Shown piece after piece: positions 1 to 64,000 of a stretch of 64,000 bases of DNA. The first letter of the stretch is position 1, and every line of letters starts with the position of its first letter. A model generated the notes under the pieces. It had not been told where the DNA came from and made no database searches. It saw nothing but the letters and a program-made list of their open reading frames with translations. The DNA is from Acinetobacter piscicola (GTDB lineage: Bacteria; Pseudomonadota; Gammaproteobacteria; Pseudomonadales; Moraxellaceae): contig NZ_CP048659.1 of NCBI RefSeq assembly GCF_015218165.1, positions 3,286,001 to 3,350,000 of the forward strand, in the 5' to 3' direction. Both the position numbers and the translations under genes were made by a program.

Positions 1-230
1 AATTTAGACAAAATTTATTTAATATTTACAATCAAAACATGACTGAAGAAGAAACCCAGCAATGGATTAAATTTTATAAAACAGCAGTCGGACAATCTAT
101 TTTAAATAATAAAAATTTTGAACAGAAAATCATTGATGCTGTTGAACAAATTTTCCCTGAAAATGCCGAACCATCAGCGCAAGCACAAGCTAAACTTACG
201 CAAGTCATGCAGAAATTTTTCTCTCAATAA
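1..230 (+). CDS. DUF2059-type protein, C-terminal part (5' end outside window)
   Basis: The reading frame is open from the first bases of the window through the first internal ATG (position 39) to a TAA ending at 230, so this is the 3' end of a longer gene. The visible tail (IKFYKTAVGQSIL) closely resembles the matching stretch of the next gene (IDFYSSQVGQSIL), so the two are tandem paralogues. DUF2059 proteins are usually small exported proteins of unknown function. The signal peptide, if any, lies upstream of the window. The downstream gene starts 33 bp later, suggesting one operon. Confidence 0.75.
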   Translation, partial: FRQNLFNIYNQNMTEEETQQWIKFYKTAVGQSILNNKNFEQKIIDAVEQIFPENAEPSAQAQAKLTQVMQKFFSQ

Positions 231-263
231 GTTTTCTATTCATTATCTTTTAAGGACAGTCAG

Positions 264-797
264 ATGAAAAAATTTAAAACCTTATTACTCAGTGGGTTAA
301 TACTGATTACACCTTATACTTTTGCTGCTCCTGCAAGCGACCAACAAGTGCAAAAATTAATAGAAGTGATGAAAATCGATCAACTTTTACAACAAACTAT
401 ACAACAAATTCGCCCTCAGCTTGATCAGCAAGCATATACGATTGTACAAAATATTGTGCGGCATGAACAACTTAGCCCACAAGAACAAATCGTTGCCAAT
501 GAATTAGCAGATCAATTACATGAGCAAAATAAGAAAAGTATTTCTTGGGAAAAAATGCAGCCGATTTATCAAAAAATTTATAAAGATGTTTATAGTGCTG
601 AAGAAGTACAAGCACAAATTGATTTTTACTCAAGCCAAGTTGGACAATCCATTTTAGCTAAAAGTCCTGTTGTTACCCAAGAATCCATGAAAATCCTCAA
701 TACTCAACTGATGTCGACCATTCAAGCGACTGAAAAAGACTTTGCTCAAGTCAATAAAAAACTCGAAGCACTTAAAAAAGCCGCAGAAAACAAATAA
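264..797 (+). CDS. DUF2059-type exported protein
   Basis: This 177-residue protein begins with a lysine-rich start and a hydrophobic segment ending at TFAAPA near residue 22, a typical Sec signal peptide, so it is probably periplasmic. The mature part is helical and Gln-rich. Its C-terminal half carries the DUF2059-like block YSAEEVQAQIDFY...VGQSIL. The start is supported by AAGGA about 7 bases upstream of the ATG. It follows a paralogue and is closed by a strong palindromic terminator. The biochemical function is unknown. Confidence 0.8.
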   Translation: MKKFKTLLLSGLILITPYTFAAPASDQQVQKLIEVMKIDQLLQQTIQQIRPQLDQQAYTIVQNIVRHEQLSPQEQIVANELADQLHEQNKKSISWEKMQPIYQKIYKDVYSAEEVQAQIDFYSSQVGQSILAKSPVVTQESMKILNTQLMSTIQATEKDFAQVNKKLEALKKAAENK

Positions 798-814
798 TAC
801 TGTTTATTTCTATA

Positions 815-838
815 AAAAAGAGGCAATTGCCTCTTTTT
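815..838. terminator. Bidirectional rho-independent terminator
   Basis: A perfect 24-base palindrome (GAGGC stem core around AATT) is flanked by A-runs on the left and T-runs on the right. It sits between the convergent DUF2059 gene and the lipoprotein gene, so it can serve both strands. Confidence 0.85.
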
Positions 839-862
839 AAATGGATGATTTCGGTATCTCAT

Positions 863-1615
863 TTACCATGTTAAAGGATTCCAAATCTTAAATGGTGTAC
901 TCAAATGCACATCATCACTGGCTTGATAATCTCCACTATTAATTTTTTCCTGAGGTTTGATCAACTTTCCATCTGCGGTCATTTCGCCAACAAAGTTTAA
1001 ACCAGGCGATTTTAATTGCGTCATGGCAATTTCTTTTAATCCTTGGCGCGTTGGCATTTGCATCAATGGACCAACTTTCAATAAATCACCACCACCATTT
1101 GGACCACCACGGAATTTCTCTTCCTCATACTTTACAAAGTATTGCTGACCTGCTTGCACGTGAAAATAAGCAACTTTAGGCTTTTGAAAATGTACCACTG
1201 CCAATGGTCGACTTAAACTGAGTTTATAATCGCCCTCAGCCAGCTCAATCCAATAATAATGATTGCTAATGAGACTAGGAATTCGTTTTCCATTTAAATA
1301 AAAGCTCTGTGCAATAATTTCTTGGCGATTCCACTTACTATCAGGACGATAAAAATAAATCACAGCAGCATTCGGATTTTGGGGTTTTACCAGTTTGAAA
1401 TACTGCCCAGGCTCCTGATTGACCCATGAACCTACAGAAAACTTACCGAGTTTATATTGATCTAACTTTTCATGAACAAAAGAATTTTCTTTTTCAAAAT
1501 TTACGGCATCTAAAGTAGACACAGCTTGACTTGTAGTTGGTTGTTCGACAGCCTGATGACTTTGACAAGCAGCCAATCCACAACTGGTTAAAATAATTAG
1601 ACCAAAGTAACGCAT
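863..1615 (-). CDS. Lipoprotein with DUF2846-like domain
   Basis: The 250-residue product starts with a short signal peptide and a lipobox (LAAC, Cys17), so it is predicted to be a lipid-anchored envelope protein. The middle region, with AAVIYFYRPDS followed by a stretch on a displayed element and YFHVQAGQQYFVKYE, resembles DUF2846 domains, which are found in bacterial lipoproteins of unknown function. The gene is monocistronic, ends at the shared bidirectional terminator, and is separated from clpX by the clpX terminator. The domain assignment is from recognition only. Confidence 0.65.
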   Translation of the reverse strand: MRYFGLIILTSCGLAACQSHQAVEQPTTSQAVSTLDAVNFEKENSFVHEKLDQYKLGKFSVGSWVNQEPGQYFKLVKPQNPNAAVIYFYRPDSKWNRQEIIAQSFYLNGKRIPSLISNHYYWIELAEGDYKLSLSRPLAVVHFQKPKVAYFHVQAGQQYFVKYEEEKFRGGPNGGGDLLKVGPLMQMPTRQGLKEIAMTQLKSPGLNFVGEMTADGKLIKPQEKINSGDYQASDDVHLSTPFKIWNPLTW

Positions 1616-1700
1616 GATTATCCCTCACCACGTATTTTTATTTTCATTTTTTGAATGAAGATGATTTTCTCAACATCAGCTTAACATTTCATTGGCGATT

Positions 1701-1743
1701 TAAAAATAAAAAACGTGTAAAAAGTCCAGCTTCTTACACGTTT
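1701..1743 (-). terminator. Terminator downstream of clpX
   Basis: Read on the minus strand, AAACGTGTAA and TTACACGTTT form a stem around a 13-base loop, followed by TTTTTATTTTTA. It lies about 30 bp beyond the clpX stop codon. Confidence 0.8.
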
Positions 1744-1774
1744 CAGATAAGTTGCAGATCACAACTCAATCATC

Positions 1775-3085
1775 TTAAGCAGATTTACTATCAATCACTT
1801 TTAAATCGACTTTTTCTTCAACAGCTTGTTCTTGCTTCGGTTGACGTTCTGCTTGATAAACAGGTTCTGCTTGATGATTAATCACATCAGCATTAATGAT
1901 GACTGTGCCAATATCTTCACGGCTTGGTAAGTCATACATAGTTTCAAGTAAAACATTTTCCAAAATCGAACGTAGACCACGCGCACCTGTATTGCGTTCA
2001 AGCGCTTTTTTTGCCACAGCACGTAATGCTGAGTCTTCAAAAATTAGATCGACATCTTCCATTTCAAACAAGTACTGATACTGGCGCGTTAATGCATTTT
2101 TTGGTTCAGTCAAGATTTGCATTAATGCTTCTTCATCGAGCTCTTCAAGCGTCGCAATCACAGGCAAACGACCAATAAACTCAGGAATTAAACCAAATTT
2201 TACTAAGTCAGTTGCTTCAACTTGACGGAACAATTCTGATACTTTCTTAGTATCATCTTTATTTTTCACATCAGCAGTGAAACCAATACCACCTTTTTCT
2301 TGACGTTGTTGTACCACTTTTTCAAGTCCAGCAAACGCACCACCACAAATAAATAAAATATTTGAGGTATCAATTTGAATAAACTCTTGTTGTGGGTGCT
2401 TACGTCCGCCCTGAGGTGGAATAGATGCAACCGTGCCTTCAATCATTTTCAGAAGTGCTTGTTGTACGCCTTCACCTGATACATCACGGGTAATCGATGG
2501 ATTTTCAGATTTACGCGTAATCTTATCAATCTCATCAATGTAGATAATACCTTTTTGGGCTTTTTCTACATCATAATCCGCTTTTTGTAACAGCTTTTGT
2601 ACAATGTTTTCAACATCTTCACCCACATAACCTGCTTCGGTTAAAGTGGTTGCATCTGCCATCGCAAAAGGTACATCAAGTAAACGCGCAAGTGTTTGCG
2701 CCAATAATGTTTTACCAGAACCTGTTGGTCCAATCAGCAAAATATTACTTTTTGCTAACTCAATAGCATCTTTAGGTTTATTTGCAGATTGCGTTACTTT
2801 TAAACGTTTGTAATGGTTATAGACCGCAACTGATAACGTTTTCTTTGCAGTATCTTGACCAATCACATACTGATCAAGCGCAGCACGAATCTCATGAGGT
2901 TTAGGCAATGGACGTGTTGCCCAATCTCCAGTTTCAACTTGTTGACTGGTTTGAACTAAATCTAAGCAGACATCCACACATTCATTACAAATGTACGCGT
3001 CCTCTCCAGCGATCAGTTTTCCAACTTCAGACTGTGTTTTTCCACAAAATGAACAATGTTTTTGTCCTTGAGGATTATCGGACAT
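1775..3085 (-). CDS. clpX: ClpX, ATP-binding subunit of ClpXP protease
   Basis: ClpX unfolds tagged substrates and threads them into ClpP. The N-terminus holds the C4 zinc-binding domain (CSFCG and CNECVDVC). The AAA+ module follows, with Walker A GPTGSGKT, Walker [10 protein letters not shown], the pore loop GYVGED and sensor/arginine-finger regions (NTGARGLRS near residue 370). The 436-residue length is normal. I chose the ATG of MSDNPQG because GGAG lies 6 bases upstream; the in-frame GTG two codons earlier has poorer spacing. It lies 34 bp downstream of clpP on the same strand, in the usual tig-clpP-clpX order, and is followed by a clear terminator. Confidence 0.98.
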
Positions 3086-3119
3086 TTTCACTCCAAATCT
3101 TAAATCTGTACGTTAAAGC

Positions 3120-3731
3120 TTAGTTTTGTGGGCGTTTTGATAACACTTGATCCACTAAACCGTATTCTTTCGCTTGTTCTGCAGTCATAAAGTTATCACG
3201 ATCTGTGTCTTTTGCGACACGCTCATAGTCTTGGCCACTATGTTCTGCCATTAAGCGATTTAAACGTTCTTTAATAAATAAAATCTCACGTGCATGGATT
3301 TCAATATCTGATGCCTGACCACGGAAACCACCCAATGGTTGATGAATCATCACGCGCGCATTTTCAAGACAATAACGTTTACCTTTCGCACCCGCATTTA
3401 ACAAGAATGCACCCATCGATGCAGCTTGCCCCATACAATACGTCACCACATCGGGCTTAATAAATTGCATGGTATCGTAAATTGCCATACCTGCAGTCAC
3501 TGACCCTCCTGGTGAATTAATATATAAATGAATATCTTTTTCTGGGTTTTCAGCTTCTAAAAACAACATTTGTGCAACGATTAAGTTTGCCATGTTGTCT
3601 TCAACTTCACCTGTTAAGAAAATTACACGCTCACGTAAAAGACGTGAGAAAATATCGAAAGAACGTTCACCACGAGATGACTGTTCTACAACCACAGGGA
3701 CTAAAGCGTTTTCAATAGATGGAACATACAT
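3120..3731 (-). CDS. clpP: ClpP, ATP-dependent protease proteolytic subunit
   Basis: This serine peptidase forms the tetradecameric chamber that degrades substrates delivered by ClpX or ClpA. The catalytic Ser105 lies in [10 protein letters not shown] and His130 in MIHQPLGG. The [11 protein letters not shown] oxyanion-hole region is intact. The 203 residues match the family length. AGGA lies 10-13 bases before the ATG. It sits between trigger factor and clpX in the conserved order, with about 190 bp separating it from tig, including the tig terminator. Confidence 0.98.
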
Positions 3732-3880
3732 ATGTTATTTATTCCTGAATTTTTTGTTACTCAGCTCATAGTGACAATATGAGGGATAATGATTGAAATT
3801 GCAAAATATTCCCCATTAAATATCAAATTTTTTTGAATAAGCATTTTGAATTTGGGACAATTACAAGTTTAATACAGCAT

Positions 3881-3908
3881 AAAAAAAGGCGCTCGAAAGC
3901 GCCTTTTA
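3881..3908 (-). terminator. Terminator downstream of trigger factor gene
   Basis: On the minus strand an AAAAGGCGCT stem, a TTCG tetraloop and AGCGCC are followed by a run of seven T. It starts 13 bp after the tig stop and should separate tig from clpP transcripts at least in part. Confidence 0.88.
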
Positions 3909-3920
3909 ATAAAAAACAAC

Positions 3921-5255
3921 TTAGCCTTGTTGACGTGCTTGTTGTTCTTTCAATAAATCTTGGTAGCTCACTTCAGTGTCAGATACTTTAGCAGCAGCTA
4001 AAATATAATCTACAACTTGGTCTTCTAAAACAACAGCTTCAATTTGAGCACGTTGTTTTTCATCATTTTTGAAGTATTCAATCACTTCAGCAGGATCTTC
4101 ATAAGAAGTTGCCATGTCTTCGATGTATGCTTCAACACGAGCAGCATCTACTTCAAGTTTAGCATCTGCTAAGATTTTACTTACAAGTACACCCAATTTA
4201 ACTGACTTTTCAGCTTGTTCTTTGAATAAGTCATCAGGCAACATGCTGCTGTCAAATGCTTGCGCACCTTGAGCACCAAACTGTTGAGTGAACTGTTGAA
4301 TCATTTGTTGACGTTGACGGTCAATTTCTTGAGCAACCATTGCTGAAGGAAGTTCAACTTCATTTGCAGCAACTAATGCATCAAATGCAGCAGATTTAAC
4401 TTGGTTACGTAGACCATTTTTCACTTCACGTTCCATGTTTTTGCGAACGTCAGCTTTTAATTTTTCAACGCCTTCTTCTTCAGTAATACCAAAGATTTTT
4501 AAGAACTCAGCATCAATTTCAGGAAGTTTTGGTTTTTCAACCAATTTCACATTGATTTTGAATTGAGCCGCTTTACCTGCAAGGTTTTCAGCTTGGTAGT
4601 CTTCAGGGAAAGTAACATCAATGACTTTCTCTTCACCTTTCTTCATACCGATGATGCCATCTTCGAAGCCAGGAATCATACGACCAGAACCTAAAACAAG
4701 TTTAAAGTCTTGCGCAGCACCGCCTTCAAATTTTTCGCCATCCACTGTACCTTCAAAGTCGAAAGTCACTTGCATGTCTTTCTTCGCCATACCTTTGGTT
4801 TCAGCCCAAGTTTGACGTTGTTTTTGAAGGTTTTCGAGCATAGTGTCGACATCTTTATCATTCACTGAAGTCGATTTACGTTCGATTTCTAAAGTATCAA
4901 GTGCATTTACTGAAACTTCTGGGTAAACCTCTACAGTTGCTTGAAAAACCAAAGCATCATCTTTGTTTTCAACTTTATCAATGTTTGGCATACCAACAGC
5001 ATTGATTTTTTCTTGTTGAATTGCTTCGAATACTGAGTCACGGATGATGTCATTTACCACTTCTTGGTAAATACCAGCACCATATTCACGACGAACAACG
5101 TTTACAGGTACTTTACCTGGACGGAAGCCGTTAATCTTTACAGTTTTGGCAGCGCGTTTTAAACGAGCTTCAAATTGCTCATTTACACGGCTCGTCGGTA
5201 CAGATACATTTAAACGACGGGCAATGCCCGAAACCGCTTCAGAAGTTACTTGCAT
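3921..5255 (-). CDS. tig: Trigger factor, ribosome-associated chaperone/PPIase
   Basis: This chaperone docks on ribosomal protein L23 and shields nascent chains. The 444-residue protein shows the ribosome-binding signature ([10 protein letters not shown], near residues 42-51), a central FKBP-type prolyl isomerase domain ([38 protein letters not shown]) and a long helical C-terminal arm domain. Length and order are typical. An AGAGGAAG Shine-Dalgarno sequence lies just before the ATG. A well-formed promoter lies 45-72 bp upstream. The downstream neighbours clpP and clpX complete the proteostasis block. Confidence 0.98.
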
Positions 5256-5299
5256 GGCTTCCTCTATATAATAGTAGTTACAATTTAAAAAAGTGCCAC

Positions 5300-5327
5300 A
5301 TTATATGACAACTTTATAGATATACAA
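5300..5327 (-). promoter_or_regulatory. Sigma-70 type promoter for tig
   Basis: On the minus strand a TTGTAT (-35) is separated by 16 bases from a perfect TATAAT (-10), which lies about 45 bp before the tig start codon. Assignment is by match to consensus only. Confidence 0.65.
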
Positions 5328-5638
5328 AATGTCGGCTATTTTAACCCCTAAAATAAAAATTTCTCTATATTTCTTTTCAGTAATTTTTCAAATTTATTTT
5401 CCGATGACGTCATTCTTTCAGAAATAAATAAAACCACTTCACTAGAGTAAAACTTCTAACAACTCCTCTCACATGATCTCTGATTCGTAAAACCAATAAA
5501 AAACCATTTTTTAAAAGAGTTTTTTATTTAACATAAAAATCATAAACTTAATATTCTTTTACATTATTAAACATTATATTTACAAATAACAATAAATATA
5601 TCCATAGTTAAAACCAATAACAAAGAATAGTTAAAACA

Positions 5639-5657
5639 AATAAGAATTATTATTATT
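5639..5657 (+). promoter_or_regulatory. Fur box-like operator upstream of siderophore receptor
   Basis: The 19 bases from 5639 match the classical Fur consensus at 13 of 19 positions (AATAAGAATTATTATTATT). The site is 33 bp upstream of the receptor start codon, where binding of Fe-Fur would block transcription. Iron repression is an inference from the match and the gene type. Confidence 0.6.
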
Positions 5658-5690
5658 CGCATACAAATTTGCATTCACCAGTGAGTCGTT

Positions 5691-7931
5691 ATGTCATTTA
5701 TTAAATCACGCAAAAAGGTTGTTGTTTCAGCCCTTGCTTCTTCTTTGTCTGTCATTACTACAACTGCGATTGCACAAGAAGATACGATTCAACAACTACC
5801 TACAATCCATGCGCAAGCTCACGCAACAAAAAAAGAAAGTTTAAAAGTTGATGAATCAGCAAATAGTAAATTTGTTGCTCCTCTTTTAGACACACCAAAA
5901 TCTGTGTCTGTAATTTCTAAAAAATTAATCGAAGACACACAAGTGACTACGCTTGCAGATGCACTTCGTACTGTTCCAGGGATTACTTTAGGTGCAGGTG
6001 AAGGGGGCAATCCAAATGGTGACCGCCCATTTATTCGTGGTTACAGCTCTGAAAGCTCAATGTATCTAGATGGTATCCGTAACTCAACTTCACAAAACCG
6101 TGAAATGTTCGCAGTTGAACAAGTTGAAGTCACCAAAGGTTCTGCTTCTGCCATGGGTGGTGCGGGTACAGTCGGCGGTAGTATCAACATGATCTCTAAA
6201 GTGGCTAAAAAAGGTGACTTTTTAGAAGGCTCAGTTGCTGGGGGTACTGACAACTATCAACGTATCACCTTAGATGGTAATAAAGATTTTGGTAATGGCA
6301 TCGCAGCGCGTGTTGCTGTCCTAGGTCATAAAAATGAAAAACCAGGTCAATCTAATGGTGCGGAATATGCTCGTGCTGGTATTGCACCAAGTATTACTTT
6401 TGGTTTAAATACCCCTACTCGTGCGACATTAAGTTATTACTACTTAAAATCAGATGATACGCCTGATTCAGGTATCCCTTACTGGAATGCAGCTTTGGGT
6501 AAAGCACAAGGTAAACCTGCTGAAGTAAAACAAGGCACTTACTATGGTTGGTTAGACCGTGATTTCCAAAAACAAGAAAACCACGCGGGTACGATTAAGT
6601 TAGAACATGACTTAACTGACAACTTAACCCTTACGAACACAGCAATGTACAGCAAATCTAAAAATGATTATGTTTGGACAAATCCTGATGACTCAAAAGG
6701 TAATGTCGCTAATGGAAAAGTTTGGCATCGTCTAAATTCAGCAATTACTGACAGCGATACCTTCACTGATCAATTGGCATTAACAGGTAAGTTTAATACA
6801 GGTTCAATTAAGCACAGCTTTAATGTCGGCGCTGAATATAGCAAGCAAGAAACTGATAAAGGCGGCTATAACATCATCGACAAAAATGGCAAAGTATCTA
6901 CAACTGGCTTTTTTAGCGACTGCTCAAACTTATCAACAAATTGGTGTACTTCTCTTAATAATCCAACCCAAAAACCATTCTTAGACCGTTTAGAGGCACG
7001 CCAAGATTTTGATGCCACTGTTGAAAGTACTTCAGTATATTTATTAGACAATATTGAAATTACACCACAATGGTTACTTGACCTCGGTGTACGTTGGGAC
7101 AAGTTTGAAGCTGAACAAAATTTCCTTGCAACGTCTTCAGCTGCGGCATATACAGCCAATAATGATTCAGACTTTTTTACTTACCAAGCAGGCGTAACTT
7201 TTAAACCTGTTGAAAATGGTTCGATTTATGCAAGTTATGCAACATCTGCAAGCCCTGTAGGTCTAAATGCGGGTTGGGGAGATAATAGCGAAACCATTAA
7301 TGCCAATAACCAAATGATTGATCCGGAAGAAGCACAAACATTTGAGTTAGGCACAAAATGGGATTTGTTAGATGATCGTTTAAATCTAACTGCTGCAATT
7401 TTCCGTACTGAAAAACAAAATACCCGTGTACAACTTGATCCAACGACTTATGCCAATGTTGGTGAAAGTAAAGTTGATGGTATTGAACTGGGCTTAAACG
7501 GTAAAATTACTGAAAAATGGGATATTTCTGCAGGATATACCTATCTTGATAGCGAGTTAACCAAGAATGGTAAATCTTGCCGTAATGGAAAATGTACTGA
7601 CAATGCAGTTTATAATGGCAACCAAATGCCAAACGTTCCAAAACAAGCTGCAACGTTATGGACAACCTATAAAGTCTTACCACAGTTAACACTAGGTGGC
7701 GGTGTAGTATATTCAGACACAGTATATGGCGATATCGCAAACATCAAATGGGCACCATCTTATGTCCGTTACGATGCTATGGCACGTTATGACGTAAACA
7801 AACAAGTAAATGTACAATTAAATGTCAATAACTTGTCTGATAAACGCTATTTCACAAAAGCTTATGCATCTCACTATGCAACAGAAGCAGATGGTCGTAA
7901 TGCTGTATTGTCTTTAAACTTTAAATACTAA
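5691..7931 (+). CDS. piuA: TonB-dependent catecholate siderophore receptor, PiuA/Fiu-like
   Basis: The 746-residue protein is an outer-membrane gated barrel predicted to import ferric catecholates using TonB energy. A signal peptide ends near TTAIA (residue 28). The plug domain follows (VSVISKKLIEDTQVTTLADALRTVPG in pieces, then FIRGYSSESSMYLDGIRN and VEVTKGSASAMGG), then a beta-barrel ending in an aromatic Tyr (LSLNFKY), the usual outer-membrane insertion signal. The next gene encodes the PiuC/YbiX oxygenase that accompanies PiuA/Fiu receptors, which supports this subfamily. A Fur-like box lies just upstream. The exact ligand is not shown by the sequence. Confidence 0.85.
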   Translation: MSFIKSRKKVVVSALASSLSVITTTAIAQEDTIQQLPTIHAQAHATKKESLKVDESANSKFVAPLLDTPKSVSVISKKLIEDTQVTTLADALRTVPGITLGAGEGGNPNGDRPFIRGYSSESSMYLDGIRNSTSQNREMFAVEQVEVTKGSASAMGGAGTVGGSINMISKVAKKGDFLEGSVAGGTDNYQRITLDGNKDFGNGIAARVAVLGHKNEKPGQSNGAEYARAGIAPSITFGLNTPTRATLSYYYLKSDDTPDSGIPYWNAALGKAQGKPAEVKQGTYYGWLDRDFQKQENHAGTIKLEHDLTDNLTLTNTAMYSKSKNDYVWTNPDDSKGNVANGKVWHRLNSAITDSDTFTDQLALTGKFNTGSIKHSFNVGAEYSKQETDKGGYNIIDKNGKVSTTGFFSDCSNLSTNWCTSLNNPTQKPFLDRLEARQDFDATVESTSVYLLDNIEITPQWLLDLGVRWDKFEAEQNFLATSSAAAYTANNDSDFFTYQAGVTFKPVENGSIYASYATSASPVGLNAGWGDNSETINANNQMIDPEEAQTFELGTKWDLLDDRLNLTAAIFRTEKQNTRVQLDPTTYANVGESKVDGIELGLNGKITEKWDISAGYTYLDSELTKNGKSCRNGKCTDNAVYNGNQMPNVPKQAATLWTTYKVLPQLTLGGGVVYSDTVYGDIANIKWAPSYVRYDAMARYDVNKQVNVQLNVNNLSDKRYFTKAYASHYATEADGRNAVLSLNFKY

Positions 7932-7980
7932 GTTATGACATTAATCCATATAGCTTTTATGGATTAGATTGCATATTATA

Positions 7981-8014
7981 AAAATAGCCTCTAAATTTAG
8001 AGGCTATTTTTCTA
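7981..8014 (+). terminator. Terminator after the receptor gene
   Basis: A 30-base perfect palindrome (stem AAAATAGCCTCTAAA) ends in TTTT with further T residues. It lies 49 bp after the receptor stop and 40 bp before piuC, so it probably attenuates piuC relative to piuA. Confidence 0.85.
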
Positions 8015-8053
8015 TTTTCCCTTTATTCATCCAACAACGTTCAAGGTGTGACG

Positions 8054-8737
8054 ATGATTCACCATATTCCAAATGTATTAAGCAAAGAACAAACCGCTTA
8101 TTTCCGACAAGAAATGAATACAGTTAATTGGGAGGATGGTAAAAAAACCACAGGGTCATTGTCTGCAAATGTTAAACAGAACCAACAACTTCCTGAAAAC
8201 CACCCACTCACACAGCATTTGGGCAGCATCATTTTAGATGCATTGGCACAGCACCCTTTATTTTTATCAGCTGCACTTCCGTTGGAAATTTTACCACCTT
8301 ACTTTAATCGTTATGAACAAGGCGAAAAATTTGGATTTCATGTTGATAATGCCATTCGCCATATTCGAGGAACACAACAACGCATCCGTACAGATCTTTC
8401 ATGTACCCTATTTCTAACCGAACCTGAAGACTATGACGGTGGTGAATTGGTCATTGAGGATACTTACGGCTACCATGAAGTTAAACTGCCTGCGGGGGAT
8501 TTACTCCTCTATCCTTCAAGCAGTGTACATGAGGTCAGTCCTGTCACCTCAGGTTGTCGTACAGCCTCATTTTTTTGGCTACAAAGTATGATTCGTGATG
8601 ATGCCAATCGTCATATGTTATTTAATTTAGATCAAAGTATTCAAAACCTTAGAGTTGAATTGGGCGATCAACATAGCGAAGTCGTCAAACTCACCAGTCT
8701 TTACCACAATTTAATTCGTAAATGGGCTGAGTTATAA
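8054..8737 (+). CDS. piuC: Fe(II)/2-oxoglutarate-dependent PKHD-type hydroxylase PiuC (YbiX)
   Basis: This is a non-haem iron dioxygenase of the YbiX/PiuC family, co-inherited with Fiu/PiuA receptors; its physiological substrate is not established. The Fe-binding motif HxD is seen in FGFHVDNA and the distal His in [10 protein letters not shown], with the 2-oxoglutarate-binding Arg in [14 protein letters not shown]. The family end [12 protein letters not shown] is present. I chose ATG at 8054 (AAGG 7 bases upstream); an in-frame GTG two codons earlier is less likely. The length of 227 residues is normal. Confidence 0.93.
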
Positions 8738-8791
8738 ATTTATTCAGCCAACGTATTTTTAGCCCACATTTTGTAGATGAATAGGTTTCTT

Positions 8792-9892
8792 ATGAGCTCC
8801 TCTGTCCTCTCCCCACTTAGCCAAATTCCCCCCCATCTACAAACCTTGGCAGATTATGAGACTCAAGCGCAAAAACATTTATCAGATATGGTGTGGCAAT
8901 ATCTACAAGGCGGCGCAATGGATGAATATAGTGTCCGAGACAATCGCCAACAATTCTCCAAAATCCAACTTGTTCCAAGATTACTCAATGACCTCACACA
9001 AGGCTCAACAGAAATAGAAATCTTAGGTCAAAAATTTCCACATCCGATTTTTCTTGCTCCAATTGGACATCAACAACAGTTCTATCCCGATGCCGAAGCA
9101 GCCACTGCTTTAGCCGCTGAAGTATTGGGTAGCAACTTTATACTCAGTACCTTCACCAATACCGATTTACGCCGTTTAAAAGCAGAAAATCCTTTCAAAT
9201 GGTTTCAGCTCTATTGGCAAGGCGAACGTGAAAAATCACTTGCTTTAGTCAAACTTGCCGAAGCTCAAAATTTTAAAGCGATCGTCATTACAGTAGATGC
9301 TCCGCATACAGGTATTCGTGATCGTGAACGTCGTGTGTTTTTCCATTTACCTGAAAATATGCAACATCCGCATACTCCCACTCATATTCCTCTGCCTGAA
9401 CTTCGTGAAGATCAACATCCTGTATTTAATGGCTTAATGCAAATTGCACCGAAATGGGCAGATATTGAATTTATCATTGCCAACACACATTTACCTGTGA
9501 TTTTAAAAGGTGTACTACATCCTGCTGATGCCCGTAAAGCTATAGCAATCGGGGTAAAAGGTTTAATTATCTCCAATCACGGTGGACGAGTTTTAGATAC
9601 CGCGATTTCACCACTCAAAGCTTTAGCAAAAATTAAAAGCGTTGTCCCTGCTGATTTTCCTTTACTCCTTGATGGCGGTGTGCGCCGTGGGACAGATGTA
9701 TTTAAAGCACTGGCCATAGGTGCGTCTGCAGTGTTGATTGGGCGTCCTTATATTCACGGTTTGGCCGTTGCCGGGGCTTTGGGTGTGGCGCATGTGATTA
9801 AAATCTTAAAGGAAGAATTTGAGGTGACTATGGCTTTAATGGGAACTTCTACACCAGATGACATTAACACAGACTATATTTCTCAAGAATAA
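8792..9892 (+). CDS. FMN-dependent alpha-hydroxy-acid oxidase/dehydrogenase
   Basis: The protein (366 residues) is a TIM-barrel flavoenzyme of the lactate/glycolate oxidase family, which oxidises 2-hydroxy acids to 2-oxo acids. The family landmarks are present: the catalytic His in SNHGGRVLD, the active-site Lys in PVILKGV, the FMN-phosphate site DGGVRRGTDVFKALAIGA, and FQLYWQ. The substrate (lactate, mandelate or other) cannot be told. The ATG at 8792 has AGG 6 bases upstream, whereas the in-frame ATG at 8777 has no ribosome-binding site. It lacks a membrane segment and starts 54 bp after piuC, perhaps co-transcribed. Confidence 0.85.
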   Translation: MSSSVLSPLSQIPPHLQTLADYETQAQKHLSDMVWQYLQGGAMDEYSVRDNRQQFSKIQLVPRLLNDLTQGSTEIEILGQKFPHPIFLAPIGHQQQFYPDAEAATALAAEVLGSNFILSTFTNTDLRRLKAENPFKWFQLYWQGEREKSLALVKLAEAQNFKAIVITVDAPHTGIRDRERRVFFHLPENMQHPHTPTHIPLPELREDQHPVFNGLMQIAPKWADIEFIIANTHLPVILKGVLHPADARKAIAIGVKGLIISNHGGRVLDTAISPLKALAKIKSVVPADFPLLLDGGVRRGTDVFKALAIGASAVLIGRPYIHGLAVAGALGVAHVIKILKEEFEVTMALMGTSTPDDINTDYISQE

Positions 9893-10170
9893 TCATTTTC
9901 ATGAAAATATTTTTCTTATTTAAATGAAATGCTGCACATTAAGGAAATTATTTCCAAAGTATATGTTTTAGAATTAAGCTTAAGTTAATTTATTTACAAG
10001 TCATCAAAGTTCCATTCATGTGATGTTAAGAACACCATCATGTTATGCCACTTTAGGCGAATATTCTCCGAAAAATACTTGTAAATCGTTAGAATAGACA
10101 CAATCTATATTTGTAGTAAGCTGCCTTTACCCAAGATACGAGCAGTACACACTACACAAGGAGTTTCCTC

Positions 10171-11868
10171 ATGATGTTGGCTGATCCAAGTAAAAAATAT
10201 CGTCGCATGTACCAACGTGTAGACTTGCCAGACCGCCAATGGCCAGATAAAGAAATCAATAAAGCGCCAATTTGGATGAGTACCGACCTTCGTGACGGAA
10301 ACCAAGCGATTTTTGAACCCATGAACATTGAACAAAAATTCAAAATGTTCCAAATGTTGGTGAAAATCGGCTTTAAACATATTGAGATTGGTTTCCCTTC
10401 TGCTTCGCAAATTGACTTTGACTTCACCCGTAAATTGATTGAAGAAGGTCATATTCCAGACGACGTTTATATCGAAGTTTTGGTACAAGCACGTGATCAT
10501 TTGATTCAACGTACTTTTGAATCTTTGCAAGGTGCAAAACGTGCCATTGTGCATATTTATAATTCAAACTCACCGACCTTCCGTCAGAAAGTCTTGAATG
10601 TAGATATTGCAGGTGCAAAACAATTGGCAATCAATGCTGCAACTAAAGTCAAAGAATATGCAGCAAAACAACCTGAAACCGAATTTATTTTCCAATACAG
10701 CCCTGAATGTTTTACTGCAACAGAATTAGAAGTTGCCAAAGATGTCTGCGACGCTGTAACAGAAATCTGGGAAGCCTCTCCTGACAATAAAGTGATTTTA
10801 AACTTACCTGCGACGGTTGAAGTTTCAGGTCCTCATGTCTATGCCGACCAAATTGAATGGATGCACCGTAATCTTGCTCGTCGTGACGGCGTGATCATTT
10901 CAGTTCACTGTCACAATGACCGTGGCTGCGGCATTGCAGCATCTGAACTTGCGATCATGGCAGGTGCTGACCGTGTCGAAGGTTGTGTGTTTGGAAATGG
11001 TGAACGTACAGGTAATGTGGACGTTGCAGCGATTGCATTGAATATGTACACTCAAGGTGTTGCACCTGAATTAGATTTCTCGAACATCAACGAAATCATT
11101 GCCACTGTTGAGGAATGTACAGGCTTGCCTGTACATCCACGTCATCCATACGCAGGTGACTTGGTGTTTACTGCATTCTCAGGTTCTCACCAAGATGCGA
11201 TTAAGAAAGGTTTTGAGTTCCAAAAAGATCAAGAAATTTGGGATATGCCTTATTTACCAATCGACCCTAAAGATTTAGGTCGTGACTATGACGCCGTGAT
11301 TCGTGTTAACTCACAATCTGGTAAAGGCGGTATCGCTTACTTATTAGAATCAAACTATAACGTGGTTTTACCGCGTCGTTTACAAGTTGAATTCTCGCAA
11401 GTGGTACAACAGGTTGCTGATGATGAAGGCGTTGAAGTTTCAGCACAACAAATTTGGAACTTGTTCAAAGAGACCTATGTTGCAGCTAAAGATGCACATT
11501 ATTCAGCGCAGAATTACAGATTGTCTGATGAAAACGGCAATCAAGTGATTGAGCTTGATGTCGTAGTAAATGGTGAAACTCAACATTTACGTGGTGAAGG
11601 TAACGGCCCAATTTCAGCAATTTTGAATGCACTTCAATTGCCGATTGATGTCTTGAATTATGAAGAACGTAGCATTAGCTCAGGTGCTAGCGCTAAAGCC
11701 TTGGCATTGATCGAACTTCAGGTACATGGTACAGGTAAATCTGCCTTTGGTGCGGGTGTTCATGACAATATTGTCACTTCATCTATCGAAGCGATTATTG
11801 CGGCAACCAACCGTTTGATCGACCAAGGTGTCTTGAGCACAGATCAAGTGATCGCTGCTGCTGTATAA
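10171..11868 (+). CDS. leuA: 2-isopropylmalate synthase
   Basis: LeuA condenses acetyl-CoA with 2-oxoisovalerate, the first committed step of leucine synthesis. The catalytic HMGL-like barrel starts with [14 protein letters not shown] and contains the metal-binding [15 protein letters not shown]. The C-terminal third ([14 protein letters not shown] and [13 protein letters not shown]) is the leucine-sensing LeuA dimer domain. The 565-residue length fits the long-form enzyme of actinobacteria and some proteobacteria. A strong AAGGAG lies 7 bases upstream of the first of two ATGs. The gene stands alone with 278 bp of upstream DNA and its own terminator. Confidence 0.96.
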
Positions 11869-11908
11869 GCTAGATTGTATATAAGCAATATCAATTAAAA
11901 GACTTTAG

Positions 11909-11937
11909 AAAGGATGCCCCAAGTGGTATCCTTTTGT
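11909..11937 (+). terminator. Terminator downstream of leuA
   Basis: AAAGGATGCC and GGTATCCTTT form a 10-bp stem with one G-T pair around a 6-base loop, followed by TTTTG. It lies 40 bp after leuA. Confidence 0.8.
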
Positions 11938-12025
11938 TTATGTAATCATTAGATATGCGTATTTTCACAAATCAAAAAATGAACGACTTTAACGACTAAA
12001 GTGCTATTTAAGCATTAGAAAGTCT

Positions 12026-12084
12026 CTTCTCCCTAAGTAAAACAAAGCAGTGCTTTGTTGAGACACACGACCAAGTTGGAGAAG
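12026..12084. repeat. Nested inverted-repeat element upstream of metX
   Basis: An outer inverted pair CTTCTCC (12026-12032) and GGAGAAG (12078-12084) encloses a perfect palindrome AACAAAGCA-G-TGCTTTGTT (12041-12059). A further CCCTCTTCC/GGAGGGAG hairpin follows at about 12127-12150. The AACAAAGCA palindrome is also the core of the array at 44021-44160, so this looks like a member of a dispersed short repeat family in this genome. Confidence 0.6.
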
Positions 12085-12262
12085 GTGAGAATGAGGGCAA
12101 ATTTCCAATAATGTCCCCCAGCCTTACCCTCTTCCAAAAGATGGAGGGAGCTTTCTTGGTGAAATATAGCGAAGTTCAAATGATCAAAACAAGTCGTTTT
12201 CTGATCAGACATTGATTGATGAAAGTTACCTATTTTCTCAAATTTTAAGGCGAACATTTCCT

Positions 12263-13423
12263 GTGTCATTTCCAGCAGATTCAGTGGGTCTCGTTACCCC
12301 GCAAAAGTTTGAATTTAAAGAACCCTTAGAACTCGAATGTGGTCGTGTATTACCTCGTTTCGAAATCATGGTTGAAACTTATGGTGAACTGAATGCAGAT
12401 CAATCGAATGCTATTTTAATTTGTCATGCATTGTCAGGGCATCATCATGCTGCTGGCTATCATCATGCAGATGATAAAAAGCCAGGTTGGTGGGATGCTT
12501 GTATTGGTCCAGGCAAAGCCATTGATACCTCAAAGTTTTTTGTCGTCGCCTTAAATAATATTGGCGGTTGTAACGGTTCTACAGGACCAACTTCACCAAA
12601 TCCTGAAAATGAAAACCGTCCTTATGGTCCAGACTTTCCACTTGTCACGGTGCGAGATTGGGTCAAAACTCAAGCCATGTTGTCTGACCGTTTAGGCATT
12701 GATGTTTGGTATGCGGTCATTGGAGGCTCATTGGGGGGGATGCAGGCGTTACAATGGTCTGTAGATTATCCTGATCGTTTACAAAAATGCGTCATCATTG
12801 CTTCCGCACCGAAGCTATCAGCACAGAATATTGCCTTTAACGAGGTGGCACGTCAGTCCATTCTGTCCGATCCAGATTTCCATCATGGACGTTATCTTGA
12901 ACATGATAGCTATCCAAAACGTGGCTTAATTTTGGCACGCATGGTCGGTCATATTACCTATTTGTCTGAAGAAGCGATGAAACAAAAATTTGGTCGTGAC
13001 TTAAAATCAGGCAAATTTATGTATGGCTTTGATGTGGAATTCCAAGTCGAAAGCTATTTGCGTTATCAAGGTGAGCAATTCAGCCGTAACTTTGATGCTA
13101 ATACCTATTTGATCATGACCAAAGCCTTGGATTATTTTGATCCATCGCGTGAATATGAGCAATCATTAGTCAAAGCATTGTCCAATACTCAATGTCGTTT
13201 CTTGGTGGTTTCATTTACTACAGACTGGCGTTTTAGCCCACAACGCTCTCAGGAAATCGTAGATGCGCTCGTATCTACAAACAAACCAGTCAGTTATTTA
13301 GACATTGATGCAGAACAAGGTCATGACTCATTCTTGTTTCCTATTCCGTTATATGTCAAATCATTACGAGCATTTTTAGGTGGTGAACAACACCTTCAAG
13401 CAACACCGAAGGAGATAGCATAA
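12263..13423 (+). CDS. metX: Homoserine O-acyltransferase MetX
   Basis: MetX activates L-homoserine with an acyl-CoA for methionine synthesis. The alpha/beta-hydrolase fold is evident: nucleophile Ser in [12 protein letters not shown], oxyanion region LICHALSG, and the Asp/His pair in TTDW and EQGHDSFLF. The GTG at 12263 begins [15 protein letters not shown], which matches the usual N-terminus of this family, and AAGG lies 12 bases upstream. An ATG at 12212 would add 17 residues without a ribosome-binding site. Acetyl versus succinyl specificity cannot be decided here. The stop codon overlaps the metW start (TAATG), giving translational coupling. Confidence 0.93.
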
Positions 13424-14016
13424 TGCGTATTGACCACCAACTTGCTGAAAAATGGATTCAACCCGACTCACGTGTCCTCGACTTAGGTTGTGGTGATGGC
13501 GAGTTACTTGCACACATGAGTAAAAAACATAATATTCGTGCATACGGACTCGAAATTGATCAAGAAAAGATTGCAATTGCAGTCAGTAGAGGGTTAAATA
13601 TTATCCAACAAGACTTAAATTTGGGTTTAGGTCGTTTTGCTGATCAGTCTTTTGACTATGTGGTCATGGCTCAAGCATTACAAGCAGTGGATGCACCCGA
13701 TGTGCTATTGCGCGACATGGTGCGTGTGGGGAAACAGGCAATCATTACATTTCCTAACTTTGCGCATTGGAAGACTCGTTCTTTTCTTGCCTTAAAAGGG
13801 ATGATGCCCGTTTCAGATGCATTACCGTATATGTGGTATAATACGCCAAATATACACCTATGCACCTTTCGTGACTTTGAAGCACTTTGTGCGGAAAATC
13901 ATATTCGTATTATTAATCGACTTGCTGTAAATGGGAACCAACAAGGGAGCTTACTGAGTAAGTCGATCCCAAACTTGTTCGGCGAAGTCGCAATCTATCG
14001 AGTGAGCGCTATATGA
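13423..14016 (+). CDS. metW: MetW, methionine biosynthesis SAM-dependent methyltransferase-like protein
   Basis: MetW is the usual partner of MetX and is needed for its activity or control in several proteobacteria. The 197-residue protein has the class I SAM-binding motif VLDLGCGDGELL near residues 19-30 and the family features DYVVMAQALQ and TFPNFAHW. It overlaps metX by one base at TAATG and overlaps the following Sel1-repeat gene by ATGA, so the three are translationally coupled. Confidence 0.95.
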   Translation: MRIDHQLAEKWIQPDSRVLDLGCGDGELLAHMSKKHNIRAYGLEIDQEKIAIAVSRGLNIIQQDLNLGLGRFADQSFDYVVMAQALQAVDAPDVLLRDMVRVGKQAIITFPNFAHWKTRSFLALKGMMPVSDALPYMWYNTPNIHLCTFRDFEALCAENHIRIINRLAVNGNQQGSLLSKSIPNLFGEVAIYRVSAI

Positions 14017-14606
14017 AAAAATTATTATTAGGTAGTACATTATTTTTTGGGCTGCTTAGTTTTCAAGTCCATGCGGACTATATTCCGCAACAACAAAAAT
14101 CAACTGCTGCACTTGCTGCACAGTATGCACATATGAATGTGGCTGACTTAACCAAAGCAGCAAAAGCAGGTCAACCTGCTGCACAGTTTTATCTTGCGAC
14201 GCGTTATCAATCAGGCAATGGTGTTTCTAAAGATCTAAAAGAAGCTTTTAGTTTGTTTAAAGCTGCGGCGGATCAAGGGATTTCAGCAGCTCAATTGAAC
14301 GTGGGTCGTATGTATGCTGATGGTATTGGGGTATCTAAAAACGAAGCGTCTGCACGTCAATACTTTGAAAAAGCCGCAAGCCACGGCGATAATCGTGCAA
14401 GCTTTAACTTAGCTGTGATGGAAGAGCAAAAGAAAAACTACATTGGTGCTTACCAGTGGTATGAACTTTCAACTCGTGATGGCATGTTAGACAATAAAGT
14501 CATTAATATGTCTGAAACCAAAAAAACGGCTTTAGCTGCCAACTTAACGCCTGAACAAATCCGTACTGCGCGTGACCGTGCTGACCGTTGGATTCAAACA
14601 CAATAA
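14013..14606 (+). CDS. Sel1-repeat periplasmic protein
   Basis: A Sec signal peptide (KKLLLGSTLFFGLLSFQVHA, residues 2-21) precedes two clear Sel1-like repeats (AAQFYLATRYQSGNGVSKDLKEAF, in pieces; AAQLNVGRMYADGIGVSKNEASA) and a third degenerate one. Sel1 repeats form helical protein-binding solenoids, so a binding or assembly role in the periplasm is likely. The start overlaps the metW stop (ATGA), an intimate coupling to methionine genes whose reason is not apparent. A terminator follows 30 bp after the stop. Confidence 0.85.
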   Translation: MKKLLLGSTLFFGLLSFQVHADYIPQQQKSTAALAAQYAHMNVADLTKAAKAGQPAAQFYLATRYQSGNGVSKDLKEAFSLFKAAADQGISAAQLNVGRMYADGIGVSKNEASARQYFEKAASHGDNRASFNLAVMEEQKKNYIGAYQWYELSTRDGMLDNKVINMSETKKTALAANLTPEQIRTARDRADRWIQTQ

Positions 14607-14636
14607 GTTTTATTTTTAAATAAAATACAATAAAGG

Positions 14637-14661
14637 AAGCACCATTAAGGTGCTTTTTTTT
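14637..14661 (+). terminator. Terminator of the metX-metW-Sel1 operon
   Basis: AAGCACC and GGTGCTT form a 7-bp stem with a 5-base ATTAA loop followed by a run of T. Confidence 0.87.
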
Positions 14662-14798
14662 ATTTGAGAATAGAATATGCTTTTTTAGCATCATGATTTT
14701 TTAAATCATCTTCCATTTCATGGAAAAACTTCTAATTTTCAAACCGCACTCAGAATCAGTTAAAATAGCTTTCACGATTCAAACTCAGAGCAATTGAC

Positions 14799-15425
14799 AT
14801 GTCTGCACAAGATTGGTTATCCCAAGGAACATTAGTCCTCGCAAGTAATAACAAAGGTAAAATTGCTGAATTTGAAAAAATGTTTGCAGAGTTAAACCTT
14901 CCTGTCGAGGTCATTCCTCAAGGAAAACTCAATATTGAAGATGCCATAGAAGATGGTTTAAGTTTTATTGAAAATGCCATCATCAAAGCACGCCATGCAA
15001 GTCGTATTTCAGGAAAACCAGCGATTGCAGATGATTCAGGGATTTGTGTGCCGCTCTTAGGTGGTGCACCTGGCATCTACTCTGCACGCTATGCAGGTGA
15101 ACACGGTGATGATGCCGCAAACAATGCCCAACTTTTAGAAAACCTAAAACCTTTACGCCAAGATGGAAACACGATTGAAGCCATGTTTGTTTGTGTTTTA
15201 GCTTTGGTTCAACATGCGGATGACCCACTTCCACAAATTTTTCAAGGCATTTGGCAAGGTGAAGTGTTAGATGCTCCACGTGGAGCAAATGGTTTTGGTT
15301 ACGATCCTTTGTTTTGGTTACCTGAGTTGCAGATTTCAAGTGCCGAAATGAGTAAAGAAGAAAAAAATAAAATCAGTCATCGTGGACAAGCCATGCAATT
15401 ATTTAAAGCAAGTTTAGAAAAGTAA
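14799..15425 (+). CDS. rdgB: XTP/dITP diphosphatase (non-canonical purine NTP pyrophosphatase)
   Basis: The enzyme removes ITP, dITP and XTP from nucleotide pools. The 208-residue protein shows the Ham1/RdgB family signatures: LVLASNNKGKIAEFEKM at the N-terminus, IADDSGICVPLLGGAPGIYSAR in pieces around the catalytic Asp, GFGYDPLFWLPE, and the terminal KNKISHRGQAM. Length and motif order are normal. It has its own upstream region and is followed by a large inverted repeat. Confidence 0.96.
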   Translation: MSAQDWLSQGTLVLASNNKGKIAEFEKMFAELNLPVEVIPQGKLNIEDAIEDGLSFIENAIIKARHASRISGKPAIADDSGICVPLLGGAPGIYSARYAGEHGDDAANNAQLLENLKPLRQDGNTIEAMFVCVLALVQHADDPLPQIFQGIWQGEVLDAPRGANGFGYDPLFWLPELQISSAEMSKEEKNKISHRGQAMQLFKASLEK

Positions 15426-15433
15426 GAACCTGC

Positions 15434-15478
15434 CCTCTCCTTGAAAGAATGAGTGTTTATACGCACAACAAGGAGAGG
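15434..15478. repeat. Long-stem inverted repeat downstream of rdgB
   Basis: CCTCTCCTTG and CAAGGAGAGG form a perfect 10-bp inverted repeat around a 25-base loop. There is no T-run, so it is not a standard terminator. The CTCTCC arms resemble the hairpins near 12130 and 43310, pointing to a dispersed element. Confidence 0.6.
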
Positions 15479-15554
15479 TATTTTCCCTATAAGAATTATA
15501 ATGCCCTTTACCTCAGCCCTATAAAACAAGGGAATTTGCATGATTTAAGCCGCC

Positions 15555-16436
15555 CTACAATAAATGCACCATTACCCCATAAATTAAGCATATGCCACAA
15601 CTGACCATCGTTCCTGCTGCAATGTATTTGGCTGAAATACCTGTCCCTTGATAATGCGTTTCAAGTGCCACAATATTCGCTGCGGGAGGTAAACAGAATA
15701 ATAAAAACATCACACCAATATTGTCCTGAACATGTGCGATTGGTAAAAAATAATAAGCAAATGTACAGAAAATGATGCCACAGATCACTTTGATCAGTGC
15801 TACTTTACAACTATAGGTCAAATCCTCTAAATGTACTTTGGTTTTGCGTAACCACATGCCTAATACAGACATACCCGTAAAGACCATCCCCCATTTTGAA
15901 AAAGAATAAATCGCATCGATCCACGCATGCTCTTGTACACTTTGCACATTCAACAGTCTTAAAATAGCTGCCAAAATCAAGGCAATGACAGGAGGTGACT
16001 TGATGACTTTTTTAAAAATATCTTGAATATTTAAAGGTTCGGAGCTGACAGAAGTTACTGCCCAAATATTGCCAAAAATAGAACCACCGACATAGATGGC
16101 AATAATAGATGCACTGATTTGTTCTCCAAACAAAGCCATGGCGATGGGAAAACCGAGCCAAGCCATATTGGTATAACTAAAACAGAGTGACTGTAGTCGG
16201 TCTTTGGATAAAAATAGGTAAATAAAAAATAATAAAACTGCTGAAAAAAAGCTAAATAGCATCAAGCCCAAACTGCCCGCCTGATAAAAAACCATATTGT
16301 AAATAATCACAATTGGAATGAATAAGCGTGATAAAACAGAAGAAAATAAGCTTTTTAAATGCTGTGAAAATGACGTTGTTGCTAAGATTAAGCCACTACA
16401 AAACCCCAAAAGAGGTAATACCGTAGACACTCGCAT
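15555..16436 (-). CDS. AEC-family (auxin efflux carrier-type) transporter
   Basis: This 293-residue integral membrane protein has about ten hydrophobic segments separated by short polar loops, the topology of the AEC/BASS-like transport family. Recognisable pieces are FCSGLILATTS in the first helix, the NMAWLGFPIAMALFG segment and the terminal LPPAANIVALETHYQG region, which resembles the family's conserved PxxxNxxxxA stretch. Bacterial members move dicarboxylates or other small organic acids; the substrate here is unknown. It is encoded divergently from tatA with about 160 bp between. Confidence 0.8.
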   Translation of the reverse strand: MRVSTVLPLLGFCSGLILATTSFSQHLKSLFSSVLSRLFIPIVIIYNMVFYQAGSLGLMLFSFFSAVLLFFIYLFLSKDRLQSLCFSYTNMAWLGFPIAMALFGEQISASIIAIYVGGSIFGNIWAVTSVSSEPLNIQDIFKKVIKSPPVIALILAAILRLLNVQSVQEHAWIDAIYSFSKWGMVFTGMSVLGMWLRKTKVHLEDLTYSCKVALIKVICGIIFCTFAYYFLPIAHVQDNIGVMFLLFCLPPAANIVALETHYQGTGISAKYIAAGTMVSCGICLIYGVMVHLL

Positions 16437-16594
16437 TCACCTAAAATAATTTCACAGAATTTTAGCATGATGCACCGCAACATGCTTTTGAAAAAGCAAC
16501 TTTAAAACCCATGTCTTTAAATTGAAATATTGGTGTCACTTTTTTGTCACAGATACCTGTTGAGATAAGCCCTAATGAAACAGGAGATTTTATC

Positions 16595-16816
16595 ATGGCT
16601 GGATTATCAATTTGGCACGTACTGATTTTTGCAATTGTAGTGATTTTATTATTTGGTACATCAAAACTTAAAAACTTAGGGAAAGACGTGGGCGGTGCGG
16701 TAAAAGACTTTAAAAAATCTATCAAAGAGGATGAAGTTGCAACTCCTAATCTACAAGAGCCACGTACTTTAGAACATCAAAATACCCATGATGTGAACTC
16801 TACCGTAAAACACTGA
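16595..16816 (+). CDS. tatA: Twin-arginine translocase subunit TatA
   Basis: TatA oligomerises to form the pore-like element of the folded-protein export machine. The 73-residue product begins [21 protein letters not shown], a single N-terminal membrane helix, then the hinge [22 protein letters not shown] amphipathic helix. I chose ATG 16595 because AGGAG lies 8 bases upstream and the family start is right there. An in-frame upstream start would add 17 unlike residues. It is followed after 16 bp by tatB. Confidence 0.95.
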
Positions 16817-16832
16817 TACGGGAGTATAGATC

Positions 16833-17294
16833 ATGCTCGATGTTGGTTTTTCTGAATTACTGGTTTTTGGCGTTATCGCTTTATTGGTTTTAGGTCCTGA
16901 AAAGCTGCCTGTCGCTGCACGTTTTGTAGGCAAATGGTATTCTAAAATCAAACGTACTGTCAGTAATGTGCAAAATGACATTGACCGCGAACTCCGTCTT
17001 TCCGAATTGCGTGAGCAGATGCAGCTTGAGATGCAACGTATTCAAAAGCTTGAACAAAAAATGCAAGCGCAAATGCAGGAACTACAACAAAACAAACATG
17101 CTGAAGAAAAACAAAATATTACAGCAAATGTCACGACTCAGCCGCAAAACACCACTTACCACTTTATGCAAGCTTCAGTTCCAACCGTATATATCGCTCA
17201 TATTTGGCTGAAAATATTGGCAACATCTAACCATCCAATTCAACAAATTGAACAGCAAGCTTTTACAATGAAACACTTCGAGGTTGCGGTATGA
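16833..17294 (+). CDS. tatB: Sec-independent translocase subunit TatB
   Basis: TatB pairs with TatC to recognise twin-arginine signals. The protein starts MLDVGFSELLVFGVIALLVLGPEKLP, showing the family's membrane helix and the GPEKLP hinge. An amphipathic and coiled-coil stretch rich in Gln, Met and Glu (residues about 35-95) follows, then a low-complexity tail. At 153 residues it is within the family range. The stop overlaps the tatC start by 4 bases (ATGA). Confidence 0.95.
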   Translation: MLDVGFSELLVFGVIALLVLGPEKLPVAARFVGKWYSKIKRTVSNVQNDIDRELRLSELREQMQLEMQRIQKLEQKMQAQMQELQQNKHAEEKQNITANVTTQPQNTTYHFMQASVPTVYIAHIWLKILATSNHPIQQIEQQAFTMKHFEVAV

Positions 17295-18073
17295 ACAGCT
17301 CTTTCACCCCACAGGTTCATTCCTCTGAGCCCAATCCTCAGCCTGAATTAGAAGCTATGCCGATCACAAAACATCTGATCGAATTAAGACGTCATTTGTT
17401 TAAAATTATTGGTGTATTGATTGCACTATTTTTTTGTTTATTGCCCTTTGCCAATAAAACCTACATCGCCTTATCTGCACCGTTAAGAGCGCAATTGCCC
17501 GTAACATCGACCATGATTGCTACCGATGTGACTGCAACATTTATGGCACCTTTTAAGCTAAATTTCTTTATTGCTTTGATGTTGGCAATGCCTTTTATTC
17601 TTTATCAAATTTGGGCATTTGTGAAACCTGCGTTATATGCCAAAGAAAAAAGTTTAGCACTGCCTTTGTTAATTGGCAGTATTAGCCTATTTTATGCAGG
17701 TATTGCCTTTGCATATTTTGTGGCTTTGCCCTCGATTTTACATTTTTTCATGAGTGTTTCTCCTGAAACTGTCGCACCGATGACCGACATTAATAGTTAT
17801 TTGGCATTTTGTTTAAAGCTATTTTTGGTCTTTGGACTCACTTTTGAAATCCCAATTATTACCTTATTGCTGATTTTAATCGGCGTCGTCTCTACACAAG
17901 ACCTCGTCAACCAACGCCGTTATATTATTGTGGGTTGTTTTTTTATCGCAATGTTTATTACCCCACCTGATGCCATTTCTATGATTATGTTGGCAATTCC
18001 AATGTGGTTACTCTTTGAACTGGGTCTAATGTTCGGCAAAATTCTTGAAAAAAGACGCCTCAGCACAGATTAA
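17291..18073 (+). CDS. tatC: Sec-independent translocase subunit TatC
   Basis: TatC is the six-helix receptor for twin-arginine signal peptides in the inner membrane. The conserved N-terminal HLIELRRHLFK and the FxxPF-type stretch TATFMAPFKLNFFIALMLAMPF are present, as is PALYAKEK in the first cytoplasmic loop and the TPPDAISMIMLAIPMWLLFE end. The length of 260 residues is normal. It overlaps tatB and is followed, after 146 bp carrying a Pho-box array, by a gene encoding a twin-arginine substrate. Confidence 0.96.
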   Translation: MNSSFTPQVHSSEPNPQPELEAMPITKHLIELRRHLFKIIGVLIALFFCLLPFANKTYIALSAPLRAQLPVTSTMIATDVTATFMAPFKLNFFIALMLAMPFILYQIWAFVKPALYAKEKSLALPLLIGSISLFYAGIAFAYFVALPSILHFFMSVSPETVAPMTDINSYLAFCLKLFLVFGLTFEIPIITLLLILIGVVSTQDLVNQRRYIIVGCFFIAMFITPPDAISMIMLAIPMWLLFELGLMFGKILEKRRLSTD

Positions 18074-18119
18074 CCTCTGTAATTAACAATATGTTTAATT
18101 TCACCATTTTGACATTTTT

Positions 18120-18159
18120 TCTTCATTAGACTGTCACCTAGCTGTCAAAGCGTCGTCAT
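18120..18159 (+). promoter_or_regulatory. Pho-box array upstream of phoX
   Basis: Heptamers resembling CTGTCAT recur every 11 bases: TCTTCAT (18120), CTGTCAC (18131), CTGTCAA (18142) and TCGTCAT (18153). The two central copies match at 6 of 7 positions. This 7+4 spacing is that of PhoB-binding direct repeats. The last repeat ends about 60 bp before the phosphatase start codon. PhoB control is an inference. Confidence 0.8.
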
Positions 18160-18219
18160 ATTTCTTCTCTAAGTTAATAACAACTTTTATCACCATTGAT
18201 TAATTTTAGGGAAACTTCC

Positions 18220-20409
18220 ATGACCGAGCTGACGCCATATCATGAAGATCAAGAACTTGATAATAATACTTCTGATAACATCCATTTTCGTGACATTTTA
18301 GAACAACATATTACACGCCGTAGCTTAATTGCAAAAACAGCCAGTGGTGCAGCTGCTTTGGCTTTAGCTTCTACATTAACAGGCTGTGGTGATAATAAAG
18401 ATTCATCTAATAATGTAACACCCCCAACGCCTACACCTGTTGATCCTAATAAAAAACCTGAAAAATTAACCTTTAAGCCTGTCGCTAAAAATCTGAATGA
18501 CATTGTGACTGTACCTGAAGGTTATGAAGCGACTGTACTGTATGCAATGGGCGACTCCATTAATCCTGCCTATGCTGAATGGAATGATAATGCTGTTCCA
18601 TCGGGTCCAAGTTTTCAGTATCGATCAGGTGACTGTCATGACGGTATGAGCTATTTTGGTTTAAATCAGACCACCAAAAACTACGATCCAACCGTATCGG
18701 AAAGTGGTTTATTGGTCATGAACCATGAATATATCAATCCAACGTTCTTGCATCCTCAGGGTCCGACACTGAGTGCTGACGGTCGCCGCCCTGAAGATGA
18801 AGTGATTCGTGAAATGAATGCACACGGTGTTTCAATCATTGAGTTGAAAAAAGACAAAACAACACAAAAAGTCGAGATTGTTAAAAACTCACTGTTTAAT
18901 CGCCGTATTACTGCATCAACAGTGATGGATTTTGCAGGTGTTGTGGCAGGTTCAGACCTTTTAGTCACCAAATATTCAGCAGCAGGTAAACAAACTCGCG
19001 GTACTCATAACAACTGTGGTAATGGCTATACACCATGGGGAACATACTTAACCACTGAAGAAAACTATATTGGTTATTTCATCCGTAATAAAGGTGATGA
19101 CGCTAAACGTACGGCAGCAGAAATTATCGCACTTAAACGTTATGGTCTAAAAGATGGTGCAAGCTCACGCTACAAATGGGAAACTGCCCTCGGTCAATTA
19201 GAAAGCCAAGACTTATATGACCGTTGGAATTCTTCAATCACTGCAGACAAAGCGACCCAAGACTATCGTAACAGTGCCAATACTTTTGGTTGGATCGTAG
19301 AAATCGACCCATTTGATAATCGTCAAAATCCAGTCAAACGTACTTCTTTAGGTCGCTTTGCGCATGAAGACTGTCGTGCAAGCCGTTTGATCGAAGGTGA
19401 AAACCTTGCGTTCTATATGGGTGACGACTCACGTGGCGAATATATTTACAAATTTGTTTCTGATGCAAAATGGTCTGCCAAAGATATTAACGGCGGCTAT
19501 AAATCAGGCGATAAATATATGAACTCAGGCAAACTTTATGTTGCCAAGTTCAACAGTGATGGAACAGGTCAATGGATCGAATTGGCTTATGGTAAAAATG
19601 GCTTAAATGCGACAAATAGCGTCTATCCATTTCAATCACAAGCAGAAGTCACAACCTTTGCTCGTCTTGCAGGCGATGCAGTGGGCGCAACCAAAATGGA
19701 TCGCCCTGAATGGGTTGCGGTAAACCCTGAAAATGGAGAAGTTTATGTGACACTGACCAACAACTCAAACCGTGGTACAGCCTATCCAACAGATGCAGCC
19801 AATCCACGTAACTACCAAGATCCTGAAGGTGGAAAAGGTAATGTGAATGGTCATATTATCCGCTTCCATGAAGATGGTAATACAACAACGGCAACAACAT
19901 TTAAATGGGACATCTACCTATTTGGTGCGGAAGCAAAAATGGCAAATAACATTAACTTGTCTGGCTTAAATGATAACAATGACTTGTCTTCTCCAGATGG
20001 TATGTGGTTTGACCCACGTGGTGTGCTTTGGATTCAAACAGATGATGGTGCATATACAGATACGACCAACTGTATGATGCTAGCAGCATTACCAGGTAAA
20101 GTGGGTGATGGTACTAAAGCAACGACATCAACAGGTCAAGAAACCATTGTTGGTGCGAAAATGACCGATGATAATTTACGTCGTTTCCTCACAGGCCCAA
20201 CAGAATGTGAGATTACAGGGGTCACAATGACACCTGACCATAAAGCAATCTTCATCAATGTACAACATCCGGGTGAAGATTCAGCAAGCTATGACAAACC
20301 ATCAAGTCATTGGCCTGCAACTCAAAAAGATGCCAGCAATAAAACTGCTCGCCCACGTTCAGCAACCGTGGTTATTACACGTAAAGATGGCGGTACAATC
20401 GCAGGCTAA
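18220..20409 (+). CDS. phoX: PhoX-type (DUF839) alkaline phosphatase, Tat-exported lipoprotein
   Basis: The 729-residue product has a twin-arginine signal (TRRSLIAKT, Arg33-Arg34) followed by a hydrophobic stretch and a lipobox LTGC (Cys56), so it should be exported folded through Tat and lipid-anchored. The body is a DUF839/PhoX beta-propeller: VMNHEYINP, NNCGNGYTPWGTYLTTEEN, RFAHEDCR, WVAVNPENGEVYVTLTNNS and SSPDGMWFDPRGVLWIQTD are family landmarks. PhoX enzymes use calcium and iron and hydrolyse phosphate esters. The ATG at 18220 has TTAGGG upstream. Pho-box repeats and adjacency to tatABC fit a phosphate-starvation Tat substrate. Confidence 0.92.
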   Translation: MTELTPYHEDQELDNNTSDNIHFRDILEQHITRRSLIAKTASGAAALALASTLTGCGDNKDSSNNVTPPTPTPVDPNKKPEKLTFKPVAKNLNDIVTVPEGYEATVLYAMGDSINPAYAEWNDNAVPSGPSFQYRSGDCHDGMSYFGLNQTTKNYDPTVSESGLLVMNHEYINPTFLHPQGPTLSADGRRPEDEVIREMNAHGVSIIELKKDKTTQKVEIVKNSLFNRRITASTVMDFAGVVAGSDLLVTKYSAAGKQTRGTHNNCGNGYTPWGTYLTTEENYIGYFIRNKGDDAKRTAAEIIALKRYGLKDGASSRYKWETALGQLESQDLYDRWNSSITADKATQDYRNSANTFGWIVEIDPFDNRQNPVKRTSLGRFAHEDCRASRLIEGENLAFYMGDDSRGEYIYKFVSDAKWSAKDINGGYKSGDKYMNSGKLYVAKFNSDGTGQWIELAYGKNGLNATNSVYPFQSQAEVTTFARLAGDAVGATKMDRPEWVAVNPENGEVYVTLTNNSNRGTAYPTDAANPRNYQDPEGGKGNVNGHIIRFHEDGNTTTATTFKWDIYLFGAEAKMANNINLSGLNDNNDLSSPDGMWFDPRGVLWIQTDDGAYTDTTNCMMLAALPGKVGDGTKATTSTGQETIVGAKMTDDNLRRFLTGPTECEITGVTMTPDHKAIFINVQHPGEDSASYDKPSSHWPATQKDASNKTARPRSATVVITRKDGGTIAG

Positions 20410-20441
20410 TACGCTTATTATATGATTGTAATCTGCTTTAT

Positions 20442-20475
20442 ACGCCATATGTATTCACTACATATGGCGTTTTTT
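20442..20475. terminator. Terminator between convergent phoX and NRDE genes
   Basis: ACGCCATATG and CATATGGCGT form a perfect 10-bp stem around a 9-base loop, followed by five T. The stop codon of the convergent gene overlaps its right edge. Confidence 0.8.
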
Positions 20476-21256
20476 AATGTGAAAACAATCGAGCGATCTG
20501 AATCACTTCCCCTGATTTTTCACCCTGTTGGGTTTTTTCAAACCATTGCATTTTAGAAAGCTGAATGGTTAAAAAATTTGAACATCGCGTGCCATAAATT
20601 GGACTTTGAATAAAAGTAGAAGACAATAAATGTTCCATTTCAGTACTAATACCAGTATTGGGCAATAAGTCAGGAATGATTTTACGTTCATCTTGTAAAA
20701 GATCCCATACGGCAGAGACTATATCGTGCTCAGGTATCAATGGCTGTTGCAGCATCGGTAAAAATTCCTGTGTAAAACGCTTACGCAAATGTTGCGTTTT
20801 TTCCCAGTTTTCATTCAATAACCCATTCGATACCACAAACACACCTTTGGCTAAGACCTGTGGGGCTTCTCCACGATTACTCATATATACCGCTTGGTTT
20901 CGATCTCCGATAAATAAATTAAATCCCGCATAATCACATTGTTTTTTTTCTAAATCTTGGGCAAAACGAATGGGGGGTTGTGCGGACTGTAAAAAGGCCT
21001 GAATCAAATGTCCTCGTGAAGTTGCATATTGTTTCTTATCCTGTCCATCTCGAAAATTAGTGACAATCGCCCAACGTCCTTGCGCAGTTACACCCATCCA
21101 TGTCCCGCCAGATTGCAAGTCTTGCCCTGCAATAATTGGACTATTTTCCCAGTGATGTAGCTGTGAAGCAGCACGATGATAAAATTCATCTCGATTTGAA
21201 ATCAAACACAATGGCATATCATCAAAGACTTGCCATGCCAAAGCCACGATACACAT
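20474..21256 (-). CDS. NRDE/TANGO2-family protein
   Basis: The 260-residue protein starts MCIVALAW and carries LISNRDEFYHR near residue 20, the defining NRDE motif, and GTWMGVTAQGRWAIVTNFRD. The N-terminal Cys2 would be exposed after Met removal, as in Ntn-hydrolases, which this family resembles. Its molecular function is unsettled; eukaryotic TANGO2 has been linked to membrane or haem trafficking. It is monocistronic and overlaps the shared terminator with phoX. Confidence 0.88.
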   Translation of the reverse strand: MCIVALAWQVFDDMPLCLISNRDEFYHRAASQLHHWENSPIIAGQDLQSGGTWMGVTAQGRWAIVTNFRDGQDKKQYATSRGHLIQAFLQSAQPPIRFAQDLEKKQCDYAGFNLFIGDRNQAVYMSNRGEAPQVLAKGVFVVSNGLLNENWEKTQHLRKRFTQEFLPMLQQPLIPEHDIVSAVWDLLQDERKIIPDLLPNTGISTEMEHLLSSTFIQSPIYGTRCSNFLTIQLSKMQWFEKTQQGEKSGEVIQIARLFSH

Positions 21257-21361
21257 ATTTTTATTCCATCTCAGATTACTTTAAGTTTACACATTGAATG
21301 TACAACATTTTTCATATCTTTCAGCTAAAATCTGTGCAAAACAGAATACAAAGGACAAGGC

Positions 21362-22180
21362 ATGCTGACCTACCCGAATATCGACCCAGTCGCAATCGCA
21401 TTGGGACCACTTAAAGTACATTGGTATGGAATCATGTATCTTCTTGCATTTTTATGTGCTTGGGGACTGGCAACTTACCGTGCAAAACAGCGCACCAATT
21501 GGAACTCAGAAATGATTTCCGACCTAGTATTCTATGGTGCCTTAGGTGTGGTGCTCGGTGGACGTATTGGGTACGTACTATTTTATGAGTTTGACAAATT
21601 TATTGCCGACCCAATCTGGTTATTTAAAGTCTGGACTGGTGGCATGAGTTTTCATGGCGGCTTCCTCGGTGTGATGATCGCGATGCTGTTATGGTGTCAT
21701 AAATACAAAAAAACTTGGTTTGAAACGCTGGACTTTATCGCACCCTGTGTTCCGACAGGTCTAATGTTTGGTCGTTTTGGTAATTTTATCGGTGGCGAAC
21801 TTTATGGTCGTCAAGTATCCGATCCAAACTTTGCTTTAGGCATGATTTTCCCGACAGATCCACTACATTTGGTCCGTCATCCATCACAAATTTACCAAGC
21901 ATTATGTGAAGGCTTATTACTCTTTATTATCTTATGGTGGTTTAGCTCGAAACCTCGTCCTCGTTATGCTGTTTCAGCTATCTTTTTGATCGGTTATGGT
22001 TGTGCACGCTTCTTTATGGAATTCTTCCGTGAACCCGATGCAGATCAAGGCTACATTTTATTTGGTTGGATGACCAAAGGTCAGATTTTATCTTTCCCGA
22101 TGATTTTGATTGGAGTTTGGATGATTTGGTATGCCTACCAAAAGAAAATTTTTGACTGGGGTCCACAGAAAAACACTTAA
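21362..22180 (+). CDS. lgt: Prolipoprotein diacylglyceryl transferase
   Basis: Lgt transfers diacylglycerol from phosphatidylglycerol to the lipobox cysteine of prolipoproteins, the first lipoprotein maturation step in the inner membrane. Conserved blocks are visible: VHWYGIMYLLAF, GGRIGYVLFYE, GGMSFHGGFLG and the signature GRFGNFIGGELYGR, plus HPSQIYQALCEG and FFREPDADQG. About seven membrane segments are predicted and the 272-residue length is standard. AAGGACAAGGC lies just before the ATG. Confidence 0.97.
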   Translation: MLTYPNIDPVAIALGPLKVHWYGIMYLLAFLCAWGLATYRAKQRTNWNSEMISDLVFYGALGVVLGGRIGYVLFYEFDKFIADPIWLFKVWTGGMSFHGGFLGVMIAMLLWCHKYKKTWFETLDFIAPCVPTGLMFGRFGNFIGGELYGRQVSDPNFALGMIFPTDPLHLVRHPSQIYQALCEGLLLFIILWWFSSKPRPRYAVSAIFLIGYGCARFFMEFFREPDADQGYILFGWMTKGQILSFPMILIGVWMIWYAYQKKIFDWGPQKNT

Positions 22181-22210
22181 AAGCCAAACTTCACTTTGAA
22201 GCGACAACGA

Positions 22211-22235
22211 GCGGATGCACAAGCATCCGCTTTTT
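22211..22235 (+). terminator. Terminator downstream of lgt
   Basis: GCGGATGC and GCATCCGC form a perfect 8-bp GC-rich stem with an ACAA loop and TTTTT tail. Confidence 0.93.
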
Positions 22236-22335
22236 ATCTTTTATTTTCTTATTTTTTAATGACTACGTAACTAAAACTCATCTTTTCAATCAGTTCATTT
22301 ATACTAAAAGCGTCTTTTAAAAATACACATCCATT

Positions 22336-22719
22336 ATGCTTGAATTCTGGTTTGATCCAAAAACCCCAATCTTGAAAAAGCTATTTTTCTTGATTGTCAT
22401 CGCCATTGCAACTGTAGTGCTCTATCGTATGCAACCTTTGTCCTATAGCGCGATCTTAATGTTTGTCGCAACAGGTGTGATCTTCCTGATTTGTCGTTAT
22501 TGTAAAATACATTTTGTGGCACAGAAGCCAACGGGTATTGTGTATCGTGTCCTGACATGGATTCCAATCGCGCTTTTATTGGCATTGATTTTTAAAAATA
22601 TGAATCAAGGTGAAATTTTAATTCCTGGTTCACAAGGTATTTGCTTTATGGCATTGGCAGTATGTCTATTTTCACCCTTGTCATTACTCCATCAAAACAA
22701 ACCCACACAAGTCTCTTAA
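22336..22719 (+). CDS. Small membrane protein, paralogue of next gene
   Basis: The 127-residue protein has about four hydrophobic helices (residues 15-33, 39-55, 75-92 and 100-116) and a short cytoplasmic start, MLEFWFDP. I do not recognise the family. The start MLEFWF resembles MLDFWY of the next gene and the hydrophobic pattern is similar, so the two are probably a diverged tandem duplication. They are separated by 2 bp and likely co-translated. Confidence 0.65.
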   Translation: MLEFWFDPKTPILKKLFFLIVIAIATVVLYRMQPLSYSAILMFVATGVIFLICRYCKIHFVAQKPTGIVYRVLTWIPIALLLALIFKNMNQGEILIPGSQGICFMALAVCLFSPLSLLHQNKPTQVS

Positions 22720-22721
22720 AT

Positions 22722-23093
22722 ATGCTCGATTTTTGGTATTCGCAACGTTGTACCCGACAAATAAAATTGATGGTCAGCATTGGGCTGTGTATTGGGATTT
22801 ATTATTGTTCAAGCATTGTCAAACTCAGTCCATTCTTTGTGGGAATCAGTTTAGCAATAGGCATCATCTTACACCTGCTAAAACAGCTCAGTTTGAAACG
22901 TTTACAACATAGCAGCCAAGTCAAATTTTTGAAAATATTAATCATGTTTCTCCCCATTTTAACTTTGACCATCATGGCTTGGTATCTGCCACAGCAAGAT
23001 CTAATCTACCTGATCTTACAATGTCTTGGCTTTATGGCATTGGGTTTTATTCTCATTGCCAATTATGAAAATCGTGCGAAGCGTATCAATTAA
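22722..23093 (+). CDS. Small membrane protein, paralogue of preceding gene
   Basis: This 123-residue protein also has about four membrane segments and begins MLDFWYSQRCTRQIK, like its neighbour MLEFWFDPKTPILKK. The in-frame upstream ATG at 22641 would overlap the preceding gene by about 80 bases, so I chose the ATG at 22722. Its function is unknown. It ends within the left arm of a bidirectional terminator. Confidence 0.62.
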   Translation: MLDFWYSQRCTRQIKLMVSIGLCIGIYYCSSIVKLSPFFVGISLAIGIILHLLKQLSLKRLQHSSQVKFLKILIMFLPILTLTIMAWYLPQQDLIYLILQCLGFMALGFILIANYENRAKRIN

Positions 23094-23125
23094 AAAGGAA
23101 GGTTTTCCGAATAAGCTTCCTTTTT
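23092..23125. terminator. Bidirectional terminator
   Basis: AAAAAGGAAG and CTTCCTTTTT form a 10-bp stem around a 14-base loop; A and T runs on each side allow use from both strands. It lies between the membrane-protein pair and the convergent amidase gene. Confidence 0.82.
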
Positions 23126-23170
23126 AATATGCACATTTTCACTCTAAAAATGCGCTTGCACGGGTGAGGA

Positions 23171-23719
23171 TTAAACAGGTAAACGATAGTATTTATACGT
23201 TACATCGCCCTTGTAAACGTCATAACTGCGTTGTTTAAAGTCTGATACCCACTCAGTCCCCGTATAGCCTGCAATATGCCCATAACGGTGTTTAGCGGTG
23301 CGATCAATAATATAAATATCACCTTCTTTAGGATGATCAAAAGCAGGTTGAATCTGTTTATAACCAATTTCTTCGAGTGTTCCACCCCAATCTGCCGCAG
23401 CGATTGGATGATTGGTAAATTTAGCACCTGCTGTTTGTAATGCAATACGGATACTGCGTGCGCAACGTGCTGAACTGGTACGTGCAGAAATACTGTCTAA
23501 TTTATTGATGAACTTATCAATATCAATTTGAAATGCATTACTCAACGAAAACTTATTCGCTTGTGCAACTTTCAATTTATTCTGTTGAATAATCGCTGTT
23601 GGATTGAAGTCATCTTGCTGAGGGTAAAAAGAACCGCTTTCAAGTTGGAAAATAAACTGGCTCTCAGTATTACTTGCATGTAAATCTGACACGGGTTGAG
23701 TATTTAAATCGATAATCAT
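23171..23719 (-). CDS. Putative NlpC/P60- or CHAP-like peptidoglycan amidase, possible secreted effector
   Basis: The 182-residue protein has no signal peptide. Its second half looks like a papain-like amidase: SSARCARSIRIALQTAG with candidate nucleophile Cys86, GDIYIIDRTAKHRYGHIAGYTG with His148, and EWVSDF with Asp160. The same arrangement is found in phage endolysin CHAP domains and in Tae-type type VI secretion amidase effectors. The N-terminal 60 residues are unlike any domain I know and could be a delivery segment. No secretion gene or obvious immunity gene is adjacent. A cytoplasmic peptidase of unknown role is the alternative. Confidence 0.6.
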   Translation of the reverse strand: MIIDLNTQPVSDLHASNTESQFIFQLESGSFYPQQDDFNPTAIIQQNKLKVAQANKFSLSNAFQIDIDKFINKLDSISARTSSARCARSIRIALQTAGAKFTNHPIAAADWGGTLEEIGYKQIQPAFDHPKEGDIYIIDRTAKHRYGHIAGYTGTEWVSDFKQRSYDVYKGDVTYKYYRLPV

Positions 23720-24017
23720 TGCTCAACCTCATCCTTGTTTCTTTGAACCTGTCCTACCATAAAAAAACCAATACACTTATGAAAGAAGCAGTGATACTAG
23801 CCATAGATTCTTAAAAAGTGGTTAATGTAAATGTAATAAAATTTGTGAATGTAAATGAGAATAGTTTAAGTTGCTCTTTCTGCGGTTATTTTACAAGATT
23901 ATTTTTTATATCAATTATGCTTATATATTTATACTTTTTTATGAAATAGAATATTAATGTGAAATATATCACACAATCAATAAGAAACCTATCTCTCGAT
24001 AGGTCCATGCCATGTCA
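23720..24017. other. AT-rich intergenic region
   Basis: Almost 300 bases between the amidase gene and the YwqG-like gene contain very AT-rich DNA, a run with repeated GTGAAT/GTAAAT words near 23820-23860, and a hairpin at the right end. I see no gene; the amidase promoter should be here. Confidence 0.5.
23981..24004 (-). terminator. Probable terminator of the YwqG-like gene
   Basis: On the minus strand ACCTATC and GATAGGT pair around a GAGA loop, followed by TTCTTATT. The T-run is imperfect. Confidence 0.55.
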
Positions 24018-24821
24018 TTAAGAACAATCCCAGTTATACATCACTTTAGAAAAATCGCTTTTCTTCAGGTCATCGGGGTGGATAAAGAAATTGGCAACCC
24101 CACAATCTCCCCATAAAATTTCCACATTTTCTTGTCCTGAACTATCCAACTGAAACAGTAAAATATAATCTTTAAAGCGTTCATCATTGCCTCGTGGATC
24201 ATCCTGTGTAAAGTAAGGATAACCCCCTAGATGGTGCCCACTAGCAGAAAATGCGTCTTCATATGCATCATACAGATCTTCTGCGGCATCATCGTCCATC
24301 TCATAAAGATCACAAATCTGCTCAGCAAACCGATAATCAGATATCGAAATATAGCACTCTTGTGCCTGAAACTGTACAGCATATTGCCCTGTTACAGGGT
24401 TCATCTCCTGATCTAAAGTTTGTATTGGAAATGTATGTAACAACTGTGTGGTATCTTGTATCACTTGCTCATGAAAAATCACCCGAAAATTATTTTGATT
24501 TTGTGGCTCATCAAAATCTAGCCCCCATAAATCATCTTCAATATCAATAAAAAACTGTAAAATTCCTGTTTTTGGGTAAAGATTATTCTCAGGGAGTTCA
24601 GCAAAATTAATCTGTGCCAATAAAACCAAAGCTCGACCTTCTGCATTGTATGGATAGTCTCTACTTAAAGGAAAATAAGGTTCACCGCCGACTTTGCTTT
24701 GCCATAGCATCAAATCGTCAGCAGGCGTTAAATTCAACGCAATCGCTGACTTTTTTGTTGCTAAAATTTGTGCTTTATAGTGCTGAATAAACTCAGGAAT
24801 TTCGCTCGAATTGATGTGCAT
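24018..24821 (-). CDS. YwqG-like protein (DUF1963)
   Basis: The 267-residue acidic protein has the DUF1963/YwqG hallmarks: SKVGGEPYFPLSRDYP near residue 67, LVLLAQINFAELPE, GILQFFIDIEDDLWG, HHLGGYPYFTQDDPR, and LLFQLDSS...ILWGDCGVANFFIHPDDL toward the end. The family is widespread, cytoplasmic and without a settled function. It is divergent from thyA, with 132 bp between them. Confidence 0.85.
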   Translation of the reverse strand: MHINSSEIPEFIQHYKAQILATKKSAIALNLTPADDLMLWQSKVGGEPYFPLSRDYPYNAEGRALVLLAQINFAELPENNLYPKTGILQFFIDIEDDLWGLDFDEPQNQNNFRVIFHEQVIQDTTQLLHTFPIQTLDQEMNPVTGQYAVQFQAQECYISISDYRFAEQICDLYEMDDDAAEDLYDAYEDAFSASGHHLGGYPYFTQDDPRGNDERFKDYILLFQLDSSGQENVEILWGDCGVANFFIHPDDLKKSDFSKVMYNWDCS

Positions 24822-24953
24822 TGTTTTTCTCTCTTGTTATCTCTAGTTAAAATAAATTAGCGTTTAGTATAAACTGAGCGGTTAAGCAAAATATGACCAT
24901 CTTGTGCTATAAGACGAGTTGTGTCGTTTAAAAACAGATTTTTTGGAATTGAT

Positions 24954-25796
24954 ATGAGAGCGTATTTAGACCTTTTACAACACATCCTCGACAATGGTGG
25001 CGACAAGGGCGACCGTACAGGCACAGGAACACGTTCTGTATTTGGTCATCAAATGCGTTTTGACTTGTCCAAAGGTTTTCCACTACTCACGACTAAAAAA
25101 GTGCATTTTCGTTCAATTGTGATTGAACTATTATGGTTTTTAAAAGGCGATACCAACGTTCAGTATTTAAAAGACAATAAAGTCTCTATCTGGGATGAAT
25201 GGTCTACTGCTGAACAAACTGCACGTTTTGGTCGTCCCGAAGGTGAACTCGGCCCTGTATATGGTCATCAATGGCGTAATTTTGGTGCAACAAAGCTTGA
25301 AAATGGCTTATATGAAAATGACGGCTTTGATCAAATCAAATGGCTCGTTAATGAAATCAAAACCAATCCGAATTCACGCCGTTTGATTGTTTCAGGTTGG
25401 AACCCTCAAGAAGCAGGTCAAGTCGCATTACCGCCTTGTCATACGTTATTTCAGTTTTTTGTACAAGATGGCAAATTATCTTGTCAGCTTTATCAACGCA
25501 GTGCGGATGTATTTTTAGGTGTTCCATTTAATATCGCAAGCTATGCACTACTCACCCATATGATTGCACAAGTCTGTGGTTTAGCTGTGGGAGATTTTGT
25601 TTGGACAGGTGGTGATACACACTTATATGCCAACCATTTTGAACAAGCACAGTTACAGTTAACGCGTGAACCCTTGCCACTATGTCAATTAAAGCTCAAC
25701 CCTGAAATCACAGATATTTTTGATTTTAAATTTGAAGATATTGAAATTGTCGGTTATGAATCTCATCCTGCAATTAAAGCACCTGTTGCGGTTTAA
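24954..25796 (+). CDS. thyA: Thymidylate synthase
   Basis: ThyA methylates dUMP to dTMP with methylene-tetrahydrofolate. The nucleophilic Cys is in [11 protein letters not shown]; the dUMP-binding [20 protein letters not shown] and the [12 protein letters not shown] motif are intact, as is [13 protein letters not shown] at the N-terminus. The chosen ATG gives [15 protein letters not shown], the usual start; the in-frame upstream codon lacks a good site. At 280 residues it is normal. folA follows 124 bp downstream, regenerating the folate it oxidises. Confidence 0.98.
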
Positions 25797-25920
25797 TCTA
25801 ACCAACTTTTAAGATATATGCGCCTTATTAAAAGATTTTAAATCTTACCTTACATGATGCTACAATTGAGGGTTACGTCTTTTAAGGGCGCAGTTTAAAT
25901 TAAAGTTCAGGTTGATTATT

Positions 25921-26433
25921 ATGTCTTACCAAGGTTTAGAAGTTGTTCATGTTGTTGCTATGGACCAGCAACGCTGTATTGGTAAAGACAATGATTTACC
26001 TTGGCATATTTCAGCCGACTTAAAACACTTTAAGGAAATTACTCAGGGTGGGGTTATTATTTTAGGTCGAAAAAATTTTGACTCTATTGGACGTCCTTTA
26101 CCGAATAGAACTAATTGGGTAATTACAAGGAATGTTGATTGGAGCTTCAATGGAGTTAAAGTTGCTCACTCTATTGACGAAGCCCTTAGTAAATCAATTG
26201 AAGATATAAAAATATCTGAAAAACCTGATACAATTTTTATCATTGGTGGTGGTGAAATTTTCCAACAGACAATAAATATAACTGACCGCTTAGAACTTAC
26301 TCATGTTGATATTCTTGTTGATGGAGATGTTTTCTATCCAGAAATCCCGACGGCATTTAAAAAAGTTGCTTCTGAATCACATATTGATGACAAAACAGCT
26401 ATTGCTTTTGAGTTTGCAACTTATCGAAAATAA
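25921..26433 (+). CDS. folA: Dihydrofolate reductase
   Basis: DHFR reduces dihydrofolate to tetrahydrofolate and is the trimethoprim target. The 170-residue protein contains CIGKDNDLPWHISADLKHFK (active-site loop with Trp and Asp), ILGRKNFDSIGRPLPNR and the NADPH site IFIIGGGEIFQQ. I chose the ATG at 25921 with CAGG 9 bases upstream; an in-frame TTG at 25912 is unlikely. Placement after thyA gives a folate-cycle pair. Confidence 0.97.
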   Translation: MSYQGLEVVHVVAMDQQRCIGKDNDLPWHISADLKHFKEITQGGVIILGRKNFDSIGRPLPNRTNWVITRNVDWSFNGVKVAHSIDEALSKSIEDIKISEKPDTIFIIGGGEIFQQTINITDRLELTHVDILVDGDVFYPEIPTAFKKVASESHIDDKTAIAFEFATYRK

Positions 26434-26461
26434 GCATCAATTCAAATTATGATTTTGAAAT

Positions 26462-27529
26462 ATGCCAGAATTCCAAAAAAAATCTATTTTTCATACATTT
26501 GGAATGGGATTACTCCATTCCATTTTTAGTCTTTTTGTGCTCATTTCTTCTATTTGGCTATGTGGTGTCATTTGGTTTCAAGAACCTTTAGGTATACTAT
26601 TCAGCCGTGTCCTCATCGCCATTTGGATCATATTTTCCCTCAGTATTTTAGGCATTTATATTCGTCAAAATCTGTTTAGTCGCAATAAAGATATTTTGCT
26701 GTATAGCGTCGTTTTTATACTGAGTCTGCTGTGGTATTTTAATATTCCTGCCAAACAAAACCGTGACTGGAATCCTGAAGTAGACCGTTTATTTACCTAT
26801 CAAAAACAAGGTGATATCGTCACCATTCAGAATATTCGTAATTTTAATTGGAAAACTGAAGACCAATACGATGTGCATTGGGATACACGCCGTTATAATT
26901 TAAATCATATTACAGGGGTCAATATCATTACCTCTTATTGGATGGGACCACAAATTGCACATACTTTGGTAAGTTTTGATTTTTCTGATCAAAAACCTTT
27001 GGTATTTTCAATTGAAATCCGTAAAGAAAAAACTGAAAGTTTTTCTGCAATCGGGGGCTTTTTCCGTAAATATGAGTTGAGTTTAATTGCCTCAGATGAA
27101 AAAGATTTAATTTATACCCGTAGTAATGTACGCAATGAACAAGTGTATTTCTTCCCAATCAATATGCCCAAAGCTGAAATGCGTGCCTTATTTGAAGAAT
27201 ATTTGAGTAAAAGCGATGAGTTGGCACAACAAGCAAAATGGTATAACACGCTCACCAGTAATTGTACGACGCTCGTTTTTGACATGATCCAAGCCATTTC
27301 ACCTAAAGAGTTACCGATAGATTATCGTTTGCTTGCCTCAGGTTATTTACCGAATTATCTCTATGATCTAGGTGCCTTAAATCCACAATGGAATATGCAC
27401 CAGTGGTATCAACATGCACATGTCAATCCTCGTACAGATCAGTTTAAACATTTTAAATATCAAAGCAGTGAGAACTACTCTCAAGTGATTCGTGAAGGTT
27501 TACCGAAAACGGTCACAAAGGGTTCATAA
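26462..27529 (+). CDS. DUF4105 (Lnb N-terminal-like) membrane protein
   Basis: Three hydrophobic segments at about residues 13-38, 48-66 and 78-96 anchor the 355-residue protein in the inner membrane. The soluble remainder carries the DUF4105/Lnb_N landmarks: DVHWDTRRYNLNHITGVNIITSYW in pieces, AHTLVSFDF (His167) and TLTSNCTTLVFDMI with a probable nucleophile Cys268, a papain-like Cys/His pair. The domain presumably faces the periplasm. The precise reaction is unknown. It starts 28 bp after folA, so may be read through from it. Confidence 0.8.
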   Translation: MPEFQKKSIFHTFGMGLLHSIFSLFVLISSIWLCGVIWFQEPLGILFSRVLIAIWIIFSLSILGIYIRQNLFSRNKDILLYSVVFILSLLWYFNIPAKQNRDWNPEVDRLFTYQKQGDIVTIQNIRNFNWKTEDQYDVHWDTRRYNLNHITGVNIITSYWMGPQIAHTLVSFDFSDQKPLVFSIEIRKEKTESFSAIGGFFRKYELSLIASDEKDLIYTRSNVRNEQVYFFPINMPKAEMRALFEEYLSKSDELAQQAKWYNTLTSNCTTLVFDMIQAISPKELPIDYRLLASGYLPNYLYDLGALNPQWNMHQWYQHAHVNPRTDQFKHFKYQSSENYSQVIREGLPKTVTKGS

Positions 27530-27623
27530 TTCAGTAGATTTTTAACGCTTAGATACATTGTCAAGCTAGTGATTTGCATGATTTTTTGTTTATATAGAAG
27601 CAGTCTATATTTCTGAGAAAATC

Positions 27624-28052
27624 ATGCTAAAAAATCTGTTATGGATCGGTATTGTATCAACTGCAATCGTTGGCTGTACGACAACAACACAGTCAGTGCA
27701 ACAACAAGAAAATTTAGCAGTGTTGCAAAATAAAACGTGGGTCATGACCCATATTGGCGCAACCGAATTTGCGAAAAAAGCAGAAACGCCTATGATTCAA
27801 TTTGGCAGTGACTTACGTGTCAGTGGCTCAGATGGATGTAACCGTATTATGGGCAATTATGCAGTAAAAAATCATCATTTAAACCTCGGTGACATCGCTT
27901 CAACAAAAATGTTATGCCCAAACAATCAAGATATTGTTGCAAAATACCATACGGCTTTAAAGAAAGTCATGGGTTATCAAGCGTATGATCAAACTTTAAA
28001 ACTGTTAGATCAGCATGGCAATGTGGTGTTGCAATACCACACCGCACCATAA
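27624..28052 (+). CDS. META-domain (HslJ-like) lipoprotein
   Basis: The 142-residue protein starts with a signal peptide ending in a lipobox (IVGC, Cys18). The mature part is a single META domain: WVMTHIG...PMIQFGSDLRVSGSDGCNRIMGNYAVK, in pieces, and LNLGDIASTKMLCP. HslJ-type proteins are outer-membrane lipoproteins linked to heat shock or novobiocin tolerance in E. coli; the mechanism is unknown. It stands alone between the DUF4105 gene and msrA. Confidence 0.88.
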   Translation: MLKNLLWIGIVSTAIVGCTTTTQSVQQQENLAVLQNKTWVMTHIGATEFAKKAETPMIQFGSDLRVSGSDGCNRIMGNYAVKNHHLNLGDIASTKMLCPNNQDIVAKYHTALKKVMGYQAYDQTLKLLDQHGNVVLQYHTAP

Positions 28053-28152
28053 GTTTGAATATATTCAAGCAGCATAAGTATCCGCACTATTTAGGTTTTT
28101 ATGCTGTTTCATTTTTCTTTTTTGATCTAGAAAATAAAATAGAAGGGAGATC

Positions 28153-28680
28153 ATGATGCAACAGGCATTATTTGGTGGTGGATGTTTTTGGTGTACTGAA
28201 GCTGTATTTTTACAACTTAAGGGCGTAGACAAAGTCGTCAGCGGTTATGCAGGTGGTAATACGATAAACCCGACTTATGAGCAAATCTGCACAGGTAACA
28301 CTAACCATGCAGAAGTAATTTTAATTGATTTCGATGAGCAGCAAATCAGTTTTAAACAATTACTCAATGTTTTTTTTACCACACATGATCCAACTACACT
28401 CAACCGTCAAGGCAATGATATTGGCACACAATATCGTTCAGTGATTTATTATTTTAATGATGAGCAAAAAGCACAAGCTGAAAGCTATATTGCAGAATTA
28501 ACCGCACAAGATTTAAATATCGTCACCGAACTTTCTCCTGTGCCAACCTTCTACCCTGCAGAAGACTATCACCAAAATTATTACGCCAAAAACCCGTCAC
28601 AAGGGTATTGCAACTTTGCGATTCCACCCAAACTGATGAAATTACAAAGCCAATTTAAAGACTTACTCAAAGAGAGTTAA
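28153..28680 (+). CDS. msrA: Peptide methionine-(S)-S-oxide reductase
   Basis: MsrA repairs oxidised methionine in proteins. The catalytic motif [12 protein letters not shown] is near the N-terminus, and [25 protein letters not shown] (in pieces) and [15 protein letters not shown] complete the family pattern, including the distal resolving Cys. At 175 residues it is the short, cytosolic form. GAAGGGAG lies 4 to 7 bases upstream of the first of two adjacent ATGs; either could be used. Confidence 0.97.
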
Positions 28681-28730
28681 TTGCAAACTGAAAAACAAAT
28701 TATGTTAAAAAATAATAAAGATAAGACATA

Positions 28731-28760
28731 AAAAAAGCGATCTATCAAGATCGCTTTTTT
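28731..28760. terminator. Bidirectional terminator between msrA and exbD
   Basis: AAAAAAGCGATCT and AGATCGCTTTTTT form a perfect 13-bp inverted repeat with an ATCA loop, serving both converging transcripts. Confidence 0.93.
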
Positions 28761-28781
28761 AAAATTTACACGATATAAAAT

Positions 28782-29186
28782 TTAATTATCACTCATAAAG
28801 GCAAGATCGTTCAGTCCGGCTTCACTGGCACGAGACATGACTTGAGCAACAGTATCATAACGAGAATCTTGGTCTGCTCTCAATTGAACCGCAGGTTTTA
28901 CTGGTTTTGCTGCCTCTTCTTGGAAACGTTTTTCCAATTCAGGCAAACCAATCACCTGATCATTCCAAGCCACTTCACCCTCTTTATTGATGCTAATGGT
29001 AATGGCTTCAGGTGGCGGATCCGTAATTTCCGCAGTGGTTTTTGGCAAGGTTAATGGTATTGATGGGTTAGCAACGGTTGCAGTCACCAAAAAGATGATC
29101 ATCAATACCAACATAATGTCGATGAGCGGAATGAGATTCATCTCATTCATGCCAGCATCGTTGTCTTCACCCAATTGAAAAGCCAT
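28782..29186 (-). CDS. exbD: ExbD, TonB-system proton channel subunit
   Basis: The 134-residue protein has one N-terminal membrane helix containing the essential acidic residue in NLIPLIDIMLVLMIIFLV, then a periplasmic domain. With ExbB it couples the proton gradient to TonB. The ATG shares one base with the exbB stop codon. It is the third gene of tonB-exbB-exbD. Confidence 0.95.
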   Translation of the reverse strand: MAFQLGEDNDAGMNEMNLIPLIDIMLVLMIIFLVTATVANPSIPLTLPKTTAEITDPPPEAITISINKEGEVAWNDQVIGLPELEKRFQEEAAKPVKPAVQLRADQDSRYDTVAQVMSRASEAGLNDLAFMSDN

Positions 29187-29806
29187 TAAGCTTGACCTCC
29201 AACTAAACTTTTTTGTGTTGCTTGATGTTCAACTTTCGTAGTTGAGTCTTGTTGCAACATGGTATCAATCAATAAACCGTGTGCTTGGTCTTGCAATTCA
29301 TTTGACAATGTACGGTTGAAACGCACACAAATGTTATATGCCAATACCGCAGGAATTGCGACAGCCAAACCCAAACCTGTCATGATTAAAGCTTCACCAA
29401 CTGGTGTTGCCACTTGTGCTAAGCCTGCTTGACCACTTTTACCCACAGCGACAAGCGCATGGAAAATCCCCCAAACTGTACCAAACAAACCCACAAATGG
29501 TGCGATAGAAGCAATAGTTCCTAGAACCGAAACCCCTTTTTCAGCATTTGACTTTTCAACCGAGATTTGGCGTAACAAGGCTTGTTCAGCGACTGCTTTA
29601 CGTTGATCAAAACCTAAAGGAGCAAGTTTTGCTTTCAGCTGATTGACCGCTTGCGCAAGATGTGCTTGCGCTTGTTGTTTAAGCTGACGTGTACCCATCA
29701 AACGTAAAATGAATACTGTCCATGTGGCAATAGACATTGCCAATAACACGAAATACAGTGTCTTACTGACTGCATCTGCATGTTGCCAATAAACTGAAAA
29801 GTTCAT
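29186..29806 (-). CDS. exbB: ExbB, TonB-system proton channel subunit
   Basis: A MotA/TolQ/ExbB-family protein of 206 residues with three membrane segments. The conserved block GVSVLGTIASIAPFVGLFGTVWGIFHAL and the downstream VATPVGEALIMTGLGLAVAIPAVLAYN are present. It forms the pentameric part of the motor that energises TonB. It starts 33 bp after tonB and abuts exbD. Confidence 0.96.
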   Translation of the reverse strand: MNFSVYWQHADAVSKTLYFVLLAMSIATWTVFILRLMGTRQLKQQAQAHLAQAVNQLKAKLAPLGFDQRKAVAEQALLRQISVEKSNAEKGVSVLGTIASIAPFVGLFGTVWGIFHALVAVGKSGQAGLAQVATPVGEALIMTGLGLAVAIPAVLAYNICVRFNRTLSNELQDQAHGLLIDTMLQQDSTTKVEHQATQKSLVGGQA

Positions 29807-29839
29807 ATTTGAACTCCTGATAAGGTTAGCCGGTTAAAT

Positions 29840-30682
29840 TTATTGTCCAGAGGTTTTCAGACTTACAGGTAAATCTGCAATCATTGCACGCCCATCACTT
29901 GATGGATTCATCCTTGCAAAACGTACAGCACTGCGTACTTCACGATCAAGACTAGGTAAACCACTTGATTTTAAAACAGTCACATTGGTGATTTTACCCG
30001 CAGGATTAATCTCTATACGAACAAGTAAAGATCTACTTTGATTTTTAAGCAAGTCATCATCAAAATCAAATGCAGGTGCTTTTTTCCAAGAGATCTCGCC
30101 TGCACTCAACTTACGTGGTTGCTGTGCTTCTTGTTGGCGACGTTGTTGCTCTTGCTGTTGTCTTAACTGCTCTTGACGTTGTTGCTCTTGCTGTTGTCTT
30201 AACTGATCTTGACGTTGCTGCTCTTGGCGTTGTTGTTCCTGACGCTGTTGCTCTAAACGTTGCTGCTCTTGACGTTGTTGCTCTTGCTGACGCTGCTCTT
30301 GCTCACGTTTAATTTTTTCTTGATCAATCTTGGGTTCTTCCTGTTGAATGGCTTTCTTTTCCACTACAGGTTTTTTCTGGGTAATCAATTTTGGTTTTTC
30401 CACGGGCGGTGGCGGTGCTTTTTTCTCAACCACAGGCTTCGGTTCAACCTTCGGCTTGACAGGAGGTGGAGGCGGTGGTGGTGGAATCACCTGTTCTTCT
30501 TTGATTTTAACAAATTTGACTTGAATCGGTTTTTTCTCGATGGGTTTTAACTCAGGTGTTTTTAGATGACTCAATGCCCATAATGCCCCCATGTGTCCCA
30601 CAAGAACGGCAATTACAGCAGCAATGACCTTTTTCTTCATTGGGTTGGGTGCCTGCATGTTAGAAGTGGAAGATTGACTCAT
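29840..30682 (-). CDS. tonB: TonB energy transducer with expanded Gln/Arg-rich linker
   Basis: TonB spans the periplasm and opens receptors such as the PiuA-like one in this window. The 280-residue protein has a cytoplasmic start, a membrane helix (residues 17-36), a Pro-rich segment with eight consecutive Pro near residue 65-75, then a long low-complexity stretch of QEQQRQ-type repeats (about residues 125-190) and a C-terminal TonB domain with SLLVRIEINPAGKITNVTVLKSSG and REVRSAVRFARMNP. The linker is longer and more Gln-rich than in the classical protein. A Fur-like palindrome lies about 100 bp upstream. Confidence 0.94.
   Translation of the reverse strand: MSQSSTSNMQAPNPMKKKVIAAVIAVLVGHMGALWALSHLKTPELKPIEKKPIQVKFVKIKEEQVIPPPPPPPPVKPKVEPKPVVEKKAPPPPVEKPKLITQKKPVVEKKAIQQEEPKIDQEKIKREQEQRQQEQQRQEQQRLEQQRQEQQRQEQQRQDQLRQQQEQQRQEQLRQQQEQQRRQQEAQQPRKLSAGEISWKKAPAFDFDDDLLKNQSRSLLVRIEINPAGKITNVTVLKSSGLPSLDREVRSAVRFARMNPSSDGRAMIADLPVSLKTSGQ
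30115..30315. repeat. Imperfect short repeats encoding the TonB Gln-rich linker
   Basis: About 200 bases inside tonB consist of diverged 15-base-scale units built from TTGTTGCTCTTGACG-like words on the plus strand. They encode repeated QEQQRQ blocks. Such a tract can expand or contract in frame. Confidence 0.75.
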
Positions 30683-30777
30683 ACGAATCTAAATACCTAA
30701 ATCTGAGAAAATCTATATACAAGATAGCTTGTTTAGATTGAACTCATCGGATAGAACAATGAAAGTGCGCCAATAAT

Positions 30778-30798
30778 AAATGAGAAGTGTTTTCATTT
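30778..30798 (-). promoter_or_regulatory. Fur-like palindrome upstream of tonB
   Basis: The core TGAGAAGTGTTTTCA matches the Fur 7-1-7 pattern (TGATAATNATTATCA) at 10 of 14 defined positions and extends as AAATGA...TCATTT with near-perfect dyad symmetry over 21 bases. It lies about 96 bp before the tonB start. Iron control is inferred. Confidence 0.6.
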
Positions 30799-30844
30799 GC
30801 AACTACTTTTTGGTTGCTTTTAAGCGTTTTATCAAGCAAAAATG

Positions 30845-30870
30845 TAAAAAAGGATGCACTATGGCATCCT
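30845..30870 (-). terminator. Terminator downstream of purU
   Basis: On the minus strand AGGATGC and GCATCCT pair around a 6-base loop and are followed by six T. It lies 25 bp beyond the purU stop. Confidence 0.85.
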
Positions 30871-30894
30871 CTCTTGACATCAAAAATCTATATA

Positions 30895-31761
30895 TTATTG
30901 AAATACAACTGTTTTGTTCCCATCAACAATAATACGATCTTCTAAATGCCATTTTACTGCACGTGCAAGCACATTACGTTCTACATCTTGTCCAAGTTCA
31001 CGTAATTGTTCCACCGTAAAATCATGGCTTACACGTTCTACATCTTGTTCAATGATCGGACCTTGGTCTAAATCTGCCGTGACGTAGTGTGCCGTCGCAC
31101 CAATCAATTTCACCCCTTTCTCATGGGCTTGTTTGTATGGATTTGCTCCGACAAAGGCAGGTAGGAATGAATGGTGAATATTAATGATTTTCATTTCCCA
31201 TTTTTGTACAAATTCTTCATCCAAAATTTGCATATAACGCGCCAAGATCAATAAATCATTGCCTTGCATCATTTCATCAATTTGTGCATAGGCTTCACGT
31301 TTATTTTCTTTATTTACAGGCACGACATGGAATGGAATACCAAAATTTTCCACAGCTTCTCTTAAATCAGGATGATTTGACACAACTTGGGTAATTTCAC
31401 ACGGTAAACCGCCACGCGCATGACGCCATAACAGCTCAAGTAAAGCATGGTCAACTTTTGATACTAAAATCCCCACTTTTTTCAAATCACTGACCAAAGC
31501 TAGACGCCAATGCATGCTATAACGCTCTGCTACATTCGTAGCAAACGTCTGTAACAAAGTTTCACGACGGCTTTGTAGATTTTCTAACTCGAACTCAACA
31601 CGCATAAAATAACGCCCGCCTTGAGCTTCTGTTGCATATTGATCAAGCGCAGTAATATTTGCTCCTTGATGATACAAAAAGCTCGATACAGCTTGCACAA
31701 TTCCTGGCTTATCTTCACAAGTAATCAGGAGACGTGCTGTGTTGGCAGTAGTCATGTTCAT
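30895..31761 (-). CDS. purU: Formyltetrahydrofolate deformylase
   Basis: PurU hydrolyses 10-formyl-tetrahydrofolate to formate and tetrahydrofolate, balancing the one-carbon pool and feeding PurT. An N-terminal ACT-type domain (RLLITCEDKPGIVQAVSSFL, in one piece of 20) precedes a formyltransferase-like domain with VSNHPDLR, RYMQILDEEF, the catalytic INIHHSFLPAFVGANPY region and GATAHYVTADLDQGPIIEQD. I chose the ATG at 31761 (288 residues); a GTG start 15 bases earlier or the ATG two codons later are alternatives. Confidence 0.95.
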   Translation of the reverse strand: MNMTTANTARLLITCEDKPGIVQAVSSFLYHQGANITALDQYATEAQGGRYFMRVEFELENLQSRRETLLQTFATNVAERYSMHWRLALVSDLKKVGILVSKVDHALLELLWRHARGGLPCEITQVVSNHPDLREAVENFGIPFHVVPVNKENKREAYAQIDEMMQGNDLLILARYMQILDEEFVQKWEMKIINIHHSFLPAFVGANPYKQAHEKGVKLIGATAHYVTADLDQGPIIEQDVERVSHDFTVEQLRELGQDVERNVLARAVKWHLEDRIIVDGNKTVVFQ

Positions 31762-31846
31762 GTTAATTGATATCACTTATACGTTAATTTGAAAACAGCC
31801 GAATATTCTAACGCTTTTTACACAGCTTTCAATCATCGAACGCAAT

Positions 31847-32539
31847 TCAATCATGTTTTAAAGTCGATAAACTCGCAAATAACTCAGAAGAACCAAAACT
31901 TTCAAGCAAGCGCTCATAAGTCTCACGACTCTCTCCACGCAAGTAAGGACCTTCTAAGAACACCATTTGACGCAAAGCTTGCCACATCCATTTTTCATCT
32001 AAATGATTAGAATCACTTAAATGTCCTGACATGTATAAAAAATTTGTCCAGTTGGTCAATACAATCCAAATATTAATAATCAACGCTTCAATTTCAGAAG
32101 CCGTCATTTGCATCAAACCCGCTTCAACAAAAGCATGATAAATTTTTTGCCCTTGTTGCATGACCTTACCTGCGAAACGTGGATAAATTTTTCTAAAGTC
32201 AGCATTATTTTCAATCAAATGATAAACATCTCGATGCAAAAAACGATATTCCCAAAGTTGACTACTCAACACTTGGAAATAACGGATTTTATCGTTTGCG
32301 TTGACTGTCCGGTCATCAGGCAATGCCAACATCTCTAAGGTTTCTTTTTGATAGCGCTCCATCAACTCTTTGATGATTTCTTGTTTGTTGCGAAAATGAT
32401 AATACAAATTACCTGGACTGATCCCAAGCTCAGCAGCAATATGATTCGTGGTAATTGAACGTTCGCCACGCTCATTAAAAAGTTGCAAGCTAATCTGCAA
32501 AATTCGATCTTTGGTTTTTACCGTTTTAGTATGCGACAT
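31847..32539 (-). CDS. TetR-family transcriptional regulator
   Basis: The 230-residue protein has a TetR helix-turn-helix domain at residues about 10-57, with DRILQISLQLFNERGERSIT and HIAAELGISPGNLYYHFRNK. The C-terminal ligand-binding region is unlike well-known subfamilies. It is divergent from the aldehyde dehydrogenase gene with 112 bp between them, which suggests it controls that gene and itself in response to an aldehyde-related or lipid-related ligand. This is an inference from arrangement. Confidence 0.9.
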   Translation of the reverse strand: MSHTKTVKTKDRILQISLQLFNERGERSITTNHIAAELGISPGNLYYHFRNKQEIIKELMERYQKETLEMLALPDDRTVNANDKIRYFQVLSSQLWEYRFLHRDVYHLIENNADFRKIYPRFAGKVMQQGQKIYHAFVEAGLMQMTASEIEALIINIWIVLTNWTNFLYMSGHLSDSNHLDEKWMWQALRQMVFLEGPYLRGESRETYERLLESFGSSELFASLSTLKHD

Positions 32540-32651
32540 CCTAATACCATATTTCAGTGTTAGCTTAGGCTAACATATAAAGTAACTTGACTAATTAGAG
32601 CTTTTACTCTAAAAATTATCATAAATCAGCTCCTCTCTAAAGGTGTTCGAG

Positions 32652-34100
32652 ATGAACAGTCAAACAAAAACAAATTCAATGACTTCTTATACCCCTGAAG
32701 TTCAACATTTACATGATACGCTTACTCAGCAAAAGCAAGCCTATCAACGTTATCCAGTACCTACTGCAAAAGAGCGTATTGAGCGTTTAGCACGCCTTAA
32801 AAAAGTGTTACTAAAATATCAAGATCAACTTGCAGAAGCAATTAATCAAGATTATGGTAATCGCTCTATCACCGAAACAAAAATTGGTGAGCTCATCACT
32901 TGTTTAGAACAAATCAAATATTATAGTAAAAATATTAGTACATGGATGAAACCATCTAAACGCCATGTGGGTATCATGCATCAACCATCTAAAGCATGGG
33001 TACAATATCAACCACTTGGCGTGATCGGGATTATTACACCGTGGAATTATCCATTGCTACTTTCTGTCGGCCCACTGATCTGCGCATTAGCCGCAGGTAA
33101 CCATGCCATGATCAAAATCTCAAGTTCATCCATGAACCTTGGTTATGTCTTAGAAAATGCCCTTGCTGAAGCTTTTCCACGTGAACTCGTTGCCGTCATT
33201 ACAGGAGGCGGTGTAATTTCCGATGCTTTTAGTCATTTGGCGTTTGACAAAATAATTTTCACAGGCTCAACCAATGTGGGTAAAACCGTCATGGCGGCAG
33301 CTTCAGAAAACTTAGTCCCTGTGATTTTAGAACTTGGTGGAAAATCCCCTGCAATTGTGCATCCATCAACTGAAATCAAAGATGTCGCACAACGTTTAGC
33401 CTTTGGTAAATTATGGAATGCGGGGCAAACCTGTGTTGCACCTGACCATTTATTCTTACCGAAAGGTAAAACTGCTGAATTTGTAGAGCATTATAAAACG
33501 ATCGTGACAGGCATGTATCCAAACATTGCCAACAATCAAGATTACACCTCGATGATTAATGATAAGCAATATAGACGTGTACTAGGCTATTTAGAGGATG
33601 CACAAGCTCAAGGTGCTGAACTGATTGAAATCAATCCTAAAAATGAAGATTTAACGCAAGCACGTAAGATTGCACCAACCTTAGTCACAGGTGTCACAAC
33701 TGAAATGGACATCATGAAAAATGAAATCTTTGGTCCAGTATTGCCAATCATGGAATATGATCAAATCGATGAGGTTATCGACTTTATTAATAGCCGTCCA
33801 CGTCCACTTGCATTATACTATTTCGACTTTGACGATGCGCGAGCACAGTATGTCGCTCAGCGTACTCATTCAGGGCACTTCGGTCAAAATGCGTTATTGA
33901 CCCATGTCGCGCAAGACGACCTACCGTTCGGAGGCGTTGGTGCATCAGGTATGGGGAAATATCACGGTCCAGAAGGTTTTTTCAGTTTATCGCATGAACG
34001 CTCTATGATGTCGATGCCAAAACTATTTAGCATAAAATTCATCCTACCGCCATTTGGTGGTGCTGTTCATAAAATTTTAGAGAAAACTTTTATCCGCTAA
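32652..34100 (+). CDS. Aldehyde dehydrogenase, coniferyl-aldehyde-dehydrogenase-like
   Basis: A 482-residue NAD(P)-dependent aldehyde dehydrogenase. The general-base Glu is in ELGGKSPA, the nucleophile Cys in NAGQTCVAPDH, and the substrate-binding NYPLLLSVGPLICALAAGN and EIFGPVLPI blocks are intact. The short C-terminal form with a hydrophobic tail (SMPKLFSIKFILPPF) resembles CalB-type and fatty-aldehyde enzymes. I chose the ATG at 32652 with AAAGG 8 bases upstream. It is divergent from the TetR gene, its likely regulator. The true substrate is not visible. Confidence 0.88.
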   Translation: MNSQTKTNSMTSYTPEVQHLHDTLTQQKQAYQRYPVPTAKERIERLARLKKVLLKYQDQLAEAINQDYGNRSITETKIGELITCLEQIKYYSKNISTWMKPSKRHVGIMHQPSKAWVQYQPLGVIGIITPWNYPLLLSVGPLICALAAGNHAMIKISSSSMNLGYVLENALAEAFPRELVAVITGGGVISDAFSHLAFDKIIFTGSTNVGKTVMAAASENLVPVILELGGKSPAIVHPSTEIKDVAQRLAFGKLWNAGQTCVAPDHLFLPKGKTAEFVEHYKTIVTGMYPNIANNQDYTSMINDKQYRRVLGYLEDAQAQGAELIEINPKNEDLTQARKIAPTLVTGVTTEMDIMKNEIFGPVLPIMEYDQIDEVIDFINSRPRPLALYYFDFDDARAQYVAQRTHSGHFGQNALLTHVAQDDLPFGGVGASGMGKYHGPEGFFSLSHERSMMSMPKLFSIKFILPPFGGAVHKILEKTFIR

Positions 34101-34155
34101 ATGATCAAGGCATGATCTATCGTCAAAGATCATGCAGTGTTTTCATCGATTCCGC

Positions 34156-34184
34156 TTGTCTTTTAAGCGAAATTTTGGTATAAA
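34156..34184 (+). promoter_or_regulatory. Sigma-70 type promoter for rpmB-rpmG
   Basis: TTGTCT (-35) and TATAAA (-10) are 17 bases apart, about 80 bp before the rpmB start codon, the expected strength for a ribosomal protein operon. Confidence 0.75.
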
Positions 34185-34265
34185 ACGCCCCTTGAAAGAA
34201 TTCAATCCGTTTTATTTTGACTGGCCATACAGATTTGCTGTTGGCTAAATCAATGGAGTTACACC

Positions 34266-34502
34266 ATGTCTAAGGTTTGCCAAGTTACCGGCAAGCGTCC
34301 AGTCGTTGGTAACAACGTCTCACACGCCAACAACAAAACTAAACGCCGGTTCGAGCCGAACCTGCACCACCACCGTTTCTGGTTAGAAAGCGAAAAACGT
34401 TTCGTACGTCTTCGTCTAACTACTAAAGGTATGCGTATTATCGACAAATTGGGCATCGAAAAGGTTGTTGCTGACCTACGTGCTCAAGGTCAAAAGATCT
34501 AA
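34266..34502 (+). CDS. rpmB: Ribosomal protein bL28
   Basis: The 78-residue basic protein starts [20 protein letters not shown] and continues [15 protein letters not shown], the standard bL28 pattern. GGAG lies upstream of the ATG. rpmG follows after 12 bp with its own AAGGAG. Confidence 0.98.
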
Positions 34503-34514
34503 GGAGTCTGAACC

Positions 34515-34670
34515 ATGCGTGATAAAATTCGCCTAGTTTCTACTGCTGGTACAGGTTATTTCTATACCACAACCAAGAACAAACGTACTATGCCGGAAAA
34601 AATGGAAATCAAAAAATTTGATCCAAAAATCCGTCAACACGTAATTTTCAAAGAAGCTAAAATTAAATAA
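34515..34670 (+). CDS. rpmG: Ribosomal protein bL33
   Basis: This 51-residue gene reads [20 protein letters not shown] followed by [17 protein letters not shown] and ends EAKIK. It is the Cys-free form of bL33, which does not need zinc. AAGGAG lies 8 bases before the ATG. It forms the classical rpmB-rpmG pair and is followed by a terminator. Confidence 0.98.
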
Positions 34671-34690
34671 TTTTAGTTTTCTAAAAAAAC

Positions 34691-34715
34691 ACGGCCCTTT
34701 TGGGTCGTTTTTTTT
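34691..34715 (+). terminator. Terminator after rpmG
   Basis: ACGGCCC and GGGTCGT form a 7-bp stem with one G-T pair around a TTTT loop and a run of eight or more T. Confidence 0.88.
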
Positions 34716-34832
34716 GCTTTTTTTTTATGCAAATTGTTAAAATCCTCACAGTTTTTTATTTTGGCACCCTTTGTGCTTAGTCTGTACATTGGCGTTGTCC
34801 TATAACTTTCCCCACCAATTAAGGAGTGTTGA

Positions 34833-36551
34833 GTGCCACATGATGTAGATTTGATTATTTTACTTGCAGTTGGTTTTGGTATAGCGCTCATTTTCGGCTA
34901 TATCGCTGCTCGTTTGCGTTTACCTCCCTTGATCGGCTATTTGATTGCCGGAATTATTATTAGTCCAAATACTCCAGGAATCGTCGGAGATATTACCCTT
35001 GCCAATCAGCTTGCAGAACTCGGCGTCATGTTCCTGATGTTTGGCGTAGGTATGCATTTTTCTTTAAATGATTTAATTCAAGTTCGACGTATTGCACTGC
35101 CCGGTGCGATTTTACAAATTACCGTTGCCACGCTCTTGGGCATGATCGTGTCACACTTTTGGGGATGGAGTTGGGGTTCCTCCTTAGTATTCGGTTTAAG
35201 TTTATCCTGTGCCAGTACGGTTGTTCTCCTCAAAGCACTGGGTGATAAAGGCTTACTCAACTCCGTCAATGGTAAAATTGCGGTTGGTTGGCTCTTGGTC
35301 GAAGACCTTGTGATGGTGTTAGTTCTGGTTTTATTGCCTGCAACAGCAGTTTTACTCGGGGGACAAGCACTTGCAGGACATGACAGCAATGAAAATATTT
35401 GGCTCACCTTAGGCATTACCTTACTCAAGGTATCTGGCTTTATTGCCTTTATGCTTATTATTGGTAAGCGCCTTGTACCAATGATCATGCAATATGTCGC
35501 TCGTTTAGGCTCTAGAGAGCTTTTCACCCTGACTGTGGTGGCAGCAGCCGTCTCCATTGCATACGGCTCATACGCTATCTTTGGCGTCTCTATGGCGCTC
35601 GGTGCATTCTTTGCGGGAATGGTTGTTAAAGAATCTGACTTTAGCCATCGTGCAGAAGAAGAAACGCTACCTTTAAGAGAAATTTTCTCGATTTTATTCT
35701 TTGTGTCAGTGGGTATGTTGTTTGACCCAAGAATCATTATTGAACAACCTTTACATATTTTAGCGGTGATCGCCATCATTATGATTGGTAAGACTTTGGC
35801 TGCTATGGCACTCGTCTTATTTTTCCGTTATCCATTGAATACTGCATTAACTGTAGGTGCAAGTTTGGCACAAATCGGGGAATTTTCTTTTATCCTTGCG
35901 ACATTAGGCTTGTCTTTAGGTTTGCTTACACCTGAAGCACAAAACTTAATTTTAGCGGGTGCTTTATTCTCCATCACACTCAATTCATTTTTATTCTCAG
36001 CCATTGAACCTGTACAAAATTGGATTCGTGAACGTTCACATTTGGCACGTTTACTTGAACGTAGCGGCGATCCATTGGCCATGCTTCCTGATGAAGTGGA
36101 TCAAGACTATCTGCGTGATCAAGTCGTTATCGTTGGGCATGGTGAAGTTGGACGACGTATTACTAAAACGTTAATGGATGATGGCATCAAAGTCGTCATT
36201 GCTGAAGAAAATCGTGAGATTGTGGAAAATCTGCGTGAAAAAGGCATTGCTGCGGTTTCTGGTCATGCCACAGAAGCTGGTGTGTTGATTCAAGCACATA
36301 TTCAACATGCACGGCTCTTGGTGCTCTCTCCGATGGATATTTTAGATATTCATAAAATTGTTGATACAGCAAAATTATTGAATCCGCAAATTCAAGTTTT
36401 GGTCTGTGCTGAAAGTAAAGAAGAGGCGGAAGTGATTCGCCAAGATCAAATTGGAGAAGTATATTATGCCAAAGAGGAAATGGCGAAAAATATGAGCAAT
36501 CATATTTTAAATCAGATCCAAATTGCGCATCATCACGAACCAACACATTGA
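34833..36551 (+). CDS. Monovalent cation:proton antiporter-2 family protein (YbaL/KefB-like)
   Basis: A 572-residue CPA2 antiporter with twelve or so membrane segments; LPPLIGYLIAGIIISPNTPG and LAELGVMFLMFGVGMHFSL match YbaL-type proteins. A cytoplasmic TrkA-N/RCK nucleotide-binding domain follows (VVIVGHGEVGRRITKTLMDD, residues about 430-450). It probably exchanges K+ for H+ under nucleotide control. The start is a GTG, supported by AAGGAG 6 bases upstream; no ATG in frame fits. It is monocistronic with its own terminator. Confidence 0.9.
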   Translation: MPHDVDLIILLAVGFGIALIFGYIAARLRLPPLIGYLIAGIIISPNTPGIVGDITLANQLAELGVMFLMFGVGMHFSLNDLIQVRRIALPGAILQITVATLLGMIVSHFWGWSWGSSLVFGLSLSCASTVVLLKALGDKGLLNSVNGKIAVGWLLVEDLVMVLVLVLLPATAVLLGGQALAGHDSNENIWLTLGITLLKVSGFIAFMLIIGKRLVPMIMQYVARLGSRELFTLTVVAAAVSIAYGSYAIFGVSMALGAFFAGMVVKESDFSHRAEEETLPLREIFSILFFVSVGMLFDPRIIIEQPLHILAVIAIIMIGKTLAAMALVLFFRYPLNTALTVGASLAQIGEFSFILATLGLSLGLLTPEAQNLILAGALFSITLNSFLFSAIEPVQNWIRERSHLARLLERSGDPLAMLPDEVDQDYLRDQVVIVGHGEVGRRITKTLMDDGIKVVIAEENREIVENLREKGIAAVSGHATEAGVLIQAHIQHARLLVLSPMDILDIHKIVDTAKLLNPQIQVLVCAESKEEAEVIRQDQIGEVYYAKEEMAKNMSNHILNQIQIAHHHEPTH

Positions 36552-36569
36552 TTCATTGAATATTTTTAA

Positions 36570-36598
36570 CAGACTATCAAATAGGGTAGTCTGTTTTT
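36570..36598 (+). terminator. Terminator after the antiporter gene
   Basis: CAGACTA and TAGTCTG pair around a 10-base loop followed by TTTTTG. Confidence 0.8.
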
Positions 36599-36722
36599 GT
36601 TTGATTAAAATCATGCTAAACAAAAGTCACATACGTTATAACTTTATAAAATGCATTTTACTCTGCACACTTGAACGATAGATAAATGTAATTTAAATAT
36701 AAAAGATCAATAAGAGGACAAT

Positions 36723-36965
36723 ATGTTTTTATTTTATTTTGGGCTACTCATTCTCGTGATTGCTTCGATTGGCTTTCTCATCGCTGCATTCAAAGAAAGC
36801 ATTTGGTGGGGCTTAGGCTGTTTATTGCTTTCTCCAATTTCTCTGATTTTTCTCATCATGCATTGGCATCAAGCGAAAAACCCATTTTTTCTACAACTGA
36901 TTGGCTTAGCCATTATGTGTGTAGGTAGATCCTTTTTTGCGCCACAACCTTTAGCAATACACTAA
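36723..36965 (+). CDS. Small membrane protein of unknown function
   Basis: The 80-residue protein is hydrophobic, with probable helices at residues 2-22, 28-46 and 55-70. AGAGGAC precedes the ATG. The motif FKESIWWGLGCLLLSPISLI is distinctive but I cannot assign a family. It ends just before a bidirectional terminator. Confidence 0.7.
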   Translation: MFLFYFGLLILVIASIGFLIAAFKESIWWGLGCLLLSPISLIFLIMHWHQAKNPFFLQLIGLAIMCVGRSFFAPQPLAIH

Positions 36966-36984
36966 AACCTGAAAATGTACGTAT

Positions 36985-37011
36985 AAAAAAACGCACTTCA
37001 CAGTGCGTTTT
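36985..37011. terminator. Bidirectional terminator
   Basis: ACGCACT and AGTGCGT form a 7-bp stem around TCAC, flanked by A-run and T-run, between convergent small genes. Confidence 0.85.
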
Positions 37012-37026
37012 ATCAAACTTTGTCAT

Positions 37027-37305
37027 TTAACTCATATATTTCGGCTGTTCATCAAGCACCTCAGCGTTCAATTGATTCACTTGATTTTCCATCAAAGCGT
37101 ACAATGCTGCTTGAATCATGTGTTGAGCAACAACAGGGGTTTGTTCACCAAGCAAAGCTTTCACTTGTTCATTAAACTGAATAGTAACCAGTGGCTCTTG
37201 TTCTGAGCCTGCATTACGTAGCGCCAACTCTCCACTTTCAAGTTGTACTAACTCTAAAATCGCTTCTTGATTCCCAAATAACTCTTTTAACTGTTCAATA
37301 GACAT
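37027..37305 (-). CDS. Conserved-looking small acidic protein of unknown function
   Basis: A 92-residue cytoplasmic protein (MSIEQLKELFGNQEAILELV...). It has no membrane segment, is acidic and helical, and contains no motif I can name. I chose the ATG at 37305 because GGAGGGTGAT lies just upstream; a GTG three codons earlier would overlap that site. Confidence 0.65.
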   Translation of the reverse strand: MSIEQLKELFGNQEAILELVQLESGELALRNAGSEQEPLVTIQFNEQVKALLGEQTPVVAQHMIQAALYALMENQVNQLNAEVLDEQPKYMS

Positions 37306-37420
37306 ATCAATCACCCTCCATGCTCAACATGGGGCAAAATACTGTATGTACTTTGCATCTTGTAGATATTGGTATATTGTCATTCAATTGATGAATTTCA
37401 AGTGAATTCAAGTAAAAAGA

Positions 37421-37924
37421 TCAGAATTCCACCATTTCATTACGAAAACCATCAATCAGTTGGGTTAAATCACGATGCCACTCTCTTAAAATTTTGGTGT
37501 CAGGTAACCATGCTTGTGGGGTTTGTGTCACTTTAATAATTAAATTAGATGAGGTTTCATCTTCAGGTTCTGGCGCACTTGGCTCAGGTGCATACTGACA
37601 TGAGCGATAAGCACGTTTAAGTTCAGCAATAAAACCATTTTTTGCCAGTTGTTGCATCACCACCACTTCTGGTGACACTTGTCCTTTTTCTGCCATCAGT
37701 TCTTCGATCGATTTAAGCGTCGGTGCAAAATCATTCAGACGATAGTAACGGACTAATTCTTGTAAAAATGCCAAAACAGCACCATGTAAATGAAAGACTG
37801 CTGCTTCACGCTGTGCCTGTGCTTGTTGTACATTTTCAGATTGTTCCGCTTGCAAACATGAAAGTCGAGCAAAATACAGTTTTTGATTGGTGCGGTCTGC
37901 ATGAAAGCGAGCAACTCGTGACAT
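37421..37924 (-). CDS. Hypothetical protein, probably DUF6586-like
   Basis: The 167-residue protein starts MSRVARFHADRTNQKLYFARLSC and is helical, with a Glu/Pro-rich segment (APEPSAPEPEDETSSN) before a C-terminal TKILREWHRDLTQLIDGFRNEM. This resembles the DUF6586 proteins of Pseudomonas and relatives, by recognition only. No function is known. It sits between two other small minus-strand genes. Confidence 0.6.
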   Translation of the reverse strand: MSRVARFHADRTNQKLYFARLSCLQAEQSENVQQAQAQREAAVFHLHGAVLAFLQELVRYYRLNDFAPTLKSIEELMAEKGQVSPEVVVMQQLAKNGFIAELKRAYRSCQYAPEPSAPEPEDETSSNLIIKVTQTPQAWLPDTKILREWHRDLTQLIDGFRNEMVEF

Positions 37925-37999
37925 GATTTTATTTCCTAAATTTTGGCAGCATTTATCTGACTAAGATTAAACTTTCTTAGTATCAATGCACAACAAAAT

Positions 38000-38362
38000 T
38001 TATAAATGATCCGTATCAATACAATAGATTTTACGCTTTGCAGGTACATCAAATGGCTGTGAAATAGGACGGACATTATTGATGACCCATGCCCAATAAC
38101 CTTCCGCCCAGTAGCTTGCACAGGCTGCGTCAAATTCGTCTGCTCGCCAACGATGCACTGATTCAATATCGACGATAGCAACTGCTTTGCCTATTTCTTC
38201 AGGATATTCAAATGTTAGAAATTGAGTATTTTCAACAATGACCAAGTCATGCAGAGGTAATTCTTTAGGCGTCCAAGAGCGTATTTCTAACGTTTTTAAA
38301 CCTTGAGCAATTTTGCTTGCGCTGGGTGCAACAATAGATAAAGCAGGATATGTTTTGGTCAT
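38000..38362 (-). CDS. ASCH/PUA-like domain protein
   Basis: The 120-residue protein has the ASCH pattern: LSIVAPSASKIAQGLKTLEIRSW with a Lys/Arg that can contact RNA or base, followed by LVIVENTQFLTFEYPEEIGKAVAIVDI and EGYWAWVINNVRPI. ASCH domains bind RNA or modified nucleosides; several are amidohydrolases acting on N4-acetylcytidine. The exact activity here is unknown. Confidence 0.78.
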   Translation of the reverse strand: MTKTYPALSIVAPSASKIAQGLKTLEIRSWTPKELPLHDLVIVENTQFLTFEYPEEIGKAVAIVDIESVHRWRADEFDAACASYWAEGYWAWVINNVRPISQPFDVPAKRKIYCIDTDHL

Positions 38363-38393
38363 GCATAAGTTCCATCAAATATTTTCAAGCAAT

Positions 38394-38418
38394 AAAAAAG
38401 GAGCAAATCAATGCTCCC
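38394..38418 (-). terminator. Terminator of the RRM gene
   Basis: On the minus strand GGAGCA and TGCTCC pair around a 6-base loop and are followed by TTTTTT. It lies about 17 bp past the stop codon. Confidence 0.8.
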
Positions 38419-38434
38419 TCTTCACTGTATAAAA

Positions 38435-38686
38435 TTAAGGTTTAGGCTTTTCTTCCGCAGCTTTCACACGAATCCCCATACCTTTCACTTTAAGGGTGTT
38501 TAAACCTTTAATGGCTTTGATCGCTTCACGCCCATTTGGCATTTCAATAAAACCAAAACCTTTAGATTTTTTGGTTTCAGCATCCATCACCACCACAGCT
38601 GAATCTACTGCACCATAAGGCTTAAACAATTCAAGTAATTCTGCTTCAGTTACTGAACGCTCTAAATTACGCACTAAAATTTTCAT
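38435..38686 (-). CDS. RRM-type RNA-binding protein
   Basis: A single RNA-recognition motif fills the 83 residues: RNP2 ILVRNL at the start, RNP1 KGFGFIEM in the middle, and a C-terminal basic/acidic tail (RVKAAEEKPKP). Such single-RRM proteins bind single-stranded RNA and are often cold-induced. I chose the ATG at 38686 with GAAGG upstream. It is 24 bp from the helicase stop codon on the same strand and may share its transcript. Confidence 0.9.
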   Translation of the reverse strand: MKILVRNLERSVTEAELLELFKPYGAVDSAVVVMDAETKKSKGFGFIEMPNGREAIKAIKGLNTLKVKGMGIRVKAAEEKPKP

Positions 38687-38715
38687 GATCAAACCTTCAT
38701 TATCTTCACTATAGT

Positions 38716-40707
38716 TTAATCTAAATCAATACCAAAATCTAAATGAATCGCCTTTCGTTCGATCAAGGCACTTTTCACCGTTTGTTCACGTTGACGATAA
38801 TGTGTTTCAGTGATGCATAAATTGCGTGTTAAATCATTTAGAAAATAGCTTTCTACTTTACGTCCTTGTTCATCAATTTGGCTCTGTGCCCAGAAACTTA
38901 AATTTTGTTTGGTCAAAATCAGTTCATTTTGTGCGCGAGTCAATGCCACATAAAGCACACGACGTTCTTCTTCAACTTCATCAAAATCCCCTTGTGCACG
39001 GGCATGTGGATATTGCCCTGCTGACACATTAGCAACATAACATATTTTTTGTTCTGTCCCTTTTGCAGAATGAATGGTAATGAGCGTAACAACATCATCG
39101 TTTGACTGACGCTCAATTTCAGAAATAGAGATAGGATCGAGTACATATTCTTCTAAAAATTCATTGAGTTGAGAATGCTTAGACGCCAACTGTTTCACCA
39201 GATCAAAATCACCTACGCGTTTATGCCAGTCTTTTTTGGCATAGTTTTCTTCAAGTTGATTAATGATCGCTTCGACGCCCAATTTGACACAGGCTTCAAC
39301 TTCGGTTTTTAGCACGGACATTTGCTTCATGATCAGCAAAGTATTTTCAGGAATACGTCCAAACTTTTCCAATTTTTCAGCAATTTTATCCAGATCAGGA
39401 TCGGTTAAAAGTTGCTGTGCGAGTTTACTTGCACCGACATCACCGACACCATTCCACAGCGTCAAGAATCGCATCCATGCAATATCATCCAAAGGATTAG
39501 CAATCACACGCAGTAAACTGAGTAAATCTTTCACATGTGCAGTTTCGAGCAGCTTCATGCCACCAATAAAACGATACGGCACATTGGCTTGGATAAATGC
39601 TGCTTCAATATGACGCGCGGCAAAAGCTGAGCGTACCAAAACCATATGATCATTCCACGCTGCGGCTTCAAGTAAATGACGCTCTTTAATATCAATGGCG
39701 ATCCATTTTGCCTCATCAAACTCATTTGGAAAAACATGCATGCGTGGTTTGATGCCATCACCCCGATAAGCTTCGAGTTTTTTATCATATTTAATGGCAC
39801 TTTGATCGAGCAACCAATTGGATAAGTCTAAAATTTCTTGGGTTGAACGATAGTTTTTTTCGAGTTTAAAAATCTGTGCATCAGGCACACGTTCTTTGAA
39901 ATGGTGAATATTTTCAAAATCTGCGCCACGAAAACCATAAATTGACTGTGCATCATCCCCTACACAAAACAATGAAGTTTTGTCTTTGAGTGGTTCTAGA
40001 ATTGCCCATTGCAGTGGATTGGTATCTTGCATTTCATCCACCAACATATGCTGACACAAGCTTACAACATAATCGGTCAAACCTTCGGATTGCGCCAAGC
40101 CTGAAGCCACCACTGCCAAAATATCATCATAATCGAGAAAATGACGTGCCTGTTTACGTGTCTCGTACTCTTTCATGATCTCAGCAATTTGATCTTTATA
40201 TTCTAAAAACTCAGGCAATTGCTTTTCTAAAGCCAAACTGAGTTTTTGACGAGTATTTCGGGCAAATGAATATAGATCACAGAGTTGTTGCGGTTTGGGT
40301 AAGGCATTTGGATTCTTTTTATCGTCTTTGCCCCGAATCAATCGGAACAACATGAGTTGATCATCACGATCAATAATGGAGAATTGTTCCAATCCAAATG
40401 CTTTCGGTACACGGCGCAGCAGGTACATACAAAATGTATGAAAGGTTGATGCACGCAGACCTTTAGCAGCATCACCTAAGGCAAGTTCCACACGAGCGAC
40501 TATTTCACTTGCTGAACGGCGGGTAAAGGTCAAAATCTGAATTTGATTGGCAGGCACACCTTGATCTATAAGATAAGCTGCACGTGCCACGATGGTTTTG
40601 GTTTTGCCACAACCTGCCCCTGCAAGGACTAGACTGTGTTTGCTTTCAGTCGTAGCTGCTTGTTTTTGCTGAGGGTTTAATTCGTTAATCAGGTTGGCTA
40701 AACTCAT
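38716..40707 (-). CDS. UvrD/Rep-family DNA helicase
   Basis: The 663-residue SF1A helicase contains Walker A LAGAGCGKTKTIVARA, motif Ia TFTRRSASEIV, motif II VDEMQDTNPLQW, motif III VGDDAQSIYGFRGAD, motif IV LEKNYRSTQEIL, motif V TIHSAKGTEQKICYV and motif VI RRVLYVALTRAQNEL. It unwinds duplex DNA 3' to 5'. It is shorter than UvrD (about 720) and lacks an obvious C-terminal extension, so it is a Rep-like or uncharacterised paralogue. The upstream 60 bp separate it from a degraded gene on the other strand. Confidence 0.92.
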   Translation of the reverse strand: MSLANLINELNPQQKQAATTESKHSLVLAGAGCGKTKTIVARAAYLIDQGVPANQIQILTFTRRSASEIVARVELALGDAAKGLRASTFHTFCMYLLRRVPKAFGLEQFSIIDRDDQLMLFRLIRGKDDKKNPNALPKPQQLCDLYSFARNTRQKLSLALEKQLPEFLEYKDQIAEIMKEYETRKQARHFLDYDDILAVVASGLAQSEGLTDYVVSLCQHMLVDEMQDTNPLQWAILEPLKDKTSLFCVGDDAQSIYGFRGADFENIHHFKERVPDAQIFKLEKNYRSTQEILDLSNWLLDQSAIKYDKKLEAYRGDGIKPRMHVFPNEFDEAKWIAIDIKERHLLEAAAWNDHMVLVRSAFAARHIEAAFIQANVPYRFIGGMKLLETAHVKDLLSLLRVIANPLDDIAWMRFLTLWNGVGDVGASKLAQQLLTDPDLDKIAEKLEKFGRIPENTLLIMKQMSVLKTEVEACVKLGVEAIINQLEENYAKKDWHKRVGDFDLVKQLASKHSQLNEFLEEYVLDPISISEIERQSNDDVVTLITIHSAKGTEQKICYVANVSAGQYPHARAQGDFDEVEEERRVLYVALTRAQNELILTKQNLSFWAQSQIDEQGRKVESYFLNDLTRNLCITETHYRQREQTVKSALIERKAIHLDFGIDLD

Positions 40708-40773
40708 GGATACTCATCGTTTGGTGGATGGTGAGTAGTTTAGCAGAGCTATAGATAAATTATGTGTCTTTGA

Positions 40774-41215
40774 CTTAGAATCAAGTCTGATAATGTCGTA
40801 TCAGCACCTCATAAAAATGAAGTAAAATACCATTTACCAGATTTTTAATTTTCAGACTGAAGGTAATTGCTTTTACCAACTCATTCGAACAAAAGGTTTT
40901 GATAAAGAAAAAGGGATTAAATTCAACCCTTTCATAAAAGAAGAATACGATTATAAAAGCGAAGTCGTCATGTATCCTCATGATGACTTTGATATTTATC
41001 CAAGTTTTGACTTGATTCGTTTCCACAAGATACGTTGTTTAATTCGGATCTACTCATTACGGCTTGGGGAGAGTTATATCCTAGATCATCAATTTCTGTA
41101 TGTTGATGCCTTAGATATTTTAAATCGTTTTGGCAATGAACAATTTCATACCGTGAGGAAATTATTGCTCGAAAAATATGGGAAAAAGCCAGAATATTAT
41201 TGGGGAAATGAGTGA
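40774..41215 (+). pseudogene. Broken gene: frameshift in a T-run and no start codon
   Basis: The protein-like frame from 40774 reads LRIKSDNVVSAPHKNEVKYH then LPDF and stops in a TTTTT run (40842-40846). Removing one T continues smoothly as NFQTEGNCFYQLIRTKGFDK and on to ILDHQFLYVDALDILNRFGN and ends YYWGNE at 41215. No start codon precedes the first part. So the gene has lost its 5' end and carries a one-base frameshift. The only intact piece is an 81-residue frame from the ATG at 40970. I do not recognise the family. Confidence 0.6.
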
Positions 41216-41233
41216 TTTTAATGATCTAATCTA

Positions 41234-41461
41234 TTAGCTCCAATAAAATAAAATTTTGTATATACAATAGATAAAACTCATAACCATAAAAATCAAAATA
41301 GCAATTTTAAAATTGAATTTATTTTTTCTTACGGCTTGATCTTTCTTTTCTGATCCTTTCATTTGGGAATAGCTCAGCCAAATAATTCCTATACTTAAAA
41401 AGAAAGCGATCAATAAATATGGAAATGCATAAAGCCCATTCAGATTAGCAGCACTTAACAT
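41234..41461 (-). CDS. Small two-helix membrane protein
   Basis: The 75-residue product has hydrophobic helices at about residues 8-28 and 52-72 separated by a Lys-rich polar loop (GSEKKDQAVRKNKF), so both ends likely face the same side. No family recognised. It runs toward the plus-strand remnant, its stop lying 18 bp from the remnant's stop. Confidence 0.55.
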   Translation of the reverse strand: MLSAANLNGLYAFPYLLIAFFLSIGIIWLSYSQMKGSEKKDQAVRKNKFNFKIAILIFMVMSFIYCIYKILFYWS

Positions 41462-41509
41462 GGATTTTAACTCTCATTATTTTAATATTCTATGATTCTA
41501 AATTTAAAA

Positions 41510-42670
41510 TCAAATACGATCTTTTATCAACCTCACCACATTTCCACATGTTCTTTCCAAATTTCTCTCACCATTTTTTAGTGCAGTTTGCAGATCATAT
41601 GCACCATCAACTATCCCGAAAATAGCAGTAAAACCTTCATTATATAGTTCTTCAACACCTTCACCGACATAGCCTGCAAACGCAATCACAGGCTTATTTA
41701 AACGCTTCGCCACTTGCGCCACACCAAACGGGGTTTTGCCAAATTTGGTTTGAAAATCAATCCCGCCTTCACCTGTAAAGACATAATCCGCTTGCGCAAT
41801 TTTTTCAGCAAGTTGTGTTTCTTCAATCACGATTTCCACACCTGAACGGATGGTTGCCCCTGCAAATGCCATTAAGCCAAAACCCAACCCACCTGCTGCA
41901 CCTGCACCTTGAACATGAGCAAAATCCAAACCAAGTTGCTTTTTCACCAAATCGGCAAAATAACTTAGATTTTGATCCAAAATCTTGACCATTTCAGAGC
42001 TTGCGCCTTTCTGAGGCGCAAAAACATAAGATGCGCCACTTTCTCCACACAATGGATTATTCACATCACTCGCAATAATGATTTCAGTCTGTTTTAAACG
42101 AGTATCTAGTTGTGAAAGATCAATACTTTGGATTTGATTAAGCTGACCACCACCCACCGCAACAGGCTGACCATTCACATTTAAAAACCTTGCCCCCAAT
42201 GCCTGTGCTATACCTGCACCTGCATCATTGGTAACACTACCACCAAGCCCAATGATGATTTTAGATACCCCAAAATCCAATGCAGCCTTAATCATTTCCC
42301 CTGTGCCCAAAGTTGAAGTGAGCATCGGATTTCGTTGTGATTGTTCAAGCAGATGAATGCCGTTGGCAAGTGCCATTTCAATCACTGCAGTTTGGTCATG
42401 TTCAATCAAGCCAAAATAGCTTTTCACTTTTTGATGAATCAGCGGTCCTGAAACCTCAATTTCGACTTTTCGACCCTTCCTCGCAGAAATAAGCGCATCG
42501 ACTGTGCCCTCACCACCATCTGCCATAGGCACATGTATGAAAGTGGCATCAGGTATAACTTTTTGAATGCCACGTTGCATTGCTAAACAAGCTTGTTCAG
42601 CCGTCATACTTTCTTTAAATGAGTCAGGGGCGAGTACAAAGGTTTTTACCATCGGGTTACTTTTATTCAT
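41510..42670 (-). CDS. Glycerate kinase
   Basis: The enzyme phosphorylates D-glycerate to a phosphoglycerate, feeding glyoxylate-derived carbon to glycolysis. The 386-residue protein matches the GarK/GlxK family: LAPDSFKESMTAEQACLAM, VPMADGGEGTVDAL, IIGLGGSVTNDAGAGIAQALG, QGAGAAGGLGFGLMAF and YVFTGEGGIDFQT. Whether 2- or 3-phosphoglycerate is made cannot be told. An internal ATG (MVKTFVLAPDS) six codons later is an alternative start. Confidence 0.95.
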   Translation of the reverse strand: MNKSNPMVKTFVLAPDSFKESMTAEQACLAMQRGIQKVIPDATFIHVPMADGGEGTVDALISARKGRKVEIEVSGPLIHQKVKSYFGLIEHDQTAVIEMALANGIHLLEQSQRNPMLTSTLGTGEMIKAALDFGVSKIIIGLGGSVTNDAGAGIAQALGARFLNVNGQPVAVGGGQLNQIQSIDLSQLDTRLKQTEIIIASDVNNPLCGESGASYVFAPQKGASSEMVKILDQNLSYFADLVKKQLGLDFAHVQGAGAAGGLGFGLMAFAGATIRSGVEIVIEETQLAEKIAQADYVFTGEGGIDFQTKFGKTPFGVAQVAKRLNKPVIAFAGYVGEGVEELYNEGFTAIFGIVDGAYDLQTALKNGERNLERTCGNVVRLIKDRI

Positions 42671-42744
42671 CTTTTCTGAAATCTAACATAACCATTTTTA
42701 TCTATGTATTAAACTACTTCTTTAAAAATAAAGAAGTAATCAGT

Positions 42745-43194
42745 ATGCAACGTGTAAATCTTGGCAAAGCAGCACCTGAGCTTTATAAAAACGTGATTGA
42801 GCTTGAAAATTTATCTATGCAAAAAGCTCAGCAGGCAGGAATCGAGATGGGTTTCTCGCATCTGCTGAAATTAAGAGCTTCACAAATTAACCAATGTGCT
42901 TTTTGTGTACGCATGCACACGCAAGACGCCATTAAAGTCGGTGAATCTATTGATCGGATTGCTTTAATCAGTGCATGGCGTGAAAGTGATTATTTTTCTG
43001 AAAAAGAACGTGCTGCTTTGACTTTGATTGAAGAAATTACCCTGATTACACAACAGCATTTTCCTGATCAGGTCTATGCAGCAGCCAAAGAAATACTAAG
43101 TGATGATGAAATAACTGCGATTGAATGGATTGCAATTGTGATTAACACATGGAACCGAATTGCCATTTCAAGTCAGTATAAAGTCACTCCTTGA
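42745..43194 (+). CDS. Carboxymuconolactone decarboxylase / AhpD-like protein
   Basis: A 149-residue protein with the AhpD-type redox motif CAFCVRMHTQDA (Cys-x-x-Cys-x-x-x-His) on LRASQINQCAF and a downstream WIAIVINTWNRIA. Members are alkylhydroperoxidase-like or decarboxylase enzymes; the CxxC suggests peroxidase or thiol-reductase activity. I chose the ATG at 42745; an in-frame start at 42619 would overlap glycerate kinase. Two short repeats follow immediately. Confidence 0.88.
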   Translation: MQRVNLGKAAPELYKNVIELENLSMQKAQQAGIEMGFSHLLKLRASQINQCAFCVRMHTQDAIKVGESIDRIALISAWRESDYFSEKERAALTLIEEITLITQQHFPDQVYAAAKEILSDDEITAIEWIAIVINTWNRIAISSQYKVTP

Positions 43195-43202
43195 GTAAAC
43201 TT

Positions 43203-43294
43203 AAAGCACTACTTTAAGTGAAGCGCAAGACGGAACGAAGTGGAATGCGAACCAAGCACTGCTTTAAACGAAGCGCAAGACCTAACGAAGTGGA
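43203..43294. repeat. Two tandem copies of a short dispersed repeat
   Basis: Two related units 50 bases apart (43203-43244 and 43253-43294) share the core GAAGCGCAAGAC and the end AACGAAGTGGA, with an imperfect palindrome AAGCACT/GCTTTAA before it. The GAAGCGCAAGAC core reappears in the array at 44021-44160. Confidence 0.7.
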
Positions 43295-43309
43295 GTAAAG
43301 CCTGAAGTC

Positions 43310-43330
43310 CTCTCTCCCAATGGGAGAGAG
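43310..43330. repeat. Perfect 10-bp inverted repeat
   Basis: CTCTCTCCCA and TGGGAGAGAG flank a single A, in the 176-bp gap between the AhpD-like gene and HdeD. It resembles the CTCTCC hairpins at 12130 and 15434 rather than a terminator; no T-run follows. Confidence 0.6.
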
Positions 43331-43370
43331 TTAGAGAGAGAAAATATATTCTTCTCTTTTATTTCAATAA

Positions 43371-43934
43371 TTAAGAACTCGCAGGTGGAATATTTTTAAT
43401 TGCTGCTGCAAAAGTTAGATAATTCACCCCTTGAAATAGAATATCTACCCCTAAAAATAGCCCTAGCACCCAAAATGGTGAATCAGGAGAAGCCAAAATA
43501 ATCGCACCTGTAACTAAAGTTAAAATCCCTGAAAAGAGTGTCCACCCCCAACCAGACATAGGTTTGAGCATAAAGGCATTAAAAATACGAATAAAACCAC
43601 CAATTAACAAAGCAATTGCAAGTAAATTCGTCAACACGACAGCAGCTTTGATTGGTGAGTTAAACGCATAATAACCTGCGATCAAATATAAAATACCAAA
43701 CAATGCCCACAGCCATCTAAAGCCACCATCAAATATTTTGAATGCTGCAATTAAGTGAATCACGCCACCGATCATCATCAGCACACCAAAAAGTAAAACA
43801 ACAGTCAGTGTAGCCATACTTAAAGAAGCAAGTAAAACTAAGCCAAAAATGACCAATAATGCTCCCAATAACAAATACCATTTCCGATTTTCATGCAATT
43901 GATGACGGACAATATCATTTCCCACTGTACGCAT
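43371..43934 (-). CDS. HdeD-family (DUF308) membrane protein
   Basis: The 187-residue protein has six hydrophobic segments arranged in three similar hairpins, each starting with WxLLxGALLVIFGLVLL-like sequence, the hallmark of DUF308/HdeD. E. coli HdeD contributes to acid resistance at high cell density. Function here is inferred from family only. It is flanked on both sides by repeat clusters. Confidence 0.88.
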   Translation of the reverse strand: MRTVGNDIVRHQLHENRKWYLLLGALLVIFGLVLLASLSMATLTVVLLFGVLMMIGGVIHLIAAFKIFDGGFRWLWALFGILYLIAGYYAFNSPIKAAVVLTNLLAIALLIGGFIRIFNAFMLKPMSGWGWTLFSGILTLVTGAIILASPDSPFWVLGLFLGVDILFQGVNYLTFAAAIKNIPPASS

Positions 43935-44020
43935 AGTTCTTCTCGTAGTTGTTATAAAGACTCATTTTATTGTTGAACAAGAAGTTAAATTTGTCTGTAT
44001 AAAATCTGCATCTTGAGCGA

Positions 44021-44160
44021 GAACAAAGCATCGCTTTGTTCGAAGCGCAAGACAAACGTAGTGATAAAAAATGCATCGCTTTGTTCGAAGCACAAGACTT
44101 GCGTAGCAATAAAAAAATGCATGCTTTATTCGAAGTGCAAGACAAACGTAGTGATAAAAG
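44021..44160. repeat. Array of three 45-base repeat units
   Basis: Three units begin near 44029, 44074 and 44120. Each holds GCATCGCTTTGTT or a variant, then CGAAGYGCAAGAC, NNNCGTAGYRATAAAA. The first is preceded by the palindromic arm AACAAAGCA. Substitutions preserve the 45-base phase, so the plus strand is open with a repeated ASLCSK-KT-V-IK-like peptide, though coding is unlikely. The core is shared with 43203-43294 and the palindrome with 12041-12059. Confidence 0.75.
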
Positions 44161-44198
44161 TAAAAGCTTATCCAGAATTGAAGATAAATGAATAATCT

Positions 44199-44957
44199 TT
44201 ACTTAACCCAGCCTATTTCCTGAGCGGTTAAATCACTGATCATGGTATCTTCTAAATTATCAGGGGTTTTGCTTTTCGTTGCGCTCAGTGGAATATAGCC
44301 ACCCATGATTTCAGCATATTGTTGCGGATATCTTGGATTTTGCTCAGGATGTGCATATCCCAATGGAAAAATCGGCTGTCCTGTGTTCAGGTCATATTTA
44401 TCCTTTGCACCAAAGGTATGTAAGAGTTCATGTACTAAAATGACTTTATTGCTTTCACTCTGCTTTTTAGAAGCAAATAAATTGACTGAACCAATACGAC
44501 CTTTTTCAAGTGCTGTTGAGTGTTTTAGAATATGTATATTTTGAGGATCATAATAATTTAAATAAAGTGTGACAGCAGGTGCACCATCACCATTTTCATG
44601 TTGTTTCCAAGCATAAAACCTAAACTTTAGACTCCATAGAATACTATTGAGCAGACTTGGATTTTCTGGAACTTTAGGGGGAATATTTTTAAGTTCTCGT
44701 CCGAGTTGGAAATAGACTTGAATGGGCTGTCCACGAAATTGTTTTGACTGTTGCATTAAATATAGTTTTGATTCATCTAAATCATCAATCGAAAGCTGCT
44801 GAATATAGTGCTCTGTTGCCGTTTGCCCATCCGCATTAATTGGATGAAGTAACACGATAATGGGTTTAGTCCAATCTTGATTCATATCACGCCAAGCATT
44901 CACGGCGACAATCAATAAAATGAGTAATAAAATTACAACTCGGATTTTTTTCCACAT
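44199..44957 (-). CDS. Putative membrane-anchored zinc metalloprotease
   Basis: The 252-residue protein has a single N-terminal membrane helix (residues 4-21), leaving the rest in the periplasm. It carries VHELLHTFGAKDKYD, an HExxHxxGxxD motif typical of metzincin-like or related zinc peptidases, with a plausible third ligand Asp. The downstream GYAHPEQNPRYPQQYAEIMGGY contains the Met seen after the active site in metzincins (EIM). I do not recognise a named family. The ATG chosen is four codons inside an in-frame TTG. Confidence 0.7.
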   Translation of the reverse strand: MWKKIRVVILLLILLIVAVNAWRDMNQDWTKPIIVLLHPINADGQTATEHYIQQLSIDDLDESKLYLMQQSKQFRGQPIQVYFQLGRELKNIPPKVPENPSLLNSILWSLKFRFYAWKQHENGDGAPAVTLYLNYYDPQNIHILKHSTALEKGRIGSVNLFASKKQSESNKVILVHELLHTFGAKDKYDLNTGQPIFPLGYAHPEQNPRYPQQYAEIMGGYIPLSATKSKTPDNLEDTMISDLTAQEIGWVK

Positions 44958-44981
44958 TTTCAGCACCAATCATCATCGCTT

Positions 44982-45260
44982 TTATTTGCGATCATCAATC
45001 TTTTGTTTTAATAACCATTCTTCAATTTTTTCCACCTGTATTTGAATTTCAGTTTCCAAGTGAGGAGAATTTTCAAATGTCCAGCTTTCATCACACCAAT
45101 CACAAGCATTTCAAAGGCTACCCAACCATTCTGGATAATAAGCAATATTTTCAGCTAAACCTCGTGAAGCGCTTAAAAAAACCACCTCAATGTCCATGAT
45201 TACGTTGCATACAAATAGTGGTGTAATTTGACGGTCTAAATACTCTTTCAATTTCCCTAA
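44982..45260 (-). pseudogene. Gene remnant continuing the frame of the next gene, interrupted by TGA
   Basis: Directly after the TGA stop of the gene at 45261-45503, the same frame stays open: LGKLKEYLDRQITPLFVCNV, then IMDIEVVFLSASRGLAENIA, YYPEWLGSL, a second TGA at 45111-45113, then NACDWCDESWTFENSPHLET and EIQIQVEKIEEWLLKQKIDD, ending RK and TAA. The text is protein-like on both sides of the TGA. Either one gene has gained two nonsense codons, or a second gene starting at TTG 45251 has one. I recognise no family. Confidence 0.6.
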
Positions 45261-45503
45261 TCAATATTTAGCTGTATATATTTCAGCTAAAACACGACTT
45301 TGAGTAAAGTTTGAATCTATCTTTTTAACTAATTCAACGAACAAATTTTCACTATCATTTAAATTAGAATCTAAAAGCTCAAAATATTCTTTATCCAATG
45401 TAACATTTTGATTTTCAATATATTCACTTGCCCACTGATTAATCTGTTGAGCATTCACCCGATCAAACCACAACACTATAAGCATTTCTATTGCAGTTTT
45501 CAT
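45261..45503 (-). CDS. Short protein, possibly the 5' part of an interrupted gene
   Basis: This 80-residue frame starts MKTAIEMLIVLWFDRVNAQQ and ends AEIYTAKY at a TGA. GAGAATAG-type purine-rich sequence precedes the ATG. The same frame continues past the stop into 44982-45260, so it may be a truncated version of a roughly 170-codon protein. It is acidic, cytoplasmic and of unknown function. Confidence 0.5.
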   Translation of the reverse strand: MKTAIEMLIVLWFDRVNAQQINQWASEYIENQNVTLDKEYFELLDSNLNDSENLFVELVKKIDSNFTQSRVLAEIYTAKY

Positions 45504-45570
45504 ATTACTATTCTCTTAGTTAAAAAATACTTAACTCAAATAATTTTTTACTTAATTTCCAAAATCATAT

Positions 45571-45598
45571 AAAAAATGCCCACCAAAGTGAGCATTTT
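45571..45598 (-). terminator. Terminator downstream of topA
   Basis: On the minus strand AAAATGCTCAC and GTGGGCATTTT pair (one mismatched pair, G-T) around TTTG, followed by TTATAT. It lies about 28 bp past the topA stop. Confidence 0.8.
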
Positions 45599-45625
45599 CT
45601 TGAAAATTTTTAATAAAATTAAAAA

Positions 45626-48268
45626 TTAAGCTTCAACCCATTTTCCATCTTGATAAACCAATGACCATTTGGTTTGTTTACCTTCAGGCGTTTCAGAACC
45701 AATATATTGCGCTTGGTTTTTACGGCTAAATTTCACCAAAGTTGGATGGCCATCTGGATCTTGATCAGGAGCTTGTAAGATAAATTGGTACTTTGGATCA
45801 ATCTGATCTGCAACTGTACGCAACTCAGCAACTTTAGGTGCACGTGTTTCACGAACTTTCGGGAACTTACTTGCTGCTAAGAACAGACCCGCCGCACCAT
45901 CACGTAATACAAAATAATCATCATGTTTGGTTGAGCGTAAATGTTCCATTTTGATCGGATCTACACGCGGCGGCGCAGGTTGACCATTTTTTAACATTTT
46001 GCGGGTGTTGTCACAGCTTGTACATGCGAAATAAGGACCAAAGCGTCCCGTTTTCAGCTGCATTTCGCCATCACATTTATCACAAGGAATAGTTGGCCCA
46101 TCATATCCTTTGATTTTGAACTCACCTTCTTCGAGTTCATAACCATTACAATCAGGGTTATTACCACAAATATGTAGCTTACGACCACCGTCAATGACAT
46201 AACTATCCATGGCCGTACCGCAGATTGGGCAGCGTTTTTTCGACATCAAATCTGCAGTTTCAGCGCCGTCATCGTCCGACAATGCAGCAAGTGACTCGAC
46301 AGGCGTTAAATTCAATGTCCCTTTGCAACGCTCTTTTGGCGGCAAGTTATAACCAGAGCAGCCAAGGAACACACCAGTTGTCCCTGTACGAATCTGCATT
46401 GGGCGTTCACATTCTTTACAATGTACTGCCTCAACTTCAACAGGAAGATTACGGCGCATGCCATTTTCACCCTGTGCAGTCGTCAAACGTTTCTTAAAAT
46501 CGCCATAGAAACTGTCGAGTAACTCTTTCCAATTACGCTCACCATCGGCAACTTTGTCCAGTTGACCTTCAAGATCAGCAGTAAAAGCATAATTCATTAG
46601 ATTGTTAAAACTTTCGTCCAAACGATCTGTAACGATTTCACCCATTTTCTCAGCATAAAGGCGGCGATTGTCGAGTTTGACATAACCACGATCTTGAATC
46701 GTTGAAATAATCGCAGCATAAGTCGAAGGACGACCAATGCCTTTTTTCTCAAGCTCTTTCACCAAAGATGCTTCGGTAAAACGTGCAGGTGGTTTAGTAA
46801 AATGTTGTGATGGATCAAGTTTTTCTAACTTGAGAATTTCACCCACTTTCACCGCAGGAAGTAATACATCATCATCTGATTTATTTTGACCACGAACTTT
46901 GGTAAAACCATCAAAAACTAAAGTACGACCTTTGGCTTTAAGTTCTACCCCATTGGCATCCACCAGAATCGTTGAAGATAAATATTCAGCAGGGGTCATT
47001 TGACATGCGACAAATTGACGCCAAATCAAATCATATAAACGCTGTGCATCACGTTCCGCGCCTGCGAGTTGATCACCTTTTAGTGCCACATTCGATGGAC
47101 GAATTGCTTCATGAGCTTCTTGTGCACCTGCTTTATTGCCATAACGATTTGGCTTTACCGGCAAGTATTTCGTACCAAATTCAGCTTCGATATGTGTACG
47201 AACCATATTCACTGCGTCATCACTCAAGAATGTTGAGTCAGTACGCATATAGGTGATGTAACCTGCTTCATACAAACGCTGTGCAAGCATCATGGTTTTC
47301 TTTACAGAAAAGCCGAGACGTGTACTTGCGGCTTGTTGGAGCGTCGAGGTGATATATGGTGCGCTTGGATTGACCTTCGTTGGTTTATCTTCACGGGCTG
47401 AAACTTTATATTCAGCATTATTTAAAATTTTTAATAAAGCATCGGTTTGGGCTTTATTTTGCAATTTTAAAGTTTTACCACCTTGCTTGACGGCTTCTAA
47501 GCGAATGTCATCTTTGTGAGACTTAGTATCTGCAAACACTTGCCAATATTCTTCAGGAATAAAAGCACGAATTTCACGTTCACGCTCGACCACCAGTTTC
47601 ACTGCCACAGACTGTACCCGTCCTGCTGACAAACCACGGGCAATTTTTTCCCATAGCAATGGTGACACCATAAAGCCCACCACACGATCTAAGAAACGGC
47701 GGGCTTGTTGTGCATTCACTCGGTTTAAATCAAGGCGTGTCGGCTGTTTAAACGCATCCTGGATCGCATTTTTGGTAATCTCATTAAAAACAACACGATG
47801 GTAACGGCTATCGTCCCCCCCGATCACTTCACGTAAATGCCAAGCAATCGCTTCCCCTTCTCTATCCAAATCCGTTGCGAGATAGATTTCGTCAGCATCT
47901 TTAGCGAGTTTTTTCAGTTCAGCAACAACATGCTCTTTGCCTGGAAGCACTTCATACTGCGCTTTCCAGTCATGCTCTGGGTCAACCCCCATACGGTTGA
48001 CCAATGCCGTTTGTGCTTTTTCAGCCTTCTGTGCATCTGTCAATTTGGCACGCGTTACAGGTTTTTTTTCTGTCGTTTTACTTGAACCACCTGTCGGTAA
48101 ATCACGCACGTGACCTACAGATGACTTTACAATGTAATCTGAACCTAAGTACTTATTAATGGTTTTCGCTTTTGCAGGCGACTCCACAATCACTAAGGCA
48201 CGTTTCTTGCCTGCATTGGGAGTTTCTGCAGTTGTGCTTTTGGTTGTGGACCGAGGAGCTTGCGCCAT
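45626..48268 (-). CDS. topA: DNA topoisomerase I
   Basis: TopA relaxes negative supercoils. The 880-residue type IA enzyme has an N-terminal Toprim domain ([36 protein letters not shown]), the catalytic Tyr in [11 protein letters not shown], and QVARRFLDR-like domain-II residues ([20 protein letters not shown]). The C-terminal part holds three four-Cys zinc motifs ([33 protein letters not shown]) and a final domain without Cys. It has a Ser/Thr/Ala-rich extension of about 20 residues before the Toprim domain. Length is typical of gammaproteobacteria. Confidence 0.98.
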
Positions 48269-48296
48269 AATGAACCGTCTATCCTATTTTTTTAAG

Positions 48297-48746
48297 TTAA
48301 ATTTCAGCCAAGGAGAATAAATATGCTTTCATATCTTCTAGCTGGGTTGCTCGAAGGTCTGATTCTTCATCCCAATAGAGTCCCACACAGTTAGCTTGCA
48401 TATGAATAGCATAAATACCTTTTAATGCAATGGGAAAATCATTAAATTTCGCATCGCCCTGCAACAGTTTAAGTTTTTGATCTTCTACACGTGCACGCAT
48501 CAAAGGGAGGCGAGCTTCTGGAATTAACACACTATAATACGCCACCATACTGGCACGACTTTCAGTTGCCATTGGTACTTTTGTCCAATCAGGCGCTGCC
48601 ACCAATCGTGGATGTAATCCCATTTTTCTGGCTTTTTCTCGCATCATACCCAGTGCTTTTTCTCTTGGGCTTACACGCAAACCAAAAATTGAGCCCATGA
48701 CAAAAACAATAACAATGACTGCTACCCAAAGACCTGTGTGTTCCAT
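48297..48746 (-). CDS. Membrane-anchored protein of unknown function
   Basis: The 149-residue protein has one N-terminal helix (residues 7-23, VAVIVIVFVMGSIFGL) followed by RVSPREKALGMMREKARKMG, a basic amphipathic region, and a soluble domain. It starts 28 bp upstream of topA on the same strand and may be co-transcribed. No family recognised. Confidence 0.65.
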   Translation of the reverse strand: MEHTGLWVAVIVIVFVMGSIFGLRVSPREKALGMMREKARKMGLHPRLVAAPDWTKVPMATESRASMVAYYSVLIPEARLPLMRARVEDQKLKLLQGDAKFNDFPIALKGIYAIHMQANCVGLYWDEESDLRATQLEDMKAYLFSLAEI

Positions 48747-48814
48747 AATTCACCTTTTTATTCCTATATTAGATTTGCATAAGCTGAATATAAAACGCAA
48801 GTTTGTTTGATAAA

Positions 48815-49771
48815 TTAATTCGCAAATAAAATTGGACTATATGAAATTTGTTTTTTACTATTCACCTGAATAAGCTCATATTTCTTTAATAAATATAAAC
48901 TTTCTTCTATTAATGTTTCATCTAAACATTTTTTTAAAATTGTCGTAAAACCGCTTAATGTTTTTGGATAAGGTTTATTCTGTGAATTAAAATAAGTCAC
49001 GAGTTTAAATTGAATTTCAGTTAATCTTTGTTCTAATACTTCAAAATCAGCAGTTTCAGCAGTTTCAGCAGTTTCAGCAGTTTCAGCAGTTTCAGCAGTT
49101 TCAGCAGTTTCAGCAGTTTCAGCAGTTTCAGCAGAAAAATCCTGTACTAATTTCCCTATAATATTTTGAAAATACTGTACTTTATTTTCATTAATTTTAA
49201 TGACTTTTAATTTTTTTAGCTCTTCAATCACTGCTTTTGCAATATCCTCCTCAATTTTTAAATTTGCCTTCAAAGAGTTAATTAATGACTCTACTTTTGC
49301 AGGTTTAGAAAAATTCGATTTGGTCAAATTTTCACAATATTGATAAAGCATTTTATTTAGATTGAATTCAGATTTAATTTCTTGTATCTGTTGATATGCA
49401 ATCAATGGCTTTTCATGGATAATTTTCACATCAAATTGTGCCAATTTAAGCAAATCCACAACATATTCCATTGAATGATCATTGGACATGACGTCAAAAC
49501 AATACTCTTTTGCTTGCATTTGAACGGATAATTGTCCTGCAATAAACGCTAAACCAAAGTCAGCAGCATCTTTGCCTAATTTAGGCATTTTTAAAATTTT
49601 TAATTTTCCATTTATCACAAATGGCGCAAGTTTTACCAATCCATCTAAACTAAAATTCACGGGTGATTTTGCATAAACAAGATAGATTAATTGATATTGA
49701 GATAAATATTTAAGTAGTTCTTTTTCGGTTTTATGTAAATTCTCAATATCAAGTAATAAGATTTTTTTCAT
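48815..49771 (-). CDS. NYN/PIN-like domain protein with winged-helix-like tail and (AET)n repeat
   Basis: The 318-residue protein begins MKKILLLDIENLHK and shows three acidic sites like NYN/PIN ribonucleases: Asp8/Glu10 in LLDIEN, Asp68 and Asp71 in KLGKDAADFGLAFIAG, and Asp98 in MSNDHSMEY. Residues about 135-205 and 240-318 look like two winged-helix or similar helical domains. Between them lies a run of about nine Ala-Glu-Thr units encoded by a 9-base microsatellite. It is a paralogue of the next gene upstream. An RNA-processing or RNA-binding role is inferred; no function is known. Confidence 0.65.
   Translation of the reverse strand: MKKILLLDIENLHKTEKELLKYLSQYQLIYLVYAKSPVNFSLDGLVKLAPFVINGKLKILKMPKLGKDAADFGLAFIAGQLSVQMQAKEYCFDVMSNDHSMEYVVDLLKLAQFDVKIIHEKPLIAYQQIQEIKSEFNLNKMLYQYCENLTKSNFSKPAKVESLINSLKANLKIEEDIAKAVIEELKKLKVIKINENKVQYFQNIIGKLVQDFSAETAETAETAETAETAETAETAETAETADFEVLEQRLTEIQFKLVTYFNSQNKPYPKTLSGFTTILKKCLDETLIEESLYLLKKYELIQVNSKKQISYSPILFAN
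49048..49134. repeat. In-frame 9-base microsatellite (about nine copies)
   Basis: TTTCAGCAG is repeated nine times without interruption, giving (Ala-Glu-Thr)n on the minus strand. Units are multiples of three, so slippage would change length but not frame. Confidence 0.9.
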
Positions 49772-49796
49772 GCGTCCCCCAACACAATTTTAATTT

Positions 49797-50804
49797 TTAA
49801 TTCAAATACATCTCATGACTATAAATCACATCATGCCCATTCCAATAAATATAACCTTTTTCAATCAATTCTTTGAGCAATAAACGCACATCTGCTTGTG
49901 GAAACATTTTTTCCAACAAATCTCGCAGCGCATAAATATCTTTGGGTTTATTGGTTTTTAATTCATTTAATTTTTGAATTACTTCCCACTGAATTGGATC
50001 AATTTTTTCAAAATCTTGATTTAAAAATGTTGTGTCACTTGCTTTATTTTGCTGCTTTTCCAACTCAGAAATCACCTGTTTTGCACCAGCACTGAGTTTT
50101 TCTAAAACAGCATCAATTTCTAATACTTTACGCTCTGAAACCCCATTTTTTTGTTCTAAATCAAGTTGTGACCATTGTTTCAACAATTTTTTGCGAAACC
50201 AAACTTGCTCATCCTGTTTTTTGACTATTTTTAGATTAATTAACATGCCCAATAAATGTTGGGCTTTTTCAGGCACAATCTGTAAACAATTGACAAGGGA
50301 ATTTTTTAATTTTTCAACCGTATTGGGTTTACCTGTCATTTTTGCGACAACATCACAATATTTTTTAATTAACTGCAAAGCAGGCTTTTTTTGAATCGCT
50401 TCAATACTTGGAAGCGTATGTTTTGATGCTTTGGTGGTACTTTCAGGTTCAACTTGAATGAAATGACAACTCAACTCCGAACTACGCAACATATCAATGA
50501 GCATCTGACAAGTTGGCATCGCAGAAATAACTTCAATATGGCTATCTTGCTCAAGTAATGCTAAAAGTTGCCCGACCACCACCGCATATTCATATTCTTT
50601 TTCAGTGGTTTCAGGTACATCTAAAATGATGATTTGCCCACTTGCAATCAGGCTTGCCAACTCCGTTAAATCATCCAGTGCAAACTCAATTTTCCCTGCA
50701 CAATTAAATAGATATAAAGCCGAATAATGTTCCATAATATCCCTTAACATTTTTAATGTTGGCATATTATTTTCAATATCAAGAAGTACGACTTTATTCT
50801 GCAT
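49797..50804 (-). CDS. NYN/PIN-like domain protein, probable pseudo-nuclease paralogue
   Basis: The 335-residue protein starts MQNKVVLLDIENNMPTLKML and follows the same layout as its downstream neighbour: LLDIEN, FALDDLTELASLIASGQIII (compare FSLDGLVKLAPFVINGKLKI), VVVGQLLALL, then two helical domains. Asp9 and Glu11 are kept, but the second site reads EKEYEYAVVVG and the third reads SAMPTCQM, so the acidic residues at both places are lost or shifted. It is probably a catalytically dead partner or a binding protein. It starts 26 bp before the neighbour. Confidence 0.62.
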   Translation of the reverse strand: MQNKVVLLDIENNMPTLKMLRDIMEHYSALYLFNCAGKIEFALDDLTELASLIASGQIIILDVPETTEKEYEYAVVVGQLLALLEQDSHIEVISAMPTCQMLIDMLRSSELSCHFIQVEPESTTKASKHTLPSIEAIQKKPALQLIKKYCDVVAKMTGKPNTVEKLKNSLVNCLQIVPEKAQHLLGMLINLKIVKKQDEQVWFRKKLLKQWSQLDLEQKNGVSERKVLEIDAVLEKLSAGAKQVISELEKQQNKASDTTFLNQDFEKIDPIQWEVIQKLNELKTNKPKDIYALRDLLEKMFPQADVRLLLKELIEKGYIYWNGHDVIYSHEMYLN

Positions 50805-50922
50805 AATTCAATGTTAACAATGAAATGGAAGTCAGCATTACACCGAGCTTTTACACAAAGGTCAAATATATTTTCCGTGCGATCTCACAATTTACAGCGA
50901 AAAAACAACCTCAGCCAATATC

Positions 50923-51168
50923 TTAATAGTGAGGTGGGCGATTGGTCATTGGATCAAAAGCTGCAACGCCTTCTGATAAATCCGCAGACTCCACACGCTG
51001 ATAAAGTAGCTTCATTTGTTTCTTTAAATCTGCAATTTCCAAACTTTGTTGTGCCACTTGATCATTTAATTGTTCGACTAAATCATCTAAAAATGTAATT
51101 CGGACTTGCAAATCTTCTATGGGTGCGGAAAATGACGCTTGATCATCAAAATTTTTCTGTTTAGTCAC
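50923..51168 (-). CDS. slyX: SlyX-family protein
   Basis: The 81-residue protein is a coiled coil (IEDLQVRITFLDDLVEQLND followed by heptads) and ends NRPPHY, the family signature C-terminus. SlyX function is not settled. The N-terminal 15 residues are longer than in E. coli. It is divergent from uup, with only 36 bp between starts. Confidence 0.88.
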   Translation of the reverse strand: MTKQKNFDDQASFSAPIEDLQVRITFLDDLVEQLNDQVAQQSLEIADLKKQMKLLYQRVESADLSEGVAAFDPMTNRPPHY

Positions 51169-51204
51169 TTTTTAGTCCTCACTGTGGGATGTTTAGGAAA
51201 CATT

Positions 51205-53112
51205 ATGGCCTATATTACTTTAAGGGATGTCCAACTTGCGTTTGGTGGACCTGCCCTGCTCGACGGCGCAAACTTCAGTTTAGAACGTGGCGAACGAGTC
51301 TGTTTGATTGGGCGTAACGGTGAAGGTAAGTCTACTTTACTTAAACTGATTGAGGGAAGTTTATTACCTGATGCAGGTGAAGTTTCCTTGCAAAATGGCA
51401 TCACCATTGCCATGTTGGCGCAAGATGTACCCATGGATTCGGGCAAAGTTGCTGACATCGTTGCTGACGGTGCAGGTCAAGCAGCTTCAGTATTAAAAGC
51501 ATATCATGAAGCGAGCGATGCTTGTGTACTCGGCGACATGGAAGCCTGTGAACGCATGGGCAATCTACAACATCAGATGGATCAACTCGATGGTTGGTCA
51601 CTTGAAACCAAAGTCAATGCAATTTTAAGTAAAATGGGCTTAGACCCAGAAGCAGACTTAGCAGATTTATCAGGTGGACGTAAACGCCGTGTGTTATTGG
51701 CTCGTGCTTTACTGACCCAGCCTGATGTCCTATTACTCGATGAACCAACTAACCATTTAGACGTTGAAAGTATTGAATGGTTAGAAAAATTTTTGTTGGA
51801 TCAAAACAATTTAACTTTATTGTTTATTTCGCATGACCGTTCATTTGTTGACAGCATTGCAACCCGTATTGTTGAGCTAGATCGTGGGATTTTACGTAGC
51901 TATGAGGGTAACTATTCACGTTATCTTGAGCTAAAAGAACAGCAAATGGAAGCTGAAGAAAAGCAAAATGCGCTGTTTGATAAACGTTTAGCTGAAGAAG
52001 AAGTGTGGATTCGTCAAGGGATCAAAGCACGTCGTACCCGTAATGAAGGTCGTGTCCGTGCGTTAAAAGCTTTACGTGAAGAATCGAAAGCGCGTCGCTC
52101 ACAACAAGGTAAAGTCAGTATGGCGACGCAAGAAGCACAACGCTCAGGTAAAGTGGTCTTTGAGATTGAAAATCTCAGCGTTACTTTTGGTGACAATGCA
52201 CCGATCATCAAAGATTTCTCTGCATTGGTCTTGCGTGGTGATCGTATTGGTTTAGTCGGTGATAATGGTGTAGGTAAAACCACCCTGATTAAAGCCATTT
52301 TAGGTGAGCAAGAACATACGGGCAGCGTTAAAACAGGAACACAGCTTGAAGTCGCCTATTTTGACCAACTGCGTAATGCGCTAGATTTAGAAAAATCAGT
52401 CAAAGATAACGTATCAGAAGGTTCTGATTTTGTAGATGTGAATGGTGGTCGCCGTCATATCTATAGTTATTTGCAAGACTTTTTATTCTCACCTGAACGT
52501 GCCCGTACACCTGTAAAAGCACTGTCTGGTGGTGAACGTAACCGTATTCTTTTGGCTAAGCTTTTACTTAAACCATCCAACCTGATTGTCATGGACGAAC
52601 CAACCAATGACTTGGACATGGTAACACTTGAGCTACTCGAAGAAATGCTCGGTGGCTATAAAGGTACATTACTTCTCATCTCGCATGACCGTGCCTTTAT
52701 GGACAATGTCGTGACGTCGACTTGGGTCTTTGATGGTAAAGGCAATATTGATGAATATATTGGTGGTTATCAGGATTATCTTGAACAGCGCCCTGACCAA
52801 ACCGTTGTGGATCAAAAGAGTGCAGTAAAAAAAGCTGCAGCAAAAGCTGAAGCGGCGGCAGCACAAGCTACGCAACCGAAAAAAGTTAAGTTGAGCTATA
52901 AAGACCAACGTGCTTTAGAGCAACTTCCTGCTGAAATGGAAGCTTTGGAAAAGGAACAAGCTGAAATTAATGACCTACTTGCAGATGGTTCATTGTTTGT
53001 TTCTGACTCAGATCAAGCCATGAAACTGTCCAATCGCTTAACCGAAATTGATGATTTATTGCTAGAAAAACTTGAGCGTTGGGAAGAGCTTGAAGAAATG
53101 AGTAAAGGTTAA
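51205..53112 (+). CDS. uup: ABC-F family ATPase Uup
   Basis: The 635-residue protein has two ATP-binding cassettes and no membrane domain. The first cassette shows GRNGEGKSTL, LSGGRKRRVLLARAL and LLLDEPTNHLD; the second shows GDNGVGKTTLI, LSGGERNRILLAKLL and IVMDEPTNDLD. A Lys/Glu-rich coiled-coil C-terminus, the Uup DNA-binding tail, follows. Uup influences transposon precise excision and has ribosome-related roles. I chose the ATG at 51205 (AGGA upstream); an in-frame start 22 codons earlier is unlikely. Confidence 0.94.
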   Translation: MAYITLRDVQLAFGGPALLDGANFSLERGERVCLIGRNGEGKSTLLKLIEGSLLPDAGEVSLQNGITIAMLAQDVPMDSGKVADIVADGAGQAASVLKAYHEASDACVLGDMEACERMGNLQHQMDQLDGWSLETKVNAILSKMGLDPEADLADLSGGRKRRVLLARALLTQPDVLLLDEPTNHLDVESIEWLEKFLLDQNNLTLLFISHDRSFVDSIATRIVELDRGILRSYEGNYSRYLELKEQQMEAEEKQNALFDKRLAEEEVWIRQGIKARRTRNEGRVRALKALREESKARRSQQGKVSMATQEAQRSGKVVFEIENLSVTFGDNAPIIKDFSALVLRGDRIGLVGDNGVGKTTLIKAILGEQEHTGSVKTGTQLEVAYFDQLRNALDLEKSVKDNVSEGSDFVDVNGGRRHIYSYLQDFLFSPERARTPVKALSGGERNRILLAKLLLKPSNLIVMDEPTNDLDMVTLELLEEMLGGYKGTLLLISHDRAFMDNVVTSTWVFDGKGNIDEYIGGYQDYLEQRPDQTVVDQKSAVKKAAAKAEAAAAQATQPKKVKLSYKDQRALEQLPAEMEALEKEQAEINDLLADGSLFVSDSDQAMKLSNRLTEIDDLLLEKLERWEELEEMSKG

Positions 53113-53133
53113 TTTCTATATTTTTTTAGCTGC

Positions 53134-53164
53134 AAAAAACTCCGCATTTAGTGCGGAGTTTTTG
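53134..53164 (+). terminator. Terminator after uup
   Basis: ACTCCGCA and TGCGGAGT pair around a TTTAG loop and are followed by TTTTG, with an A-run on the left. Confidence 0.88.
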
Positions 53165-53390
53165 ATTCAGACCCGAATTTTTCAATATGATCAACACGAT
53201 ATTTTCATTTTTTGATGCGCTAAAAATGCTCATAGTATTTTTAAAACATTATTTTCTGTCATTTTTTGTGCATTTATTTAGGTGCATTGATAGATAAAAA
53301 TAGCGCTTAAATCTATCACCATCAATCATCACACAAAATTATTATATTAAAATTCAAAGTTTTAGTAAAAATAAAACATCCTTCAAACAT

Positions 53391-53407
53391 TTGGCATCTA
53401 TTTTGCA
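53391..53407 (+). promoter_or_regulatory. Sigma-54 (-24/-12) type promoter
   Basis: TTGGCATCTATTTTGCA matches the consensus TGGCAC-N5-TTGCA, with GG at 53393-53394 and GC at 53405-53406 exactly 10 bases apart. It ends about 43 bp before the permease start, leaving room for a short leader. Use by RpoN is an inference. Confidence 0.75.
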
Positions 53408-53450
53408 AAACACCAGACAAACACAAAATTAAAATACAGGAGTGTTTGCG

Positions 53451-55061
53451 ATGCATAACCCATCTACAACAGATACTTTTGAGGATAAAGCCACTTCCTC
53501 AGCTGCAAATGAAACATTAGAAGATTACACATTACGTTATGCACCACATAGTTTTCGTCGTTGGAGCCCTAAAGTTGTTGCCATTACCGCATTAGGCGGC
53601 ATTGCCTATTTAGCTGATTTTTCAATTGGCGCAAGTATTGGTATGACGTATGGTACAACCAATGCTGTCATGTCGATCCTCTTCGCTGCGATCATTATTT
53701 TCCTGACAGGTATTCCACTTGCCTATTATGCTGCTCGCTACAATATTGATTTAGATTTGATTACTCGTGGCGCAGGCTTTGGCTATATGGGTTCAGTGTT
53801 AACCAGTATTATTTTTGCGAGTTTTACCTTTATTTTCTTTGCGCTTGAAGGTTCAATCATGGCGCAAGGTTTACTGCTCGGGCTTGGTATTCCGCTCTGG
53901 GCTGGTTATCTGATTTCCACAGTGATGGTCATTCCCCTTGTGATTTATGGCATGAAAGCACTGAGTAAATTACAAGTATGGACCACGCCGATTTGGTTAA
54001 TTTTGATGATTGGACCTGTGGCATATTTAATTCATAAAGAACCGAGTTTGGTCAGCTCTTTTGCCACCTATACAGGTACAAGCGGCTATGCACCTATGGA
54101 CATGGCAGCGATTATGCTAGGTGCAGGGATTTGTTTGTCGCTGATTATGCAAATTGGTGAGCAAATTGATTATTTGCGCTTTATGCCTGCAAAAACCAAA
54201 GAAAATAGCAAATCTTGGTGGATTGCAGTCATCTCAGCAGGTCCAGGTTGGGTCATTTTGGGTGCAATTAAACAAATCATTGGTGCATTTTTAGGTTTTT
54301 ATTTACTGACAAAAATTCCAGGTGTCAATGCAACTGAGCCTGTACAACAGTTCAATGCCGCTTTCCATGACATGTTACCGGGTTGGTTGGCGCTGTCTTT
54401 AGCCGTGATTTTAGTGGTGATTTCACAAATTAAAATTAATGTCACCAATGCTTATTCGGGTTCTTTGGCTTGGACGAGTGCGTATACCCGTATCAGCAAA
54501 CATTATCCGGGACGCATTGTTTTTGTCATTGTTAATCTTGTCATTGCCCTTGCATTGATGGAAGGCAATATGTTTGCGGTCTTAGGTAAAATTTTAGGTT
54601 TCTATTCTAACTTTGCCATTGCTTGGGTGGTTGTAGTTGCAACGGATATTGCCATCAATAAATATGTGCTTAAGCTGTCACCGAAAGAGCCTGAATATCG
54701 TCGTGACATGTTGTATAACGTCAACCCTGTTGGAATGGTTTCTTTCCTTGCGGCTGCGGGTCTGTCCATTGCTGCATTCTTTGGCTTGTTTGGGGATTTC
54801 CTTGCTGCCTATTCTCCATTGATTGCCTTGGTTGTGGCATTTGTACTGACTCCTGTGATGGGCTTAATCACCCAAGGGAAATATTATATTAAGTCTGAAA
54901 ATGATGGCATCAAAGAGCCTCGTTATGATGCTGAAGGTACACCTGTTGCGACGGTTTATCATTGTGTATCATGTCATGAAGATTATGAACGTCCTGATAT
55001 TATGTATTCACATCAACATAATGGCGTGATCTGTTCATTGTGCAAAACCATGGAAAAATAA
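53451..55061 (+). CDS. NCS1-family nucleobase/related permease with zinc-ribbon-like tail
   Basis: The 536-residue protein is a twelve-helix NCS1 transporter. FSIGASIGMTYGTTNAVMSI, RYNIDLDLITRGAGFGYMG, GEQIDYLRFMP and INVTNAYSGSLAWTSAYTR are characteristic of the cytosine/purine/allantoin group. The last 35 residues are unusual: Cys505 and Cys508 (CVSC), His509, then Cys528 and Cys531 (CSLC), which could bind zinc. The substrate is uncertain; cytosine, purines, allantoin or similar nitrogen sources are candidates, and the position beside urease and a sigma-54 promoter fits nitrogen scavenging. AGGAG lies 8 bases before the ATG at 53451. Confidence 0.8.
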   Translation: MHNPSTTDTFEDKATSSAANETLEDYTLRYAPHSFRRWSPKVVAITALGGIAYLADFSIGASIGMTYGTTNAVMSILFAAIIIFLTGIPLAYYAARYNIDLDLITRGAGFGYMGSVLTSIIFASFTFIFFALEGSIMAQGLLLGLGIPLWAGYLISTVMVIPLVIYGMKALSKLQVWTTPIWLILMIGPVAYLIHKEPSLVSSFATYTGTSGYAPMDMAAIMLGAGICLSLIMQIGEQIDYLRFMPAKTKENSKSWWIAVISAGPGWVILGAIKQIIGAFLGFYLLTKIPGVNATEPVQQFNAAFHDMLPGWLALSLAVILVVISQIKINVTNAYSGSLAWTSAYTRISKHYPGRIVFVIVNLVIALALMEGNMFAVLGKILGFYSNFAIAWVVVVATDIAINKYVLKLSPKEPEYRRDMLYNVNPVGMVSFLAAAGLSIAAFFGLFGDFLAAYSPLIALVVAFVLTPVMGLITQGKYYIKSENDGIKEPRYDAEGTPVATVYHCVSCHEDYERPDIMYSHQHNGVICSLCKTMEK

Positions 55062-55094
55062 TAAAACTAAAATAAAAATAGTTTGGTTAAATTT

Positions 55095-55122
55095 AAGGCT
55101 TCATTTGAAGCCTTATTTTTTG
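55095..55122 (+). terminator. Terminator after the NCS1 permease
   Basis: AAGGCTTC and GAAGCCTT form an 8-bp stem around ATTT, followed by ATTTTTTG. Confidence 0.88.
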
Positions 55123-55274
55123 TGTTTTTTTAAAATAAAGTACTTACAAAAGTAAAAACAAACCAAGATTGATAGAAAAATTAATATTGAAAGTTCCTTG
55201 TCTTATGCCATATATGAATCAGGGATGAGGAGTAATTTCAGTGAGTTAAGTATTTTTATATAAAACGATCAGAT

Positions 55275-55308
55275 ACAAAAAATCCCACATTTTCATGCAG
55301 GATTTTTT
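55275..55308 (-). terminator. Terminator of the urease operon
   Basis: On the minus strand AAAAAATCC... and ...GGATTTTTT pair (with a bulge around GCATG/GTG) and end in a run of T, 16 bp beyond the ureJ stop. Confidence 0.7.
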
Positions 55309-55323
55309 GAAATGTTCTATACA

Positions 55324-55902
55324 TTAAGCCAAAGTAATCAACGCAACAAAGGCAGCAAAAACACCCACGATTTTTTTACCATAAGGCATGTAGTCCGCAA
55401 TCACTTTCCCTAACAGTAGACCCACAGCATAAATCAGTGACATTGCCACCACCATACCTGTAACCAAGCCTACGACATGCCCTGCACCACCCAGTTCAGC
55501 ACCATGCGCAACACCATGAAAAGTAACCAACATCGCCGTTGCCACAGGTAAAATCATGTTTGACTTCGACCATAATGCAATCGCAACCACCATCAGCGAA
55601 GCCACAATGCCATATTCTGCAAATGCTTCAGGTATCCAATGTGCCACCCCAATTACAAAGCCACCAACCAAAGCCAAGACCATACCAATCATGCCGATCA
55701 CATTCCATTTTTTAGCGGCTGAATAAAATAACACCCCCAAAGCAATCGCCATCATCATATGGTCAAGTCCTGTGAATGGGTGTGTAAATCCTGCTGCAAA
55801 ACCTGAGTGAGTTTGATCATGCCCGGGATGTGCCATTGCAAAAACAGGACTCAAGGATAAGAAAAATAAAACACTTTTTTGCCCAAATTTTGTCATTTTC
55901 AT
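55324..55902 (-). CDS. ureJ: HupE/UreJ-family nickel transporter-like protein
   Basis: The 192-residue protein has a signal-like first helix, then HPGHDQTHSGFAAGFTHPFTGLDHMMMAIALG, with the His/Asp cluster typical of HupE/UreJ, and about six helices in all; TFHGVAHGAELGG is a second His-rich motif. It probably passes nickel into the cell for UreC. It is the last gene of the cluster, directly after ureG with 6 bp between. Confidence 0.92.
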   Translation of the reverse strand: MKMTKFGQKSVLFFLSLSPVFAMAHPGHDQTHSGFAAGFTHPFTGLDHMMMAIALGVLFYSAAKKWNVIGMIGMVLALVGGFVIGVAHWIPEAFAEYGIVASLMVVAIALWSKSNMILPVATAMLVTFHGVAHGAELGGAGHVVGLVTGMVVAMSLIYAVGLLLGKVIADYMPYGKKIVGVFAAFVALITLA

Positions 55903-55908
55903 CGCTCC

Positions 55909-56523
55909 TCAGGCTTTAAATAAACCTTGTTTTTCAATAAATAAAATAATTTCAGCCAAACCAGCTTCAGTTTTCATATTGGAAAATAAAAAGGGTTTAT
56001 CACCACGCATGCGTTTTGCATCCTGATCCATCACCTCAAGATTTGCCCCGACCATTGGCGCTAAATCTGTCTTGTTAATAATCAATAAATCTGACTTGGT
56101 AATACCCGGTCCACCTTTACGGGGAATCTTTTCCCCCCCTGCAACATCAATCACATAAAGGGTTAAATCGGATAGCTCAGGGCTAAAGGTTGCAGCTAAA
56201 TTATCACCACCACTTTCAATGATAATCAGTTCCAAACCCTCAAACTTTTCACATAAATCATCAATTGCAGCAAGGTTAATTGAAGCATCCTCACGAATCG
56301 CAGTATGTGGACAACCACCTGTTTCCACCCCCACAATACGATCAGGTGACATGGCTTCATTGCGGGTTAAAAAGTTAGAATCTTCTTTGGTATAAATATC
56401 ATTGGTGACCACTGCCATATTATATTTGTCACGTAATGCACGACATAAATTTAAGGTCAATGCCGTTTTACCTGATCCAACAGGACCACCAATTCCAACA
56501 CGTAATGGACTACGTTCTGACAT
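55909..56523 (-). CDS. ureG: Urease accessory GTPase UreG
   Basis: UreG supplies GTP-driven nickel delivery to the urease apoprotein with UreD, UreF and UreE. The P-loop is [19 protein letters not shown], and the nickel-site CPH is in [32 protein letters not shown] and NKTDLAP complete the GTPase pattern. The 204-residue length is standard. It follows ureF by 48 bp. Confidence 0.98.
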
Positions 56524-56571
56524 GATTTCTTCCTTTATTTTGTGTGAATACTAAAGTTAAATGTTGTTAAT

Positions 56572-57234
56572 TTAAGAACGGAATAATCTTGAATATTGCG
56601 TTTCATGTTGCATACTGAGCATGGCGTACTGTGGCAAACTGCTACTCATTTCATCATCCTGTAGCGCCATCGCCTTCTCTACCGCAGCAGGAACCAAGCC
56701 ATGCAAATGCCATAAAATCCGTTGACCGCTCATTTGACCCAATGGAATGGTTTTAACCGCAGCCAAGACCTGATTTTCTAAAACAGAAAAACTATAAGCA
56801 GTTAAAACATCCGCCTCGTTTAAGCCTAGACGACCACAGAGCTGTGCATAGACAGGCACAAAACCAAACTGTTTTTTCACCGTGACATCAAGTAAAAGGA
56901 CATCTTTGATCCATGCATTTAAGGAAAATGCCAACTGTTGTGACTCAGCCAAGAGTTCCTTACTTTCACGACTCGCCCGATATAAATGCGCCCAATATAA
57001 AAATTCATTTTCCTGTGAAAAATGCTGCATTAACCGTTGCAAAATAGGCAGCTCGAAGCGAAGCAACAGCATTTCCAAAACATCTTCAAAATAGGCTTTG
57101 CTGCTGTTTTCATCATGGATCAAGCCTTTTTCAATCGCACTTTCCACACCTTGTGAATAACAATAAGCACCCACAGGCAAAGCCGTTGAAGAAAGCGTTA
57201 AGAGCTTGAGCAGTTGCGCGGCATTAATGGACAT
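56572..57234 (-). CDS. ureF: Urease accessory protein UreF
   Basis: UreF bridges UreD and UreG in the metal-loading complex. The protein (220 residues) starts [20 protein letters not shown] and has [19 protein letters not shown] and the conserved C-terminal [16 protein letters not shown]. It overlaps the 3' end of ureE by 11 bp. Confidence 0.95.
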
Positions 57235-57730
57235 GGTGTAAAGACTTGATTGGGCTTAAAGGCTTCGTTTCTGCTTTCGATAAACGCTCATGACTGTGTG
57301 CATGTTGCGCATAAGCACCACTTTCAGGTTCAAAGGGGTGATCAACCTCCGTGACAACCAAACCTAAGCCCTGCACCATTTCCGCAAGCACATGATCAGG
57401 CTCAAAATACAAAGCGGTCGGGGTCAACATCAGTGGCACATGCCGATTGCCCAAGTGATATGCCGCTTTTAACAGCTCAAATTCAGTCTTTGCCGTAACT
57501 TGCATCAAATGTTCCGCTTTGGCATTGACCTTTAAAATCTCGCCTTGCTCGGTCGCAATCAATGCGCCACTTCTTAAAATACCTGTACGTGGTAAATCCA
57601 CGCCTATATCATCGCCATTGTCCAAAGTGGCACGAAAACGACTTTTTTGACGGGTATCAAAAGTCAGAGCAACCGTTTCAAATGCCTCTTCAGTTTCCGT
57701 CTGCTCCAATCGTTGGGTAAATATTTTCAT
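57224..57730 (-). CDS. ureE: Urease accessory protein UreE
   Basis: UreE is the nickel chaperone of the maturation complex. The 168-residue product has the UreE N-terminal peptide-binding domain ([20 protein letters not shown]) and the metal-binding second domain with [11 protein letters not shown]. The His-containing tail [11 protein letters not shown], then HHVH at the end, is moderately His-rich. I chose the second of two nearby ATGs, with TAGGA 6 bases upstream. It overlaps ureF by 11 bp. Confidence 0.95.
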
Positions 57731-57737
57731 CAGCATC

Positions 57738-58319
57738 CTACTTATAAATAAAAAATTCTGTATTTTTAATCGGTTGATGCAACATATTGTGGCGAAATGC
57801 TCGCATTAACTCGGCTGAAACTGCCTGTGGTTCAGTCATTAACATTTGAAATAACTGTAAAAATTGACCATGACTAAAAATCATCAAGTTTTGATCTAAA
57901 TAACGTTGTTGTTCTCGATCAAGAAATGTGAATAAAGCTTCAACTCTTTGATATAAATCTCGAAAAGATTCAGCATCCGAAGCATCGACATAATCTACAT
58001 CCTCCAACTGCCAATAGGCATCTACCCACGGTTTACGCTGCGATAAAGTTGTACCTTTGCATTTCACATCGGAAAGATAAGAGAATTCCTCTATCGGCAA
58101 AATTTCGGCACTTAATTGATCCCGATCAAGCAAGGGTTGAGCAGTTTGTAAGGTTCTTAAAAAGGGTGAAATAATGACATGATCAGCCTTCGGCAACTGT
58201 GCTAGAAGCTGTCGTGCCTGTAAATGCCCCAATTCAGTCAGTGCAATATTTGCATGTGATTCTGTTTGACCATCAACATTTCCCACACTTTCTGCATGTC
58301 GAATCAAATAAATTGCCAT
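57738..58319 (-). CDS. Histidine phosphatase family protein inside the urease operon
   Basis: The 193-residue protein has the family's phosphohistidine motif [10 protein letters not shown] near the N-terminus and the second catalytic His in [11 protein letters not shown] near residue 151. Such enzymes dephosphorylate sugar phosphates, nucleotides or proteins; the substrate is unknown. It lies between ureC (12 bp) and ureE (7 bp), so is fully embedded in the operon. The ATG chosen has AAGGGACGGG upstream. Confidence 0.88.
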
Positions 58320-58331
58320 CAAACCCGTCCC

Positions 58332-60032
58332 TTAAAATAAAAAATAGCGTTGTGCCATCGGTAACACTTCGGCAGGTTCACAGGTCAAATGTACCCCATC
58401 AGCTTTCACTTCATAAGTTTCAGGATGAACCTCCATCACAGGACAATAATCATTGTGCTTCATGTCCTTTTTGGTGATTTTTCGCGTATTTTTTGATGGG
58501 GAAATAATCTTTTTCAGCTGTAATTTTTCCGCCACACCTGCATCAATTGCCACTTGTGAAAGAAAGGTAATACAGGTGTTATGTACACCACGCGGAAAAG
58601 CCCCAAACATTGGACGATAATGCACAGGTTGAGGGGTTGGAATCGACGCATTAATATCGCCCATTGGTGCGGCTGCAATCATGCCACCTTTAATGATCAT
58701 GGACGGTTTAACGCCAAAAAATGCAGGCTTCCACAACACCAAATCTGCCAATTTTCCTTCTTCAACGGAACCGACTTCATGGCTTAAACCATGGGTAATG
58801 GCAGGGTTAATGGTATATTTGGCGATATAACGCTTCACCCGTTGATTATCACAATGCGGTGTATCCCCTTGTAATGCGCCACGTTGCACTTTCATTTTAT
58901 GGGCAGTTTGCCACGTTCGAATGATCACTTCACCGACCCGTCCCATCGCTTGCGAATCCGATGACATCATCGAAATTGCACCTAAGTCTTGTAAAATATC
59001 TTCTGCGGCAATGGTTTCACGGCGAATTCGACTTTCAGCAAATGCCACATCTTCGGCAATTGCAGGGTCTAAATGGTGACAAACCATCAGCATATCCAAA
59101 TGCTCATCAATGGTATTGACCGTATAAGGGCGGGTTGGATTGGTTGAAGATGGCAATACATTGTCCTGACCAATCGCTTTTAAAATATCAGGGGCATGTC
59201 CACCACCTGCGCCCTCAGTATGGTAGGTGTGAATGGTTCTATTTTTAAATGCAGCAAGGGTTTCTTCCAAAAAACCACTTTCATTTAAAGTGTCGGTATG
59301 AATCGCCACTTGTACATCATATTCATCTGCAACACTCAAACAATTGTCAATTGCTGCAGGTGTCGAGCCCCAATCTTCATGCAGTTTAAGCCCGACCACC
59401 CCTGCTTTGATTTGTTCTGCAATCGGTTCAGGTTGACTCAGATTTCCTTTACCCAATAGCCCGATATTCATCGGCAAATCATCAATCGCTTGTAGCATGG
59501 TGGAAATGTGCCAAGGACCCGGAGTAACCGTAGTTGCCGATGTCCCTGCCGCAGGACCTGTTCCGCCACCAATCATGGTCGTGGTTCCTGCCATCAATGC
59601 GGTTTCTACTTGTTGTGGGCAAATCCAATGGATATGGGTATCAATTGCCCCTGCGGTTAAAATCTGCCCTTCACCTGCAATGACTTCGGTTGCCGCACCT
59701 AAAGGAATGGTGATATTTGGCTGAATATCAGGATTGCCTGCTTTACCAATTTTCCAAATTCGCCCATTTTTCAGACCAACATCGGCTTTGATAATGCCCC
59801 ACCAATCCACAATCAACGCATTGGTAATGACGGTATCTGCAACTTCATCTGCCAAAAGTTGTGACTGTCCCATGCCATCACGGATGACCTTCCCACCACC
59901 AAATTTAACTTCTTCGCCGTAAGTGGTCAGGTCTTGTTCCACTTGTATAAATAACTCGGTATCCGCAAGGCGAACACGATCTCCAACCGTAGGACCAAAC
60001 ATTTCTGCATAAGCACGACGTGATATTTTCAT
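58332..60032 (-). CDS. ureC: Urease subunit alpha (catalytic)
   Basis: UreC contains the dinuclear nickel site. The 566-residue protein shows [17 protein letters not shown] for two His ligands, [12 protein letters not shown] for the carbamylated Lys, and the later His ligands in [12 protein letters not shown] and [15 protein letters not shown]. The mobile flap [20 protein letters not shown] and the C-terminal [12 protein letters not shown] are complete. Length and motif order are standard, so it should be active. Confidence 0.98.
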
Positions 60033-60065
60033 GGTTGAATACCTTAATTTCGTGGATATTTTAAA

Positions 60066-60389
60066 TTATGTATCTGACGCATCATCAAGTTTTCCCATGA
60101 CTCGTCCTGCAAAACCATACACTTCACGCTTGCCTGCCAATGCCACCAATTCAATACGACGACTTTGCCCCGGCTCAAAACGAATGGCTGTCCCTGCCGC
60201 AATATTGAGGCGATAACCTTTGGTTTGCTCGCGGTCAAACTGCAAAGCATCATTGGCTTCATAAAAATGAAAATGCGAACCCACTTGAATCGGGCGATCT
60301 CCCATATTTGCAACATTGATGCTTAAGGTCTTGCGTCCTACATTGAGTTCAATCTCTGCTTCAGGGGTAATCACTTCACCGGGAATCAT
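60066..60389 (-). CDS. ureB: Urease subunit beta
   Basis: The 107-residue protein starts [20 protein letters not shown] and contains [16 protein letters not shown] and [16 protein letters not shown], typical of the beta chain of the three-chain enzyme. It is separated by 33 bp from ureC and 13 bp from ureA. Confidence 0.97.
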
Positions 60390-60402
60390 GCTTTGCTCCT
60401 TA

Positions 60403-60705
60403 TTACAGAATGGGTTGATGAACCGTCACCAACTTTGAACCATCAGGAAAAGTGGCTTCAACCTGAACCTCAGCAATCATGTCCGCCACGCCATCCATCA
60501 CATCATCTTGTGTGAGTAGTGTGGTGCCGTAATGCATGAGTTCACTGACGGTCATCCCATCACGTGCACCTTCCAACAATGCTGCAGAAATAAATGCAAT
60601 CGCTTCAGGATAATTGAGTTTTAAACCGCGCGCCTTGCGACGCTCTGCCACCAACCCTGCGGTAAAAATCAATAATTTGTCTTTTTCTGTGGGATTAAGT
60701 TCCAT
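60403..60705 (-). CDS. ureA: Urease subunit gamma
   Basis: The 100-residue gamma chain reads [20 protein letters not shown] and contains [31 protein letters not shown] and the terminal [15 protein letters not shown] chose the ATG at 60705; a start ten codons upstream would add non-family residues. Its upstream neighbour is the Sel1-like gene rather than ureD. Confidence 0.96.
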
Positions 60706-60752
60706 AACATTTTCCTGTTTTTTTAATTCATGCAAAAATCGTGCTCATTTTT

Positions 60753-61376
60753 CTAATCACGATGATCTAAAATATAACGCTTGAGTTCTAAACCCTGTGT
60801 ACAGGCAGGATCTGACTTGCCGTAAACACAACTCATAATCAGCGCATCTAACGCTTTATCATAGCTTTCTTTCGAGTCATCATTCTTAATTAACTCAGAT
60901 GCATACATTGTGCAGCCCCAAGGGTCATTCCAACGGCATGATTTTTCAAATGTCCTTGTAATACATTGTTTTCGCTCTAAACTTAATGAGTCCATAAACG
61001 TCATTGCACCCGCTGCTCGATTGGTACATGCCGATGCGACACCTAATTCACAGCCTCTTTGAAATAATTGCTCAGCAGCTTGTACTTGATGCGCTTGCTG
61101 TAAACTCAATGCTGTAAAATAACAAGCATATCCTTGATCATGCTCACATTTTTTATAACATGCTAAAGTGTTTTTCTGACAATATGCAGCCAAAATAGTA
61201 TCATCTTGTAAGAATTTGGCTTTTTTATTGGGTGATGTATCCGCTGGACATCGCTCTAAATTATTTATAAATATCGGATTTTTTGACATACCTTGCTTGA
61301 TTTCGAAAATGTCATTTTCAGGCATCGCATAACAGAACAAAGGTATTAAGCAACAGAATAATATTAATATTTTCAT
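60753..61376 (-). CDS. Exported Cys-rich Sel1-like repeat protein inside the urease operon
   Basis: A signal peptide (ILILFCCLIPLFCYA, cleaved near residue 17) precedes about 190 residues with a regularly spaced Cys pattern: CPADTSPNKKA, YCQKNTLACYKKCEHDQGYACY, RGCELGVASACTN and SCVYGKSDPACTQG. Each Cys pair is about 8 apart, as in Sel1-like secreted repeat proteins with disulfides. It is therefore a periplasmic binding/scaffold-type protein of unknown function. It lies between ureD and ureA, splitting the usual ureDABC order. Confidence 0.78.
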   Translation of the reverse strand: MKILILFCCLIPLFCYAMPENDIFEIKQGMSKNPIFINNLERCPADTSPNKKAKFLQDDTILAAYCQKNTLACYKKCEHDQGYACYFTALSLQQAHQVQAAEQLFQRGCELGVASACTNRAAGAMTFMDSLSLERKQCITRTFEKSCRWNDPWGCTMYASELIKNDDSKESYDKALDALIMSCVYGKSDPACTQGLELKRYILDHRD

Positions 61377-61464
61377 TAACTTATCTTTTTAAGGTTGTAT
61401 TTTTTAATCAGTTTATCGAGATATTCATCACATTACCATCTAAAAACTAAATCATATTTAAAAA

Positions 61465-62340
61465 CTAAGTCCGCCAAATTCTTGGAAATTCTTCATCTAA
61501 ATCAAACCAATAACGTCTAAGTTTTGCCCGAATGGCTGCAAAAGCGTCATGGCATTGTCGAACATCTTGTCCTAAATAACGTGCACAAATCACATCACCT
61601 AAAATAGTCAAGGTCACAGGCGTATTCATCCGCATAATCAATTCTCGGATCAAATCAAGCTGCTGATCCAAATGCATATTTGCACGAAATTTCTCAGGAG
61701 GCACAGCCCAAAAACTGCCCATCACAGCGCAACTATTCATGCCTAAACAAGAACTCAACCAACGATCATTTCCCACAAAATTCAGTGAATCTGCAACTAA
61801 AAGTGTCTGATTTCGATACAGTTTAAAATGATTTTGATAACGCCCCTGCTCAAATTTTTCTTGTTGTGCCTGACGCCCCAAGACCAACAGATCCCAACCG
61901 ATAAAACTTGCGGTCTGATCTAAATCAACAATCGTTTCAGAATTGGCATTTGCACCATTAAAGAGCATCGTTTCCTGTGGCAACCACTCCAATATCGCAT
62001 GATTTTTGACATGAATATGAATATGCTGAAAGGCAGGCTTACCATTACTTTTGTACCATTTTCCTGCACCGGGCGTTGTAACCACGGCATGGGCATACTG
62101 CTCAGCATCAATTTGAAAACTTAAGTGATCGCCCCCCGCAATGCCTGCGGGTGGATGTACAATAATGGCATGACATACCCCTGTTTTTTCAGGCCACAGC
62201 ATTTTTTGCACCCGAACAGGTCCAAAATGTTTACGGCGATGTAAAATGGTGCGTTTATGATCACCCTTAAAAGATAATTCTAATTTTGCGTACCAATATT
62301 GTGCATTTTCAAATGTATTTTTTAAGTTTGATATATTCAT
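61465..62340 (-). CDS. ureD: Urease accessory protein UreD (UreH)
   Basis: UreD binds apo-urease and guides nickel from UreG/UreF. The 291-residue protein shows [39 protein letters not shown], the conserved [29 protein letters not shown] and [20 protein letters not shown] chose the ATG at 62340 with AGGTG upstream; a GTG two codons earlier overlaps that site. It is the first gene of the cluster, behind a sigma-54-like promoter. Confidence 0.95.
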
Positions 62341-62380
62341 CCACACCTAGCATGTTTTATTTTAGATCCTATTTTATCTA

Positions 62381-62397
62381 AAGCAAAAAACGCACCA
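62381..62397 (-). promoter_or_regulatory. Sigma-54 (-24/-12) type promoter upstream of ureD
   Basis: On the minus strand TGGTGCGTTTTTTGCTT aligns with TGGCACG-N4-TTGCW; GG (62396-62395) and GC (62384-62383) are exactly 10 bases apart. The -12 element lies about 43 bp before the ureD ATG. Function is inferred from geometry. Confidence 0.72.
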
Positions 62398-62414
62398 AAA
62401 CATAACACCTAGAC

Positions 62415-63410
62415 CTATTTTTTATTTTGTATATGCATAAATTTTTCAGTCGGCTTGACTAACCATAATGATATTTTTCTTAATACTTGATCAAAAACAG
62501 ATTGTTGCAATATCCAAGACGTCAAAACAGAAAGAGCCATACACATCGCTATTTCCATGAAAATATTAAGATCTAGAGAATAAAGCCGCGAAATTGCGAT
62601 CACCACAAAACCATGTAACAAGTACACAGGCAAAGTATAAGTACCTAATTGCAACCATTTGCCTTGAAAAAATTGCGTAACAGACAGTAATGCTACTACC
62701 CCTACTGCAGATAGCATCAAACATAAAGTTCGTATGAATATTCCATCAAAAATACTGACTTTTAATTGTGTATAACTCAAACTACCATATAACCAATATT
62801 GATTGATCTGAGAAAAATACATCAATGCTGCATATATCAGTAGACAGATCACGCCCCACCATTTGGCACTCATTGAGTGTTGAATTTTAGCAATGATGAC
62901 TTTGCCATACAACACCCCAAAAATAAAAAATGGGAAAAATACAAAAATCCGACCCACTGAATATAGATAGTTATTCCAAGGGCTTAAACCAACAATAATG
63001 GACAATAAGAGACATACAAATAAAGCAAACTGATTTGAGGTTTTAATAAGAAAATGAGTCAGCACAGTCCATACCATCATACCGAGCAAATACCAAAGCA
63101 CCCAATAAGGCTTAATCAACACATTCCAGTTCCAATGAAACTGTCCTGACCATAGGCCATCAAATGCGATAAATAAAAGCTGAAATGGAAGATAAAGTGA
63201 TAGAAAAAATACAATATTTTTCAGCCAATTATGATCTTTATACAAAATACCCGATACAAAAATAAAGGCAGGCATATGAATCAAATAAATTGTTGCCAAC
63301 AATGTATGGCTGATTGGATTATGCCATCCGATCATACGTTCTATATAATGTCCCAAGACCACTAAAAAGATCAAAATCGCTTTATGAGTATCGAGAAAAT
63401 GATTACGCAT
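62415..63410 (-). CDS. Acyltransferase-3 family membrane protein
   Basis: The 331-residue protein has about ten hydrophobic helices, and starts DTHKAILIFLVVLGHYIERM, then LIHMPAFIFVSGILY. The early His in GHYIE and the HMPAFxFxSG pattern are typical of acyltransferase-3 (OafA-like) proteins, which acylate sugars or polysaccharides at the membrane. The acceptor is unknown. It lies upstream of ureD on the same strand but has its own start, and the sigma-54 site separates the two. Confidence 0.88.
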   Translation of the reverse strand: MRNHFLDTHKAILIFLVVLGHYIERMIGWHNPISHTLLATIYLIHMPAFIFVSGILYKDHNWLKNIVFFLSLYLPFQLLFIAFDGLWSGQFHWNWNVLIKPYWVLWYLLGMMVWTVLTHFLIKTSNQFALFVCLLLSIIVGLSPWNNYLYSVGRIFVFFPFFIFGVLYGKVIIAKIQHSMSAKWWGVICLLIYAALMYFSQINQYWLYGSLSYTQLKVSIFDGIFIRTLCLMLSAVGVVALLSVTQFFQGKWLQLGTYTLPVYLLHGFVVIAISRLYSLDLNIFMEIAMCMALSVLTSWILQQSVFDQVLRKISLWLVKPTEKFMHIQNKK

Positions 63411-63439
63411 AGTGGCTGGTAAACAGAAAATTTGAGAAA

Positions 63440-63991
63440 TTATATACCTAATATTTGCACATCGGCTGCATCTATTTGCGCTAATTGTTGACGATAAATT
63501 TTAAAATTTTCCACATCAAAACACACAAAATGAATCTCTTGCACATACTGTGCATTTTTCAAAAAATCAACTGCACTCTGTACTGCAATTTCTGCTGCAT
63601 CATATTTTGGAAAACGATAAATCCCTGTAGAAATATTTGGAAAAGCAATACTTTGCAACCGTTTTTCATCTGCCAGATGTAAACTATTGCTATACGCTTT
63701 TTGCAATAATTGTTTTTCCTGTTGTTGCCCATCTTGCCATGTTGGACCTACAGTATGAATGACATAATGACTCGGTAATGCGCCTGCTGTCGTCATCACT
63801 GCTTCCCCGACAGCACATCCCCCTTGCTTTGCACGAATTTTTTGACATTCAGCTAAAATGGTTTCGCCGCCTTTCCGATGAATCGCCCCATCTACTCCAC
63901 CACCACCGAGAAGTGATGTATTGGCAGCATTGACAATTGCATCGACTTTTTGAAGGGTAATATCACCTTGAATTAACCGTATACTTTTCAT
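63440..63991 (-). CDS. Macrodomain protein, O-acetyl-ADP-ribose deacetylase-like
   Basis: The 183-residue protein is a single macrodomain: [67 protein letters not shown]. It binds ADP-ribose and resembles YmdB-type deacetylases/hydrolases. The active-site GGGGVDGAI loop is intact. It is encoded upstream of the acyltransferase gene on the same strand, 29 bp away, and may share its transcript. Confidence 0.92.
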
Positions 63992-64000
63992 TAAATTAAA

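Follow-up and report, generated by a model that had tools for sequence, protein, structure and literature searches.

Conserved sigma-54-type sites ahead of the urease operon and a probable urea or short-amide permease in Acinetobacter

A 64,000-nucleotide stretch of the Acinetobacter piscicola genome (the window) carries a urease operon and a predicted NCS1 permease, each with a sigma-54-type motif ahead of it (Table 1). A preliminary description had proposed that a nitrogen-limitation regulon links the import of a nitrogenous compound to urea hydrolysis. This raises the question of whether the motifs are promoters, what the permease carries and which activator serves the two units. In the reading we favour, with a probability of roughly 0.7, RpoN polymerase would transcribe the urease operon and the permease from conserved sigma-54-type sites, with NtrC as the most likely activator of both and nitrogen shortage as the signal that switches them on. 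The permease would bring in urea or a short amide (formamide, for example), and urease would then split the imported urea to ammonia.

The sigma-54 consensus is TGGCACG-N4-TTGCW. Both sites matched it in 10 of the 12 specified letters, and the spacing of exactly 10 bases between GG and GC was borne out for both. The permease site (TTGGCATCTATTTTGCA) lay where it had been described, at 53391–53407 on the plus strand, 43 bases ahead of the ATG at 53451. The ureD site (TTGGTGCGTTTTTTGCT) was equally present on the minus strand, at 62382–62398, one base off the previously given 62381–62397. The distance of about 43 bp claimed for both start codons was correct for the permease; for ureD it was 41 bases from the ATG at 62340, or 35 if an in-frame GTG at 62346 is the start.

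Table 1. Features of the permease and urease units, in window coordinates.
Feature	Position	Strand	Basis
Permease of 536 aa with NCS1 fold; probable importer of urea or short amides	53451..55061	+	ORF, predicted fold, names of relatives, neighbours
Zinc-ribbon-like C-terminal tail; cysteine pairs C505/C508 and C528/C531	54963..55043	+	alignment
ureJ/hupE	55324..55902	-	PF04955
ureG	55909..56523	-	PF02492 cobW/UreG
ureF	56572..57234	-	PF01730
ureE	57224..57736	-	by eye; hits genes at the ureE position in relatives
Histidine-phosphatase-family gene within the unit	57738..58322	-	PF00300
ureC (alpha subunit)	58332..60032	-	PF00449 match at 59679-60032
ureB (beta subunit)	60066..60389	-	by eye and gene order
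ureA (gamma subunit), inner ATG taken as start	60403..60705	-	by eye and gene order
Gene without family assignment between ureD and ureA	60753..61376	-	no Pfam/NCBIfam match at E 0.001
ureD	61465..62340	-	by eye and place near ureC in relatives

The permease gave no PF02133 match at E 0.001, nor among the matches listed up to E 10, and its sequence profile reached no transporter in the PDB. Its assignment to NCS1 rests on the predicted fold, which was closest to CodB and Mhp1 and clear of the rest, and on homologues of 68–74% identity (P0055, P0057, P0064–P0067) that carry precomputed PF02133 labels. Identity to CodB (cytosine) and Mhp1 (hydantoin) was 13–17% in the fold alignments. Unlike these two, the window permease has an extra cysteine-pair tail, and its neighbours are urea and amide genes instead of nucleobase genes. 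The tail cysteines were conserved in a 25-row alignment (C531 in at least 90%); a zf-CHY match to the tail was weak and under the cut-off.

In most copies examined, the permease adjoined urease, urea carboxylase/allophanate hydrolase, formamidase or amidase genes. Urease was present in 34 of 43 genomes with the permease versus 31 of 106 without it, kinship being ignored. Allophanate hydrolase was present in 98 of 149 genomes of the genus, and because it is so common, its adjacency was counted and not its presence. The set of 44 permease copies was compiled without kinase-fused copies (42–45%) and without a 93-aa fragment (75%). That fragment was found in genome G024, on a contig that also holds ureC. 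Based on gene neighbours in several bacterial groups and on co-occurrence, the permease is likely a urea or short-amide importer, which supports the proposed link between import and urea hydrolysis and sharpens it.

Alternatively, the promoters could be real and the permease could carry a compound from purine, pyrimidine or allantoin breakdown, with urease recycling urea released internally. The relatives are publicly named cytosine, purine, purine-cytosine or allantoin permeases, and for most of the bacterial NCS1 proteins that have been characterised, the substrates are rings containing nitrogen (PMC13390362). The gene neighbourhoods make this alternative unlikely. Among the 21 Acinetobacter copies without an adjacent sensor kinase, eight had urease as neighbour and seven had urea carboxylase plus allophanate hydrolase; a formamidase or aliphatic amidase adjoined the permease in Moraxella, Tsukamurella, Arthrobacter U41 and Methylovirgula. 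Where plasmid stretches carried annotation, the permease had no annotated purine or allantoin gene beside it; 12 of the 17 listed records with at least 60% identity were examined (H1–H3, H11 and H14 were left out, and H12 came without annotation). Two annotated Actinomycetota homologues had no urea or amide gene nearby.

A urea importer would, if confirmed, extend NCS1 beyond ring compounds, to which the metformin transporter MetT is the exception met in print here (PMC13390362). Both the permease and MetT are NCS1 proteins whose proposed substrate is a small nitrogen compound without a ring; that of MetT is a biguanide, and the two are likened by published description. The urea importers UrtABCDE and DUR3 belong to families other than that of the permease. 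Of the known urea importers, UrtA alone was looked for in this genome; it gave no match, nor did allophanate hydrolase at 1e-60. No paper on an NCS1 urea transporter, an NCS1 urea-sensing kinase or sigma-54 control of Acinetobacter urease was among the matches listed in a literature search with subscription journals mostly outside its reach.

Nitrogen-scavenging regulons under NtrC and RpoN include glnK-amtB, and Klebsiella urease is controlled through NtrC-Nac. The A. piscicola locus is similar in having sigma-54 sites on nitrogen genes in a genome with rpoN, ntrB and ntrC (NtrC: 758.3 bits, curated cut-off 620; NtrB: 328.6 bits, cut-off 240). It differs in having direct sigma-54 sites before urease and permease and no clear NtrC box. 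NtrC was the sole nitrogen regulator among the four strong enhancer-binding activators in the genome. The gene after P-II reads as amtB (ammonium-transporter-like) and carried an 11/12 sigma-54-type site at -57; it was the only positive control, since glnK had no GC-core site within 250 bases.

Scoring of 71 promoter contexts with the E. coli NtrC consensus found no box at 12/14. At 11/14, boxes occurred in six contexts against 1.6 expected, a slight excess, and five of these were permease contexts. An exact box occurred in three places of the genome, none of them at the two sites, the amtB-like gene or a recognised nitrogen gene. When 58 clustered contexts were searched de novo for dyads and for 6-mers, again no clear box emerged, and the top dyads were all A/T. 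This lack of a clear box would fit promoters that are used with a PilR-like protein, MobR, RtcR or a missed activator instead of NtrC. We regard such an activator as quite unlikely, since their names tie MobR to phenol degradation and RtcR to RNA repair, and the amtB-like gene carries the same kind of site. The presence of NtrBC and the site of the amtB-like gene are consistent with the use of NtrC as proposed in the preliminary description; because no clear box was found, NtrC, like nitrogen limitation as the signal, is something we infer.

The GG-N10-GC site was kept in all 50 Acinetobacter urease loci (49 fetched loci and the window), in 32 before ureD and in 18 with another gene order before ureE; these genus counts ignore kinship, and the sample holds several near-duplicates of one species. 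The ureD site of A. baylyi, for example, was TTGGTGCAAAAATTGCA. Near ureD, 49 of the 58 loci had GG-Nk-GC with k = 10, versus 4–15 of 58 with k = 6–9 and 11–14. Scoring gave 37 loci with a ureD site, five of which were not counted as such: L076 is not Acinetobacter, and we read the site of L028, L032, L057 and L075, which were counted through their ureE sites, as lying within the end of ureJ. Counting of the ureD site in 31 fetched loci did not involve a locus-by-locus check for urease genes further upstream. The eight loci from outside Acinetobacter were left out of the site count; sites there included 9/12 at -95 (L076) and 11/12 at -170 before ureD (L077 and L078), and L067 and L068 scored 8/12 and 9/12 roughly 150 bases ahead of ureE.

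On the permease side, 20 of the 21 kinase-free Acinetobacter copies had a sigma-54-type site; the copy in L161 had none, nor did that of Moraxella osloensis. The site scored 10/12 in five near-identical Acinetobacter plasmids and in Klebsiella pneumoniae, and 12/12 in a genome of another gammaproteobacterial family. Since the sites of both units were kept in relatives whose flanks have diverged, sigma-54 promoters on permease and urease are strongly supported by sequence conservation, in agreement with the preliminary description.

Several ureD sites (e.g. in L025, L027 and A. baylyi, L036) contain TGCAATTTTTGCA-like dyads of the form TGCAA-N3-TTGCA, and the ureD motif might be read as the site of another DNA-binding regulator. 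This is improbable: the dyad was broken with GG-N10-GC kept in many sites, for example TTGGCGTAGTTTTAGCA in L048 and L071 and, before ureE, TTGGCACGATAAATGCT in L056 and L060, and no such dyad was common to the permease sites. Chance matches, with TTGG-N7-TTTGCW found 72 times in the 4.28-Mb genome against 74 times with one extra base between the halves (spacing 11) and six core sites of at least 10/12 in the window alone, are not made unlikely by two occurrences in themselves, as had been argued, but are excluded for practical purposes by conservation in the relatives, against a background of 82 of 551 ORFs with a site of at least 8/12 over the same 49 loci, with the urease units counted in.

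With sigma-54 promoters on both units as the preferred reading, urea uptake and hydrolysis are predicted to be jointly under RpoN. One clade of other Acinetobacter genomes departs from this arrangement. There, the permease adjoins a histidine kinase with a related NCS1 domain, and its sigma-54 site was lost in a single event. Kinases of the CrbS/CbrA type are likewise fused to a transporter-like domain. Like them, the present kinase combines a transporter-like domain with HisKA, HATPase and receiver in a single frame and has a LuxR-type regulator next to it, but its domain is NCS1-like and its neighbours are urease, or urt and formamidase genes (four hand-picked records of the 12 listed). The kinase and its LuxR-type partner are likely to sense the type of compound that the permease carries, and the kinase would be a candidate urea sensor.

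We lean slightly towards a wider interpretation, in which a widespread NCS1 clade, its members now named as permeases for cytosine, purines or allantoin, would be a new class of bacterial importers of urea and short amides. RpoN would control it in Acinetobacter, in Klebsiella and in one further family or more. The kinase-fused sister clade would be a membrane sensor of urea and short amides, to which the importer would have been handed over from RpoN once in Acinetobacter. Such a misnamed clade, which adjoins urease in both Acinetobacter and K. pneumoniae, could explain urea uptake by urease-positive bacteria where no known importer is found. Comparing the promoters further documents a single switch of the same transporter, from global to probably dedicated control.

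The permease gene, whose NCS1-fold product was read as a likely importer of urea or short amides, and the urease unit are located in the 4.28 Mb A. piscicola genome (11 contigs) as listed below; ureA, ureB, ureD and ureE were identified by eye and by gene order. Sigma-54-type -24/-12 sites had been proposed ahead of both the permease gene and ureD in the preliminary description, and both were present, the ureD site lying one base from the place reported there. The urease unit holds two extra genes, one between ureD and ureA (60753-61376, no Pfam match) and one of the histidine-phosphatase family between ureC and ureE (57738-58322). Elsewhere in the window, two adjoining genes (48815-49771 and 49797-50804) look similar; the product of the former has a PIN7 domain along with a stretch of AET unit repeats.

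Features of the permease and urease locus (window coordinates)
Feature	Position	Strand	Remark
Permease gene	53451-55061	+	Converges with the urease unit
Urease unit (ureD, unknown gene, ureA, ureB, ureC, histidine-phosphatase-family gene, ureE, ureF, ureG, ureJ)	62340 to 55324	-	
Sigma-54-type site of ureD	62382-62398	-	

Two such occurrences had been taken to make chance unlikely, yet counts alone permit chance. TTGG-N7-TTTGCW had 72 matches in the genome and 74 when its halves were set one base further apart, and the window alone held six GG/GC-core sites matching at least 10 of the 12 letters of the consensus (TGGCACG-N4-TTGCW). Conservation was more informative. A UreD search gave 57 loci (58 with the window), 49 of them Acinetobacter records, with A. 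sichuanensis the closest (92%). A GG-N10-GC site with at least 8/12 letters started 43-71 bases ahead of the aligned ureD start in 31 Acinetobacter loci and the window. The remaining 18 Acinetobacter loci have a different gene order, in which ureE and ureG precede ureD, and all 18 carried a site with 9-11/12 letters starting 95-107 bases ahead of the aligned ureE start. The site is thus kept in 50/50 Acinetobacter urease loci, across two gene orders. Since the four core columns were selection criteria, the weight rests on the other columns and on a spacing control: near ureD (58 loci), GG-Nk-GC occurred with k = 10 in 49 loci and with each other k of 6-14 in 4 to 15. Across 31 distinct ureD contexts, high conservation was limited to the site. 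As background, 82 of 551 ORFs (at least 200 aa, from 49 loci, urease units counted in) had a site of at least 8/12. Matches in the eight non-Acinetobacter loci were weaker or placed elsewhere. This conservation settles the question of chance in favour of real urease sites.

Variation in Acinetobacter urease gene order has been published (PMC8472584; the words 'permease' and 'promoter' do not occur in the part of the article available), and urea carboxylase is reported to act in urea use by A. baumannii (PMC5050338). No paper on sigma-54 control of Acinetobacter urease or on an NCS1 urea permease was found among the best matches of a literature search. The urease and permease promoters are new and the promoter class itself is already known; the role proposed for the permease would be new, if true.

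The permease occurred in 44 copies in 43 of 149 genus genomes (69-100% identity), excluding a 93-aa fragment. This fragment (G024:C8:11674-11952; 75% identical) shares its contig with ureC (C8:6840) and is perhaps the remnant of a permease lost from beside urease. Among the 21 copies without an adjacent sensor kinase, 20 had a site of at least 10/12, the exception being one of the two copies in genome G140. Three genomes (G040, G101, G125) encode a kinase of the family elsewhere, and their permease retains the site. Outside the genus, genome G427 had a 12/12 permease site, with ureG directly upstream of the permease. In K. pneumoniae, a 'cytosine permease' (L191:9971-11578) comes immediately after ureG. 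It shares 74% identity with the window permease and carries a sigma-54-like site (10/12) at -50; no such site was found ahead of ureD in K. pneumoniae, nor ahead of the Moraxella osloensis permease. The A. piscicola gene that follows P-II reads as amtB and, serving as positive control, carries TTGGCATGAAGTTTGCT (11/12) at -57; no GC-core site was found at glnK.

The other 23 genus copies are divergent from a frame of ~1120-1165 aa, the first part of which is 42-45% identical to the permease. In the one frame scanned (L168:5735-10155), the NCS1-like part is followed by HisKA, HATPase and receiver domains, and a REC-LuxR regulator comes after the frame; all six further wider stretches that were read also hold such a regulator. 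No core site above 8/12 preceded the permease in these 23 copies. All 23 had a TACG-N8-CGTA inverted repeat there, perfect or near-perfect (TACGCAAAATAACGTA and variants; L129-L146, L150-L154; e.g. L134:1364-1379), which was near the start in 0/21 kinase-free copies (two have one far off). The repeat is a candidate site for the LuxR-type partner, which would bind it. In a quick permease tree, in which 23 of 41 inner branches were weak and some were long, the 23 copies formed a single clade (SH-aLRT 98) nested among the sigma-54 copies, so that a single promoter change suffices.

Similar kinases adjoin urease in Mitsuaria and genome G255; in Paraburkholderia, Chelatococcus and Paracoccus they adjoin urtABCDE together with formamidase. 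These neighbours suggest that the NCS1 domain may sense urea or short amides, which would make the kinases candidate sensors. The NCS1-fused histidine kinases examined came from several proteobacteria (stretches L168, L181, L202, L203, L204 and L205).

RpoN is present in the A. piscicola genome, and an activator-domain search gave eight matches, four of them strong: NtrC, adjoining NtrB (both above curated cut-offs), MobR and RtcR (above theirs), and a protein that we labelled PilR-like (below the cut-off of each of the 25 families displayed). NtrC would be the obvious candidate activator of both sites. An NtrC box of at least 12/14 was found in 0/71 promoter contexts, and one of 11/14 in six, against 1.6 expected; a de novo search gave A/T dyads only. 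The -24 part of the ureD sites, including that of the window, is mostly TTGGTGCA and not TTGGCACG. TGGTGCA is also an NtrC half-site, through which NtrC itself might contact the ureD promoter. The genome has three exact NtrC boxes of E. coli type, none of them at the genes discussed here. One (L149:1501-1515; G000:C1:3615895-3615909) sits between an OXA-type beta-lactamase-like ORF and a divergent porin-like ORF, both identified by eye.
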